Below are positions 1-46,528 of a stretch of DNA of 46,528 nt, in pieces (within the stretch, counting starts at the first letter, position 1; each line of letters begins with the position of its first letter). Both the position numbers and the translations under genes were made by a program. The stretch is from positions 1 through 46,528 of the forward strand of contig NZ_QFRU01000032.1 in the NCBI RefSeq assembly GCF_003184905.1, given 5' to 3'. This stretch comes from Bacillus sp. CGMCC 1.16541. Its GTDB lineage: Bacteria > Bacillota > Bacilli > Bacillales > Bacillaceae_H. Below the pieces are notes generated by a model. That model ran no database searches, was not told the origin of the DNA, and was given only the letters and a program-made list of their open reading frames with translations.

Positions 1-41
1 TTAGGATAAATCCGAAACTTATAGGCTTTATTGACTAACAT
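1..41 (-). CDS. tnpB: TnpB (IS200/IS605-type), 5' end only
   Basis: Reading leftwards from the ATG at 41, the frame gives MLVNKAYKFRIYP and runs off the window edge. This is the typical N-terminus of TnpB proteins of IS200/IS605/IS1341-type elements, which are RNA-guided nucleases carrying an N-terminal helix-turn-helix and a RuvC fold. A strong GAGGAGGTG ribosome-binding site lies just upstream, so the start is clear. Only 13 codons are visible, so nothing can be said about the catalytic residues. The rest of the element lies to the left of the window. The right edge of the window holds what looks like the opposite end of a similar element in the same orientation. Confidence 0.75.
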   Translation of the reverse strand, partial: MLVNKAYKFRIYP

Positions 42-121
42 GACTTTCACCTCCTCGCGTGTTGAGATATACATCTTATACCATATTAGATAGATATTCC
101 ATTTCATTTAGAGGTGAAGAT

Positions 122-267
122 ATGGAAACACAATCGGTTGTCTTAAGATTTTTTTAGATAGAGTCGACATATACAACGAGCGAAAGGGTTTTGGTACTCG
201 TACACAAGCTATTTTTCATTTACTGCAACTCGCACTCGAACAGTCGGACAATCGAGATGGCAAGTAA
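122..267 (+). pseudogene. Small ribbon-helix-helix-like protein, frameshifted at a T7 run
   Basis: An ATG at 122, after GAGGTGAAGAT, reads METQSVVLRFF and stops at 155-157 directly after a run of seven T (149-155). One extra T, or two fewer, joins it to DRVDIYNERKGFG and TRTQAIFHLLQLALEQ, ending at the TAA at 265-267. The joined product of about 49 residues has the strand-helix-helix layout of Arc/MetJ/CopG-type regulators. It is divergent from tnpB and 80 bp from it. The break may be a real mutation, a homopolymer sequencing error, or a transcriptional slippage site. Family assignment rests on pattern only, and the target is unknown. Confidence 0.5.
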
Positions 268-269
268 GC

Positions 270-373
270 CATCCCTTGCCTATCTCTCCATAAGAAAGCA
301 CCCCAAATGTTAGAATTGGTGTCTAACATTTGGGGTGCACTTCATTTTACTGAATTTTTTTCGGCAAGGGATG
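270..373. repeat. Palindromic element A with CATCCCTTGCC arms
   Basis: CATCCCTTGCC at 270-280 is matched exactly by GGCAAGGGATG at 363-373. The arms enclose a second, longer hairpin (298-338). The element lies 54 bp beyond the stop of the leftward gene ending at 427. Related arms occur at 6363-6417, 24113-24165 and 36393-36448, always just beyond a gene end. It may be a terminator-like dispersed palindrome. Confidence 0.55.
298..338. repeat. Perfect 17-bp inverted repeat
   Basis: GCACCCCAAATGTTAGA (298-314) and its exact complement (322-338) flank a 7-nt loop, forming a strong stem-loop nested inside palindromic element A. There is no long T-run directly after it on the + strand, so it is a poor match to a simple intrinsic terminator. 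It could be a repeat remnant, an IS end structure or part of a bidirectional terminator. Confidence 0.65.
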
Positions 374-426
374 TTACGGCTTGAGACATATTAGATTAGT
401 TTTTTAATCCTCTTGTCTTAGACTCT

Positions 427-699
427 TTATTTATGGAATTTTTTAACTGTCTGTATGTCATTTGGCGTAAGAATCATGTTAGAACTTTTTTTATTTGCGA
501 CTAAGTCTGGAAGGGCATCTTGTGTTTTTCCTAATAGTCGATTTAAATTTGTGGTCATTTGGACAAATTCCTCATCATCGAGTACTTGCTTTGCGTGAAG
601 ATAGCAACTGATCGCGTAAGCAAGCGCACTCGTATCGATGGTGACTGATACATCTACATCTGAATTCCCACTATTAACAACCTTTGAATGATTGTGCAA
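427..699 (-). CDS. Small protein with CotX-like motif (90 aa), probable spore-surface protein
   Basis: A TTG start at 699 is chosen because AAGGAGG lies 8 nt upstream. A start further upstream would put that ribosome-binding site inside the gene. The N-terminal third reads VVNSGNSDVDVSVTIDTSAL, which resembles the repeated N-V-x-V-x-x-I-D strand motif of CotX/CotV coat proteins seen at 10569-11015. The rest (YLHAKQVLDDEEFVQMTTNL and onwards) is helical and hydrophilic. It follows the Gln/Asn-rich gene 754-1176 by 54 bp, so the two are probably co-transcribed. A spore-coat role is inferred from the motif and neighbours. No signal peptide is seen. Confidence 0.55.
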   Translation of the reverse strand: MHNHSKVVNSGNSDVDVSVTIDTSALAYAISCYLHAKQVLDDEEFVQMTTNLNRLLGKTQDALPDLVANKKSSNMILTPNDIQTVKKFHK

Positions 700-753
700 G
701 ATGTTCTCCTCCTTGTGTAAGTATAAAATAGGGCATACCAAATTATTTATCTA

Positions 754-1176
754 TTAAAAGCGTCTCGGTCTAAATACATTACGATTATCATTGTCATTTG
801 TGTTATCGTTGTTATTGTCGTTGTCGTTTTCATTTGTGCTATTAATCGTATTGCGATTTCTACTTACAGCGTTCGAATCGGAGTTAGAGTCTGAATTTGC
901 TCTAGCACTTTGACCTCTTTGACGCTGTTGCGTTTGCTGACGTTGTTCACCTTGTTGGTTTTGCTCACCATCTTGACGATTACGAGTTTGTTGATCTTGA
1001 TCTGCCTCTTGCTTTTGAGCTGATTCTGCATTAGAGTCGATATGAACATGAACGTGAGAGTTTCCAATGTTTTCGATATGAACCGAGTTTGACCCTTCTG
1101 TTGTTTCAGTAGTAGGTCGATCATAATATTTCTTTTTTGATGGATATTGACAATTTGGTTTTTGTGGATAATACAA
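754..1176 (-). CDS. Gln/Asn/Asp-rich low-complexity protein (140 aa), probable spore-surface protein
   Basis: A TTG start at 1176 is preceded by AAGGAGG at 8-nt spacing. The order is a Tyr/Pro/Lys-rich head (MYYPQKPNCQYPSKKKYYD), a short motif VHIENIGNSHVHVHID that echoes the N-V-x-V-x-I-D motif of its downstream neighbour, a Gln/Arg-rich middle (about residues 52-90), and a tail dominated by Asn, Asp and Ser ending FRPRRF. Such extremely hydrophilic, tyrosine-tipped, low-complexity proteins are common in Bacillus spore coats and exosporia. I do not recognise a named family. The skewed composition is strand-specific and in frame, which supports real coding. Confidence 0.6.
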   Translation of the reverse strand: MYYPQKPNCQYPSKKKYYDRPTTETTEGSNSVHIENIGNSHVHVHIDSNAESAQKQEADQDQQTRNRQDGEQNQQGEQRQQTQQRQRGQSARANSDSNSDSNAVSRNRNTINSTNENDNDNNNDNTNDNDNRNVFRPRRF

Positions 1177-1404
1177 GTGAATTCCTCCTTACGTGGTATA
1201 CTTATAAAGTATGTCAAAGATATGTTCATGAAAGGGCGTTTGTCCTAGGACAAGTGCTCATTTTTGTCCCAATATGATAAAGATCACGACAAGATACTTG
1301 TCCGTTCATGAAAAAAGCTATGTCATAGGAAACAAAAACGTTCCATTCGACATAACCTGATCCATAACTTAAGTAAAGAGCTAGAGACTTTGTATTCATC
1401 ACTT

Positions 1405-1980
1405 CTATCGTTTCACTTGTCCATTCTTTTGCTGCTGTAACCAAATGAAAAAAGCACCTGCATCACGAACATTATGTTCAATGACGCCTTTATACACATC
1501 TTCACTTGTATAATAACGTCGATAGCCATTTTGTTGTTTTAAAGATAAAATTAAGTTTCGCTTTTCATCGGTTAGCATTGATTTTAATTGTTGCTGTTTC
1601 TTTAATTGCTGCCTGACCAACTCTGTGGATACTAGCCATATATCAAACTTCCACTCTTTTTCTAAACTATCTGCATACATTCCCCAATATAAACCGTTCG
1701 GTAAGTGAGGAGTTTTAGCAATGCGTTCATTACGATAAATCATTTTTTTCGGCTCAAAGCGCATCGTCAGCTCTCTGCCTAACCGAAAAAACGCATCCTC
1801 AAACATAACATCATTACCGATATAAACATCGATATCTCGCCAAGTCATCACATCTAAATCATAACTCCCAATAATTAAAGGATTGCCGTATTTTTTTAAA
1901 ATAGAAAGTAAATGATAATCGTCTAATAATTCCGTTGCTTCGCGCTTTAGCTCGCTCGATTGTGATAGCAACTCATTCAT
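1405..1980 (-). CDS. Nucleotidyltransferase-fold protein (191 aa), unknown substrate
   Basis: The segment IIGSYDLDVMTWRDIDVYIG (about residues 36-55) has the G-S plus spaced acidic D-x-D pattern of nucleotidyltransferase-superfamily proteins, here GSYDLD followed by DID. The C-terminal half is helical and charged and contains a short Gln/Lys run (QLKKQQQLKS). The start at 1980 (MNELLSQS) follows a weak AGGGGT site. A longer frame adds only seven residues. It could be an aminoglycoside-adenylyltransferase-like or tRNA-type relative, but no substrate can be read from the sequence. It lies upstream, in the transcriptional sense, of the two spore-surface genes, with a gap of 228 bp. Confidence 0.6.
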   Translation of the reverse strand: MNELLSQSSELKREATELLDDYHLLSILKKYGNPLIIGSYDLDVMTWRDIDVYIGNDVMFEDAFFRLGRELTMRFEPKKMIYRNERIAKTPHLPNGLYWGMYADSLEKEWKFDIWLVSTELVRQQLKKQQQLKSMLTDEKRNLILSLKQQNGYRRYYTSEDVYKGVIEHNVRDAGAFFIWLQQQKNGQVKR

Positions 1981-2060
1981 AATCGTTACCCCTATCTTCA
2001 ATAAATTGGTTATCTTGTTTATTCGACCTCTTTCGCAAAAATCCTTTTTCTTTTAGTAAG

Positions 2061-2096
2061 CAAAAAAAGAAAGTAGCTCTTCACTACTTTCTTTTT
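2061..2096 (-). terminator. Intrinsic terminator of the amylase gene
   Basis: On the minus strand a stem built from AAAGAAAGTAG and CTACTTTCTTT, with a 7-nt loop, ends in a T-rich stretch directly after the amylase stop. Confidence 0.8.
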
Positions 2097-2105
2097 CATT
2101 TATAT

Positions 2106-3701
<1,596 letters not shown>

Positions 3702-3841
3702 TTAGAGATAAAAAACGAAAACTCCTTCTTCTTTTTAAAAAAGGAAACAATCGTCCTATTATTTTCACAATAAAGAAGAGAATCGTTATTTTACATACTA
3801 TTTTTAATGCTCATTAAGAAAGAGAATAAGAAAGAAGAACT

Positions 3842-3882
3842 AAAAAAGCCCAAAAAAGACTATTCATATCTTTTTTGAGCTT
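3842..3882 (-). terminator. Intrinsic terminator downstream of the aldehyde dehydrogenase
   Basis: Minus-strand stem AAGCTCAAAAAAGA / TCTTTTTTGGGCTT with a 9-nt loop is followed by a T-run. The rest of the roughly 350-bp gap between the amylase and dehydrogenase genes shows no coding frame I can support. Confidence 0.8.
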
Positions 3883-4003
3883 CTATCTTATCGTTGCATT
3901 TCAAAAAAAGAGCGTGCTCCTAAAACGTATATCTCGCACCTTCACCTTCTCTCAAAAGATTTACCTATAGTAGTATGAAACGTTGGCATGCCCTACTCAA
4001 AAT

Positions 4004-5428
4004 TTATAGAGACAATGAAATGTATTTCACTTCCAAATACTCATCGATTCCCCAATGACCACCTTCACGACCTAATCCACTTTCTTTAAACCCACCAAAC
4101 GGAGCTTGTGCCGTCGAGGGAGCACCATCGTTTACACCGACAATTCCATATTCAAGTTGTTCTGATATCGAAATGGCTTCCTTAATCTGTTCAGTAAACA
4201 CATATGCTGCTAAACCGTACGGTGAGTTGTTGGCTCGTTTAATGACTTCTTCTTCTGTTTGATACGTTGTAATCGGTGCAAGAGGGCCAAATGTTTCTTC
4301 AATCATACATTCCATCTCGTCTGTTACATTTGAAATGACGGTTGGTTCCATAAAGTTTCCACTTTGCTCATCAATCTCTTTCCCGCCTGTAAGAAGTTGA
4401 CCTCCTTTATCAAGTGCATCTTGTATATGTTCTTTTACTTTTTCCACTGCACCCTCATCAATTAACGGCCCAATATCAATTCCTTCTTCCAAACCATTCC
4501 CCACCTTTAATTGTTGAACCGCTTTTGTGAATTCACTTGTAAACACTTCCGCCACTTCTTCATGAACGTACACACGATTTGTACAAATGCACGTTTGCCC
4601 TGCATTTCGAAACTTCGATCCGACTACTCCTTCTACTGCTTTTTTTATATCTGCATGCTTCGTTACAATAAATGGAGCATGACCGCCTAGCTCGAGGGAC
4701 AACTTTTTGACGGTATCGGCAGCACTCTTCATTAACATCTTTCCAACTTCTGTTGAACCTGTAAACGATACTTTACGAACACGTTCGTCTTTCATCCACG
4801 CTTCACTAATTTCGCTTGCACTCCCTGTCACAACATTCAATACTCCTTTAGGAATGCCTGCTTCATGAGCTAACTCTGCTAGCTTAAGTGCTGTTAAGGG
4901 TGTTTGTGAGGCTGGTTTTACCACTGCCGTACACCCTGCCGCTAGAGCAGGTGCAACTTTTCTTGTAATCATCGCTGCTGGAAAGTTCCAAGGTGTGATA
5001 GCCGCAATGACTCCTACTGGTTGTTTATGTACAAAAATGCGTTTATTTGGAGCAGAAGCAGGAACGGTTTGCCCATATACCCGCTTTCCTTCCTCCGCAT
5101 ACCATGAAACAAACTGATTTGCATACGTAATTTCACCAAGCGCTTCTTTTTTTGGCTTCCCTTGCTCTTTGGTCATCAAAACGGCCAGCTCTTCTTTTTG
5201 TTCATCAATCTTTTTGTACCAATTCATTAATAACGCACTTCTTTCTTCAGCTGTTTTTTTTGCCCATGTTTGAAACGCTTCGTGTGCCGCATTTACAGCC
5301 AAAGTTGCTTCTCTCTTTCCTCCTTTAGGAACTGTCGTAAGAACTTCGCTTGTTGCTGGATTTGTAACGGTAATCGTATCGTTTGTTTTGATCCACTCTC
5401 CATTGATATACATTGAATCAAGTGTCAT
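4004..5428 (-). CDS. gabD: Succinate-semialdehyde dehydrogenase (NAD(P)+), aldehyde dehydrogenase family
   Basis: Oxidises succinate semialdehyde to succinate in the GABA pathway. Other aldehydes are possible. The length of 474 aa is normal. Visible motifs are ITPWNFPAAMITRKVAPALA (Rossmann-type cofactor site), FTGSTEVGK, LELGGHAPFIV (catalytic Glu) and FRNAGQTCICTNRVYV (catalytic Cys). The GabD-like CIC after GQT, and its similarity to Bacillus GabD-type proteins, favour this substrate. The start at 5428 (MTLDSMYINGEW) is 9 nt after AAGGAG. An ATG three codons earlier touches the ribosome-binding site and is unlikely. It is monocistronic, with its own terminator, and no gabT or gabP lies nearby. 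Confidence 0.88.
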   Translation of the reverse strand: MTLDSMYINGEWIKTNDTITVTNPATSEVLTTVPKGGKREATLAVNAAHEAFQTWAKKTAEERSALLMNWYKKIDEQKEELAVLMTKEQGKPKKEALGEITYANQFVSWYAEEGKRVYGQTVPASAPNKRIFVHKQPVGVIAAITPWNFPAAMITRKVAPALAAGCTAVVKPASQTPLTALKLAELAHEAGIPKGVLNVVTGSASEISEAWMKDERVRKVSFTGSTEVGKMLMKSAADTVKKLSLELGGHAPFIVTKHADIKKAVEGVVGSKFRNAGQTCICTNRVYVHEEVAEVFTSEFTKAVQQLKVGNGLEEGIDIGPLIDEGAVEKVKEHIQDALDKGGQLLTGGKEIDEQSGNFMEPTVISNVTDEMECMIEETFGPLAPITTYQTEEEVIKRANNSPYGLAAYVFTEQIKEAISISEQLEYGIVGVNDGAPSTAQAPFGGFKESGLGREGGHWGIDEYLEVKYISLSL

Positions 5429-5675
5429 GTTATCCATCTCCTTTTGTTTTTATTAGTTTATATTTATCCTATCCACAAAAGAACAAACTTCTTCTTGTAC
5501 TGTTACGACTCTCTAAAAGAAAATTTCTGTAAAAATCTACTTAGATGCTTAAAGTGTGATCTTAATGATTATTTAGCACATATATTAATTAAATCGTTTT
5601 TCATTACCAGGCATGATTTTAACTCTCTAACTTAAAATAATCAGGTGTCGTATTACTTTTTTAGGAGGATTATGA

Positions 5676-6308
5676 ATGAATATGAATAGCCAAACTCATG
5701 AAAACATGCACATAGGTCAAGTTCCACAGCAAATGAACCACGGTGGTCACGAAATGTTTGATGTACATGAAACATTAGCAGGCTACATTAATGTCCTTGA
5801 TCAATTTATGTTATTTCGACAATATGTACAGGACGCTGAGTTACTTTCAATTCTTGATCATCAATATTCATTTATTTTAGATGAGTACAATATGCTGACT
5901 CAATGTTTTTCATCCGGACAAAAGCCACCCCATCCAACACAAACGTACAACATGTCCCAAAGTCATGATTTTGTCTACGGATTGAAACCGTCTCAACCGA
6001 AAAAACCAAATCAGTCGATTAATGACATGAAAGACACTGGTGTTTCAGGGCATATGTTAGGGTTAATAAAAGCTCACGCATCCCTTTTGACGATGACATC
6101 TTTAGAAGTAACAAACCCAATCATTCGTCGAATGTTTGCTGATACCGTACCAAATTGGGTAGAGATGGCTTATGACATCGCCTTGTTCCAAAACAAACGT
6201 CATTATTATCAAGTGCCACAATTAGCACAACAAGATATGCAACAGATGACAACAAGTTTTGTACCAAGTCAAGCACAACCGCAAATGCCTTCGAACCAAA
6301 CACATTAA
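5676..6308 (+). CDS. CotF-family spore coat protein (210 aa)
   Basis: Residues 25-175 show the coat protein F layout: HETLAGYINVLDQFMLFRQY followed by a helix pair, then VSGHMLGLIKAHASLLTMTS, EVTNPIIRRMFADTVPNWVE and MAYDIALFQNKRHYYQVP. This four-helix, ferritin-like arrangement is known from CotF, YhcQ and YraF relatives. The N-terminus is His/Met/Gln-rich and the C-terminus is a flexible Gln/Pro/Met tail. The start at 5676 lies 7 nt after AGGAGG. An earlier ATG at 5672 is out of frame. It is a single gene, followed at 55 bp by palindromic element B. It probably acts in the coat of the forming spore. Confidence 0.85.
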   Translation: MNMNSQTHENMHIGQVPQQMNHGGHEMFDVHETLAGYINVLDQFMLFRQYVQDAELLSILDHQYSFILDEYNMLTQCFSSGQKPPHPTQTYNMSQSHDFVYGLKPSQPKKPNQSINDMKDTGVSGHMLGLIKAHASLLTMTSLEVTNPIIRRMFADTVPNWVEMAYDIALFQNKRHYYQVPQLAQQDMQQMTTSFVPSQAQPQMPSNQTH

Positions 6309-6362
6309 AAAGAGAGAGACCGAACAATAAAGAGAAGAACTTCTTCGCTCGATTCTGTCCTA

Positions 6363-6417
6363 AACATCCCATGCCCATCACATCCACACACAAAAAAATA
6401 GATAGGCATGGGATGTT
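6363..6417. repeat. Palindromic element B, perfect 13-bp arms
   Basis: AACATCCCATGCC (6363-6375) and GGCATGGGATGTT (6405-6417) are exact complements around a 29-nt A-rich loop, 55 bp after the CotF-like gene. The arms share the AACATCCC(W)TGCC pattern with elements A, C and D. It may act as its terminator, although the T-tract after it is poor. Confidence 0.65.
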
Positions 6418-7159
6418 GCATATAAACTTACTTTTCTTCACTCTTCTTACTTATCAATCACCCTTCTTTTGTTTAGTTCAATTCACTTATTTTTTGTAAC
6501 AGTTATGTATCAAACAAATGTAAAACTCACCTATTTTTGTGAATATATAATGAGTTTCTCATCTAAAACACCTGTTCTTTCGACAATATCTATCCTTATA
6601 GTTCAAAATATTCATACTATTTAATTTATTTATGATATATAATGTATACAACTTATAAGAAAGGAAGTGACATACAAAAGCATACTTGTTAAAAGGAGGT
6701 GTTAAGCAAACGTAGTTGGTGCAAGATGAATGTTGTATGAATGAAACAGAAACAAACATATTACACCTATCTAAGCTTTAAGCGAGTTTGCCATTATGTC
6801 CAGATTTACGATTCCTCTAAAAGAACGAATAAACAAATAAGCTGCGTCTCTATAAACAAAAGAGAGCAGCTTATTTGTATGTTTGACTGTTATAATTTTT
6901 ATCATCAGTACTAGCTACTTGCTCTTTATAAACAAGAAAAATCATGACTTCTCCTTTTTCACTCCTTCCTCTAGAACTATCCTTCTTACTCATTCGCCCC
7001 ACCTTTCACATTTCTTGAAGATGGGAGTTTCTCGCCTCCTTTACATAAAGTTAAACACGTTACACTTGCTCTCTTTTATTCAAATATTTTTTTGAATATA
7101 TGTGTGGATTTTCTTTTAAGATGACGAACCTACAAAATATGTACATGTTCCTTTTCAAT
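6418..7159. other. Long intergenic region without a supported gene
   Basis: About 740 bp. It contains a TATAAT-like hexamer at 6638-6643, an AAAAGGAGGTG ribosome-binding-like site near 6696, no convincing frame after it, and a strong hairpin at 6831-6878. A further inverted repeat (TTCAAA / TTTGAA) lies near 7080-7096. Hydrophobic frames at 6883-7095 (+) and 6559-6759 (-) have AT-rich compositional bias and no ribosome-binding site, so they are not called. Confidence 0.6.
6831..6878. terminator. Strong stem-loop, possible terminator
   Basis: ACAAATAAGCTGC and GCAGCTTATTTGT are exact complements, with an inner TCTCT/AGAGA pairing. It has T-rich sequence after it on the + strand. It would end a short transcript starting near 6650, but no gene is assigned to that transcript. 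Confidence 0.55.
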
Positions 7160-7188
7160 TTGGACAAGACTGTACTTATACATATTAT
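7160..7188 (+). promoter_or_regulatory. Sigma-A promoter of the CNNM-type gene
   Basis: TTGGAC (7160-7165) and TATTAT (7183-7188) are separated by exactly 17 bp and lie 27 bp before the start codon. No Mg2+-sensing M-box was found in the leader. Confidence 0.7.
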
Positions 7189-7215
7189 CTAAACTACATG
7201 AATTGAGGTGAAAAC

Positions 7216-8538
7216 ATGGTAGCGTTGAATTTGGTTCTTGTTGCTCTTTTGATTGCATTAACGGCTTTTTTTGTTGCTACTGAATTTGCCATCGTAAAGA
7301 TTCGTACATCGCGTATTAACCAATTAATCGAAGAAGGAAATAAAAACGCCCTTGCAGTTAAGCATGTGGTATCAAACTTAGATGAATACCTTTCTGCATG
7401 TCAGCTCGGTATCACCATTACAGCCTTAGGTCTTGGATGGTTAGGTGAGCCAACACTCGAACGACTTCTTCACCCATTGTTTCATAGCTTAGAACTAAAC
7501 CCTTCCGTTTCAAAGATTTTATCATTTGCCATTGCATTTGCAGTCATTACTTTTTTGCATGTCGTGATTGGAGAACTTGCTCCAAAAACATTTGCAATTC
7601 AAATGGCGGAACGTGTCTCTCTTTTATTCGCTCGCCCCATTATCTGGTTCTACAAGATCATGTTTCCCTTTATCTGGGCGTTAAATGGTTCAGCCCGTGT
7701 TATTACGAGAATGTTTGGAGTCAACGCTGCATCTGAGCATGAAGTTGCTCACAGCGAAGAAGAATTACGCATTTTGTTATCTGAGAGCTTAAAGCGTGGA
7801 GAAATCAATCAATCTGAATATAAATACGTAAACAAAATATTTGAATTTGATAATCGCCTCGCAAAAGAAGTAATGGTACCACGAACAGAAATTGTCGCAG
7901 CATCTAAAGCTGACATTGTTGAAGTGTTCTTAAAAGTGGCTGGCATCGAAAAATATACACGGTATCCTGTTATAGAAGACAGTGACAAAGACCGCATTGT
8001 TGGGTTAATTAACATTAAGGAAATTTATAATGATCTTGTTTTTAATGAAAAAGATGGAACTGAAACACTCGAGTCGTATATTAAGCCCATTATGAAAGTA
8101 ATTGAAACCATTCCCATTCACGATCTCCTTGTAAAGATGCAAACCGAACGTGTACAGATGGCAATTTTGTTCGATGAATATGGAGGGACCGCTGGTTTAA
8201 TTACGGTCGAAGATATTGTAGAAGAAATTGTCGGTGAGATCCGAGACGAGTTCGATGTAGATGAGATCCCAGATGTTCAGAAAATCAAGGACGGCCATTA
8301 CATTTTAGATGGGAAAATGCTAATTACAGAAGTGAACGAACTTCTTGGCACAGATATTAATGAAGAAGAAGTAGATACGATTGCCGGCTGGATTTTAACA
8401 AAGGATTTCGATGTAGGCAAAGGAGATATCGTTCGCCATGATGGCTACTACTTTAAAGTACTCATTATCGATGATCATCATATTAAATATGTTGAAGTAA
8501 AGAAACGAAAAACCGAAGAGCATACAGAAGAATCATAG
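7216..8538 (+). CDS. CNNM/CorC-type membrane protein (DUF21, CBS pair, CorC_HlyC), probable Mg2+ exporter
   Basis: Residues 1-150 hold the DUF21 transmembrane module ([20 protein letters not shown], then [20 protein letters not shown] and [17 protein letters not shown]). Residues about 205-325 form the CBS pair ([50 protein letters not shown]). Residues about 345-425 form the CorC_HlyC domain. At 440 aa it matches the Bacillus YhdP/MpfA and YugS group, some members of which prevent Mg2+ toxicity. Old names call these hemolysins. The start has GAGGTGA 6 nt upstream. The gene is monocistronic, between a sigma-A promoter and a perfect palindromic terminator. Confidence 0.9.
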
Positions 8539-8540
8539 GA

Positions 8541-8568
8541 ATGAACCAGTTAACTGGTTCATTTTTTG
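8541..8568 (+). terminator. Perfect palindromic terminator
   Basis: ATGAACCAGTTAACTGGTTC folds on itself and is followed by six T, directly after the CNNM-type gene. Confidence 0.85.
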
Positions 8569-8655
8569 TTTATCGCTTTCACATTCCTTAATTGGGCACC
8601 GTTTATTGGTCGTTGCATACTATGACAACGAATCAATACAAAAGGGTGTGAGAAC

Positions 8656-9768
8656 ATGAATGAACAGAAGTCTTATGTCGTGATGTTTGCTGCTTTTTTA
8701 TGTACATTAACGCTGGTTACCGTTTTCTTTTTGTATGATACAGGAACGAAACAACCTTCCTCTCACCAACTGAACGCTTCACCTTCTAGTGAGTCATCCG
8801 TTCAAAACGAGGTTCAAAACACGATTAATCATAAAGGCGACGGCACTATCAATAACAACGTGACAAACTCCGTTGAGGTAGATGAAGGTAACACCATCGC
8901 CAACTCTCTTGCAAACAACATCGATGTCAGTGTGAACGTCACGATTGAAAACTCAGTCACAAACAATGTGAAAACAACACCACCACAATCAAGCGAATCT
9001 TCAAACCAGACAGATGAAACAAAAGCTTCCGATAAGACGAACGAAACAAACACTTCTATCCAAAAAGGCAATAAAGAAAACGAAAATCAGCCAAACAAGC
9101 AACGTGATAGTCAAAAGCAACTAGAACTAGTATGGGGAATTGATTCTGCAAGTGACACAACCGAAGAATTCAATTCATGCGTACGTAAAAACTTCGGAAA
9201 TCCGGCTGTGTGGGGCCGCTATTTAGGTGATAAAAATAACGTTTCAAAAGGTGTGACAAAAGACGAAGCCTCGTTTATTCAATCAACAGGTGCAAAAGTG
9301 TTACTTATTTATAACCAATTTAAAGATGCTCGCGGATATGAATCAGGTAAAGAACAAGCTCAACTAGCCACCAAACTTGCTACTGACCTCGGTGTACCCG
9401 ATGGAGTCGCCATTTTCGCTGATATTGAACCTAATTATCCTGTTGACGCTGACTTTATTGTTGGGTGGTTTGAGACAATGACAGCCTCTCCTTACAAGCC
9501 TGGAATTTACGGGATTTTTGACGCAGAAAGGGAATTAACAACAGCATTTGAAGAAGCTTCAAAACAAAATGAAGAACTTAAATCCAGTACTTATTTATGG
9601 ACTGCAGCACCTAATATGGGAATCACAACCGAAAAAAACGCACCAAATTACCAACCTGAAGCACCAAAAGATGCACTTGTAGCAGGGTGGCAATACGGAA
9701 TTGATGCCGAACAATGCAACATTGATACGAATTTATTTACGAGTGAAGCATTAGACGTTTTATGGTAG
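8656..9768 (+). CDS. DUF1906 glycoside-hydrolase-like protein on an Asn-rich stalk (370 aa)
   Basis: An N-terminal membrane anchor or uncleaved signal (VVMFAAFLCTLTLVTVFFLY, residues 9-28) is followed by a Ser/Asn-rich stalk (about 30-155). The stalk contains repeated short units such as INNNVTNSVEV, ANNIDVSVNV and TIENSVTNNV. Residues about 160-370 form the DUF1906 (Rv2525c-like TIM-barrel) domain: WGIDSASDT, WGRYLGD, FIQSTGAKVLLIYNQF, VAIFADIEPN, GIYGIFDAER and AGWQYGIDA, ending EALDVLW. The Asp/Glu pair in FADIEPN fits the predicted active site. Extracellular display on the cell or spore surface is inferred. The substrate is probably a wall or matrix glycan and remains unknown. GGGTGTGAG precedes the ATG. 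Confidence 0.8.
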   Translation: MNEQKSYVVMFAAFLCTLTLVTVFFLYDTGTKQPSSHQLNASPSSESSVQNEVQNTINHKGDGTINNNVTNSVEVDEGNTIANSLANNIDVSVNVTIENSVTNNVKTTPPQSSESSNQTDETKASDKTNETNTSIQKGNKENENQPNKQRDSQKQLELVWGIDSASDTTEEFNSCVRKNFGNPAVWGRYLGDKNNVSKGVTKDEASFIQSTGAKVLLIYNQFKDARGYESGKEQAQLATKLATDLGVPDGVAIFADIEPNYPVDADFIVGWFETMTASPYKPGIYGIFDAERELTTAFEEASKQNEELKSSTYLWTAAPNMGITTEKNAPNYQPEAPKDALVAGWQYGIDAEQCNIDTNLFTSEALDVLW

Positions 9769-9779
9769 TAAAATCCTCT

Positions 9780-9829
9780 GCACTCTTTATTACTTGCTGC
9801 AAAACGGCATAATGAAGAGTGCTTATTTT
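9780..9829 (+). terminator. Terminator after the DUF1906 gene
   Basis: GCACTCTTTATTA and TAATGAAGAGTGC form a 13-bp stem with one mismatch, followed by TTATTTTC. Confidence 0.75.
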
Positions 9830-9941
9830 CTACTCATTCTATTATTGACTACTTTTCCTCTTAAAATAGGTAATCGTATGAAGCAACACTCACAAGTATG
9901 AATATAGTATAAGAGAGTGAAGAAATAAAAGGAGTGAGTAT

Positions 9942-10163
9942 ATGAGCAACCCACAATTTTCAAAAGACAGCTTGAAATTTTTAGTAAATAGTACGTTAAA
10001 AAAGCATGGAGTATCTTCTAATAATGTGAAGAAACTATCTAATGCAGAACGCCAACAAATTCTATCAATGGTAAGAGATTTAAAACAAAACGTTGAAACG
10101 ATTGTGAAAAACGCAAACAAACAACAAAATGCAGCGAAGCAACAAAATAACACGAAAAAATAA
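9942..10163 (+). CDS. Small basic protein (73 aa), possible spore-associated protein
   Basis: A good ribosome-binding site (AAAGGAGTGAG) precedes ATG. The product is a compact helical, Lys/Asn/Gln-rich protein (FSKDSLKFLVNSTLKKHG, then LSNAERQQILSMVRDLKQNV) with a disordered KQQNAAKQQNNTKK tail. I do not recognise a family with certainty. It lies between a DUF1906 surface protein and CotX, so a spore-related role is plausible but only inferred from the neighbours. The following frame on the other strand belongs to a repeat, not a gene. Confidence 0.6.
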   Translation: MSNPQFSKDSLKFLVNSTLKKHGVSSNNVKKLSNAERQQILSMVRDLKQNVETIVKNANKQQNAAKQQNNTKK

Positions 10164-10213
10164 CCTATTTAACTATGAATGGACCATGACACCTCACGTA
10201 ATATATAGCCAAT

Positions 10214-10316
10214 GAGGTTGGGACATAACGAAATGATTTCTTTTCAAAAACGAACAATGCCGTTTCTATAATCGTTAAGTTACAACAACAAGTTCGTTCC
10301 ATTTCGCTCCAGCCTC
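10214..10316. repeat. Dispersed GAGG-TTGGGACA hairpin repeat
   Basis: GAGGTTGGGACATAACGAAATG at the left pairs, with small bulges, with CATTTCGCTCCAGCCTC at the right, over about 100 bp. An inner CGAAC/GTTCG pair is also present. The outer arms have the form of the widespread Firmicutes GAGGCTGGGAC...CCAGCCTC hairpin repeat family. The minus-strand frame across it (10165-10350) is not a gene. It fills most of the 405-bp gap between the small basic protein and CotX. The remainder holds only the CotX leader. Confidence 0.6.
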
Positions 10317-10568
10317 TTTCTTTTTCATCTAGCATGTCTAACATACTCATTGCTCATTTTTCTCTTTTATTGAGTTCATTCATACAGCTAGATTCATAGC
10401 TTTATGTCATTAAAAGTTTCACAAACAGTCATTCACCCTTCTCTCGAACTCTTTTTCCTATTAGCTAGGTGTAAGCCAATTTTAATAGATTAGTAGAATA
10501 GCCTGTACCATCCTCACCTTCTTTTCATATACATATAATGTAGTTACTAAATGAAGGAGGAAGTTCAA

Positions 10569-11015
10569 TTGAATCAACATGATTTTTGGTTTGGAACAAG
10601 AAATGGTAGAGGGAGTCAATCAGGTTCTAGACACGGTGATAGTTTTTCTCTATCAAACAAAGGCTATTCTGAAGTTGTTCAAAATACTCATGAAGAAATT
10701 TATGTAAAAGATTCTACTAATGTTGCTGTACTTTCTATTGATGCAAAAGCTGCATTATCTTTACAAGCTGCATTGCAAGCGGCGATCTCCGCTATTATTA
10801 GCCTTTCTTTACTTGACGATGACGACGATACAGCAAACCACATCACTCAAGAGTTATTAGGTGTTGTCAAAACAAAACAGTATAATTATCAAAAAACATA
10901 TATTGAAGGTTCTGATAATGTATTAGTCGCAACGATTGACCTTGGTCTAGTTGTCAACTTACAAATCTTATTACAGTTATTACTTCTTTTAATCGTTGAA
11001 TTAGACATTCTATAA
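10569..11015 (+). CDS. cotX: Spore coat protein of the CotX/CotV family
   Basis: Two tandem CotX/CotV domains are visible: IYVKDSTNVAVLSIDAKAAL with LQAALQAAISAIISLSL, then YIEGSDNVLVATIDLGLVVN with LQILLQLLLLLIVELDIL. They are joined by the acidic DDDDD linker and HITQELLGV. This is the known crust/insoluble-coat family signature. The TTG start at 10569 is chosen because AAGGAGG sits 8 nt upstream. The ATG at 10551 overlaps that site. The sequence CATATAATG about 25 bp before the ribosome-binding site resembles a SigK-type -10 (CATAnnnTA), fitting late mother-cell expression. Gene symbol by family only. It may equally be CotV-like. Confidence 0.88.
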   Translation: MNQHDFWFGTRNGRGSQSGSRHGDSFSLSNKGYSEVVQNTHEEIYVKDSTNVAVLSIDAKAALSLQAALQAAISAIISLSLLDDDDDTANHITQELLGVVKTKQYNYQKTYIEGSDNVLVATIDLGLVVNLQILLQLLLLLIVELDIL

Positions 11016-11022
11016 TTTTTTA

Positions 11023-11074
11023 TAGAAATAAGAAAGCCAACCCCGTATGTACAGGGGTGGCTTTCTTATTTCTA
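11023..11074. terminator. Bidirectional terminator between cotX and the CBS gene
   Basis: TAGAAATAAGAAAGCC and GGCTTTCTTATTTCTA pair around a CCCC/GGGG inner stem. It serves both convergent genes and overlaps the last codon of the CBS gene. Confidence 0.85.
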
Positions 11075-11491
11075 ATTGGTATCTTGTTTCATAAACAGGC
11101 GATCGGCATAAAACTCTAAAATTTCTCGTCGTCTTATAATCCCGATAAATACGCCTTGATCATCTACAACTGGTACGAAGTTTTGATCAATTGCTTTTGA
11201 TAAAATGCTATCAATTTCGTCATGGATAGAAATTGGCTGGTAATCTTGATAGCGATCGACTTGTATAAGTGGAATTTGTTCAGTATCTTGAAAACGATAA
11301 TCACCTAAACTTTTTAATTTCCACAGTAAATCTCCTTCTGTTAAAATTCCAACGTATTTCCCATCATCATCTACTAATGGTACAGACGAATAACGATGAT
11401 ATTCCATCTTCTCAAGTGCTTGTCGTAATGTTGAATTGATGTTTAATGTTACGACCTCATGTTTTGGAATTAAGAGAAAAGCAATATTCAT
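11072..11491 (-). CDS. CBS-pair protein, CbpA/YkuL-like, possible c-di-AMP-linked
   Basis: 139 aa made of two CBS motifs only: about residues 8-62 (TLRQALEKMEYHRYSSVPLV, DDDGKYVGILTEGDLLWKL) and about 76-135 (QPISIHDEIDSILSKAIDQN, FVPVVDDQGVFIGIIRRREIL). Stand-alone CBS pairs of this size include c-di-AMP-binding proteins of the DarB/CbpB and CbpA type in Firmicutes. The gene lies directly behind a c-di-AMP (ydaO-type) leader, which supports a role in that signalling and in potassium homeostasis. Ligand binding itself is inferred. AAAGGAG precedes the ATG. The start overlaps nothing upstream. Confidence 0.8.
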   Translation of the reverse strand: MNIAFLLIPKHEVVTLNINSTLRQALEKMEYHRYSSVPLVDDDGKYVGILTEGDLLWKLKSLGDYRFQDTEQIPLIQVDRYQDYQPISIHDEIDSILSKAIDQNFVPVVDDQGVFIGIIRRREILEFYADRLFMKQDTN

Positions 11492-11533
11492 TCGTTTTCA
11501 TTCTCCTTTTTTGCCTTTTTAAATCTACAACAT

Positions 11534-11665
11534 AAAAAGTCAGCTCTTAACACGCTTACGGAGTTAGCTGTCGGATTCGGATTATAAGAGTAACCCTGCC
11601 TTTTTCAAAAGGTTCACCCCAAGTAGTCGGTTCCCCCGTTCATCGTAAAATGATTAAGCGTTCAT
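11534..11665 (-). ncRNA. ydaO/yuaA c-di-AMP riboswitch with terminator
   Basis: Read on the minus strand the leader contains, in order, AACGGGGGAACCGA, TTGGGGTGAACC, AGGCAGGGTTACTCTTA, ATCCGAATCCGACAGCTAAC and TCCGTAAGCG, the conserved blocks of ydaO-type c-di-AMP riboswitches. Its last part (CAGCTAAC ... GTTAAGAGCTG, then ACTTTTT) can form an intrinsic terminator. High c-di-AMP would favour termination and lower expression of the CBS protein. A consensus promoter lies just upstream. Confidence 0.88.
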
Positions 11666-11687
11666 TTGCGACAAATAATACGAAAGT

Positions 11688-11716
11688 ATATTACCGTTGT
11701 AAATATTTTCTGTCAA
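11688..11716 (-). promoter_or_regulatory. Sigma-A promoter of the c-di-AMP leader
   Basis: On the minus strand TTGACA and TAATAT are separated by 17 bp, about 20-25 bp before the riboswitch begins. Confidence 0.85.
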
Positions 11717-12070
11717 GCGAGATACATTGCTTTTTCACCCTATTTTTCGATGACTAAATGATTTTTCAAAATAACATTATGGTTATTTACCGACAAAATT
11801 ATCTATATGTATCATAACCCCTTTTTTATTCCCCCTTCTTTTGTCTTACAAACTTCTTTTTCTCTTTGGCTCTTAGAATCTTCCTTATATTGCACTATAT
11901 ACACATTCGCGATAATGAGCATCTTTCCTTTAAAAAAATGGAAAACTCCGCAACTACCCATTTTTATCACAACCTCTACGTTTGTGCGTATGATAGTAAT
12001 GTAACGTAAAGTAAATCACCTATAAGAAATACTTTTCATGTGTAACAGAAAATAAAAGGAGGCGTTTTGG
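11717..12070. other. Intergenic region before the YjcZ-like gene
   Basis: About 350 bp of AT-rich DNA. A + frame at 11807-12004 has no ribosome-binding site and a composition expected from AT bias. Only the upstream region of the YjcZ-like gene is expected here. Confidence 0.5.
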
Positions 12071-12181
12071 ATGGGCGCAGGTTGCGGAACTGGTGGATAT
12101 AACGGAGGTTTTGCATTTTTAGTTGTTCTTTTCATTCTATTAATCATTGTTGGTTGTAGCTGTTTTGGTGGCGGCTGGTAA
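12071..12181 (+). CDS. YjcZ-family sporulation peptide (36 aa)
   Basis: MGAGCGTGGYNGG is followed by one hydrophobic helix (FAFLVVLFILLIIVG) and the tail CSCFGGGW. This Gly/Cys/Tyr-headed, single-helix, Gly-tailed layout is the tiny membrane sporulation protein family (YjcZ/Tiny_TM_bacill). AAAGGAGG lies 8 nt before the ATG and a strong terminator follows, so the unit is a genuine monocistronic gene despite its size. Members are expressed during sporulation, and their molecular role is not established. Confidence 0.9.
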   Translation: MGAGCGTGGYNGGFAFLVVLFILLIIVGCSCFGGGW

Positions 12182-12217
12182 GCTGAAAAACAACCATGAT
12201 TTGCAAAAGTTCTTCGT

Positions 12218-12249
12218 AAAAAAAGACCGTTTTGAAGCGGTCTTTTTTT
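12218..12249 (+). terminator. Terminator after the YjcZ-like gene
   Basis: AAAGACCG and CGGTCTTT pair around a short loop and are followed by a T-run. Confidence 0.9.
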
Positions 12250-12328
12250 CTGTTTAAACAGCTAATGAGTATCATGTAAGATTCAGTTTGAGCACGAATT
12301 AAAAGAGCGAAATAAAGCATGTTATAGA

Positions 12329-12385
12329 CAATACCCTTTGCTTATCTGTTCTTCATTTCTTAGACTCTATAAACAAAAGGTATTG
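12329..12385. repeat. Inverted repeat CAATACCCTTTG
   Basis: CAATACCCTTTG (12329-12340) and CAAAAGGTATTG (12374-12385) are near-exact complements, 52 bp past the stop of the esterase gene. It may help end its transcript, but there is no T-tract. Confidence 0.45.
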
Positions 12386-12437
12386 CCAATTACGTTTCAC
12401 AAGCGTCTTTCATTTACGTTTTTTCATTCAATTTTAT

Positions 12438-13430
12438 CTAAACGGAATAATGATTCACAAAAAACTCCCACATCATCTGACTGGCGTTAGGGCCTTGAGG
12501 ATCCGTATACGTTCCTGATTCATCTCCACCTGACCAAGCATGACCCATACCGTGTATAATATGCTTTTCAACTATGACTTTTTCTTCTGTTACTGCGTAT
12601 TTGTAACTTGTGTATCTGCGACCAAAAGGTACAGTTTCTTCATCAATATGAATATCAATGTCACGAATCCAATTATTATTTTCTCCATTATGAGCAAAAT
12701 CGTTCGTGACAATCCACTGTGACACCACTTGATTCGCATTCTTTTCAATGACGGTTCGATCAGCTGTTCCTTGAAATACAATAACAGGAACGACTTTAGC
12801 ATATTTCCCCATTTGCTTGTATGCTAACTTGCCTTGTTTCACTGGATTAGGTCCACCACTTGCCATTGCCGCGTATGCTCCTAATACATTCGTGGCTGCT
12901 TTATATTCAAGTCCCGCAACTACACCTACACCAGAAAATACATCAGGGTATGTCGCTCCTAAAATGACGCTCATCGCCCCTCCTGCAGATAATCCTGCAA
13001 CGTAGACTTGACTTTCGTTAATGTTATACATATCTTTCACTTTATTCACCATGCCAACAATAATACGAGGCTCTCCCTTTCCTCTCTTTTGATGAGATGG
13101 TGAAAACCAATTCCAGCACTTCTTCATATTTGATTTTTCTGTTTGTTGTGGATATAGAACTAAAAAATTTTGTGTATCAGCTAATTCATTCATCTTCGTT
13201 CCAGCTGCAAAGTCGTTTGCATTTTGTGTACACCCATGTAACATCACCATAAGCGGGTACGACTCGCGGTCATCATAATGTTTTGGAACATACAGTTTAA
13301 ACATCTTTCCTCCGAACATGTATGATTCAAAAGTACTTTCTTGAACAACATTCTCGAGCGAATCTTCCTCACAACTCTTACCACAAATCAACATTAAAAT
13401 TGTGACGATCACCGTAAGCGCTTCAGACAT
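12438..13430 (-). CDS. PHB-depolymerase-family esterase, secreted or membrane-anchored
   Basis: An alpha/beta hydrolase of the polyhydroxybutyrate depolymerase/feruloyl-esterase type. The oxyanion segment is MVMLHGCTQNANDFAAGT. The nucleophile Ser is in YVAGLSAGGAMS, Asp in VFQGTADRTV and His in IHGMGHAWSGGDESG. The hydrophobic N-terminus (LTVIVTILMLICGKSC) looks like a signal or anchor but lacks a normal lipobox. The start follows AAGGGTGG. A cre-like site (TGTGAGCGTTTACA, one mismatch from consensus) lies 17 bp before the ATG, and AAGCGCTT also occurs within the first codons, so CcpA control is likely. The exact ester substrate is unknown. Confidence 0.85.
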   Translation of the reverse strand: MSEALTVIVTILMLICGKSCEEDSLENVVQESTFESYMFGGKMFKLYVPKHYDDRESYPLMVMLHGCTQNANDFAAGTKMNELADTQNFLVLYPQQTEKSNMKKCWNWFSPSHQKRGKGEPRIIVGMVNKVKDMYNINESQVYVAGLSAGGAMSVILGATYPDVFSGVGVVAGLEYKAATNVLGAYAAMASGGPNPVKQGKLAYKQMGKYAKVVPVIVFQGTADRTVIEKNANQVVSQWIVTNDFAHNGENNNWIRDIDIHIDEETVPFGRRYTSYKYAVTEEKVIVEKHIIHGMGHAWSGGDESGTYTDPQGPNASQMMWEFFVNHYSV

Positions 13431-13446
13431 GTGGCACCACCCTTTT

Positions 13447-13460
13447 TGTGAGCGTTTACA
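13447..13460. promoter_or_regulatory. cre-like CcpA operator before the esterase
   Basis: TGTGAGCGTTTACA differs at one position from TGWAANCGNTNWCA. It is placed 17 bp before the start codon. A second partial core lies at 13412-13425 inside the gene. Confidence 0.65.
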
Positions 13461-13623
13461 TTCATGTATATGCGTAATGAAAACCCTTCATTTATATAAA
13501 ATATTGAAATAGATGAAAATTGACACTAGTAAAAGATAAAAAAAAGCTAAATTTAGCTCTTGTTTACATAGAAACTCACTAATTGGAAAAGTTATCTAGT
13601 ATAGAACAGAAGGAGGGACTTTT

Positions 13624-15150
13624 ATGACAAAATCAAACATGCCTCAATCTCCTGAACCATTTTGGCGCAGTAACCTTCCATTACCTTCATTTGATGCACT
13701 TCAAAATGATTTAACCGTTGATGTAGCCATTATCGGTGGAGGTATAACAGGGATTACAACCGCTTATCTACTTACAAAACAAGGGTTAAATGTGGCTTTA
13801 TTAGAGGCCAATGAATTGCTAAATGGTACAACGGGACATACAACAGCTAAATTAACCGCTCAACACGGTCTTATCTATGATGAATTAATTCAACACATTG
13901 GAAAAGAACAAGCAAAGAATTACTATAAAGCAAACAATGAAGCACTTCAATTTGTAAAAGATTTAATTGAAGAAAAACAGATTAATTGCGATTTCTCAAC
14001 AGAAGATGCTTACATTTATACAAATTCAGACAAATACGTACAAAAAATCTACGATGAATATAAAGCATACCAAAAGCTAGACATTCCAAGTGACCTTACA
14101 CATGAAATCCCTTTCGATTTCCCAATTAAGGAAGCTGTCGTTATGAAAAATCAAGCACAATTTCATCCTTTAAAATACTTATTTGCATTAGTCGAAGAGA
14201 TAAAAAAAGCGGGTGGACAAATTTTCGAGCATACGGTAGCAACTGATATAAAAAAAGGAGAACAACCCATTGTATTGACGAAGAACGGCGTCAAAGTCAC
14301 ATGCAAACACGTTGTCATTGCGTCTCACTTTCCTTTTTATGATGGCAATGGCTTTTACTTTTCAAGAATGTATGCTGAGCGTTCTTATGTCATTGCGATT
14401 AAATCTGAAAAAGCCTATCCTGGTGGTATGTATTTGAGTGCTGAACAACCAACACGCTCACTTCGGTATACAGAAATGAACGGAGAAAAGTTGATTTTAA
14501 TTGGTGGAGACAGTCACAAAAGTGGTCAAGGTGTTAATACGATGTATCATTATAAAGCACTGCAAGATTTTGCCGAAGAGACATTTGGTATAAACGAATA
14601 CTTATACCGCTGGTCAGCTCAAGATTTATATACACTCGATAAAGTGCCTTATATCGGTTCTATTACACCGAAGAAGAAAAACATTTTTGTCGCAACGGGC
14701 TACCGAAAATGGGGAATGACAAACGGAACCGCTGCTGCTCTTCTTCTGCGAGATTTAATTACAGAGCGCGAGAACCCTTATATGGAATTATTTTCTCCTT
14801 CACGCTTTAATGCCGATCCTAGCATCAAACAATTTTTAATGCAAAACTTTGATGTTGCAGGTCATCTAATAGAAGGGAAATTAGACATTGGCGACAAACA
14901 AATAAAAGATTTAGAAATGGGTGAAGGTGCTGTCGTACTCATCAAAGGGAAACGATCAGGGGCATACAAAGATCTAGATGGTAAGGTTCATTGCATCGAT
15001 ACGACTTGTACACACTTAGGTTGTGAAGTTGAATGGAATGCTGGAGATACGACGTGGGACTGTCCTTGTCATGGTTCAAGGTTTTCTTATGATGGACAAG
15101 TTATTGAAGGTCCTGCAAATAAACCTTTAAAACATGTGGAAACGGAATAG
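13624..15150 (+). CDS. FAD-dependent oxidoreductase with C-terminal Rieske [2Fe-2S] domain (YhfW-like)
   Basis: 508 aa. DAO-type FAD domain: VDVAIIGGGITGITTAYLL (dinucleotide motif, about residues 36-54), NELLNGTTGHTTAKLTAQHG and KNIFVATGYRKWGMTNGTAA. The C-terminal Rieske domain (about 425-505) carries both ligand boxes, CTHLGC and CPCHGSRF. This fusion is known as YhfW in Bacillus subtilis, and its physiological substrate is not established. AGAAGGAGGG precedes the ATG. It is a single gene ended by a strong bidirectional terminator. Confidence 0.9.
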   Translation: MTKSNMPQSPEPFWRSNLPLPSFDALQNDLTVDVAIIGGGITGITTAYLLTKQGLNVALLEANELLNGTTGHTTAKLTAQHGLIYDELIQHIGKEQAKNYYKANNEALQFVKDLIEEKQINCDFSTEDAYIYTNSDKYVQKIYDEYKAYQKLDIPSDLTHEIPFDFPIKEAVVMKNQAQFHPLKYLFALVEEIKKAGGQIFEHTVATDIKKGEQPIVLTKNGVKVTCKHVVIASHFPFYDGNGFYFSRMYAERSYVIAIKSEKAYPGGMYLSAEQPTRSLRYTEMNGEKLILIGGDSHKSGQGVNTMYHYKALQDFAEETFGINEYLYRWSAQDLYTLDKVPYIGSITPKKKNIFVATGYRKWGMTNGTAAALLLRDLITERENPYMELFSPSRFNADPSIKQFLMQNFDVAGHLIEGKLDIGDKQIKDLEMGEGAVVLIKGKRSGAYKDLDGKVHCIDTTCTHLGCEVEWNAGDTTWDCPCHGSRFSYDGQVIEGPANKPLKHVETE

Positions 15151-15170
15151 ACTTGCTTTTCAACAGCATA

Positions 15171-15222
15171 AATAAGCCCCCTCTATTCAATTCATCACAT
15201 GAATGAAACAGAGGGGGTTATT
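15171..15222. terminator. Bidirectional terminator
   Basis: AATAAGCCCCCTCT pairs with AGAGGGGGTTATT, with a further inner ATTCA/TGAAT stem. It separates the convergent YhfW-like gene and the small membrane gene. Confidence 0.85.
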
Positions 15223-15472
15223 AATCATCTTCTTTTTTAAAATAGCGGTTATAGAATAAAATCATTCCGTAGCTAACTAAAAATGAAATCGTAAATACAA
15301 CAATTCGAATGACTTCTGTTAAGTGTTCAAAATAAAATGTTTCAAACAACAAGATAAAAATGAAAAATGGCACCAAAAACATGAGCCAAATAAACTCTCT
15401 ATCAATCGTTACTTTTACGAAAAAAAAGAGAGCTCCTAAATAAAACATAATTGTAAGCATATAAATCCCCAT
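15221..15472 (-). CDS. Small membrane protein (83 aa), three predicted helices
   Basis: Three hydrophobic segments are visible: LTIMFYLGALFFFVKV, FIWLMFLVPFFIFILLF and VVFTISFLVSYGMILFY, with a charged YFKKEDD tail. I do not recognise a family. The start may be the ATG at 15472 or the in-frame ATG at 15460, which has GGGG in front of it. It is isolated on the minus strand downstream of the motPS remnant. Confidence 0.55.
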   Translation of the reverse strand: MGIYMLTIMFYLGALFFFVKVTIDREFIWLMFLVPFFIFILLFETFYFEHLTEVIRIVVFTISFLVSYGMILFYNRYFKKEDD

Positions 15473-15578
15473 TCACACTTCTTCAATTACGTTATTATAA
15501 ATCATTTTCATGTTGATTTATAGGGAAATTTGGTTTAATTTTCTTTCATCATGACGTTTTTTCACGCACAAACGAGGA

Positions 15579-16112
15579 TTAATTTGTTCTTGGTAAAATC
15601 AGAACTTCTACTCGACGATTTTTTGCACGCCCTTCACTTGTTTTATTGGACTCTACAGGCTTAAACTCTCCGAAACCTTTCGCACTAAAATCAGCTGGGT
15701 TCAATGCTGTATTTTCTAAAAGCAGTTTCATAAAGTTAACAGCTCTGAACACACTTAACTCCCAATTTGATTCGAATTGCTTGTTTCGTATTGGGATATT
15801 GTCTGTATGACCGCTAATGATAATGTTCCGTGGAGGATTCATCACTAAAAGTGAAGCAACTTCTAGGGAAACTTTTTCACTTTCTTTTCGAACGACCGCT
15901 TGACCAGAATCGAATAAGATACCAAAGATCTTAGGTACTCGCTTTATTTCACTAGTTGGGAATGCTACGATGACTGAAGCTGCAGTGCCTAAAAAAATAA
16001 TGAGAATGGCAGTTGGGTTTACAAGCACCATTAAACTTACACCTTTTAAAACCATTCCTACCCCGATAGCGATTAGACCTATGATTAGACCTATCCATGT
16101 CGATTTATCCAT
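15579..16112 (-). pseudogene. motP/motS: In-frame MotP-MotS deletion fusion (Na+-type flagellar stator remnant)
   Basis: Residues 1 to about 65 (STWIGLIIGLIAIGVGMVLKG, NPTAILIIFLGTAASVIVAF, EIKRVPKIFGIL) are the N-terminus of a MotA/MotP-type stator. From about residue 68 the sequence is the OmpA-like peptidoglycan-binding domain of MotB/MotS: FDSGQAVV, IIISGHTDNIPIRN, FESNWELSVFRAVNFM, FSAKGFGEFKPV and EGRAKNRRVEVLI. Missing are the remaining MotP helices and cytoplasmic loop, and the MotS membrane helix with its ion-binding Asp and plug. A stator function is therefore excluded, although the frame is intact and has a good AGGGGAGAGG ribosome-binding site. In Bacillus the motP-motS pair lies in the aro/ccpA neighbourhood, which matches this location. 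Confidence 0.85.
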
Positions 16113-16207
16113 GTCCTCTCCCCTAAATAGTTCATCTTACCTTTGTCTTAATATACTATGCAAAAGAGAAGGACGAGGTTAAACACTCATTATGAAGTTC
16201 AAGGTAT

Positions 16208-16249
16208 TAAAAAAGCACCTGTTAGACATAACGCCACCTAACAGGTACT
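16208..16249 (-). terminator. Terminator of the shikimate operon
   Basis: Minus-strand GTACCTGTTA and TAACAGGTGC pair around a 14-nt loop and are followed by TTTTTT. It isolates the motPS remnant from the aro genes. Confidence 0.9.
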
Positions 16250-16271
16250 GAATCGCGATCAGCAATGTTGC

Positions 16272-17555
16272 TTATCTTTTTTTTAATTGATCTACATGAG
16301 CGAAAAACTGTGGATACGAAACGGAAACAGCTTCTTTTTGATGAATAGTCGTTTCACCTTGTGCAATGTAGCTTGCGATTGCTAACATCATACCAATGCG
16401 GTGATCACCATGACTACTAACCTCAGCTCCATGAAGAGGTGTTTTTCCTTTAATGATCATGCCATCTTCTGTTGCCTCGATGGTTGCTCCCATTTTACGT
16501 AATTCGTTGACAACTGTATCAATGCGGTTCGTTTCTTTTACTTTTAACTCCGCCGCATCTTTAATGATTGTAACACCTTCTGCTTGCGTTGCAGCTAATG
16601 CAATGATTGGAATTTCATCAATTAAACGAGGAATTAATTTACCACTAATTTCGATTCCTTTTAAAGAAGATGTGTTCACTTCAATGTCTGAAAATGGTTC
16701 TGCTTCGTTTTCCTTCATATTTAAATAGGTTAACTGTGCACCCATTGCCTTAAGAACATCTAATATACCTGTTCGTGTTGGATTCATCCCAACTTTTTTC
16801 AATAAAATGCGACTATTTGGAATGATTGCTCCTGCTACAAGGAAAAAAGCAGCGGAAGAAATATCACCTGGTACGTCAATATGTGTACCTTTTAACGTTT
16901 GTCCACCTTCAATTGATACAGTTAATCCGTCAACCGCTACATTCACACCGAATGCTTGTAACATTCGTTCTGTATGATCACGGGATTTCGCTGGTTCTGT
17001 CACGGAAGTGGTACCCTCCGCTTGCAATCCTGCAAGTAAAATAGCAGACTTCACTTGTGCACTTGCAACAGGTGAATGATAATGAATTCCTGTCGTTTTT
17101 CCACCACGAATCACTAATGGTGTAAAATTCCCTTCATCTCGTCCATCAATGTGAACGCTCATTTCGCGAAGTGGATTTGTGACACGCTTCATGGGACGTT
17201 TTGCAATCGATTCGTCTCCGATGAGCGAGGAATGAAACGATGTGTTTGCTAAAATACCCATTAATAAACGAATCGTCGTACCTGAGTTTCCAACATCTAA
17301 TAGATCTACAGGTTCCTGTAATCCTTCTAATCCTCTCCCGTTTACCATGACAGTTTGGTCATCAATCATTTGAATATCGACACCAAGCTTTTGGAAACAG
17401 GAGATTGTACTTAAACAATCATCACCTGGTAAGAAGCCACGAATCGTCGTTTGCCCTTGTGCAATCGCTCCGAACATAACCGATCGATGCGAAATGGACT
17501 TATCACCAGGTATCTCAATCGTTCCTTGTAACCCTTTCGTTACGATTTCTTCCAT
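16272..17555 (-). CDS. aroA: 3-phosphoshikimate 1-carboxyvinyltransferase (EPSP synthase), EC 2.5.1.19
   Basis: Joins shikimate-3-phosphate and phosphoenolpyruvate in the sixth step of the shikimate pathway, in the cytoplasm. 427 aa. Motifs: [73 protein letters not shown] and HGDHRIGMM. The intact KDKS-type and NSGTT loops indicate an active enzyme. AAGGAGAGAG precedes the ATG. It is the last gene of the T-box-controlled operon, 40 bp after aroC. In Bacillus subtilis nomenclature it is aroE. Confidence 0.96.
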
Positions 17556-17595
17556 TTTTCTCTCTCCTTACACGTACCGTCAATCTTTACACGAA

Positions 17596-18762
17596 TTAAA
17601 ACTTCTTTGCATACTCACGATGTTTTTGAATGTTTTCTTGCAGAAGGTCGATACGGTCAAATCCAAACTGTTCAACTAGTGCACTTGCTAGCTCCCAGGC
17701 AACAACAGACTCAGCAACAACAGCCGCTGCTGGAACTGCACAACTATCTGAGCGCTCAATGCTTGCTGCAAATGATTCTTTAGAATCAATGTCAACACTT
17801 TGTAACGGCTTGTAAAGTGTTGGAATTGGCTTCATAACGCCTCGAACGACGATTGGCATCCCAGTTGTCATTCCACCTTCTAAGCCACCTGCATTGTTTG
17901 TTTTACGTGTATATCCATTTTCTTCGTCCCATTGAATCTCATCATGTACTTCACTTCCCGGTCTTCTAGCTGCTTCAAAACCAATCCCGATCTCAGCACC
18001 TTTGAAAGCATTGATACTCATGATAGCGGAGACAAGTTTCGCATCTAATTTGCGGTCATAATGAACATAACTTCCAACTCCAGTCGGCATGCCTTCCACA
18101 ATGACTTCAACAATGCCTCCAATACTGTCTCCATTTGCTTTTGCATCGTCAATGGCTTTCATCATTTTTTGACCCGCTTCTTCATCTAAACAACGTACAG
18201 GAGAAGCTTCTGTTTTCTCTTTTAACTCGTCAAGCGATGCATACTTTGTCTTTTCCGCTTTTACACCACCAATTTCAAGAACATGACAAGCGATAGTAAC
18301 ACCAAGAGACTTTAAAACTTGTTTCGCTACAGCACCAGTCGCAACACGCACAGTCGTTTCACGAGCAGAAGAGCGCTCTAACACGTTTCTCATATCACGG
18401 TGACCGTATTTAATCGCTCCATTTAAGTCAGCATGTCCAGGTCTTGGCTTTGTAATTTGGCGCTTCACTTCTTCTGTATCATCAATCGGATCAGCACCCA
18501 TAATGTTTCTCCAGTGAGTAAAATCTTTGTTTTCAACAACTAAAGCTATCGGTGAACCTAATGTTTGACCGTGACGGACACCTCCCACGATTTGCACACG
18601 ATCTGTTTCAATTTGCATTCTACGTCCACGTCCATGCCCTTTTTGACGTCTAGCTAAGTCTTCGTTAATGTGCTCAGCTGTTAACTCTAAGCCTGCTGGA
18701 ACTCCTTCTACAATCGCTGTTAGCTGTGGTCCATGTGATTCTCCTGCTGTTAAGTATCTCAT
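17596..18762 (-). CDS. aroC: Chorismate synthase, EC 4.2.3.5
   Basis: Removes phosphate from EPSP to give chorismate, using reduced FMN. 388 aa, normal length. The three family signatures are present: [20 protein letters not shown] at the start, [20 protein letters not shown], and [18 protein letters not shown] with [16 protein letters not shown]. It is the middle gene of the aro operon. The 139-bp gap to the upstream DAHP synthase gene holds a hairpin terminator that could attenuate transcription into aroC. In Bacillus subtilis the equivalent is aroF. Confidence 0.96.
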
Positions 18763-18790
18763 CTGCCTCTTCCTCTCTATTCTTTATAGA

Positions 18791-18818
18791 GAAAACTCGC
18801 CCTAAAGTTAGGGACGAG
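18791..18818 (-). terminator. Intra-operon terminator/attenuator before aroC
   Basis: Minus-strand CTCGTCCCTAACTTTAGGGCGAG is a compact stem followed by TTTTC. Just before it the transcript reads TAGGGTAGGAAGCTCG, reminiscent of a decayed T-box antiterminator block (AGGGTGGTACCGCG). It may be a remnant of a third T-box or a simple attenuator. Confidence 0.6.
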
Positions 18819-18901
18819 CTTCCTACCCTAGTAATAAGCTGACCCGTCTACTACCTTACTATATGAATAAACGAAGGTCTTATTATTTCATCTTTATTTT
18901 A

Positions 18902-19978
18902 TTATGATAATTTAACTGCTGCACCTTTTAATATTTCCATGAATGAGTTGAACTCTGGAATATTCATTTGTTGTGCAGAGTCAGATAATGCGACTGCAGG
19001 GTCTGGATGTACCTCTGCCATTACCGCATCTGCTCCAATCGCAATGGCTGCTTTCGCACAAGGTAATAATAAGTCTTTACGTCCAGTTGAATGCGTTACA
19101 TCGACAACAACTGGTAAATGTGTTTCTTTCTTTAAGATTGGAACAGCTGAAATATCTAATGTGTTACGTGTTGCACGCTCATATGTGCGAATTCCTCGCT
19201 CACAAAGAATAATGTTTCCATTTCCGCGAGACATAATGTATTCAGCTGCATTAATGAACTCTTCAATCGTAGCTGCTAAACCACGTTTTAGTAAAATTGG
19301 TTTATCTACAGATCCTGCTGCTTTTAATAGTTCAAAGTTTTGCATGTTACGTGCACCAATTTGAATCACATCTACGTAATCAAGTGCCACTTCAATGTCT
19401 TGTGGTGTGACAATTTCGCTTACAATTGATAAACCTAGTTCGTCACCAACTTGACGTAAAATCTTCAACCCTTCTACTCCTAAACCTTGGAAGTCGTATG
19501 GAGATGTACGAGGTTTAAATGCCCCACCACGCATTAACGTGATGCCTTGTTCTTTTAAAGCTAACCCAACTTGTTTCACTTGCTCATAGCTTTCTACTGC
19601 ACAAGGGCCCATCACAAATTGTAATTCACCATTACCAATTTTCGTTCCGTTAATATCAACCACTGTATCTTCTGCTTTCTTTTTACGTGATACAAGTAAC
19701 GCTTTACGGTGGTCATCTTCTTGAAGCTCTAAGCTTGCTTTGAAAATCTCTTTGAAAATGTGTTGAATCGTTGACGGCTCAAATGGACCGTTATGGTTTG
19801 ATAAAATATGATCTAATGATTGACGCTCACGAACTGGATCGAATCGTTTTACACCTTGTACTTCTTTTAACTTTCCAATTTCCTGTGCAATTTCACCACG
19901 TTTGTTTAATAATTCTAAAATTTGAAGGTTTAATGAATCAATCTCGCCACGTAATTGTTCTAATGTTTTGTTTTCCAT
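18902..19978 (-). CDS. aroF: Bifunctional 3-deoxy-7-phosphoheptulonate synthase / chorismate mutase
   Basis: First enzyme of the shikimate pathway. Residues 1 to about 88 form an AroQ-type chorismate mutase helix bundle ([39 protein letters not shown]). Residues about 110-358 form the DAHP synthase barrel ([64 protein letters not shown]). The fused mutase normally acts as the prephenate/chorismate feedback sensor. The start at 19978 (MENKTLEQ) has AAGGAGGAAATAAAC before it. A longer frame starting at 20044 would include that site. In Bacillus subtilis this is aroA next to ccpA. Here ccpA is absent and aroC-aroA follow. Confidence 0.95.
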
Positions 19979-20078
19979 GTTTATTTCCTCCTTAGGATAT
20001 TTGTTTTTTCGAAATCTTCTGTTTATTAAAGGTAAAGATAGCATCCTACTTCAAGCTAAGAAAAGCTTATACATATAC

Positions 20079-20316
20079 AAAAAGTCCCTACTGATTGTGT
20101 CAGTAGGGACGAATTGATCGCGGTACCACCCTAATTGCAAACATATGCTTGCCTCTTCATTCGTATAACGGCTCATCACCGTCCTTTGTAACGAAACGTT
20201 ACAACAGGAAAGCTCCAAGAATGTAATTCACAAATTCCTTTGTGCTGATTCACACCAACCATCAGCTCTCTGAAAAACAGGGAGGAAAATGTTACTTTGC
20301 TCTTATCATCGCTTCT
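20079..20316 (-). ncRNA. Tyrosine T-box leader, proximal copy
   Basis: On the minus strand: a stem I with CAGAGAGCTGATGGTTGG, the specifier segment GAATTACATTCTTGGAG in which TAC (Tyr) is the likely specifier codon, AGGGTGGTACCGCG (T-box), and the terminator GTCCCTACTGA ... TCAGTAGGGAC with TTTTTG. Uncharged tRNA-Tyr would favour readthrough into the DAHP synthase gene. Confidence 0.9.
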
Positions 20317-20345
20317 ATTCATATCCAATTATCATGTGCCACAAA

Positions 20346-20582
20346 AACAAAAAGTCCCTACTAATCCTAAGATTAGTAGGGACGAATTATTCGCGGTACC
20401 ACCCTAATTGCAAGCAAATGCTTACCTCTTTATTACGATAACGGTTATACACCGTCTTTTCCTACTCAGAAAAGATGCTCAAGGATTGTAATTCATGCTC
20501 ATTTATGTTCTGACTCGCACCGACCGTCAGCTCTCTGATACAGGGAAATGGAACATTACTTGTGATCCTCTCAACGCTCTAT
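20346..20582 (-). ncRNA. Tyrosine T-box leader, distal copy
   Basis: A complete second T-box lies directly upstream of the first: CAGAGAGCTGACGGTCGG, the specifier segment GAATTACAATCCTTGAG (TAC, Tyr), AGGGTGGTACCGCG, and the terminator GTCCCTACTAATC / GATTAGTAGGGAC followed by TTTTTG. Two independent terminators in series should give a steeper response to tyrosine shortage. A further small palindrome, GTACTTGAT / ATCAAGTAC, lies just upstream (20601-20627). Confidence 0.9.
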
Positions 20583-20690
20583 ATTGCCCCTAACAAGGGG
20601 GTACTTGATAAGATGAGTATCAAGTACACTATGTATGATGTGTGTTAACAACTCATCGAGTGTGATAAGTTGTTGTTGATGTTGTTTTGT

Positions 20691-20719
20691 ATTATGAACC
20701 GTTTTTAGTTAATCGTCAA
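20691..20719 (-). promoter_or_regulatory. Sigma-A promoter of the aro operon
   Basis: On the minus strand TTGACG and CATAAT are separated by 17 bp, about 110 bp upstream of the first T-box. The gap from here to the chromate transporter gene contains no further gene. Confidence 0.7.
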
Positions 20720-20834
20720 TACATTTTCTGAAAAAAATATAAAAAGAATTTTATTCGTTTTTGCATTTTTTAGAAAAACATGGATAAATCAACTTTGATC
20801 ACGCTTACAATACCGAAGCTAATTTTTAAAATTT

Positions 20835-21365
20835 TCAAGATAAAAAAATAGCTCCATAGATCAGTGCACCACTAATGACGACAGCAGGATGCCACTTTCT
20901 CTTTTCAAGCAACAGAAAACTAACAACAATAATTCCAACAGTTTGCCACATCCCTGAGCTCTCATACGAAGTTGAAAAAAAATCAAATGCCATGACGCCT
21001 AAAAGAACCGCAATAACTGGGCGAATTAAATTGGTCATTCGTTTAACTTGTGGTGAATCTTTATAGGTATACAAAATACGCAAAAAAATAACTAACAATA
21101 ATACAGACGGTGCCACCGTTGCAAAAACAGCAATACTTGCACCTACTATTCCTGCTTCTTGGTAACCGATAAACCCGGCCATTTTCGTTGCAATTGGACC
21201 AGGTAACGTATTGGCAATCGCAAGCATCTCACTAAATTGTTGCGTTGTTAACCACCCATATGTACCGACCACTTCTTTTTCGATGAGCGGAATAGAAGCT
21301 GGTCCCCCACCATAACCAAGAATATTTGCGATAAAAAAGGCAGTGAAGAGTTGAACATAAACCAT
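20835..21365 (-). CDS. Chromate transporter, short CHR subunit (second of pair)
   Basis: 176 aa of a single CHR domain. It starts with FFIANILGYGGGPASIPLIE and contains the motif FSEMLAIANTLPGPIATKMAGFIGY, the family signature, followed by four to five membrane helices. Short CHR proteins work as heterodimers encoded by adjacent genes (YwrA/YwrB type) and export chromate. The ATG directly abuts the TGA of the upstream partner, so they are translationally coupled. Confidence 0.9.
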   Translation of the reverse strand: MVYVQLFTAFFIANILGYGGGPASIPLIEKEVVGTYGWLTTQQFSEMLAIANTLPGPIATKMAGFIGYQEAGIVGASIAVFATVAPSVLLLVIFLRILYTYKDSPQVKRMTNLIRPVIAVLLGVMAFDFFSTSYESSGMWQTVGIIVVSFLLLEKRKWHPAVVISGALIYGAIFLS

Positions 21366-21926
21366 TCACTTCTCTCCTTTCTTTGTCTTTTGAAGCCGTT
21401 TAACTGGAATCCAAGCTGCAAGCATTAGCCCAATAATTAAAATCGCAGGGTGAAGGTGAAACAGTTCCATAAAAATGAGTGCAAAAACAGCCAACATAAT
21501 AGCCAATTTCAAGCCAAAGTAATCTGTTGATTTAGATAAAAATTCCCATGTCATCACAGCAAGCATCACGCCTACAACAGGTACAACAGCTTTGGTCATT
21601 CCGGCTACCCATGGCTGATCTTTAAACTGAGAAAGGGTTGTTAATAACAACACCATTAAAATAACAGTTGGTACGACTGTTGCCATAATACCATTTACTA
21701 ACCCTAATAAACCTCCAACTCGGTATCCGATGTACCCAGCTAATTTGGTTGCAATGGGTCCTGGTAAGGTATTAGCGATTGCGAGTATATCACCGAATTC
21801 TTCGTCACTCATCCACTTGTATGTATCGACCACTTCTTTTTTTACAAGAGGAATCGATGAAGGACCTCCTCCGTAACCGAGCATTCCTGAACGAAAAAAA
21901 GCAATAAAAATATCAAGTTGCTTCAA
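21366..21926 (-). CDS. Chromate transporter, short CHR subunit (first of pair)
   Basis: 186 aa with the same architecture as its partner: FFRSGMLGYGGGPSSIPLVK, FGDILAIANTLPGPIATKLAGYIGY, then hydrophobic helices and a basic KRLQKTKKGEK tail. The two subunits are diverged duplicates that should insert with opposite topology to form one transporter. AGGAGAGAG precedes the ATG. No chromate-responsive regulator is seen next to the pair, so another role (for example sulfate or a general anion) cannot be excluded. Confidence 0.9.
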   Translation of the reverse strand: MKQLDIFIAFFRSGMLGYGGGPSSIPLVKKEVVDTYKWMSDEEFGDILAIANTLPGPIATKLAGYIGYRVGGLLGLVNGIMATVVPTVILMVLLLTTLSQFKDQPWVAGMTKAVVPVVGVMLAVMTWEFLSKSTDYFGLKLAIMLAVFALIFMELFHLHPAILIIGLMLAAWIPVKRLQKTKKGEK

Positions 21927-22126
21927 AACTCTCTCTCCTCTTTTTTCTTTTTCTACTCCTTATATTATAGATGAAGATTTATTTCCAAAGAAATATTTTC
22001 AGAAATTTTAGACAATTAATTCATTTCGTCGACAGTATCTTTATTTTAACTGCTATCTTTTGTCGTTTTCTACAATTTTATTTCATTGATTCGTTTTGTT
22101 TGAAAGCAGACACTAGAAATAACATA

Positions 22127-22157
22127 AGAAGAGCGTCACCCTTAAGCGACGCTTTCT
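22127..22157 (-). terminator. Terminator after the thiamine-binding-type gene
   Basis: AAAGCGTCGC / GTGACGCTCTT stem on the minus strand with a T-rich tail, immediately after the stop. Confidence 0.65.
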
Positions 22158-22162
22158 TTTCA

Positions 22163-22471
22163 TTACTCACTTAATTTTGAACGAACTGCTTGTAATTTCC
22201 CAGCCATTGTATGTTTTTTATCGCGACGATCGTCAATGCGAATATTCGTACATACTCGCTTAAGACCCTTTTCAAACGGAACTTCGTGCAATTCTTGTAC
22301 AATTTGTAATAAATCAGCCAATTCACCTTCAATTAATGTACTCATTGGCGTTAATTCATATGTGATTTTATCATCATGCTTTTTTAACACTTTATGTATA
22401 TCTGCTACATAACTGCTCACACTTGGCGATTCTGTCCCTACTGGAATAATAGTTACATCTACAATTGCCAT
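22163..22471 (-). CDS. MTH1187/YqgV-family thiamine-binding protein
   Basis: 102 aa: MAIVDVTIIPVGTESPSVSS, then YELTPMSTLIEGELADLLQI and RVCTNIRIDDRRDKKHTMAG. This matches the MTH1187/YkoF-like ferredoxin-fold family (COG0011), some of which bind thiamine or its pyrimidine moiety. The conserved TPMST...EG motif is intact. GAAGGGAG precedes the ATG. It is a single gene between two terminators, and the ligand in this organism is inferred from the family. Confidence 0.85.
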   Translation of the reverse strand: MAIVDVTIIPVGTESPSVSSYVADIHKVLKKHDDKITYELTPMSTLIEGELADLLQIVQELHEVPFEKGLKRVCTNIRIDDRRDKKHTMAGKLQAVRSKLSE

Positions 22472-22570
22472 TTATGTATTCTCCCTTCATCAACAAATAT
22501 TGTCTACATCAGTTTTACCACAATCCACATTTTCTATCAATTTTGTGATTATTTTTGTTTATTTCTACAC

Positions 22571-22602
22571 AAAAAGGGAATAGTCTTTATGACTATCCCT
22601 AT
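22571..22602 (-). terminator. Terminator after the NlpC/P60 gene
   Basis: Minus-strand AGGGATAGTC / GACTATTCCCT stem followed by TTTTTG, directly after the stop. Confidence 0.85.
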
Positions 22603-22617
22603 TACAATATGAATCTA

Positions 22618-23781
22618 TTAAAGATAACGTTTCGCACCTAAGTAACGTTTTGACCAGTAAGAGTTGCTTAATGAATCAATGCCAACTCCTTTTGAAGAAG
22701 AGCTGTGTAAAAATTGCCCATTTCCGATATAGATTCCTGCATGACTTGCTCCTGGTTGATACGTTTCAAAGAAGACAATATCTCCTACTTGAGGGCTGCT
22801 GACACGCGTACCTTGTTGATAGATTTGTGCCACTGTACGAGGAATACTTACGCCAGCGCCGTTACGGTATACATAGTTTAAGAAACCGCTACAATCAAAT
22901 CCACCTGGTGCTGAACCTCCCCATACGTATGGTGTACCCATGAAACGTTTACCATATGAAATAAGCTGAGAAGCAGAGCTTACTGTTGAAACACCACCAA
23001 CAGCACTTTGAGATGTGTTAGAGTTTAACGCTCGTTGTGTAGCTGGCCCAACCACACCATCAGCTGATAAGCCATTTGCACGTTGGAAATTAATAACTGC
23101 CGTTCTTGTTAACGAACCAAAGTAACCTGTTGCACTCGCTTTTAAGTACCCTTTATTAATTAGCACTTTTTGTACAGATGTTACCGCTGATCCGCTCATG
23201 CCTAAACGTAGAGTTGTCGAACTTACAGAAGTAGACGGCGCTGAAGACGTACCTCCACCTTGTAATGCACGGAATGTAGCAGGTCCTGCGATACCATCTA
23301 CAGAAAGACCATTTGCACGTTGAAAATTCATGACAGCACTTTTCGTAATCGAGCCAAAGTATTGAGTTGTATTTCCACTAAAATGTCCTTTATTCTTTAA
23401 AAGTTGCTGTAACTTCTGAACATCCGCTCCAGTTGAACCAACACGAAGTGTGCGGCTAAGCGTAGCAGAAGATGAAGTAGTAGAAGCTTGTCCACTATTT
23501 CCTAATAAAGCTCGATATGTATTTGGTCCGACAACACCATCAGCTGATAAGCCGTTTGCACGTTGAAAGTTGATAACTGCACTTCGCGTAATAGATCCAA
23601 AGTGATTAGTCGTTGTATTTCCACTAAAATGTCCTTTTTGTTTTAAGACGTTTTGTAATGCTTTTACATCAGGATGATTCATTCCTTGACGTAACGTCAT
23701 ATCTCCAAGTGCTGCTTCACTAATCGTAGGGACAACTGTTAACGAACCGCATAACGCGATAGAATATATTAACTTTTTCAT
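22618..23781 (-). CDS. Secreted NlpC/P60 DL-endopeptidase with three peptidoglycan-binding repeats
   Basis: Cuts stem peptides of peptidoglycan outside the cell. Order: signal peptide (residues 1-23), three PG_binding_1 repeats (about 28-92, 110-172 and 188-250) each with the unit FGSITRSAVINFQRANGLS plus DGVVGP, Ser-rich linkers, and the NlpC/P60 domain (about 268-387). Catalytic Cys is in GGFDCSGFLNYVY, His in GASHAGIYIG and the third polar residue in QFLHSSSSKG. The strong repetition between the binding modules is visible at DNA level too. A WalR-like box and promoter lie upstream, as for the Bacillus LytE/CwlO-type hydrolases. Confidence 0.93.
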   Translation of the reverse strand: MKKLIYSIALCGSLTVVPTISEAALGDMTLRQGMNHPDVKALQNVLKQKGHFSGNTTTNHFGSITRSAVINFQRANGLSADGVVGPNTYRALLGNSGQASTTSSSATLSRTLRVGSTGADVQKLQQLLKNKGHFSGNTTQYFGSITKSAVMNFQRANGLSVDGIAGPATFRALQGGGTSSAPSTSVSSTTLRLGMSGSAVTSVQKVLINKGYLKASATGYFGSLTRTAVINFQRANGLSADGVVGPATQRALNSNTSQSAVGGVSTVSSASQLISYGKRFMGTPYVWGGSAPGGFDCSGFLNYVYRNGAGVSIPRTVAQIYQQGTRVSSPQVGDIVFFETYQPGASHAGIYIGNGQFLHSSSSKGVGIDSLSNSYWSKRYLGAKRYL

Positions 23782-23823
23782 AGAAAAGGTTCCTCCATTG
23801 TTATAATCTTCTAAGACGTTTAC

Positions 23824-23852
23824 ATTGTAACAACATATTATTACAATTTAAA
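23824..23852 (-). promoter_or_regulatory. Sigma-A promoter of the NlpC/P60 gene
   Basis: On the minus strand TTTAAA and TACAAT are separated by 17 bp. The weak -35 fits a promoter that needs an activator, and the WalR-like box sits 10 bp upstream. Confidence 0.5.
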
Positions 23853-23861
23853 AGCACTTTT

Positions 23862-23878
23862 GTTACATTTTTGTTACA
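23862..23878 (-). promoter_or_regulatory. WalR (YycF) binding site
   Basis: TGTAAC-AAAAA-TGTAAC on the minus strand is an exact match to the WalR direct-repeat consensus (two TGTWAH units, 5-bp spacer), just upstream of a cell-wall hydrolase promoter. Confidence 0.75.
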
Positions 23879-23901
23879 CGAATCGACATCATCCGTAATG
23901 C

Positions 23902-24112
23902 CTAATTTTCTATTATTAACCATTTATTTCTATAAAGATACCAATATATAGGTCTGAAATAATACAAAAATACACTAATAATACTTTTTATCCCAATTGA
24001 TAATTTAAAAGTCTTCCCTTTACGATAATTAAAACAATTCTTATCACCTACAATATATTGAATACACGACCTAATTTTTTTACGAACTCTCCTTCTTTTA
24101 TTAAATGAATAA
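23902..24112. other. Intergenic region, no supported gene
   Basis: A minus frame here is rich in Lys, Ile and Tyr, as expected from AT-rich DNA. It has no start codon at proper distance from the AAGGAG near 24095. Nothing else recognised. Confidence 0.5.
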
Positions 24113-24165
24113 AACATCCCTTACTTATTTATTCATTTCAATGAATGTCATAAGTAAAGGATGTT
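24113..24165 (-). terminator. Palindromic element C, likely terminator of the cupin gene
   Basis: AACATCCCTTACTTAT (24113-24128) pairs with ATAAGTAAAGGATGTT (24150-24165) with one mismatch, with an inner ATTCATT/AATGAAT stem. It lies 16 bp after the cupin stop and ends in TTTTATT on the minus strand. Its arms share the AACATCCCT start with elements A, B and D. Confidence 0.7.
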
Positions 24166-24180
24166 CCTTTTAGCGACTTG

Positions 24181-24732
24181 TTAATTTTCTTCCGCAGCCA
24201 TTGCATCTGCTTTTGTTTTATGAACCGTACCAAAAGGATGTTCTGGTGGTGCGTAAATGCTATAGACTTTTAATGGTTTGTTTCCTGTATTCGTAATATT
24301 ATGCCATTTACCTGCAGGAACCATAATAGCATAATCATCATATACGTTCGCTTTAAATGATAAATTATTCTTTGTATCTCCCATTTGAACAAGCCCTTGT
24401 CCGTCTTCAACACGGATGAATTGATCAACGTCTGGATGAATCTCTAATCCAATATCATCTCCAACATTAATACTCATCACCGTTACTTGCAAATGATTTC
24501 CTGTCCATATGGCTGTACGAAATGTTTTATTTTGTTTCGTTAGCTCTTCGATATCGACAACATATGGCTGTTTCCCATAATCTTTTACTTTCCCGTTACT
24601 TTTATAACGCGAAAAATGTGGTGAGTAATGTTTCATCTCGTTACCAATTGGATAGTAATTCGCCTGTCTGTAGTCGTAGGTTGGTTGCACATAATAAACG
24701 GGTGGTGAGTACATGTAAGGCACATAGTACAT
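24181..24732 (-). CDS. Cupin-domain protein with Tyr/Pro-rich head (183 aa)
   Basis: The N-terminus (MYYVPYMYSPPVYYVQPTYD) is extremely tyrosine-rich. Residues about 75-165 form a cupin barrel: TVMSINVGDDIGLEIHPDVD, QFIRVEDGQGLV, YAIMVPAGKWHNITNTG and LKVYSIYAPPEHPFG, with His and Glu metal-ligand candidates in GLEIHPDVDQF and WHN. Similar cupins are common in Bacillus. The tyrosine-rich head resembles proteins cross-linked into spore coats, which is an inference. AAAGGGATGAG precedes the ATG. The gene is alone between element C and the chemoreceptor gene. Confidence 0.78.
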   Translation of the reverse strand: MYYVPYMYSPPVYYVQPTYDYRQANYYPIGNEMKHYSPHFSRYKSNGKVKDYGKQPYVVDIEELTKQNKTFRTAIWTGNHLQVTVMSINVGDDIGLEIHPDVDQFIRVEDGQGLVQMGDTKNNLSFKANVYDDYAIMVPAGKWHNITNTGNKPLKVYSIYAPPEHPFGTVHKTKADAMAAEEN

Positions 24733-24822
24733 TCTTTCTCATCCCTTTCACAAAATAGTCGAAGTCATTTTATGCGTGATGAGTGTAAAATGTACGTTGG
24801 CCTACAAAACAGAACATAACCG

Positions 24823-26520
24823 TTACGACGATTTAAACACGGAAATGGTTTGACTCAATGAATCTGATAAACTAGCAAGCGATTGAGAAGAAGATGTCAC
24901 TTCTTCCATTGTGGCTAATTGTTCTTCGTTTGCAATAGTTGTTTCATGGATTGCTTGAGTATGTGTAAGTGCAATTTGCTTCACACCTTCAATTGCTGTA
25001 TGGATGTCATTTGCCTCTGCTTGCATCTGTAAGATTGCTTGGATAATAGAAGTTGCTTGAATGGAGACCTTATCAATGTGAGTTTGAATATGTAAAAATG
25101 ACTCTCTTACTTGCTCAACCTCGTCTATTCCTTCGTTGACTGCATGTGAACTTTCATTCATATGTAAAACAGCTTCATGTGTTTCGGTTCTAATTTCTTG
25201 GATGAGCACAGAAATTTCTTCAGCTGATTGCTTTGTATGTTCAGCAAGCTTTCTTACTTCATCAGCAACGACCGCAAATCCTTTTCCTTGCTCTCCAGCT
25301 CTTGCTGCTTCAATGGTTGCGTTTAAGGCTAACAAATTGGTCTCGTTCGCAATGCCACTAATTACTTCGACGATTCGACCCACTTCGCTAGAGCGACTTT
25401 CAAGCTGTTTGACTCTTCGAGAGGTTTCAGACGATGACGATGAAATCTGTTGCATCTTCTGTACAATATTTTCTACTTTTCCGTTTCCATCACGAGCTGA
25501 TATCGTCGCTTCACTCATCGAGATGGCCATTTTCTCACTATGACCTGTCATCACTTGAATCTGATGACGTAACTGCTCAATCGAAGTAGCAATTTGTTCA
25601 AATGCGCTTAGTTGGTGAGTTGCTCCGTCTGAAGAGCTCTGCGCCACCGCTACCATCTCTTCAGCAGAGTGCATGCTTTGCTCTGCACTTGCACTTAGTT
25701 GCTGAGACGCTGAAGCGACTTGTTCTGCTGCTTCTTGAACAGAATGAATGACTGTTTGAAGTTTTAACGTCATTTTTTCTAGCGAATGGAACACGAGCGT
25801 AATTTCATCTTTTCCTGTTTGCTTCGTGATTTTATGTGTTAAGTTCCCTTCTGCTAATTGTTCAATATGCCTTTGCATATGCTGAAGCGGCTTTGTTACT
25901 TTTCTTTTAATCATACGAAAGGCAATAATGACAACAATCACATAGAAAAAGGACATACCCATCACAGCCCATAATAACATGGTCGCTTGATTGTGTTGTT
26001 TTGTCACATCTTGTTCGACTCGCTTATTTACTAGCGTATCAAACTCTGTATTTGCTTTAATCATCGACCCTTTTGTACTTTCATAACTCATACCAAAAAG
26101 TTGTTTTCGTGCTATGTATACATTTCCTTTTTCGACTTCTTTAAATGCACGCTGATCTTGATTGATAAGTTCATCACCGTTCTCTTTAGCAAGTGAAAGA
26201 AGGTTCAACTCTTCTTTTGTCAAACCTTGTTTTTTAATAGTGCTCGTGAGTGTATCTCTTGTTTTCTTTTCATCTACTTCTCTTTGGTATTTCTCTAGAT
26301 AAGTCGAGTTACTTGTCACAACGTATAGACGCGCTAAGTTTGATAGCTCCTCTGTTGTATGCTGAAGTTCAGATGATAATTTTTGGATCGATAGTTGCTG
26401 ATCACGAGCCTCGTTTACATCGATAAAACTTTTATACATAAAAACTAATAAACTGAATAATACAATGGACAACACAAGAAACAATGTTGACAATCGTTTT
26501 AACAATGAAGCAATTGACAC
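24823..26520 (-). CDS. Methyl-accepting chemotaxis protein
   Basis: Two membrane helices (about residues 8-30 and 183-203) enclose an extracellular helical sensor of about 150 aa ([20 protein letters not shown]). A HAMP domain (about 205-258) is followed by the signalling domain, with hairpin tip [40 protein letters not shown] and [12 protein letters not shown]. The protein starts with GTG at 26520 behind AGGGGG. The ligand is unknown, since the sensor is a four-helix type without a recognisable pocket. It shows that the strain keeps chemotaxis, which contrasts with the broken motPS pair. Confidence 0.93.
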
Positions 26521-26681
26521 AAAAAAGCCCCCTATTTAATGGAATACGTTCAAGATTTTATCACAATAACAACTTTTGAACTAGGAAAATTTTCTTTTTA
26601 AACAATTTCATTCATTAAGAGAATAAATTTACCTCCATTGAAAAAAAATACAAAAATCAACAACTCACAAGGAGGCTTTTT

Positions 26682-28391
26682 ATGAAAAACGAACAGTCTA
26701 ATAATCCGAACCACCATGGAACGCATGTCGATGGTGCTGGTGGTTCACTTGATAGACGTTTTGGGACAGGCGAAAATGAAGAAACGTTAACAACTCGCCA
26801 AGGACAACCAATTCGCGACAACCAAAACTCTCGAACTGTTGGAAATCGCGGACCTGCTACACTTGAAAATTACCAGCTTATCGAAAAGCTTTCACATTTT
26901 GACCGCGAACGTGTGCCTGAGCGTGTTGTTCATGCACGTGGAACAGGTGCACATGGCTATTTCGAAACATACGGAAAGCTTGGAGACGAACCTGTTGAGA
27001 AGTATACACGAGCAAAAGTATTTTCAGGAGCAGGCAAACAAACTCCTTTATTCGTACGATTTTCAACCGTCACACACGGGAAAGATTCACCCGAAACAAT
27101 GCGTGATCCTCGTGGATTTGCTGTTAAGTTTTACACAGAGGATGGAAACTGGGACCTTGTAGGGAACAATTTAAAAATATTTTTCATCCGTGATGCCATT
27201 AAATTTCCTGATTTAATTCATGCATTTAAGCCTGACCCTGTTACAAACCGACAAGATAGCGAGCGTATTTTTGATTTTATTTGCCAAACCCCTGAAGCGA
27301 TGCACATGATTACGTTTTTATTTTCACCATGGGGAATTCCAGCCAATTATCGTCAAATGCAAGGTTCTGGAGTGAATACATACAAATGGGTCAATGACAA
27401 AGGCGAAGCGCATCTTGTTAAATACCACTGGGAACCGAAGCAAGGCATAAAAAATTTAACTCAAAAAGAAGCGGAAGATATTCAAGCAAAAAACATTGGC
27501 CATGCAACACAAGATTTATACGAGGCCATTGAACGTGGTGATTATCCAGAGTGGGAATTGTGTATGCAAGTTATGCCAGATGGTGAACATCCTGAGCTTG
27601 ATTTTGATCCATTAGATGATACAAAGATTTGGCCAGAAGACCAATTTCCGTTTTTACCAGTAGGAAAGATGGTGCTGAATAAAAATCCAGAAAACTTCTT
27701 TGCTGAAGTGGAACAAGTTGCATTCGGAACAGGAGTACTTGTTGATGGGTTAGATTTTTCTGACGATAAAATGCTGCAAGGTCGAACATTTTCTTATTCC
27801 GATACACAACGCCATCGTGTAGGTGCAAACTATTTACAGCTTCCGATTAATGCTCCTAAAAAGCATGTGGCAACAAATCAACGCGATGGACAAATGGCGT
27901 ATCATGTTGATTTAGGACCTAATCAAAATCCTCATGTAAACTATGAGCCGTCTTTATTAGGAGGATTGAAAGAAGCAAAAGATCATCCTGTTCCACATCA
28001 ACCATATGTAGAAGGACACTTAACTCGCGAGAAAATTGATCGAACAAATGATTTCAAACAAGCGGGTGAACGTTATCGCTTATTAGAAGAGTGGGAACGA
28101 GAAGATTTAATTCAAAACTTAGTGGCCGGCTTAAAACCTTGTCATCAAGAAATTCAAAAGCGAATGATTACACTTTTAGCAAAATGTGATGCTGATTACG
28201 GACGACGAGTTGGCGAAGGAATTGGCTTGACAGTAAGAGAAGATGGTTCCATCGATATGGAGTTTGCTGAAGAACTTTCACCTTCATCTGGAAAATTGCC
28301 TACTAGCGGAGGATCTCCACTTGGAAGTTCAAAAGCAGCAGATGCTGTGGATGAAGCTGAACAAAAAGGGCATGACGCCCATCCTTATTAA
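26682..28391 (+). CDS. Catalase (monofunctional, haem), KatE/KatX-like with extended C-terminus
   Basis: Decomposes hydrogen peroxide. 569 aa. The catalytic His is in [16 protein letters not shown], Asn in [19 protein letters not shown], and the proximal haem Tyr region is [21 protein letters not shown]-terminal hydrophilic extension and C-terminal tail ([31 protein letters not shown]) exceed the roughly 485-aa small catalases but are shorter than 700-aa large ones. This form is typical of Bacillus stress or spore catalases. AAGGAGG precedes the ATG. I see no clear PerR box upstream, so general-stress or sporulation control is more likely, though unproven. Confidence 0.94.
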
Positions 28392-28398
28392 AAAAATG

Positions 28399-28436
28399 AA
28401 AAAGCTGACTTCCCTTTCATAAAGGAGGTCAGCTTT
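28399..28436 (+). terminator. Terminator after catalase
   Basis: AAAAGCTGACTTCC and GGAGGTCAGCTTT pair around a short loop directly after the stop, with T-rich flanks. Confidence 0.8.
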
Positions 28437-28509
28437 CTCATTTTGCACCTTTTCATAAACGCGGCTACGGTGCTTAAAACAATCGACTTTTAACATCATC
28501 CATTCCATT

Positions 28510-28640
28510 TTGTTGTAATGAAAGTAAAGAAGTTGAACATGTTGTGATAGACGCAAAGAAGATTATGAGACATATTGGTTATGCTTTTCTCTTCTATACG
28601 TTAAGAATCTTACGAAAAACCAAGTTACTTTCATACAACA
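28510..28640. repeat. Long-range inverted repeat in intergenic DNA
   Basis: TTGTTGTAATGAAAGTAA (28510-28527) and TTACTTTCATACAACA (28625-28640) are complementary apart from one bulged base, separated by about 97 bp. Inner complementary bits are also present (GAAGTTGAAC near the left arm, GTTCATATC just beyond the right). This fills the 290-bp gap between catalase and the transporter. No frame there is convincing. It may be a structured RNA, a MITE-like remnant or chance. Confidence 0.4.
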
Positions 28641-28728
28641 GCAAGTTCATATCTTATCACAGAATGACATTCTTTTGTTTAAAAAAATTGATTTTACACT
28701 TAGAAATTATTCCCTTTTGATTGTGTCA

Positions 28729-30066
28729 TTAAATGATGCCTAACACATCTAAAAAGACAATGATAATTAAAATCGGTGCAACGTAGCGAAGGATTAATAG
28801 CCATAATGAAAACCACTTTTTCACGTTTGACGATCCGTGGCTAAATTCCTCGATTAACACGTCTTTCTTCATTTTCAATGGCACAAATAATGCGATAAGG
28901 AGTGCACCTAACGGCATTAAAATATTACTTACTAAAAAGTCAGCGGCATCAAAAATAGATTTACCAAAAATCGTTACATCTGCTAATGTTCCGTACGATA
29001 AAGCTGATGGTATTCCTACTACAAAAATAAGGAGACCAGCCATCCATGATAACTTCACACGCTTTGTTGAATCTCCTTTTGCAAGAGATGCAACAATGAT
29101 TTCAAGCATTGAGAATGCCGATGTTAGTGTTGCAAATAAAAACAGCGCTAAAAACAGAAGCTGAAACACAACACCAAACGGTAGCTGTTCAAAAATGGAC
29201 GGAAGAACGATAAACAGTAATCCTGGTCCAGCTGCTGGTTCGACTCCCATTGAAAACACCGCTGGGAAAATCGCAAGCCCTGCTAAAAGCGAAATGAAAA
29301 TATTTAAGCCAGCGATTGAAATAGCCGAACGAGGTAAGTTTTGCTGCTTATCTAAATAAGAGCTATACGTAACCATCACCGATACTCCGACACTTAATGA
29401 AAAGAATGCTTGTCCCATTGCAAATAAAACACTTTCAGATGTGAGTCTTGAAAAGTCTGGGTATAAGAAAAACTCAACACCTTCCATCGCTCCGTCTAAC
29501 GTTAATGAACGAATAATAATTGTGATAAATAAAAGGAAAAGTGCAGGCATTAAGTATTTATTTGCTTTTTCAATTCCGTTTTGAATCCCTCTTGATACGA
29601 CCACGATTGTGATCAGTAAAAACAATAACTGCGCTCCTACAGACGTTGCTGGATTAGCAATCGTTGTTCCAAATAGCTGTTCGTAGTCTCCAGCTTTAAA
29701 CAACTGACCTGATACAGTTGAGAATAAGTACTGTAAAATCCAACCTCCCACTACACTATAAAACGATAGTAAAATGAAACATGTAATTACACCTATGTAT
29801 CCTGTTACGTTCCAAAAAGAACGCGGAGCAACAGCTTCATATGCACGAATTGCTTCTTTTTGTGTGTTTCTTCCTAGCGCAAACTCTGCTAATAGTAGCG
29901 GCAAACCGATAAGCGCGGTAAATAAAATAAATAAAAAGAAAAACGCGCCCCCTCCACTTGTTCCTGCAACGTACGGAAGCTTCCAAATGGCTCCGATTCC
30001 AATTGCAGAACCTGCTGATGCTAAGACAAAGCCTAGCTTTGATGTCCATTGATCTTTCTGACTCAT
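28729..30066 (-). CDS. Neurotransmitter:sodium symporter family (NSS) transporter, YocR/YhdH-like
   Basis: Na+-coupled uptake of an amino acid or related compound. TM1 carries [20 protein letters not shown], the unwound Na+/substrate site, followed by [22 protein letters not shown]6 and TM8 regions are [20 protein letters not shown] and [20 protein letters not shown]. About 12 helices. 445 aa, as in bacterial LeuT/MhsT relatives. The start at 30066 ([12 protein letters not shown]) is preferred because GGTGAG lies upstream. A start four codons earlier is possible. No adjacent catabolic gene hints at the substrate. Confidence 0.9.
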
Positions 30067-30246
30067 CTCTCTCACCATTTCTCTATATAATTTTGAATTT
30101 TTATACTATATCACATCTTGTGTGCATCGAAAAGGGGTTTTGTTGTACGAAACGATGATTTATACGATCAACCGCTTTCTTCCCTGAGAATCCGTCCAAT
30201 CGATAAGAGAGAATATATGAAATGATGAACTAACTAAACAACGTTT

Positions 30247-30666
30247 TTACCGGCTGAACTGTTTTCGATAATCACCCGCTTTTGCGAACTCGTCTTCCGT
30301 TCCTACAAAGAAAAATTCAATTGTATAGTTTTTATTTTCATTTCCTTCTGAAGCTCCGTGAATCATTTCACCAGCTTTTAATTTCTTTCGCTCACCTGAT
30401 TGTGTGACATAATAATATTTATTCGTTGCCCACCCTTCATGTGTTAACAACGTTTTTGTTTTCGCTCTTCCTTGGTCATTGATTGAAAACACCGTGTAGT
30501 TTCCTTCTGTTTCCGTTGGTTTACCTTCATCTTTGTCATACTCAACCATGACCCACCCTTTGTATCCATCTGGAATTAAATAAATACTAGGTCTTGCTGT
30601 TTCATCTGACTTACTACACCCAATAATACTTATGAAAACCATGATAAGTAATAGGTATTTACGCAT
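30247..30666 (-). CDS. Lipoprotein of unknown function (139 aa)
   Basis: The signal sequence RKYLLLIMVFISIIGC ends in a lipobox (SIIGC), so the mature protein should be lipid-anchored outside the membrane. The mature part begins SKSDETARPSIYLIPDGYKG, with WVMVEYDKDEGKP and FFFVGTEDEFAKAGDYRKQF. The YLIPDGYKGWV block resembles the DUF6843-type lipoproteins of Bacillaceae. The start at 30666 is chosen because GGAGACGG lies before it. A longer frame is less likely. Single gene. Role unknown. Confidence 0.7.
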   Translation of the reverse strand: MRKYLLLIMVFISIIGCSKSDETARPSIYLIPDGYKGWVMVEYDKDEGKPTETEGNYTVFSINDQGRAKTKTLLTHEGWATNKYYYVTQSGERKKLKAGEMIHGASEGNENKNYTIEFFFVGTEDEFAKAGDYRKQFSR

Positions 30667-30755
30667 ATTCGACCGTCTCCTTTTCACCTTGTTAGTCGTA
30701 GTTTTTCTCCAAGTATCAATTCTATTCGCTGGATCACTAAGCGCTACACAAAGAA

Positions 30756-30787
30756 AAACCAGAAAGACTTTTACATCTCTCTGGTTC
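30756..30787 (-). terminator. Terminator of the GSP-synthase/DUF350 operon
   Basis: Minus-strand AACCAGA / TCTGGTT stem followed by TTTTCTTT, directly after the 58-aa gene. Confidence 0.75.
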
Positions 30788-30791
30788 TTGT

Positions 30792-30968
30792 TTACTTATG
30801 CTCATCTAACTTCTTTATGATTCTTTCCTGATTTTCGAGAATTTGCTGTTGTTGTTTTCTTTGTTTACGCTGATTTTTGATAAAAAACAAAATAACGAGA
30901 AAGATTCCAAAAACAGACAAAAGCGTAAACAGTTGAAACAAAAGATCTCCTACATTTAAATTTCCCAC
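30792..30968 (-). CDS. Small single-helix membrane protein (58 aa), last gene of operon
   Basis: A GTG start with TAGGAGG at 7-nt spacing gives VGNLNVGDLL, one hydrophobic helix (FQLFTLLSVFGIFLVILFFI) and a highly charged coiled tail (KNQRKQRKQQQQ, ILENQERIIKKLDEHK). This resembles DUF4083-like tiny membrane proteins. Its ribosome-binding site overlaps the stop codon of the DUF350 gene, so translation is probably coupled, and the operon terminator follows directly. Role unknown. Confidence 0.75.
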   Translation of the reverse strand: MGNLNVGDLLFQLFTLLSVFGIFLVILFFIKNQRKQRKQQQQILENQERIIKKLDEHK

Positions 30969-30979
30969 GTTTTGACCTC

Positions 30980-31396
30980 CTAGTATGTTAAGCTACCTGC
31001 TACAACTAGACCAACGGCAATTGCCGATGCAAACAATGTAAATCCAACGGCGATGTTTCCTTCTTCTACTTTCTCTGAAAGGCTTGTTTTTGGAGTAATG
31101 ATGTATTCAATAATCCAGTACGCAATGACTTGTGTCCCGATTCCAACTACCCCCCAAATTGTGGCATCAATTAAGTTGACACTGTTCCCCCAAACTGTAT
31201 AAATAACAATGGCTAAGCCAATTCCTTTTCCCCATAGCTTTAACGCCACTGCAACATTTCCTTTTTTAATCAGTTCACGCTCATTAAATTTTGTCGTCCA
31301 TTCAAACACAACAATCCCTAAAAATAAAAGCACTAAACCAACTCCAACGTGTGAGAAAAAGTCTAACATGCTACTTCCATCAATAAATTCTGACAT
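30980..31396 (-). CDS. DUF350 membrane protein (YjfL-like)
   Basis: 138 aa with four helices in two DUF350-type repeats: FFSHVGVGLVLLFLGIVVFE, ELIKKGNVAVALKLWGKGIG, then EYIITPKTSLSEKVEEGN and IAVGFTLFASAIAVGLVVAG. The internal repeat (KKGNVAVAL...and EEGNIAVGF...) is the family signature. DUF350 (YjfL) genes are commonly found next to glutathionylspermidine-synthase-like ATP-grasp genes, exactly as here, where it follows that gene by 14 bp. Function unknown. A membrane partner of the enzyme is likely. Confidence 0.88.
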   Translation of the reverse strand: MSEFIDGSSMLDFFSHVGVGLVLLFLGIVVFEWTTKFNERELIKKGNVAVALKLWGKGIGLAIVIYTVWGNSVNLIDATIWGVVGIGTQVIAYWIIEYIITPKTSLSEKVEEGNIAVGFTLFASAIAVGLVVAGSLTY

Positions 31397-31410
31397 CTAC
31401 GTTTCCTCCT

Positions 31411-32682
31411 TTAAAAAGATTGTGATGATTTTTTTATACCTATAGGTAAAAAATAAGATGCATTATCTGTTATTTGGTTCCCTGCACGAACGCCAATTGC
31501 AGAGGCATGACCATTAATTAAAAAGCTACCGTACATAATATGAGCGTTTCTTTTACCTTCTTCTGTTTGAATATCATGAGTAGGGAGTGAAACAAATTGT
31601 TGAAACACAGGTACAGATTCGCGATATGTTTTTTGTTTGTCTTCCTCTATTTTCGCCCCATATCCGTCATAAATTTCAACAGTATCTCCTTCACGTCCAA
31701 ACGCTGGTTTTTTCACAAACGATTGTTTCCTTTTCAAAAATGGTTCGGCGTCTAAGTAGGTTGGCAGAAAATACGTAGATATCCAACCGTGCTCTTCTTC
31801 TGTGAAGTATGGGTGTTTTTCTTCAAACAATCCCCAAATGATAGCTTGCACAGCTTTTGATTGAAGTAAAAAAGCAGATGGCGGATTTAACACAACTACC
31901 TTTTTTTCTTCGACCCACCTCATCAAAAGTTGCCCCACTTTTTCTTTCGATTCTGGGTCTTCATCTTCAACAAGGTGTTCAACTGGATACGTTTGGCGAT
32001 ATAAAACATCGATGCGTTCTCCATCTCTATCATATAACCCTTCTTCTATCATTAATTCCCCATTTTCATAAATGGACTCTGATACAACACGTAATTCATC
32101 AAGCGGAACATATTTTGCTTTTACGCCTGCTATCTTCATTAAATACATAGCGGTCCATTTGTCTTCTTCATGATCTCCATGTGAAGAAAACACCACATTT
32201 GGATAAGAAGATTGATTTAACGTATTGTACGCTTGAAATATAGCATGTTTAAGTGCTTCAGCCAGTCTTTTGTCTTCTTCTTTGTTTGGATCTACAAAAC
32301 CAAAATGGCGAGAGACTTCTCCATTCACATAAAAAGTTTCTTTTATGAACGTAGGCGTATCTGCGTTTAGCTCTAACAGCTTAATCGTTGAATGTTGAAC
32401 AACGAAATCCAACCTAGCAATCACACTTTCCCATTGCAGCGTTTGAAGCCGGATAAACGCGAGGCTTTCTTTTGGAAAACCGAGCGATTGCAGTGTATAA
32501 TCATCAAGTTTGCGAAGAAGATGAGCGGTTTTAAAAAACAAATGCCCCACTCGGTTTGTCGCAAGGCGTATGTGATTGATTACATCACTTGTTTCTTCTT
32601 TTAAATCGTATAACGCATATTCCGTTTCATACAAATTATGCCAAAACTGATCAATACTCTCGTAAAACTGTTGGCGAGACAT
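31411..32682 (-). CDS. Glutathionylspermidine-synthase-like ATP-grasp enzyme (YjfC/YgiC-type)
   Basis: ATP-grasp amide ligase with the GSP_synth fold: HSTIKLLELNADTPTFIKET (substrate/ATP region), VFSSHGDHEEDKWTAMYLMK, VVVLNPPSAFLLQSKAVQA, FVKKPAFGREGDTVEIYDGY (Mg-ATP loop) and GSFLINGHASAIGVRAG near the C-terminus. 423 aa, the short form without the amidase half of E. coli Gss. Such YgiC/YjfC proteins are predicted to form peptide bonds, but the true substrate is unknown. The ATG at 32682 lies 10 nt after GGAGG. A GTG two codons earlier is possible. It is translationally close to the lipoprotein gene before it. Confidence 0.9.
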   Translation of the reverse strand: MSRQQFYESIDQFWHNLYETEYALYDLKEETSDVINHIRLATNRVGHLFFKTAHLLRKLDDYTLQSLGFPKESLAFIRLQTLQWESVIARLDFVVQHSTIKLLELNADTPTFIKETFYVNGEVSRHFGFVDPNKEEDKRLAEALKHAIFQAYNTLNQSSYPNVVFSSHGDHEEDKWTAMYLMKIAGVKAKYVPLDELRVVSESIYENGELMIEEGLYDRDGERIDVLYRQTYPVEHLVEDEDPESKEKVGQLLMRWVEEKKVVVLNPPSAFLLQSKAVQAIIWGLFEEKHPYFTEEEHGWISTYFLPTYLDAEPFLKRKQSFVKKPAFGREGDTVEIYDGYGAKIEEDKQKTYRESVPVFQQFVSLPTHDIQTEEGKRNAHIMYGSFLINGHASAIGVRAGNQITDNASYFLPIGIKKSSQSF

Positions 32683-32688
32683 ACACAC

Positions 32689-33003
32689 TTAGCCTCCAAA
32701 CCCTCCTTTTGTACCACTACCAATTCCTGATTTGTACTGGCTCTGGTAAGATTTAAACGAAGAATCACTTTTCAAGGCACTTTTATTACTAAAATAACGT
32801 CCACCATAAAAGAAATGACCAGCGCGTGTTGAACTACTGTCATCACAATAGTATGTACCTGTTTCTTCATCAAACTTCCACTTGTCGCACTCGTCATCTT
32901 CTGGTTCTTGCGGACGTTCTGCTGTACCAGATCCGCACCCTACTAAAGAAGTCGCCATAATGGCTGCTAATACACCCGTCATCATTTTTTTCGTATGATT
33001 CAT
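32689..33003 (-). CDS. Lipoprotein with Ser/Gly-rich tail (YgiB/YjfM-like position)
   Basis: The signal MTGVLAAIMATSLVGC has a canonical lipobox (SLVGC). The mature part is acidic with a possible disulfide pair (DDECDKWKFDEETGTYYCDD), followed by FFYGGRYFSNKSALKSDSSF and a C-terminal SGIGSGTKGGFGG. A Ser/Gly-rich, GFGG-ending small exported protein directly before the ATP-grasp gene parallels E. coli YgiB/YjfM (DUF1190) next to YgiC/YjfC. Homology is suspected from layout, not proven. The tail may be a substrate for the ligase. Confidence 0.7.
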   Translation of the reverse strand: MNHTKKMMTGVLAAIMATSLVGCGSGTAERPQEPEDDECDKWKFDEETGTYYCDDSSSTRAGHFFYGGRYFSNKSALKSDSSFKSYQSQYKSGIGSGTKGGFGG

Positions 33004-33015
33004 GTTTCTCCCTCC

Positions 33016-33480
33016 TTACTGATCAAACGTAAAACCTGTTTCTGTCACATACAACACATACACTCTTCGATCTTCATCCATTTCTGCTGAATCTCGTTCC
33101 CATTCTTTCCGATTGACATATGTATAGACCGCACCAATGAAAGATAGAACCTCAAGGTGGGTACGCATGTATTTTGTCGTCAACGCAGGGTGGTCTTTTC
33201 GTGTGTTTAACTCTCTTACTTCTACTTTAATGGAATGATGGCTTTCTGGATCTTCCTCTTCTTTTGGACTATGTTCATACTCATCCACATAAATAATATG
33301 CAAGTTCTCTTCAATCGCAGACGAGCGTTGTTTATATGTCACGCCTTCTTTTACATAAAACTCACACTCTCGTCTTGCTAAGATTTGCTCAAGCTCAATG
33401 TGTTCGTAATGATAAAGAGGTACATACTCATCATTGCCTTTTAACAGCCGATATTCAAGGACTAATTGACTCGTTTCCAT
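33016..33480 (-). CDS. Unknown soluble acidic protein (154 aa), first gene of the operon
   Basis: METSQLVLEYRLLKGNDEYV is followed by a hydrophilic, Glu/Asp-rich sequence (EYEHSPKEEEDPESHHSIKV, EVRELNTRKDHPALTTKYMR) and ends YVLYVTETGFTFDQ. No signal, membrane helix or known motif is seen. It starts after AAGGAGAGTAGGAG and ends 12 bp before the lipoprotein gene, so it belongs to the same transcript. In position it is comparable to the YjfI/YjfK cytoplasmic proteins of the E. coli yjf operon, but I see no sequence evidence of homology. Confidence 0.6.
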   Translation of the reverse strand: METSQLVLEYRLLKGNDEYVPLYHYEHIELEQILARRECEFYVKEGVTYKQRSSAIEENLHIIYVDEYEHSPKEEEDPESHHSIKVEVRELNTRKDHPALTTKYMRTHLEVLSFIGAVYTYVNRKEWERDSAEMDEDRRVYVLYVTETGFTFDQ

Positions 33481-33568
33481 CTCCTACTCTCCTTCACTTT
33501 CGATTCCATATGTATTACGCGCAGCAATCAAAAAAAGTTCCATTTTCCATTGTAAAAGATAGGAAACA

Positions 33569-33617
33569 AAAAGAAAACCATCTATTCGTACTAACTTTAG
33601 ATGGTTTTCTTTTTTTC
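33569..33617 (-). terminator. Terminator after the cyanophycinase gene
   Basis: AAGAAAACCATCT pairs with AGATGGTTTTCTT around a 15-nt loop. Both sides carry A/T tracts, so it can act in either direction. It separates the cyanophycinase gene from the next leftward operon. Confidence 0.85.
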
Positions 33618-36146
33618 TTATTTGATTGTCACCGTTACAGGTGTAATGTCTAATGACACATTCACAAACGAATAGTCATCTTTTTGACCATCTGTGTATG
33701 CCCAATACCCATTTGTTTCGTCCGTTTTTCTAAATACAAGTTTAAATCCTTTTCCATCATTAAAGCTATAACTCTCGACTTGCTCTTCCCCTTCATTATC
33801 AACAAGGTTATACGCTAAAAACTTGTTTAATAAACCATGTCCGCTTAAGACACCTGAATGAGGTGGCACTTTTGAATTTCCATATTCGTATCCTTTTGTT
33901 TCTACTTTTTTGCTGTTAATCGTGGTTTCTTTTGTTTTAAAGTTAAACTCGTCACCCTGTGTAATCCATGATAATCCAATGTTTTTATACTCACTTTGTC
34001 CAAGTGTTTCGTCGTTTGATTGTTTCGATAAATCAACGAGTGTCACGCCACCACGGCCAACGACTTCCACTTTGTTTTGTTCATTGTACACGACCATTGC
34101 GGTATCTTCATCAATTCCGTAGGAAAGCTCATGGATGTCTCCATGCTCTTTTGTAACGGCTACTAAGCGACCAAGACGCGCTTTGTTGTCGAAATGTTGA
34201 TCGATAATACCATGCTCAAAAAAACCTAAACCTCTCTCTAAATACCCAGGACCGCCTTCTTGTTGCAACATCCCGTCATATGTTTCAGTGAAGCCAGAAG
34301 CAAGTGTATCAAAGCTACCTCCACCCGCTATCATCACATCACTCATAATCGCTGCACCGGCACTCGTTCCACCTAGAACCGCACCATCACGGTACATGTC
34401 CCAAATCGCATTTAACACGTGAGAGTTTGATCCGTCTTCATTTAAAAGAGATGCGGTAATCTTTGTTTGATCGCCACCAACAAACCAAATGCCATCTAAC
34501 TCTCTCACTTTGTTGGCAAGCTCTTCATTGTTTTTGTTGTCGATCCATTTCGATTCATCTTCAGCTGTTCCTTTGTAGTTAGTGACAGACAATGGTAAAA
34601 TGTCGATGTTTTCTACTTTCATTCCATATTTCACAAGGTCTTTTTTAAATGACTCAGACGATTTTAAGCTTGAGCTTGCGGCTGGAATGATTCCAATCTT
34701 AGAGTCTTTTTTCTGTTTCGATAAGTCAATGAACTTTTCATAAAGAGCTGCATTACTACTTCCAACTGCTCCTCCTGCAATGACTAAGTTTCCTTTTACA
34801 GGCTTTTCACGGTCAATCGTAGGAAGCTTGAAGGTAGATGGTTTGTAATCTGAGAATAAATCGTTTTCTTCCTTAAATGAAACGGTTTTCGGCTCTACAT
34901 CCATGGCTACATTCACAAATGAATAATCGTCTTTTTGACCATCTTTGTAACCCCAATAGCCTTTTGTTTTATCTGTTTTTCTAAAAGTCAGCTGAAATCC
35001 TTTGCCTTTACTATCATATAAGTAACTTTTTACTTCGGTTTCTTTATTGTCCACTAAAGAATAGGAAAGATATTCTTTTAAACGACCATAAGAAGTGAAA
35101 ACACCTGTAGCCTCTAATGGCTGAAATTCATAATATTCATAGCCATTCGTTTCATCTTTATGATCACTAATGGTAAACTCTTTTGTTTGTACATTTAATT
35201 CGTCTCCTTCAACAAGGTGACTGATGTACACATCTTTCAAGTTTGCTTTTCCTGCTTTTACTCGTTTTGCTTGACTTACATCCACAATTGATACACCGCT
35301 TCGACCAACAACTTTCACTTTCTTTTCTTTGTTGTTCACAACGAGCGCTGTATCTTCATCAACACCATATGCAAAGTTCTGTTGACTTGCTTTTGGTTGC
35401 TTCAATGCGGTCATCACTAAACGACCTAAACGAGCTCTCTCATCAAAATGCTGATCGACAATCCCATATGGAAAGAACCCTAACCCTTTTTCAAGATAAA
35501 CAGGCGCATATTCATCACTAGATCCTGCAACATCTTCGTAAACGAATTTATTATTTAAACCACCTAAGCTATCTCCACCTGTTATCATTACGTCACTCAT
35601 GACCGCAGCTCCAGCACTTGTTCCTCCAATAACCCCACCATTTCGGTACATCTCCCAAATGGCTTTTAGAACGACGGTTTGCTTTCCATTTCTTTGAATC
35701 AATGTATCTGTAATACGCAATTGATCTCCACCAACAAACCAAATTGCACTAAGTCCTTTTACTTGTGCTGCAAGTTTCGGACTGTACGCATTCATTTTCC
35801 ATGTGGATTCATCTTTTTCGGTTCCTGAAAAATTACGATTAGCAAGTGGCAAGATCTGAATTTGCTTTTCTGTTAATCCATAAGACAGTAAATCTTTTTT
35901 GAAATCTTCTGATGACTTTAACGAACTACTGGCTGCTGGAATAATTCCCACTTTTGCTTTTTCTTTCCCGCCTGCTAGTTTAATAAATTCTTCATAAACA
36001 GCTTTGTTACTACTACCTAATGCTCCTCCTGCGATAACGAGATTACCTTTAATCTCTTCTTCCTTCTTTTTCGCTTGTCCGATAGACGGAAACCATAGCG
36101 TACTGACTAATACAAATGCTACCAACATTGTGATCCATTTTTTCAC
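33618..36146 (-). CDS. Secreted tandem (double-domain) cyanophycinase, peptidase family S51
   Basis: Signal peptide (residues 1-25, ending SIGQA). Domain 1 (about 33-425) and domain 2 (about 450-842) are full repeats. Each has GNLVIAGGA, VGIIPAASSSLKSS or its equivalent, IWFVGGDQ, the nucleophile Ser in GGTSAGAA, YGIVDQHFD or HGIIDQHFD, and an end block GYWGYKDGQKDDYSFVNVA or its copy. S51 cyanophycinases hydrolyse multi-L-arginyl-poly-L-aspartate to beta-Asp-Arg. Both active sites look intact, and each repeat has a long C-terminal beta extension not needed for catalysis. Usual cyanophycinases have one domain (about 270-300 aa or longer when secreted). No cyanophycin synthetase gene is present. 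Confidence 0.88.
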   Translation of the reverse strand: MKKWITMLVAFVLVSTLWFPSIGQAKKKEEEIKGNLVIAGGALGSSNKAVYEEFIKLAGGKEKAKVGIIPAASSSLKSSEDFKKDLLSYGLTEKQIQILPLANRNFSGTEKDESTWKMNAYSPKLAAQVKGLSAIWFVGGDQLRITDTLIQRNGKQTVVLKAIWEMYRNGGVIGGTSAGAAVMSDVMITGGDSLGGLNNKFVYEDVAGSSDEYAPVYLEKGLGFFPYGIVDQHFDERARLGRLVMTALKQPKASQQNFAYGVDEDTALVVNNKEKKVKVVGRSGVSIVDVSQAKRVKAGKANLKDVYISHLVEGDELNVQTKEFTISDHKDETNGYEYYEFQPLEATGVFTSYGRLKEYLSYSLVDNKETEVKSYLYDSKGKGFQLTFRKTDKTKGYWGYKDGQKDDYSFVNVAMDVEPKTVSFKEENDLFSDYKPSTFKLPTIDREKPVKGNLVIAGGAVGSSNAALYEKFIDLSKQKKDSKIGIIPAASSSLKSSESFKKDLVKYGMKVENIDILPLSVTNYKGTAEDESKWIDNKNNEELANKVRELDGIWFVGGDQTKITASLLNEDGSNSHVLNAIWDMYRDGAVLGGTSAGAAIMSDVMIAGGGSFDTLASGFTETYDGMLQQEGGPGYLERGLGFFEHGIIDQHFDNKARLGRLVAVTKEHGDIHELSYGIDEDTAMVVYNEQNKVEVVGRGGVTLVDLSKQSNDETLGQSEYKNIGLSWITQGDEFNFKTKETTINSKKVETKGYEYGNSKVPPHSGVLSGHGLLNKFLAYNLVDNEGEEQVESYSFNDGKGFKLVFRKTDETNGYWAYTDGQKDDYSFVNVSLDITPVTVTIK

Positions 36147-36392
36147 GTTCTCTCTCCTCTTTCTTTTGTAAATTTCACATACAAATAATGAATGATCATA
36201 TTCCCCCTTTTTGTTATTTATCGTCTATTAAACTACTATGCAAGTTTTATGCCAAGAGAAAAAGACTGAATTATCAGAATGAACAGATTGAAACACCATC
36301 TAATAAGTTGTTTTTGGTGGATATAAATGCAATGATTCCAACCAATTTATTTAAAAATATCAAAAAAGCGTATAAAAAAGAAGCTTACATAC
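36147..36392. other. Intergenic region, no supported gene
   Basis: AT-rich DNA upstream of the cyanophycinase gene. It should hold that gene's promoter on the minus strand. A + frame at 36188-36421 has no ribosome-binding site. Confidence 0.5.
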
Positions 36393-36448
36393 AAGATCCC
36401 TTGCTTTTCTATCCATTGTGATACTGGATTTTTGTGGCAAGGGATGTT
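36393..36448. repeat. Palindromic element D
   Basis: AAGATCCCTTGC (36393-36404) and GCAAGGGATGTT (36437-36448) pair with one mismatch, with an inner ATCCA/TGGAT stem. It lies 50 bp after the leftward gene ending at 36498. Its GCAAGGGATGTT arm equals part of element A. Confidence 0.6.
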
Positions 36449-36497
36449 AAAAGCGAAGACGAAAGGGGGTGTTGTCTTCCCTTTTGTCTCCGCCTTT

Positions 36498-36944
36498 TTA
36501 GTCATGCAATGCTTCGTATCCACCTGTAAAGGGGTCAAAAATATAATCAATCGTTTCATCTTCACTACGTTTTACTTTATATAAATAATGATAGCGATTC
36601 TTTTCATCTTTATGTACATACTTATGCTCTTCAAATTCTGTTATCAACAACTTCTCTCGCTTAGCAACAATGGCTTTTGCTTCTGTGTACGAATAAAGAG
36701 GTAAATGGTTCGTGTACACAACTGGAACAAAAATGATGATAAAGATAGCTGCAATAATAATCCCTTGCTTCACCACTCGCATCATTCTCTTTGTTCGCTT
36801 TGATAAAAAGATGGAAATTAAAATGACCATAATAAGCGGAATCATATAAAATTGAATCGGTGGAATATTGACAAAAATAGGCCGATTCACAAATAAATAG
36901 ACAATCTCAATGACGGCTACAAATACTATTAAAAAATAAATCAC
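36498..36944 (-). CDS. Membrane protein of unknown function (148 aa)
   Basis: Three helices (FLIVFVAVIEIVYLFV, FYMIPLIMVILISIFLS, GIIIAAIFIIIFVPVVY) lead to an extracytoplasmic C-terminal part of about 65 aa: LPLYSYTEAKAIVAKREKLL, EFEEHKYVHKDEKNRYHYLY and FDPFTGGYEALHD. The FDPxTGGY ending resembles a PepSY-type strand, though the match is weak. GTG start with AGAGGTG upstream. Single gene followed by palindromic element D. Confidence 0.65.
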   Translation of the reverse strand: MIYFLIVFVAVIEIVYLFVNRPIFVNIPPIQFYMIPLIMVILISIFLSKRTKRMMRVVKQGIIIAAIFIIIFVPVVYTNHLPLYSYTEAKAIVAKREKLLITEFEEHKYVHKDEKNRYHYLYKVKRSEDETIDYIFDPFTGGYEALHD

Positions 36945-37013
36945 GAACTCTTTTACACCTCTACCTGTTTCATCGTTTACTTGTTCACTTTATTGTATCA
37001 TTTTTCAACCAAA

Positions 37014-37047
37014 AAAAGAATGAGCATAATCAATACTCACTCTTTTT
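37014..37047 (-). terminator. Terminator overlapping the end of the OYE-like gene
   Basis: AAAGAATGAG / CTCACTCTTT stem on the minus strand with A/T tracts. It overlaps the last codons of the gene. Confidence 0.7.
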
Positions 37048-38158
37048 CACGAACCATATGATGTTCATTTTCTTTGATCATCATCCATAATTCTTTTGGA
37101 ATGTGTTGATGATGTGACGTTGATTGTAAAGTGGTTTTAATCGATTTTTCTTCACTATGACGTACTTTATGCATCCACTTTGGCTCAAGAACGAGTTCTG
37201 TCCCCATTGTAACAAGAGATAACCCTGTACGCAGTGCTTCAATTACATCCTCTGGTGTACGCATGTGACCTCCACTTACAATCGGAATGCGATGATTAAT
37301 ATGTTTGATAATTGCTGGGACAATTTGTGCTTCTCCTTCTTTATGATGAGAAGCTTGTTGCCAAAAGTCATCCATTTGGATGTGAACATAATCTACTCCT
37401 TCTTGAATGAGTAAATCCATAAATTGCAACGTATGTTCAACCGTATTACCTTGATACCCTTTTTCTTCTGGTGTTAACGTATACCCAATTAGAAAAGGTT
37501 TATGTGCATTTGCTTTTACTGTATGTTTCATTGCTCGAATGACTTTTAACGTGAAAGCCATACGATTTTCAACCGAACCACCGTAACTGTCACAGCGACT
37601 GTTTGCTTGTTTTGAAGTGAATTGTTGTAACAAGTGCCCATTTGCCCCATCTAGTTCAACACCGTCAAATCTCGCTTCAATGGCTCTTCTTGTCGCATCC
37701 GCAAACGCTTGACAAACAATGTTCACGTCTCGTTCATCCATCTCTTTTGGTTTTTTTCCTCTTCGCACATGTGAAATCGCACTAGGGCCAATCGCGTTAC
37801 TTCCCTCTTTGATCATATCGACACATTTTCGACCACCGTGAGAAAGCTGTAAGATTGATCGTGCCCCTTCCTTTTCGATTGTATGAGTTAGTTCACTTAA
37901 GCGGCGAAGTACCTTATCTTCATGTACGCCCATTTGTTTTTTAGCTATTTTCCCGTTTTCTAGAACATAAGCAGGACCAACAATGATCGCTGCAACACCG
38001 CTTGCTCTTTCTCGGTAAAAATCCACATCTACTTGTGATACTTCTCCATTCTCATGCGAAGAATATGTAAGCATCGGTGCCATGACCACGCGACTTTTTA
38101 ATTCAATTCCATTTAAGAACTTAAAATGCTTAAATAACGGTTCATAATTACTATTCAT
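37037..38158 (-). CDS. NADH:flavin oxidoreductase / old yellow enzyme family, atypical active site
   Basis: FMN-dependent TIM barrel of 373 aa: LKSRVVMAPMLTYSSHENGE, ILQLSHGGRKCVD (His/Gly loop), VCQAFADATRRAIEARFDGV, SRCDSYGGSVENRMAFTLKV (conserved SYGGSxENR), YVHIQMDD and IPIVSGGHMRTPEDVIEALR. The catalytic segment, usually E-[IL]-H-x-A-[HN], reads GVELDGANGHLL. The first His is replaced by Asp while Asn is kept, so substrate binding may differ from enoate reductases. Related Bacillus proteins are often annotated YqiG/NamA-like. Single gene. Confidence 0.88.
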   Translation of the reverse strand: MNSNYEPLFKHFKFLNGIELKSRVVMAPMLTYSSHENGEVSQVDVDFYRERASGVAAIIVGPAYVLENGKIAKKQMGVHEDKVLRRLSELTHTIEKEGARSILQLSHGGRKCVDMIKEGSNAIGPSAISHVRRGKKPKEMDERDVNIVCQAFADATRRAIEARFDGVELDGANGHLLQQFTSKQANSRCDSYGGSVENRMAFTLKVIRAMKHTVKANAHKPFLIGYTLTPEEKGYQGNTVEHTLQFMDLLIQEGVDYVHIQMDDFWQQASHHKEGEAQIVPAIIKHINHRIPIVSGGHMRTPEDVIEALRTGLSLVTMGTELVLEPKWMHKVRHSEEKSIKTTLQSTSHHQHIPKELWMMIKENEHHMVREKE

Positions 38159-38226
38159 CTACGCGACGCACTTCCTTTCTTCTATAGATTGACCAATCTA
38201 AAAAGGATTTACGCTTAAACGTTCGA

Positions 38227-38889
38227 TTATTGAACAGAAAGTACAGCTAATGTCTGACTTGTATACGTAATGGTTATTTCTTTACCTGATAATGCTTGAT
38301 ACTCTAATGCTTTACCGAATGGCACTTTCAAGACAACGGGCTCACCACATTTGTTTACTACTTCAATCGTAGAACGGTCTACCGCTCCAATGGTTGTGAA
38401 CGATTCTTTTTTAGCTTGAACAGGAATCGTCAGCTTTTGACCGATAATCACATAGTCGTTATTCATTTTGTTCGTATGTTTAATGATATTAACAGTTGTA
38501 CCAAATCGTTTTGCTAAAGCCCACAACGTATCTCCAGCTTCTACCGTATAAATAGGCACGGTATTCATTACTTCATTTTTATCACTTAAATGAGCTGCAG
38601 GAACAGAAAGTGCCATTCCTTCACGAATAAAGTCCGATTGTAATCCGTTCACTTCCTTTAACTGATGAACGGTGACATTGTATTTCTTTGACAATCCATA
38701 AAGAGTGTCGCCACTTTTAATGGTATATGTATCACTACAAGCGGATGCTTGACTAGTAGAAACATTCATAAATGTTGCACTTATGACTGCGACACACGCT
38801 GCCGTTGTTACTTTTCTCATTTTTTGCTTTCGCTTCTGTACTTGCTTCTGCGCAATTGCTTCTTTTCTCGTCATTGTAATTTCCGTCAT
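38227..38889 (-). CDS. Exported protein with two LysM domains (220 aa)
   Basis: A charged N-terminal region (about 25 residues, RKEAIAQKQVQKRKQKM) precedes a hydrophobic segment (TTAACVAVISATFMNV) ending SQASA, a long signal or anchor. LysM 1 is YTIKSGDTLYGLSKKYNVTV, with LKEVNGLQSDFIREGMALSV. LysM 2 is YTVEAGDTLWALAKRFGTTV, with NNDYVIIGQKLTIPV. The C-terminal 70 residues (FTTIGAVDRSTIEVVNKCGE and onwards) form a beta-rich part without a recognised catalytic motif. The start at 38889 (MTEITMTR) follows AAGGGGA. A longer frame is less likely. It binds peptidoglycan and may be a wall or spore-cortex protein. Confidence 0.8.
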   Translation of the reverse strand: MTEITMTRKEAIAQKQVQKRKQKMRKVTTAACVAVISATFMNVSTSQASACSDTYTIKSGDTLYGLSKKYNVTVHQLKEVNGLQSDFIREGMALSVPAAHLSDKNEVMNTVPIYTVEAGDTLWALAKRFGTTVNIIKHTNKMNNDYVIIGQKLTIPVQAKKESFTTIGAVDRSTIEVVNKCGEPVVLKVPFGKALEYQALSGKEITITYTSQTLAVLSVQ

Positions 38890-39320
38890 GATTGTTAGTC
38901 CCCTTTTGCACGTTATGTAATTGTAAAAAAATAAATATATCATCCATTAATAGGTTTTATAAGAATGTATTTCCAAAACTTACAGCGAGAATCATTATAG
39001 CAAATCATTTTTCGACAGAATATGCGAGAAAAGATAGATTTCAATGAACAACAGTATCATTATTCTAATAAAAAAAATGTTTCCTTTATACATAAAATCA
39101 TGACTTTTAATCTATTAATACACGCTAATTTTATAAATAATCCATTTACTAGAAATTTAGTTACAAAAAGTATATGAAATGACCTATTTTTATAAAGGAT
39201 AAAAAGAATCGCTTTTTAGAATTAAATGGTAATAGATAAACATATAAGCCTACATAGAAGATAGATCTATTATTCTATACTTTAAAACGTATATGTTACA
39301 CATTGCTTTTTTCCATCCAT
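38890..39320. other. Intergenic region, no supported gene
   Basis: About 430 bp of very AT-rich DNA upstream of the LysM gene. No frame, repeat or strong promoter was recognised. Confidence 0.5.
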
Positions 39321-39434
39321 TCAATTAGGGACAATATACCGATAACCACCACCATGCATTTCTTTTAACGAATTGAAAAATGTATTGCCTCTCTTTTTCG
39401 CTTCTTGAGGTGAAAAACACAAAAAAGAAACCAT
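39321..39434 (-). CDS. Possible 37-aa peptide, low confidence
   Basis: A minus frame starting at ATG 39434 reads MVSFLCFSPQEAKKRGNTFF then NSLKEMHGGGYRYIVPN. The second half looks protein-like (amphipathic helix, then GGGYRY), unlike translated AT-rich noise. The start lies inside the terminator hairpin after murG and there is no proper ribosome-binding site. It may be the 3' fragment of a lost gene. Confidence 0.25.
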   Translation of the reverse strand: MVSFLCFSPQEAKKRGNTFFNSLKEMHGGGYRYIVPN

Positions 39435-39459
39435 TCTTTATGCTGAATGGCCTCTTTTG
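39419..39459 (-). terminator. Terminator after the stand-alone murG
   Basis: AAGAGGCCATTC / GAATGGTTTCTT stem on the minus strand followed by TTTTTG. Confidence 0.8.
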
Positions 39460-39463
39460 ATTG

Positions 39464-40531
39464 TTATTTGACAGCTTCAATTTCACGAACTAACGTAGAA
39501 ATGGCATCGGTTTTCGTTGCTGCTCTCATCGTTTGTTTCATCGTTAGTGCATTTGTTTGAAGTTGTTGGATATGTTCCATCAGTGTGTCTTTCGTTAACT
39601 GTTCTTCCTCAAGAACTAGGCTGAACCCTTTTTTCTTAAATGACGCCGCATTCAAGATTTGATCTCCACGGCTCTGTGCTTTTGATAAAGGGATAATCAA
39701 CATTGGCTTATGCAATGCTAGAAATTCGAAAATGGCATTAGATCCACCACGTGTAATGACATAATCGGTTGCTGCTAAAACATCTGATAATTCGTCATGA
39801 ACGTATTCAAGTTGTTGATAGCCACGCACATTTTTTAATGATTCATCAACGTTTCCTTTTCCACATAAATGAACAATTTGAAACTTTTTCGTTAGTTCAG
39901 GTAGTGCTTCGCGAACCGCTTCATTAATACGACGCGCACCTAAACTTCCTCCCATAATCGTTAGAACAGGAAGTTTATCATAGAAATGGAGCCAATTTAA
40001 TCCATTTTGAGCGCGACCTTGTAGTAATTCTTTTCGAATAGGTGATCCTACTACCGTTACTTTATCAGCAGGAAAGTATTTTGCTGCTTCATCAAATGAA
40101 GTGAAAATTTTTGTCGCAAAGCGCTGTGCAATTTTATTTGCAAGTCCTGGCGTTAAATCACTTTCATGAATAAAAACTGGAATATTTAAAGACTTTGCCG
40201 CCATGATGACTGGAACTGTAACAAACCCGCCTTTTGAAAACACAAGTGCTGGTTTTAATTTTTTCAAGATACGACGCGCATCTCCAATGCCCTTTACAAC
40301 ACGAAAGACGTCTTTGACGTTTTCCATATCAATGTATCTTCTTAATTTCCCACTTGAAATGGCATGGTAAGGTACATTGATTTTTTCAATTAACTCTTTT
40401 TCAATTCCTTTATGAGAACCAATATATTGAATGTCCCATTTTGTTTGGTCAAGCTCGTTCATGATCGCAATGTTTGGCGTCACATGACCAGCCGTTCCTC
40501 CACCAGTAAACACAATCACTTTTTTTGTCAT
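39464..40531 (-). CDS. murG: UDP-N-acetylglucosamine transferase, MurG-type, stand-alone
   Basis: Adds GlcNAc to lipid I to make lipid II at the inner face of the membrane. 355 aa, GT28 family. Motifs: VFTGGGTAGHVTPNIAIM (N-terminal G-loop), FVTVPVIMAAKSLNIPVFIH, ESDLTPGLANKIA, LTIMGGSLGARRINEAV (donor side) and ITRGGSNAIFEFLALHKPML. The gene stands alone, whereas the essential murG normally sits in the dcw cluster with ftsW and murB. This is therefore probably a second MurG, as known in some Bacillus cereus-group strains. AGAGAGGC precedes the ATG. Confidence 0.85.
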   Translation of the reverse strand: MTKKVIVFTGGGTAGHVTPNIAIMNELDQTKWDIQYIGSHKGIEKELIEKINVPYHAISSGKLRRYIDMENVKDVFRVVKGIGDARRILKKLKPALVFSKGGFVTVPVIMAAKSLNIPVFIHESDLTPGLANKIAQRFATKIFTSFDEAAKYFPADKVTVVGSPIRKELLQGRAQNGLNWLHFYDKLPVLTIMGGSLGARRINEAVREALPELTKKFQIVHLCGKGNVDESLKNVRGYQQLEYVHDELSDVLAATDYVITRGGSNAIFEFLALHKPMLIIPLSKAQSRGDQILNAASFKKKGFSLVLEEEQLTKDTLMEHIQQLQTNALTMKQTMRAATKTDAISTLVREIEAVK

Positions 40532-40672
40532 CTTTTTGCCTCTCTTTTATGTTAATTCTTCACTATTTTCATTCTTATGTATAAGACTGTTAAATATGTA
40601 GTATATACAACCACAGATTATATCACGTTTAAACAAGGAGGCAAACTAACTTATCACTCATTTTCACTATAA

Positions 40673-40707
40673 AAACAGCCGTTCTTCTTTAAGAAAAACG
40701 ACTGTTG
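40673..40707 (-). terminator. Terminator after threonine synthase
   Basis: ACAGTCGTTTTTC / GAAGAACGGCTGT stem on the minus strand with a TTTTTAT tail. Confidence 0.8.
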
Positions 40708-40711
40708 ATTG

Positions 40712-41932
40712 TTATAACTTTATTGAAATGTTGTCTCCACGTTGAAGTAATGGTACATCCACATACACGCTTTCTGGGTATTTGATTCCTTGCCCTGTGT
40801 TTAAGCAAACGACACGCTCATCTTCCTGAATCCACCCTTCTTCTCGTAACTTTCGAGCTGCTGTAAAGGTCGCCGCTCCTTCGGGACAAATAAACATCCC
40901 TTCATTTTGAGCTACTAACGCTTGTTTTCTTTGAATATCTTGGTCGGATACGGCTATGGCACATCCGTTCGTTTCGTAGATGGCTTCTAACACTAAAAAA
41001 TCACCAATTGCTTTTGGTACGTTAATGCCAAACGCCATCGTCTCAGACTCTTCCCAAAACTCTGATTCTTTCTTTCCTTCTTGCCACGCTTTAACAATTG
41101 GAGCGCACCCTTCTGCTTGTACCGCGACTAGACGAGGAAACTTCCCTTGTTCAACCCAGCCTAGTTGCTGAAGTTCGACAATAGCTTTGTAGATGCCAAT
41201 AATGCCGACACCACCACCTGTTGGATACAAGATGACGTCTGGTACTTCCCAGTTAAATTGTTCAAGAATTTCATAGCCCATCGTTTTCTTTCCTTCGATT
41301 CGATAAGGTTCTTTTAATGTAGAAGAATCATAAAATCCTTCTTCTTGAACGAGTTTACCAACCATTTTACCCGCATCGCTAATCAATCCATTAACTAAGT
41401 ATAAATTCGCACCCGCAATCGCGCACTCTTTACGTGTAATAGAAGGTGCATCTTGTGGCATTACAATGTAGGATTCAATCCCTGCTCGCGATGCGTATAA
41501 AGACCACGCAGCCCCTGCGTTTCCGTTCGTTGGCATCGCTAAACTTTTCACACCTAATTCTTTTGCTTTTGATACGCCAACAGCTGCGCCCCTTGCTTTG
41601 AACGAGCCAGTAGGAACAAGTCCTTCATCTTTCATATGTAAGTGGGGAATCCCTAACTTTTCACCTAGTTTCTTCATTGGAATTAGGGGTGTCATTCCTT
41701 CTCCTAGGGTAACGACATTTTCTTCGTTCGTAACTGGCAGCACCTCATGGTAACGCCATAGATTAGCAGGACGCAATGCTAACTCTTCCTTGTTCCATAC
41801 GCTCTTAACCGCTTCTAAATCATAATCAACTAAAAGTGGTGAACCACATTGACATAAATGATGGACTTCATTCGGTTTATAAGTCGCTTCACACTTTGGA
41901 CAGCGTAATTGTTTAATATAACTATATGTCAT
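40712..41932 (-). CDS. thrC: Threonine synthase-like PLP enzyme, EC 4.2.3.1
   Basis: Converts O-phospho-homoserine to threonine. An N-terminal zinc-ribbon-like part (LRCPKCEATYKPNEVHHLCQ, CGSPLLVDY) is followed by the PLP fold: EGMTPLIPMKKLGEKLGIPH, the Lys motif in VPTGSFKARGAAVGVSKAKE, ATP-independent substrate loops (MPTNGNAGAAWSLYASRAGI) and the Gly-rich YPTGGGVGIIGIYKAI. It is a stand-alone copy without hom or thrB, so it may be a paralogue of the operon enzyme. The start at 41932 (MTYSYIKQLRC) has AGGAG close to it. An in-frame ATG eleven codons upstream has AAAGGTGA before it and is also possible. Confidence 0.85.
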   Translation of the reverse strand: MTYSYIKQLRCPKCEATYKPNEVHHLCQCGSPLLVDYDLEAVKSVWNKEELALRPANLWRYHEVLPVTNEENVVTLGEGMTPLIPMKKLGEKLGIPHLHMKDEGLVPTGSFKARGAAVGVSKAKELGVKSLAMPTNGNAGAAWSLYASRAGIESYIVMPQDAPSITRKECAIAGANLYLVNGLISDAGKMVGKLVQEEGFYDSSTLKEPYRIEGKKTMGYEILEQFNWEVPDVILYPTGGGVGIIGIYKAIVELQQLGWVEQGKFPRLVAVQAEGCAPIVKAWQEGKKESEFWEESETMAFGINVPKAIGDFLVLEAIYETNGCAIAVSDQDIQRKQALVAQNEGMFICPEGAATFTAARKLREEGWIQEDERVVCLNTGQGIKYPESVYVDVPLLQRGDNISIKL

Positions 41933-42216
41933 ATTCTCCTCAACACCTCTTTTTATTGAAATCATTTTTGTTTATTCACCTTTTATACCCTCTATATCAT
42001 ACTGGTATAATCAGAATTACATAAGTAATCTTAGAGTATAATAAAATGTCAGAATCATCAATCATCTTATATTATGTTAAATATTACCTTGTTTACTCTT
42101 TATTTGTACTTTTTATCTCTTAAGGTGAATGACTTCTCAGTAAAAATAGATAAATTACGTCCATTCGTTGTAAGCATATGGTAAACTATGATTAACAAAA
42201 GATGGGAGTGAATGTG

Positions 42217-43029
42217 ATGATTGAAATTAGTACTCATAGCGGTGTGGTCTGTGCAAAAGGAACGGTTTCTTTACAAGATGCGCATATGAACATCTACGCA
42301 TTTTTAGTCGATAACATGCTCGTTGATACAGGTCCTGAAAGTTTATTACAAGCATTTATTCCATTTTATCGATTAGAATCATTTGATTTTGTTGTGTTAA
42401 CTCATCTTCATGAAGATCATACTGGATGCGCTCCTTGGATTGAACAAAATAAACAAGTCCCAATCTATATTCATGAAATGTCAATCGATGATAGCGAAAA
42501 ACAAGCACATTACCCTGCTTATCGTCAGCATTTTTGGGGAGCGAGGCATCCGTTTCACCCAAAACCTCTTCAATCTACATTTACTTCAGAGAACTACAAG
42601 TGGAAATCCATTCATACACCAGGTCATGTCGATGATCATGTGGTCTTTTTAAATACAGATACAGGCACTTTATTTGCAGGAGATTTATTTGTCAGCCCTA
42701 AAACGAAAATCATTATGCGTAATGAGTCGGTATCAACAACTATTCAGTCCATTCGTAACGTATTACAGCACGATTTCCAAGAAATGTTTTGCAGTCATGC
42801 AGGGTATGTGAAAGATGGAAAAGCTATGCTACAGCGAAAGCTCCAATACTTAGAAGAGATAGAAGGGAAAATTCTTTCTCTCCATCAACAAGGCCAAACT
42901 ATCCATGAAATAAAACAAACATTGTTTCCTGTCCCATATCCGCTTATCGCCCTCTCTGAGCATGAATGGGACTCAGAGCACATTGTCACATCTGTTGTGA
43001 ATGATCGGTCTTATTCAATAAAAAAATGA
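42217..43029 (+). CDS. Metallo-beta-lactamase-fold hydrolase
   Basis: 270 aa. Zinc ligands follow the MBL pattern: VLTHLHEDHTGCAPW (H-x-H-x-D-H), TPGHVDDHVVF (His 3), LFAGDLFVSP (bridging Asp) and MFCSHAGYV (last His). These are glyoxalase II-like or lactonase-like folds, and the C-terminal helices (QRKLQYLEEIEGKILSLHQQ, HEIKQTLFPVP) match the LACTB2-like group. The start at 42217 (MIEISTHS) has GGGAG at 8-nt spacing, with a longer frame unlikely. It is monocistronic. Substrate unknown. Confidence 0.85.
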   Translation: MIEISTHSGVVCAKGTVSLQDAHMNIYAFLVDNMLVDTGPESLLQAFIPFYRLESFDFVVLTHLHEDHTGCAPWIEQNKQVPIYIHEMSIDDSEKQAHYPAYRQHFWGARHPFHPKPLQSTFTSENYKWKSIHTPGHVDDHVVFLNTDTGTLFAGDLFVSPKTKIIMRNESVSTTIQSIRNVLQHDFQEMFCSHAGYVKDGKAMLQRKLQYLEEIEGKILSLHQQGQTIHEIKQTLFPVPYPLIALSEHEWDSEHIVTSVVNDRSYSIKK

Positions 43030-43054
43030 CGAGCTCTCAGCTCGTCATTTTTTT
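43022..43054. terminator. Bidirectional terminator
   Basis: AAATGACGAGCT and AGCTCGTCATTT are exact complements with T/A tracts on both sides, between the convergent MBL and amidase genes. Confidence 0.9.
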
Positions 43055-43061
43055 ACTCCTT

Positions 43062-43814
43062 TTAAAATCCCCACCAATATTCATGCATTCCTTGAGCGTA
43101 TTGAGTCGCTAAGTTTTGACGAAATGTTGCATTTGCAAGGTTTGCAGCATCCATTGAATTACTAATGAATCCTGTTTCACCAAGCGTAGCCGGCATATTT
43201 GTATACTTTAGCACATAGAATCCAGCTTCTTTTACACCTCGAAGTGTAGAATAAGAACTTTTTAATTTGTTATACGTACTTGTCGCAAGCTTTGAGCCAT
43301 TTGTGCTTCCATAATAGTGATACGTTTCTAAACCATTTGGCGATGATGTACTGTAACTATTAATGTGCATGGATACAAAAAAGTTTGCTCCTACACTATT
43401 GGCATACGCCGTACGACTTTCTAATGAAAGGGTCGTGTCGGTGCTTCTTGTCATATAAACAGTTGCGGGATAATTGGCGATGATATAATCTCTAGATCGT
43501 TTTGCAATATCCAATACAATATCTTTTTCCCGAATGCCGTTTCCAACAGCACCAGGATCGGTTCCTCCATGTCCAGGATCAAGGACAATAATTGGATTGG
43601 CAGCTGCGCGAATCCCCTTCTTATTTTTCACATCTTCTTGATCAAGTTGTTCCTTTAATTTTGGATCGTAATTCTCTGGAGGAGGTGCTACATTCCACAT
43701 CGGCTCATCAGCAATGACTGGACCGTTATCTTTCTTTTCAGCTCCTACAGTCGACACACCACCTACTAAACTCATACAAACTAAACCAGCAACCAATACC
43801 CTTAATTTTCTCAT
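43062..43814 (-). CDS. N-acetylmuramoyl-L-alanine amidase (Amidase_3), secreted
   Basis: Cuts the bond between muramic acid and the stem peptide. Signal peptide (residues 1-25, ending TVGA). A Pro-rich linker (WNVAPPPENYDPKL) leads to the amidase domain from about residue 70: IIVLDPGHGGTDPGAVG (Zn His), GIREKDIVLDIAKR (Zn Glu), FFVSMHINSYSTSSPNG (Zn His) and NMPATLGETGFISNSMD (catalytic Glu). There is no wall-binding domain. The gene follows the SurA/PrsA-like gene by 61 bp, so the two may form an operon. Confidence 0.92.
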   Translation of the reverse strand: MRKLRVLVAGLVCMSLVGGVSTVGAEKKDNGPVIADEPMWNVAPPPENYDPKLKEQLDQEDVKNKKGIRAAANPIIVLDPGHGGTDPGAVGNGIREKDIVLDIAKRSRDYIIANYPATVYMTRSTDTTLSLESRTAYANSVGANFFVSMHINSYSTSSPNGLETYHYYGSTNGSKLATSTYNKLKSSYSTLRGVKEAGFYVLKYTNMPATLGETGFISNSMDAANLANATFRQNLATQYAQGMHEYWWGF

Positions 43815-43875
43815 CTCTCCATCTACTCCTTTTCCTATCTTTTTATAAGAAACAAAGTCGTTTCACATAGCATGA

Positions 43876-44838
43876 TCAAAACTTCATGATTAATCGGATA
43901 TTAACTGGGATGTCAGAAAAGAATGCGTGTAAGCGTGGTTTCGTTAAGTTGTCTAAATATAATTCATAGTTGGTATGTTCTTTTTGATTCTCTAGCCAAT
44001 GTCCGTAGTACTCTTTTTGCTTATCGTATAAAAGTGTCGCATAAATTTTGGCTTTCACTTTTTCATATGGTTGTTGCACAGGTTGTTGAATATCTTCGAT
44101 TCGAAACCAATACGTATCTTCTTCATGTTTAATAGGTCCAATTACGTAATGAGGTGACGATTGAAACATTTGCTCTGCAATCAATCGCGGCACTTCTGAA
44201 GCTAGTTCTTGAAAAGAAGCAAGCTCTTTCCATCCTTCGTAAATCCTAGGTCCTTCAAGAGTATCACTATAAAGTGTTTCATCATTGAAATGCTCTTCAA
44301 CTTCTTGCTCAACAATTGGATTATCTGTTCGTATGTATTGCAATGTTCTTAACTCAGGTATATAAAAAGACGCTTTATACGTTTCATAAAATTGTCGCGT
44401 TTCTTGTTCAGTGACAACAAGTTGATTGGTAATGTAATTTTTCACTTGCATACCAATCATTGCACGCTCAATGTTTTCTAAACTTTCGGCTTCTGTTACA
44501 TTCATTTCTTTTAACTTTTCATTTCGTTCTGCTTTTGTTTCAGCTAACTGCAGAAAGTGCTGTTGCACTTCTTTCTCTTGTACATGAATGTTCATTTCTT
44601 TCGCTTGCTCTAGTACTAAATTTTCTAAACTGCGTTGTTGAATGGCCTCATGCTTCTCTTTTAAAGATGCTGTGTCCGCTACATAAAAATGCTCAACTCT
44701 ACTCCAGTTACTGATACGTTCGACCTTTTCCCCCACTGTCATTAAAAGTGGATCATAGGTAATGTGAATGAGTAATAGAAACCCTACTAAACTAATGATG
44801 AATCCCCAAAAATAGAGCCTATTTTTATACTTCGTCAT
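43876..44838 (-). CDS. SurA/PrsA-like membrane-anchored foldase-type protein
   Basis: One N-terminal helix (LYFWGFIISLVGFLLLIHI) anchors a large extracytoplasmic part. Residues about 65-140 resemble the SurA N-terminal helical domain (RSLENLVLEQAKEMNIHVQE, KEVQQHFLQLAETKAERNEK). About 150-290 has the parvulin-region layout (VTEQETRQFYETYKASFYIP, PHYVIGPIKHEEDTYWFRIE, YEKVKAKIYATLLYDKQKEY) but without clear catalytic residues, so it is probably a chaperone rather than an active isomerase. It precedes the amidase, which it may help to fold. No lipobox is present, unlike PrsA. Confidence 0.7.
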   Translation of the reverse strand: MTKYKNRLYFWGFIISLVGFLLLIHITYDPLLMTVGEKVERISNWSRVEHFYVADTASLKEKHEAIQQRSLENLVLEQAKEMNIHVQEKEVQQHFLQLAETKAERNEKLKEMNVTEAESLENIERAMIGMQVKNYITNQLVVTEQETRQFYETYKASFYIPELRTLQYIRTDNPIVEQEVEEHFNDETLYSDTLEGPRIYEGWKELASFQELASEVPRLIAEQMFQSSPHYVIGPIKHEEDTYWFRIEDIQQPVQQPYEKVKAKIYATLLYDKQKEYYGHWLENQKEHTNYELYLDNLTKPRLHAFFSDIPVNIRLIMKF

Positions 44839-45046
44839 CTGTAAATCTCCCTTCTTATCAACAAGATAGGTGTAGGAAGGAAATCATTCTCTAGCTTTAG
44901 TGTATCATCACTTATCTCAACTCAGTATTGAGAAATAGCGTCGTGATTGTTTGCGTGATAGCTTGTTTTTACTAATATATTTAGAAACATCACCTTCTTT
45001 TGATTTAGATAGTTAAAAACAAAAAATTCAACCGATAGTGATCCAA

Positions 45047-45145
45047 ATGATTTTTACTTGCGTATTACTCTATGAAAAAGTTACAAAGGAGGAAATACAA
45101 GATATATTAAGTCAAGTCTTATCACAAGTTCTCTCTTTTGCCTAG
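45047..45145 (+). CDS. Possible 32-aa peptide ending in a terminator
   Basis: ATG at 45047 reads MIFTCVLLYEKVTKEEIQDI then LSQVLSQVLSFA and stops at 45143-45145. The second half is an amphipathic helix. The strong hairpin terminator begins at its last codons, so a transcript does seem to end here. Against it, the ribosome-binding site before the ATG is poor, and a strong AAAGGAGG lies inside the frame. It might be a small RNA with an incidental frame. Confidence 0.3.
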   Translation: MIFTCVLLYEKVTKEEIQDILSQVLSQVLSFA

Positions 45146-45172
45146 TCAAAGGGAGAACTTGTTTTATTTTTT
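45124..45172 (+). terminator. Strong intrinsic terminator without a clear upstream gene
   Basis: CAAGTTCTCTCTTTTG pairs with CAAAGGGAGAACTTG, then TTTTATTTTTTG. Upstream on the + strand there is only the possible 32-aa frame, so this marks a short transcript of unknown nature. Confidence 0.85.
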
Positions 45173-45253
45173 GTAAAAAAACAACGCTATCTCTTTATGA
45201 ATAATCTTAGATATGATATGAATAAGACAACGATTTAATAAGGGAGAGGTAGA

Positions 45254-45898
45254 ATGAGAGATGTGTATGCAAATTTTGAGCAACTAAAAACACATGAACA
45301 ATACGGAACGAGTTACATCATTGACCATCGTCACCAACCGGATGCTGACATTGTTTTTTTAGCAAATCATGGAGGGAGCATTGAACCTGGTACGTCTGAG
45401 CTTGTGCGTGCAATGCAAGATATCGGCTCAACTTATTTATTCGAAGGAATAAAACCTCCAGGCCAAAACCGCAATTTGCATCTCACATCTGTTAACTTTG
45501 ATGAGCCGACGTGTTTAGCATTGGTTGCTCATCACTCACATAGCATTGCTTTTCACGGATGCACGGGAAATGATCCATTTACACTAATTGGTGGCTTAGA
45601 CGTCGAATTCGCAAAAGACATCTACGAACACTTAACAAATGCAGGTTTTCGTTGTACATTACTTCAAAAAGGCGACCGATTATCTGGTACAAACAAACAC
45701 AATGTTTGCAATCGTACTTCGCGTCAAAAAGGCGTTCAATTAGAACTTAGTTCAGCGTTACGTAAGTCGATGTTCGACTCTTATACGTTTACCGGAAGAG
45801 AACATTCAAAAAATCAAACGTTCTATCAGTATACACATGCAATAAAAGCGGCTGTGTTCCACCACTTAATGACATATAATCAATCATTTGCGAGGTGA
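45254..45898 (+). CDS. Poly-gamma-glutamate hydrolase family protein (YndL/YmaC/YjqB type)
   Basis: 214 aa: DIVFLANHGGSIEPGTSELV (Zn-binding HGG-x-x-E motif), LFEGIKPPGQN, LHLTSVNFDEPTCLALVAHH, SHSIAFHGCTGNDPFTLIGG (second HG), NKHNVCNRTSRQKGVQLELS (Arg/Glu loop). This is the PghP/DUF867 family, whose phage member degrades poly-gamma-glutamate capsule, with chromosomal copies in Bacillus. Zinc carboxypeptidase-like fold. No signal peptide, so secretion is not expected by the Sec route. AGGGAGAGG precedes the ATG. The next gene begins 5 bp after its stop. Confidence 0.9.
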   Translation: MRDVYANFEQLKTHEQYGTSYIIDHRHQPDADIVFLANHGGSIEPGTSELVRAMQDIGSTYLFEGIKPPGQNRNLHLTSVNFDEPTCLALVAHHSHSIAFHGCTGNDPFTLIGGLDVEFAKDIYEHLTNAGFRCTLLQKGDRLSGTNKHNVCNRTSRQKGVQLELSSALRKSMFDSYTFTGREHSKNQTFYQYTHAIKAAVFHHLMTYNQSFAR

Positions 45899-45903
45899 TA
45901 AAA

Positions 45904-46248
45904 GTGAAGGTAGAAAAAAAGGAAGTCAAAGGTGACATCGTCGATCACGAAACACGTTGTTCACACTATCATACCGAAAAAGATATTATCGCCATTAAAT
46001 TTTATTGTTGTCAGACGTATTATCCTTGCTATCAGTGTCACGAAAGTCATGCCGATCACAATATTAGTGTGTGGCCACAAGAACGATTTGATGAGAAAGC
46101 TATTCTTTGTGGTGTTTGTCAACATGAATTAACGATTTATGAATACATGAACAGCAACTCAACCTGTCCTCACTGTTCTTCTTCTTTTAATCCTGGTTGT
46201 AACCAACACTATCATTTGTATTTTGAAGCATCGTGCAGCAAAAAGTGA
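45904..46248 (+). CDS. CHY-type zinc-finger protein
   Basis: 114 aa dominated by Cys/His pairs: DHETRCSHYHTEKDIIAIKF (CHY), YCCQTYYPCYQCHESHADHN, ILCGVCQHELTIYEY and STCPHCSSSFNPGCNQHYHL. This is the CHY zinc-finger module. Stand-alone bacterial copies are of unknown function, while eukaryotic ones (for example yeast Hot13) act in redox or metal chaperoning. The start at 45904 (GTG) is preferred because GAGGTGA lies 6 nt before it. It is coupled to the gamma-glutamate hydrolase gene. Confidence 0.85.
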   Translation: MKVEKKEVKGDIVDHETRCSHYHTEKDIIAIKFYCCQTYYPCYQCHESHADHNISVWPQERFDEKAILCGVCQHELTIYEYMNSNSTCPHCSSSFNPGCNQHYHLYFEASCSKK

Positions 46249-46272
46249 CGTGAACAACCACGTCACTTTTTT
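46241..46272. terminator. Bidirectional terminator
   Basis: AAAAGTGACGTG and CACGTCACTTTT are perfect complements at the end of the CHY gene, with a T tract after them on the + strand and A tract on the other. Confidence 0.9.
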
Positions 46273-46477
46273 GGTCTTATTTGTCCTGCATGCACTTCCG
46301 CTTTTATGTAACTCACCTGTTCTACAGGACACCCCGCAAGACGACGAAGAGTCAGAAGCTGGCCAACGTGCATCACCGCATCTGATAATGGTCCTTGAAT
46401 CATCTTTTCAATCGATAACGTTTGCGGCCGCTTGTTTTCCTGGATAGAGGCGTCAATTCGTTCAAGCATTTCTTGAA
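46263..46477 (-). pseudogene. DinB-family protein, 3' fragment cut off by an IS element
   Basis: The minus frame gives QEMLERIDASIQENKRPQTL, EKMIQGPLSDAVMHVGQLLT, LRRLAGCPVEQVSYIKAEVH and AGQIRPKK. The block QGPLSDAxxHxGQLxxLRRLAG is the C-terminal part of DinB/YizA-type four-helix metalloproteins, whose metal His lies in this segment. Only about 70 of roughly 165 residues remain, and the frame merges directly into the IS end at 46478. The 5' part should lie beyond that element. Confidence 0.8.
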
Positions 46478-46528
46478 CTACTCCCACTTAACACTCTTAC
46501 GAGCTGTTTGAAGTGGGAGATTCCTAAG
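46478..46528 (-). mobile_element. Right end of an IS200/IS605-type TnpB element (omega-RNA region)
   Basis: CTCCCACTT (46481-46489) and AAGTGGGAG (46511-46519) form a stem with a 21-nt loop, typical of the subterminal hairpin at the tnpB 3' end. The minus frame LRNLPLQTARKSVKWE ends at TAG 46478-46480 and could be the TnpB C-terminus. This end also forms the 3' part of the guide-like omega-RNA in such elements. The remainder lies to the right of the window. The element interrupts the DinB-like gene. Confidence 0.65.

What the first reader, a model, noticed from the sequence alone, without database searches (positions are those of the whole stretch)
30792..33480. Compact Gram-positive yjf-like operon: unknown protein, Ser/Gly-tailed lipoprotein, ATP-grasp ligase, DUF350, tiny membrane protein
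The order and tight spacing (12, 6-7, 14-28 and 11 bp gaps) suggest one functional system. Counterparts of YjfM/YgiB (exported, GFGG-tailed), YjfC/YgiC (GSP-synthase-like) and YjfL (DUF350) occur together in enterobacteria, but the first and last genes here have no known equivalents. An attractive idea is that the ligase attaches a polyamine or amino acid to the Gly-rich tail or a lipid, with DUF350 acting at the membrane. This is the best candidate in the window for an uncharacterised system.
Basis: partly seen in the sequence, partly recalled or inferred. Interest (0 to 1): 0.7.

Follow-up and report, generated by a model that had tools for sequence, protein, structure and literature searches.

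The report
Operon predicted to amine-cap a lipoprotein
A small bacterial operon pairs an ATP-dependent ligase with an exported lipoprotein whose very end carries a conserved Gly-Gly tail, and the same pairing recurs across bacteria and phages, which suggests (not yet tested) that the ligase caps that tail with a polyamine.

Summary
In detail: five minus-strand genes 6-14 bp apart, between hairpins and behind an ECF-sigma-like site. P1-P4 are a recurring set in Bacilli; P5 found no homologue. P1 is an unnamed family seen only with the ligase (104 of 104 P1 genomes have P3; 0 of 176 P3-less genomes have P1). P3 shares catalytic residues and diagnostic substitutions with E. coli YgiC/YjfC, annotated peptide-spermidine ligases, not with glutathionylspermidine synthase. 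New here: 104 of 115 ligase loci have a Ser/Gly-tailed neighbour; 83 of these carry a core [GS]G[FIYVLM]G and 77 end exactly in Gly-Gly (shuffle means 17 and 6.7); other genes in the loci end GG in 7 of 1457. E. coli YgiB and YjfM have the tail. Phages repeat it: 50 of 58 viral ligase loci and 11 of 12 named phages that I picked; one also carries a homospermidine synthase next to the pair. Best reading: P3 activates the tail's C-terminal carboxylate with ATP and attaches a polyamine before export. This is inferred, not shown. Weak points: compartments; tails ending in Ser, Ala or Glu; ten ligase genomes without AdoMet decarboxylase; Shine-Dalgarno overlap in the window itself.

The parts
33016..33480 (-). 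P1: predicted cytosolic protein of an unnamed family, two tandem EEHEEE repeats
   Evidence: Only one-member chance-level Pfam/NCBIfam hits among 29 members; AlphaFold2 pLDDT 93.6; repeat halves align at hhalign probability 97.4, E 1.1e-11; only in ligase genomes
32689..33003 (-). P2: lipoprotein (lipobox LVGC) with Ser-rich linker and C-terminal tail; proposed ligase substrate
   Evidence: no Pfam family
32692..32730 (-). codons of the conserved tail SGIGSGTKGGFGG at the C-terminus of P2; the last GGAGG is also P3's probable Shine-Dalgarno
31411..32688 (-). P3: GSP_synth ATP-grasp amide ligase, YgiC/YjfC-like
   Evidence: Pfam PF03738 1.4e-57; PDB sequence matches YjfC 5.2e-12 and YgiC 3.7e-9; catalytic residues
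30980..31396 (-). P4: DUF350 (YjfL family) membrane protein
   Evidence: Pfam PF03994 5.3e-37
30792..30968 (-). P5: 58-aa protein with one hydrophobic stretch and a strong Shine-Dalgarno (AGGAGG)
   Evidence: no homologue by phmmer; only sub-threshold Pfam/NCBIfam hits
33516..33542 (-). ECF-sigma-like site TGGAAC-N17-CGTA
   Evidence: TGNAAC-N15..18-CGTM is in 8 of 100 operon upstreams against 5 of 829 other genes (Fisher 1.1e-5)
33568..33614 (-). terminator-like hairpin between the upstream gene and P1
   Evidence: fold z -7.0; not found by the consensus scan
30754..30789 (-). terminator-like hairpin after P5
   Evidence: z -4.5

Best explanation
The operon is an envelope-stress-type protein-modification module. 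P3 phosphorylates the C-terminal carboxylate of P2's tail (core SGIGSG, end GFGG) and joins it to the primary amine of a polyamine, most likely spermidine, as glutathionylspermidine synthase does with glutathione's terminal glycine. This happens in the cytosol before Sec export; P2 is then lipid-anchored with a cationic tip. P4, and in other lineages a K+ channel, are the membrane partners. P1 is a dedicated cytosolic helper, perhaps a substrate carrier or regulator. Shown here: gene set, active-site conservation, tail conservation, co-occurrence, phage recurrence. Inferred: the reaction, its amine, its timing, and the roles of P1, P4 and the tip.
For: (1) P3 keeps GspS R316, D318, E330, N332, K498, K533, R538, R598 and shares with YjfC/YgiC the changes S335T, A336P, E392D, C539E. 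YgiC/YjfC are annotated peptide--spermidine ligases (the primary paper is known only from citations). (2) The nearest upstream partner ends GG in 68 of 108 loci against 7 of 1457 other genes; tail-rich neighbours 77 of 104 against shuffle mean 6.7, maximum 18 in 2000; core motif 83 of 104 against mean 17, maximum 29 in 500. (3) YgiB and YjfM carry the tail; none of the ten genes checked around E. coli GspS ends GG. (4) 50 of 58 non-redundant viral ligase loci have a core-tailed neighbour with a hydrophobic N-terminus on the same strand within 2.5 kb; 3 loci have one on the opposite strand, 0 farther out. With fixed gene calls and a stricter motif: 29 of 149 genes at positions -1 to -3, 1 of 492 beyond +-4. 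11 of 12 named phages. (5) Phage Motura: homospermidine synthase, tailed lipoprotein, ligase, one gene, DUF350. (6) AdoMetDC in 113 of 123 ligase genomes against 112 of 176 others; the window's genome has strong matches to both spermidine-pathway families. (7) Bodies of the tailed proteins match weakly or not once tails are removed. (8) ECF-like site.
Against: No biochemistry. The ligase is presumed cytosolic and the lipoprotein ends outside, so modification must precede export. Tails do not always end in GG: 27 of 104 bacterial ones do not (21 do not end in Gly at all), and 27 of 50 viral ones do not (all end in S, A or E, four in GE). Only 72 of 104 have a lipobox-like sequence by my rule. 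Ten of 123 ligase genomes lack AdoMetDC; among those ten, Spermine_synth is absent in three and weak in seven. AdoMetDC and DUF350 are also common without the ligase (112 of 176; DUF350 in 191 of 299 genomes). In the window the last GGAGG doubles as the Shine-Dalgarno of P3; 34 of 77 GG ends are GGAGG. A K+ channel is in only 23 of 115 loci. Phage DSS3_VP1 has the ligase but no tailed gene among the two read upstream. The ECF-like site is found in only 8 of 100 operons.
Confidence: 0.6

Rival explanations
1. The terminal GG is a by-product of a Shine-Dalgarno (GGAGG) for the next gene in tightly coupled operons, with no role for the protein end.
For: The window's P2 ends GGA GGC TAA just before P3; 34 of 77 GG ends are GGAGG, against 28% GGA among other tail Gly codons.
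Against: 43 of 77 GG ends are not GGAGG; many start codons overlap the stop, leaving no spacing; in P2-P4 loci the next start is 13-73 nt away. Other genes with a start -30 to +20 nt behind them end GG in 4 of 331. It does not explain the core GG[FIY]G motif.
Confidence: 0.07
2. The ligase makes a small-molecule or free-peptide polyamine conjugate (such as glutathionylspermidine or another peptidyl-polyamine); the lipoprotein is a separate envelope partner.
For: The family is named for glutathionylspermidine synthase; hss-gss clustering in Motura and beta-proteobacteria was read as potential glutathionylhomospermidine formation (PMC9992855, passages).
Against: S335, E392 and C539 of GspS differ in P3, YjfC and YgiC; YgiC is stated not to have Gsp's activity (PMC12506659, passage); no amidase domain in P3; it does not explain a tail kept at the extreme C-terminus of weakly related bodies.
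Confidence: 0.2
3. The ligase attaches something other than a polyamine (amino acid, amino lipid or wall amine) to the tail.
For: Ten ligase genomes lack AdoMetDC and a strong Spermine_synth match; YgiC/YjfC are also called acid-amine ligases.
Against: Homospermidine synthase beside the phage pair; peptide-spermidine activity cited for YgiC/YjfC; AdoMetDC enrichment.
Confidence: 0.2
4. The tail is a flexible linker or sorting signal and the gene pair is held together only by common regulation.
For: Tails are Ser/Gly-rich; not all end in GG.
Against: Position-specific GG at the end and the core motif beat composition shuffles; phages carry the pair together.
Confidence: 0.1

Closest known systems
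E. coli ygiBC and yjfIJKLMC operons
   Same: YgiC/YjfC-type ligase next to an exported GG-tailed protein; yjf also has DUF350
   Different: P1 and P5 are extra; P2 is not DUF1190 by Pfam; no yjfIJK-type genes (DUF2170, PspA, DUF2491) in the window's operon
Third operon group of Ravi et al. 2024 (PMC11237479, section 19 read)
   Same: ATP-grasp ligase, DUF350, lipoprotein; K+ channel in some relatives
   Different: Section 19 does not describe P1 or the C-terminal tail; the window has no K+ channel in the operon
Glutathionylspermidine synthase/amidase (E. coli gss)
   Same: Family and catalytic residues
   Different: Substrate-site substitutions, no amidase domain, a partner protein beside it
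SUMO/ubiquitin C-terminal Gly-Gly conjugation to spermidine (PMC12270671, passages)
   Same: Terminal GG carboxylate joined to spermidine with ATP
   Different: E1/E2 enzymes of eukaryotes; here one ATP-grasp enzyme and an exported lipoprotein are proposed

Membership tests
YgiC/YjfC peptide-spermidine ligase subfamily | GSP_synth domain with catalytic residues | tested here: met
YgiC/YjfC peptide-spermidine ligase subfamily | T/P/D/E in place of GspS S335/A336/E392/C539 | tested here: met
   the alignment holds one GspS only
YgiC/YjfC peptide-spermidine ligase subfamily | adjacent exported GG-tailed protein | tested here: met
YgiC/YjfC peptide-spermidine ligase subfamily | ligation of a peptide to spermidine | not testable with these tools
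   needs an enzyme assay
Glutathionylspermidine synthase/amidase | amidase domain | tested here: not met
   P3 hits only GSP_synth and one sub-threshold ATP-grasp
DUF1190 (YgiB/YjfM) | Pfam DUF1190 match in P2 | tested here: not met
   no family at E<=1
DUF1190 (YgiB/YjfM) | homologous body outside the tail | tested here: inconclusive
   hhalign probability 28.7 for bodies
DUF350/YjfL | Pfam DUF350 over cut-off | tested here: met
PspA-linked ligase operon (Ravi group 3) | CesT/Tir-PspA dyad in the operon | tested here: not met
   one search covers the five genes and four neighbours only; some lineages lack the dyad
Anti-phage defence system | PADLOC family match | tested here: not met
   none for P1-P4 at E<=0.01, a weak LeoA hit (0.0015) for P5

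The most novel reading that the evidence does not exclude
Bacteria and many phages run a dedicated C-terminal polyamination system. A single ATP-grasp enzyme turns the Gly-Gly end of a surface lipoprotein into a polyamine tip. The tip, on its flexible tail, acts as a tethered cationic plug or sensor for a partner ion channel or DUF350 protein under envelope stress, and phages import the whole set, once with their own homospermidine synthase, to adjust the infected cell's envelope.
Probability: 0.15. Interest if true: 0.95.

Novelty: new variant of a known kind. Interest (0 to 1): 0.72.

Why it matters
YgiC and YjfC have a reported activity, but their natural substrate is, to my recall, unsettled. 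The conserved tail of the neighbouring lipoprotein names a specific candidate that mass spectrometry on E. coli K-12 can test. If true, it is a bacterial C-terminal protein-polyamine modification, shared with phages, that ties polyamines to the envelope. In the listings and passages seen from ten searches of the held library I found no description of the tail as substrate. The 2023 YgiC/YjfC paper, a 2012 comparison paper and the 2009 amidoligase paper were not held, so priority cannot be excluded.

Tried and rejected

P5: weak hits to BhlA holin, YajC, PspB, LeoA and two PHROGs of unknown function are sub-threshold or weak and were not pursued.

Shine-Dalgarno explanation of GG: tested and mostly rejected. 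K+ channel as a constant partner: rejected, 23 of 115 loci, either strand. The second lipoprotein between P3 and P4 in some Paenibacillus was guessed to be DUF4247 but has no Pfam match at E<=0.01; 'DUF4247-like' in script labels is only a label. A table of the BaeR regulon lists the tolC-ygiA-ygiB-ygiC operon but gives a fold change only for tolC (PMC2731931, passage), so it lends no support.

Counting notes: loci were collapsed at 80% ligase identity, 142 to 115. In one search, 11 of 115 loci failed the Ser/Gly filter; by eye five of these have a GG-ending neighbour (L041, L062, L071; L154, L160). The automatic pick chose a doubtful ORF in at least L068, L072, L077, L109 and L140; these were kept in the count. 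The tree used 113 of 115. The P2 profile is low-complexity, so its label counts are soft. Viral contigs may include misassigned bacterial sequence; long 'Salmonella' records in the phage collection look bacterial and were not used. The 12 named phages were picked by me from 135 records matching YjfC and 46 matching P3; the PJN02 and FADO lipoproteins are identical and not independent.
Full report
Observation. The five genes exist as described. They sit between hairpins that fold better than shuffles (z -7.0 and -4.5), though the simple terminator scan of the region finds fewer sites than chance (1 against 2.2). An ECF-sigma-like site, TGGAAC-N17-CGTA, precedes P1. A pattern of this class is in 8 of 100 related operon upstreams (loci L031-L152, mostly Bacillota) against 5 of 829 other genes in the same loci. 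One transcription unit is therefore likely but not shown.

The set. The ligase P3 has a relative in 123 of 299 Bacilli genomes. In 60 neighbourhoods that I fetched (59 of the 123 genomes), profiles found P1 in 45, P2 in 51 and P4 in 47. In 82 further loci (80 named genomes or MAGs, two E. coli) they found P1 in 33, P2 in 39 and P4 in 63. P5 had no homologue in either set. P1 occurs in 104 of the same 299 genomes, all among the 123 with P3; in 20 of 20 genomes that I checked by coordinates, of the 104, it is within 2 kb of P3. Among 29 P1 members, Pfam and NCBIfam give only hits in single members at E 0.018 or worse. Its model is confident (pLDDT 93.6) and shows two EEHEEE repeats, supported by profile comparison of the halves. 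In many species P1 is divergently oriented but stays beside the set. DUF350 itself is common also without the ligase (191 of 299 genomes).

The ligase. By sequence search P3 is closer to YjfC and YgiC (PDB 7uk6, 7uk8) than to trypanothione synthetase. Aligned with E. coli GspS, residues R316, D318, E330, N332, K498, K533, R538 and R598 are kept, while S335, A336, E392 and C539 become T, P, D and E in P3, YjfC and YgiC alike. That these residues serve catalysis and glutathione binding in GspS is recalled. Overall identity of P3 is 23-25% to YjfC/YgiC and 20% to GspS, so the residues carry the argument.

The tail. After collapsing 142 ligase loci to 115, the nearest upstream same-strand gene of at least 70 aa that is not P1, P3 or P4 ends in Gly-Gly in 68 of 108, against 7 of 1457 other genes. 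With a composition filter instead, 104 of 115 loci have a Ser/Gly-tailed neighbour; 77 of 104 end in GG where shuffling gives 6.7 on average, 83 of 104 carry a core [GS]G[FIYVLM]G where shuffling gives 17, and 72 of 104 have a lipobox-like sequence. The core tail is seen in Bacillota, Pseudomonadota, Bacteroidota, Ignavibacteriota, Myxococcota and Actinomycetota, and an FFG variant in Campylobacterota; the last residues are Ser or another small residue in several clades. E. coli YjfM ends SRGGYGRSSSARGHWGG; YgiB has RGGFG near its end and ends SRSMGG. None of the ten genes checked around the lone E. coli GspS gene ends GG. Once tails are cut off, the bodies of the main groups match weakly or not (hhalign probability 0.6 to 28.7). 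Coding of a Shine-Dalgarno explains at most part of it, although in the window itself the GGAGG does double duty.

Phages. P3 and P4 both match phage protein families (phrog_6215, phrog_29907). A scan of viral contigs gave 68 loci, 58 non-redundant by ligase sequence. In 50 a core-tailed protein with a hydrophobic N-terminus lies within 2.5 kb on the same strand; 3 loci have one on the other strand, none farther out; 23 of the 50 end in GG, and 21 of 58 loci also have DUF350. With fixed gene calls and a stricter motif the count is lower but the place is the same: 29 of 149 genes at -1 to -3, 1 of 492 beyond +-4. Of 12 named phages that I picked, 11 have a Ser/Gly-tailed lipoprotein one to three genes upstream, 8 ending in GG and 8 with the core motif; DSS3_VP1 has none in the two genes read. 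Motura runs homospermidine synthase, tailed lipoprotein, ligase, one small gene, DUF350. The hss-gss cluster in Motura is in print, read as potential glutathionylhomospermidine formation (PMC9992855, passages). LAh_8 and DSS3_VP1 have an ion-channel gene beside the pair or the ligase. Bacillus phages PJN02 and FADO carry a Firmicute-type pair whose identical lipoproteins end SSGFGG.

Amine. AdoMetDC is in 113 of 123 ligase genomes and 112 of 176 others; the window's genome has strong AdoMetDC and spermidine synthase matches. Ten ligase genomes lack AdoMetDC; seven of these have only weak Spermine_synth matches and three none, so uptake or another amine must be allowed.

Mechanism. I propose acyl-phosphate activation of the tail carboxylate by P3 and capture by a polyamine, before export. 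The reaction type follows from the family; the substrate is inferred from the tail; timing is forced by compartments (E. coli YgiC is listed as cytoplasmic in PMC4858940, passage). A role in envelope stress fits the ECF-like site and the PspA links of relatives, both indirect. What the tip does is open; binding anionic wall or lipid, or acting on an ion channel, are guesses.

Known and new. The gene associations of ligase, DUF350, DUF1190 and K+ channel are in print. P1 as an obligate partner, the shared C-terminal tail as the link between non-alike partners, and its recurrence in phages are what this work adds, within the papers I could search.

Noticed in passing
window 33618-36146: 842-aa protein with a signal-like N-terminus and two peptidase S51 / cyanophycinase stretches directly upstream of the operon.
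   Followed up: no
window 30247-30687: DUF6843 protein with a lipobox-like N-terminus just downstream of the operon's hairpin.
   Followed up: no
L041 and L109: Two different GSP_synth ligases flank one DUF350 gene, followed in L109 by a K+ channel.
   Followed up: partly
L083, L084, L086-L089, L124, L129, L131-L134, L136-L139, L141-L152 (Paenibacillus and relatives): A divergent version in most of these: exported protein without a lipobox, ending mostly GG, then ligase, often a second unnamed lipoprotein, DUF350, often a K+ channel. Five genomes seen with it lack AdoMetDC (L083, L084, L086-L088); L089's genome has it.
   Followed up: partly
L252 (phage LAh_8) and L251 (phage DSS3_VP1): Ion-channel genes beside the phage ligase.
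   Followed up: partly
L169: A 'Variovorax' MAG contig whose ligase groups with Modestobacter; possibly misbinned.
   Followed up: no
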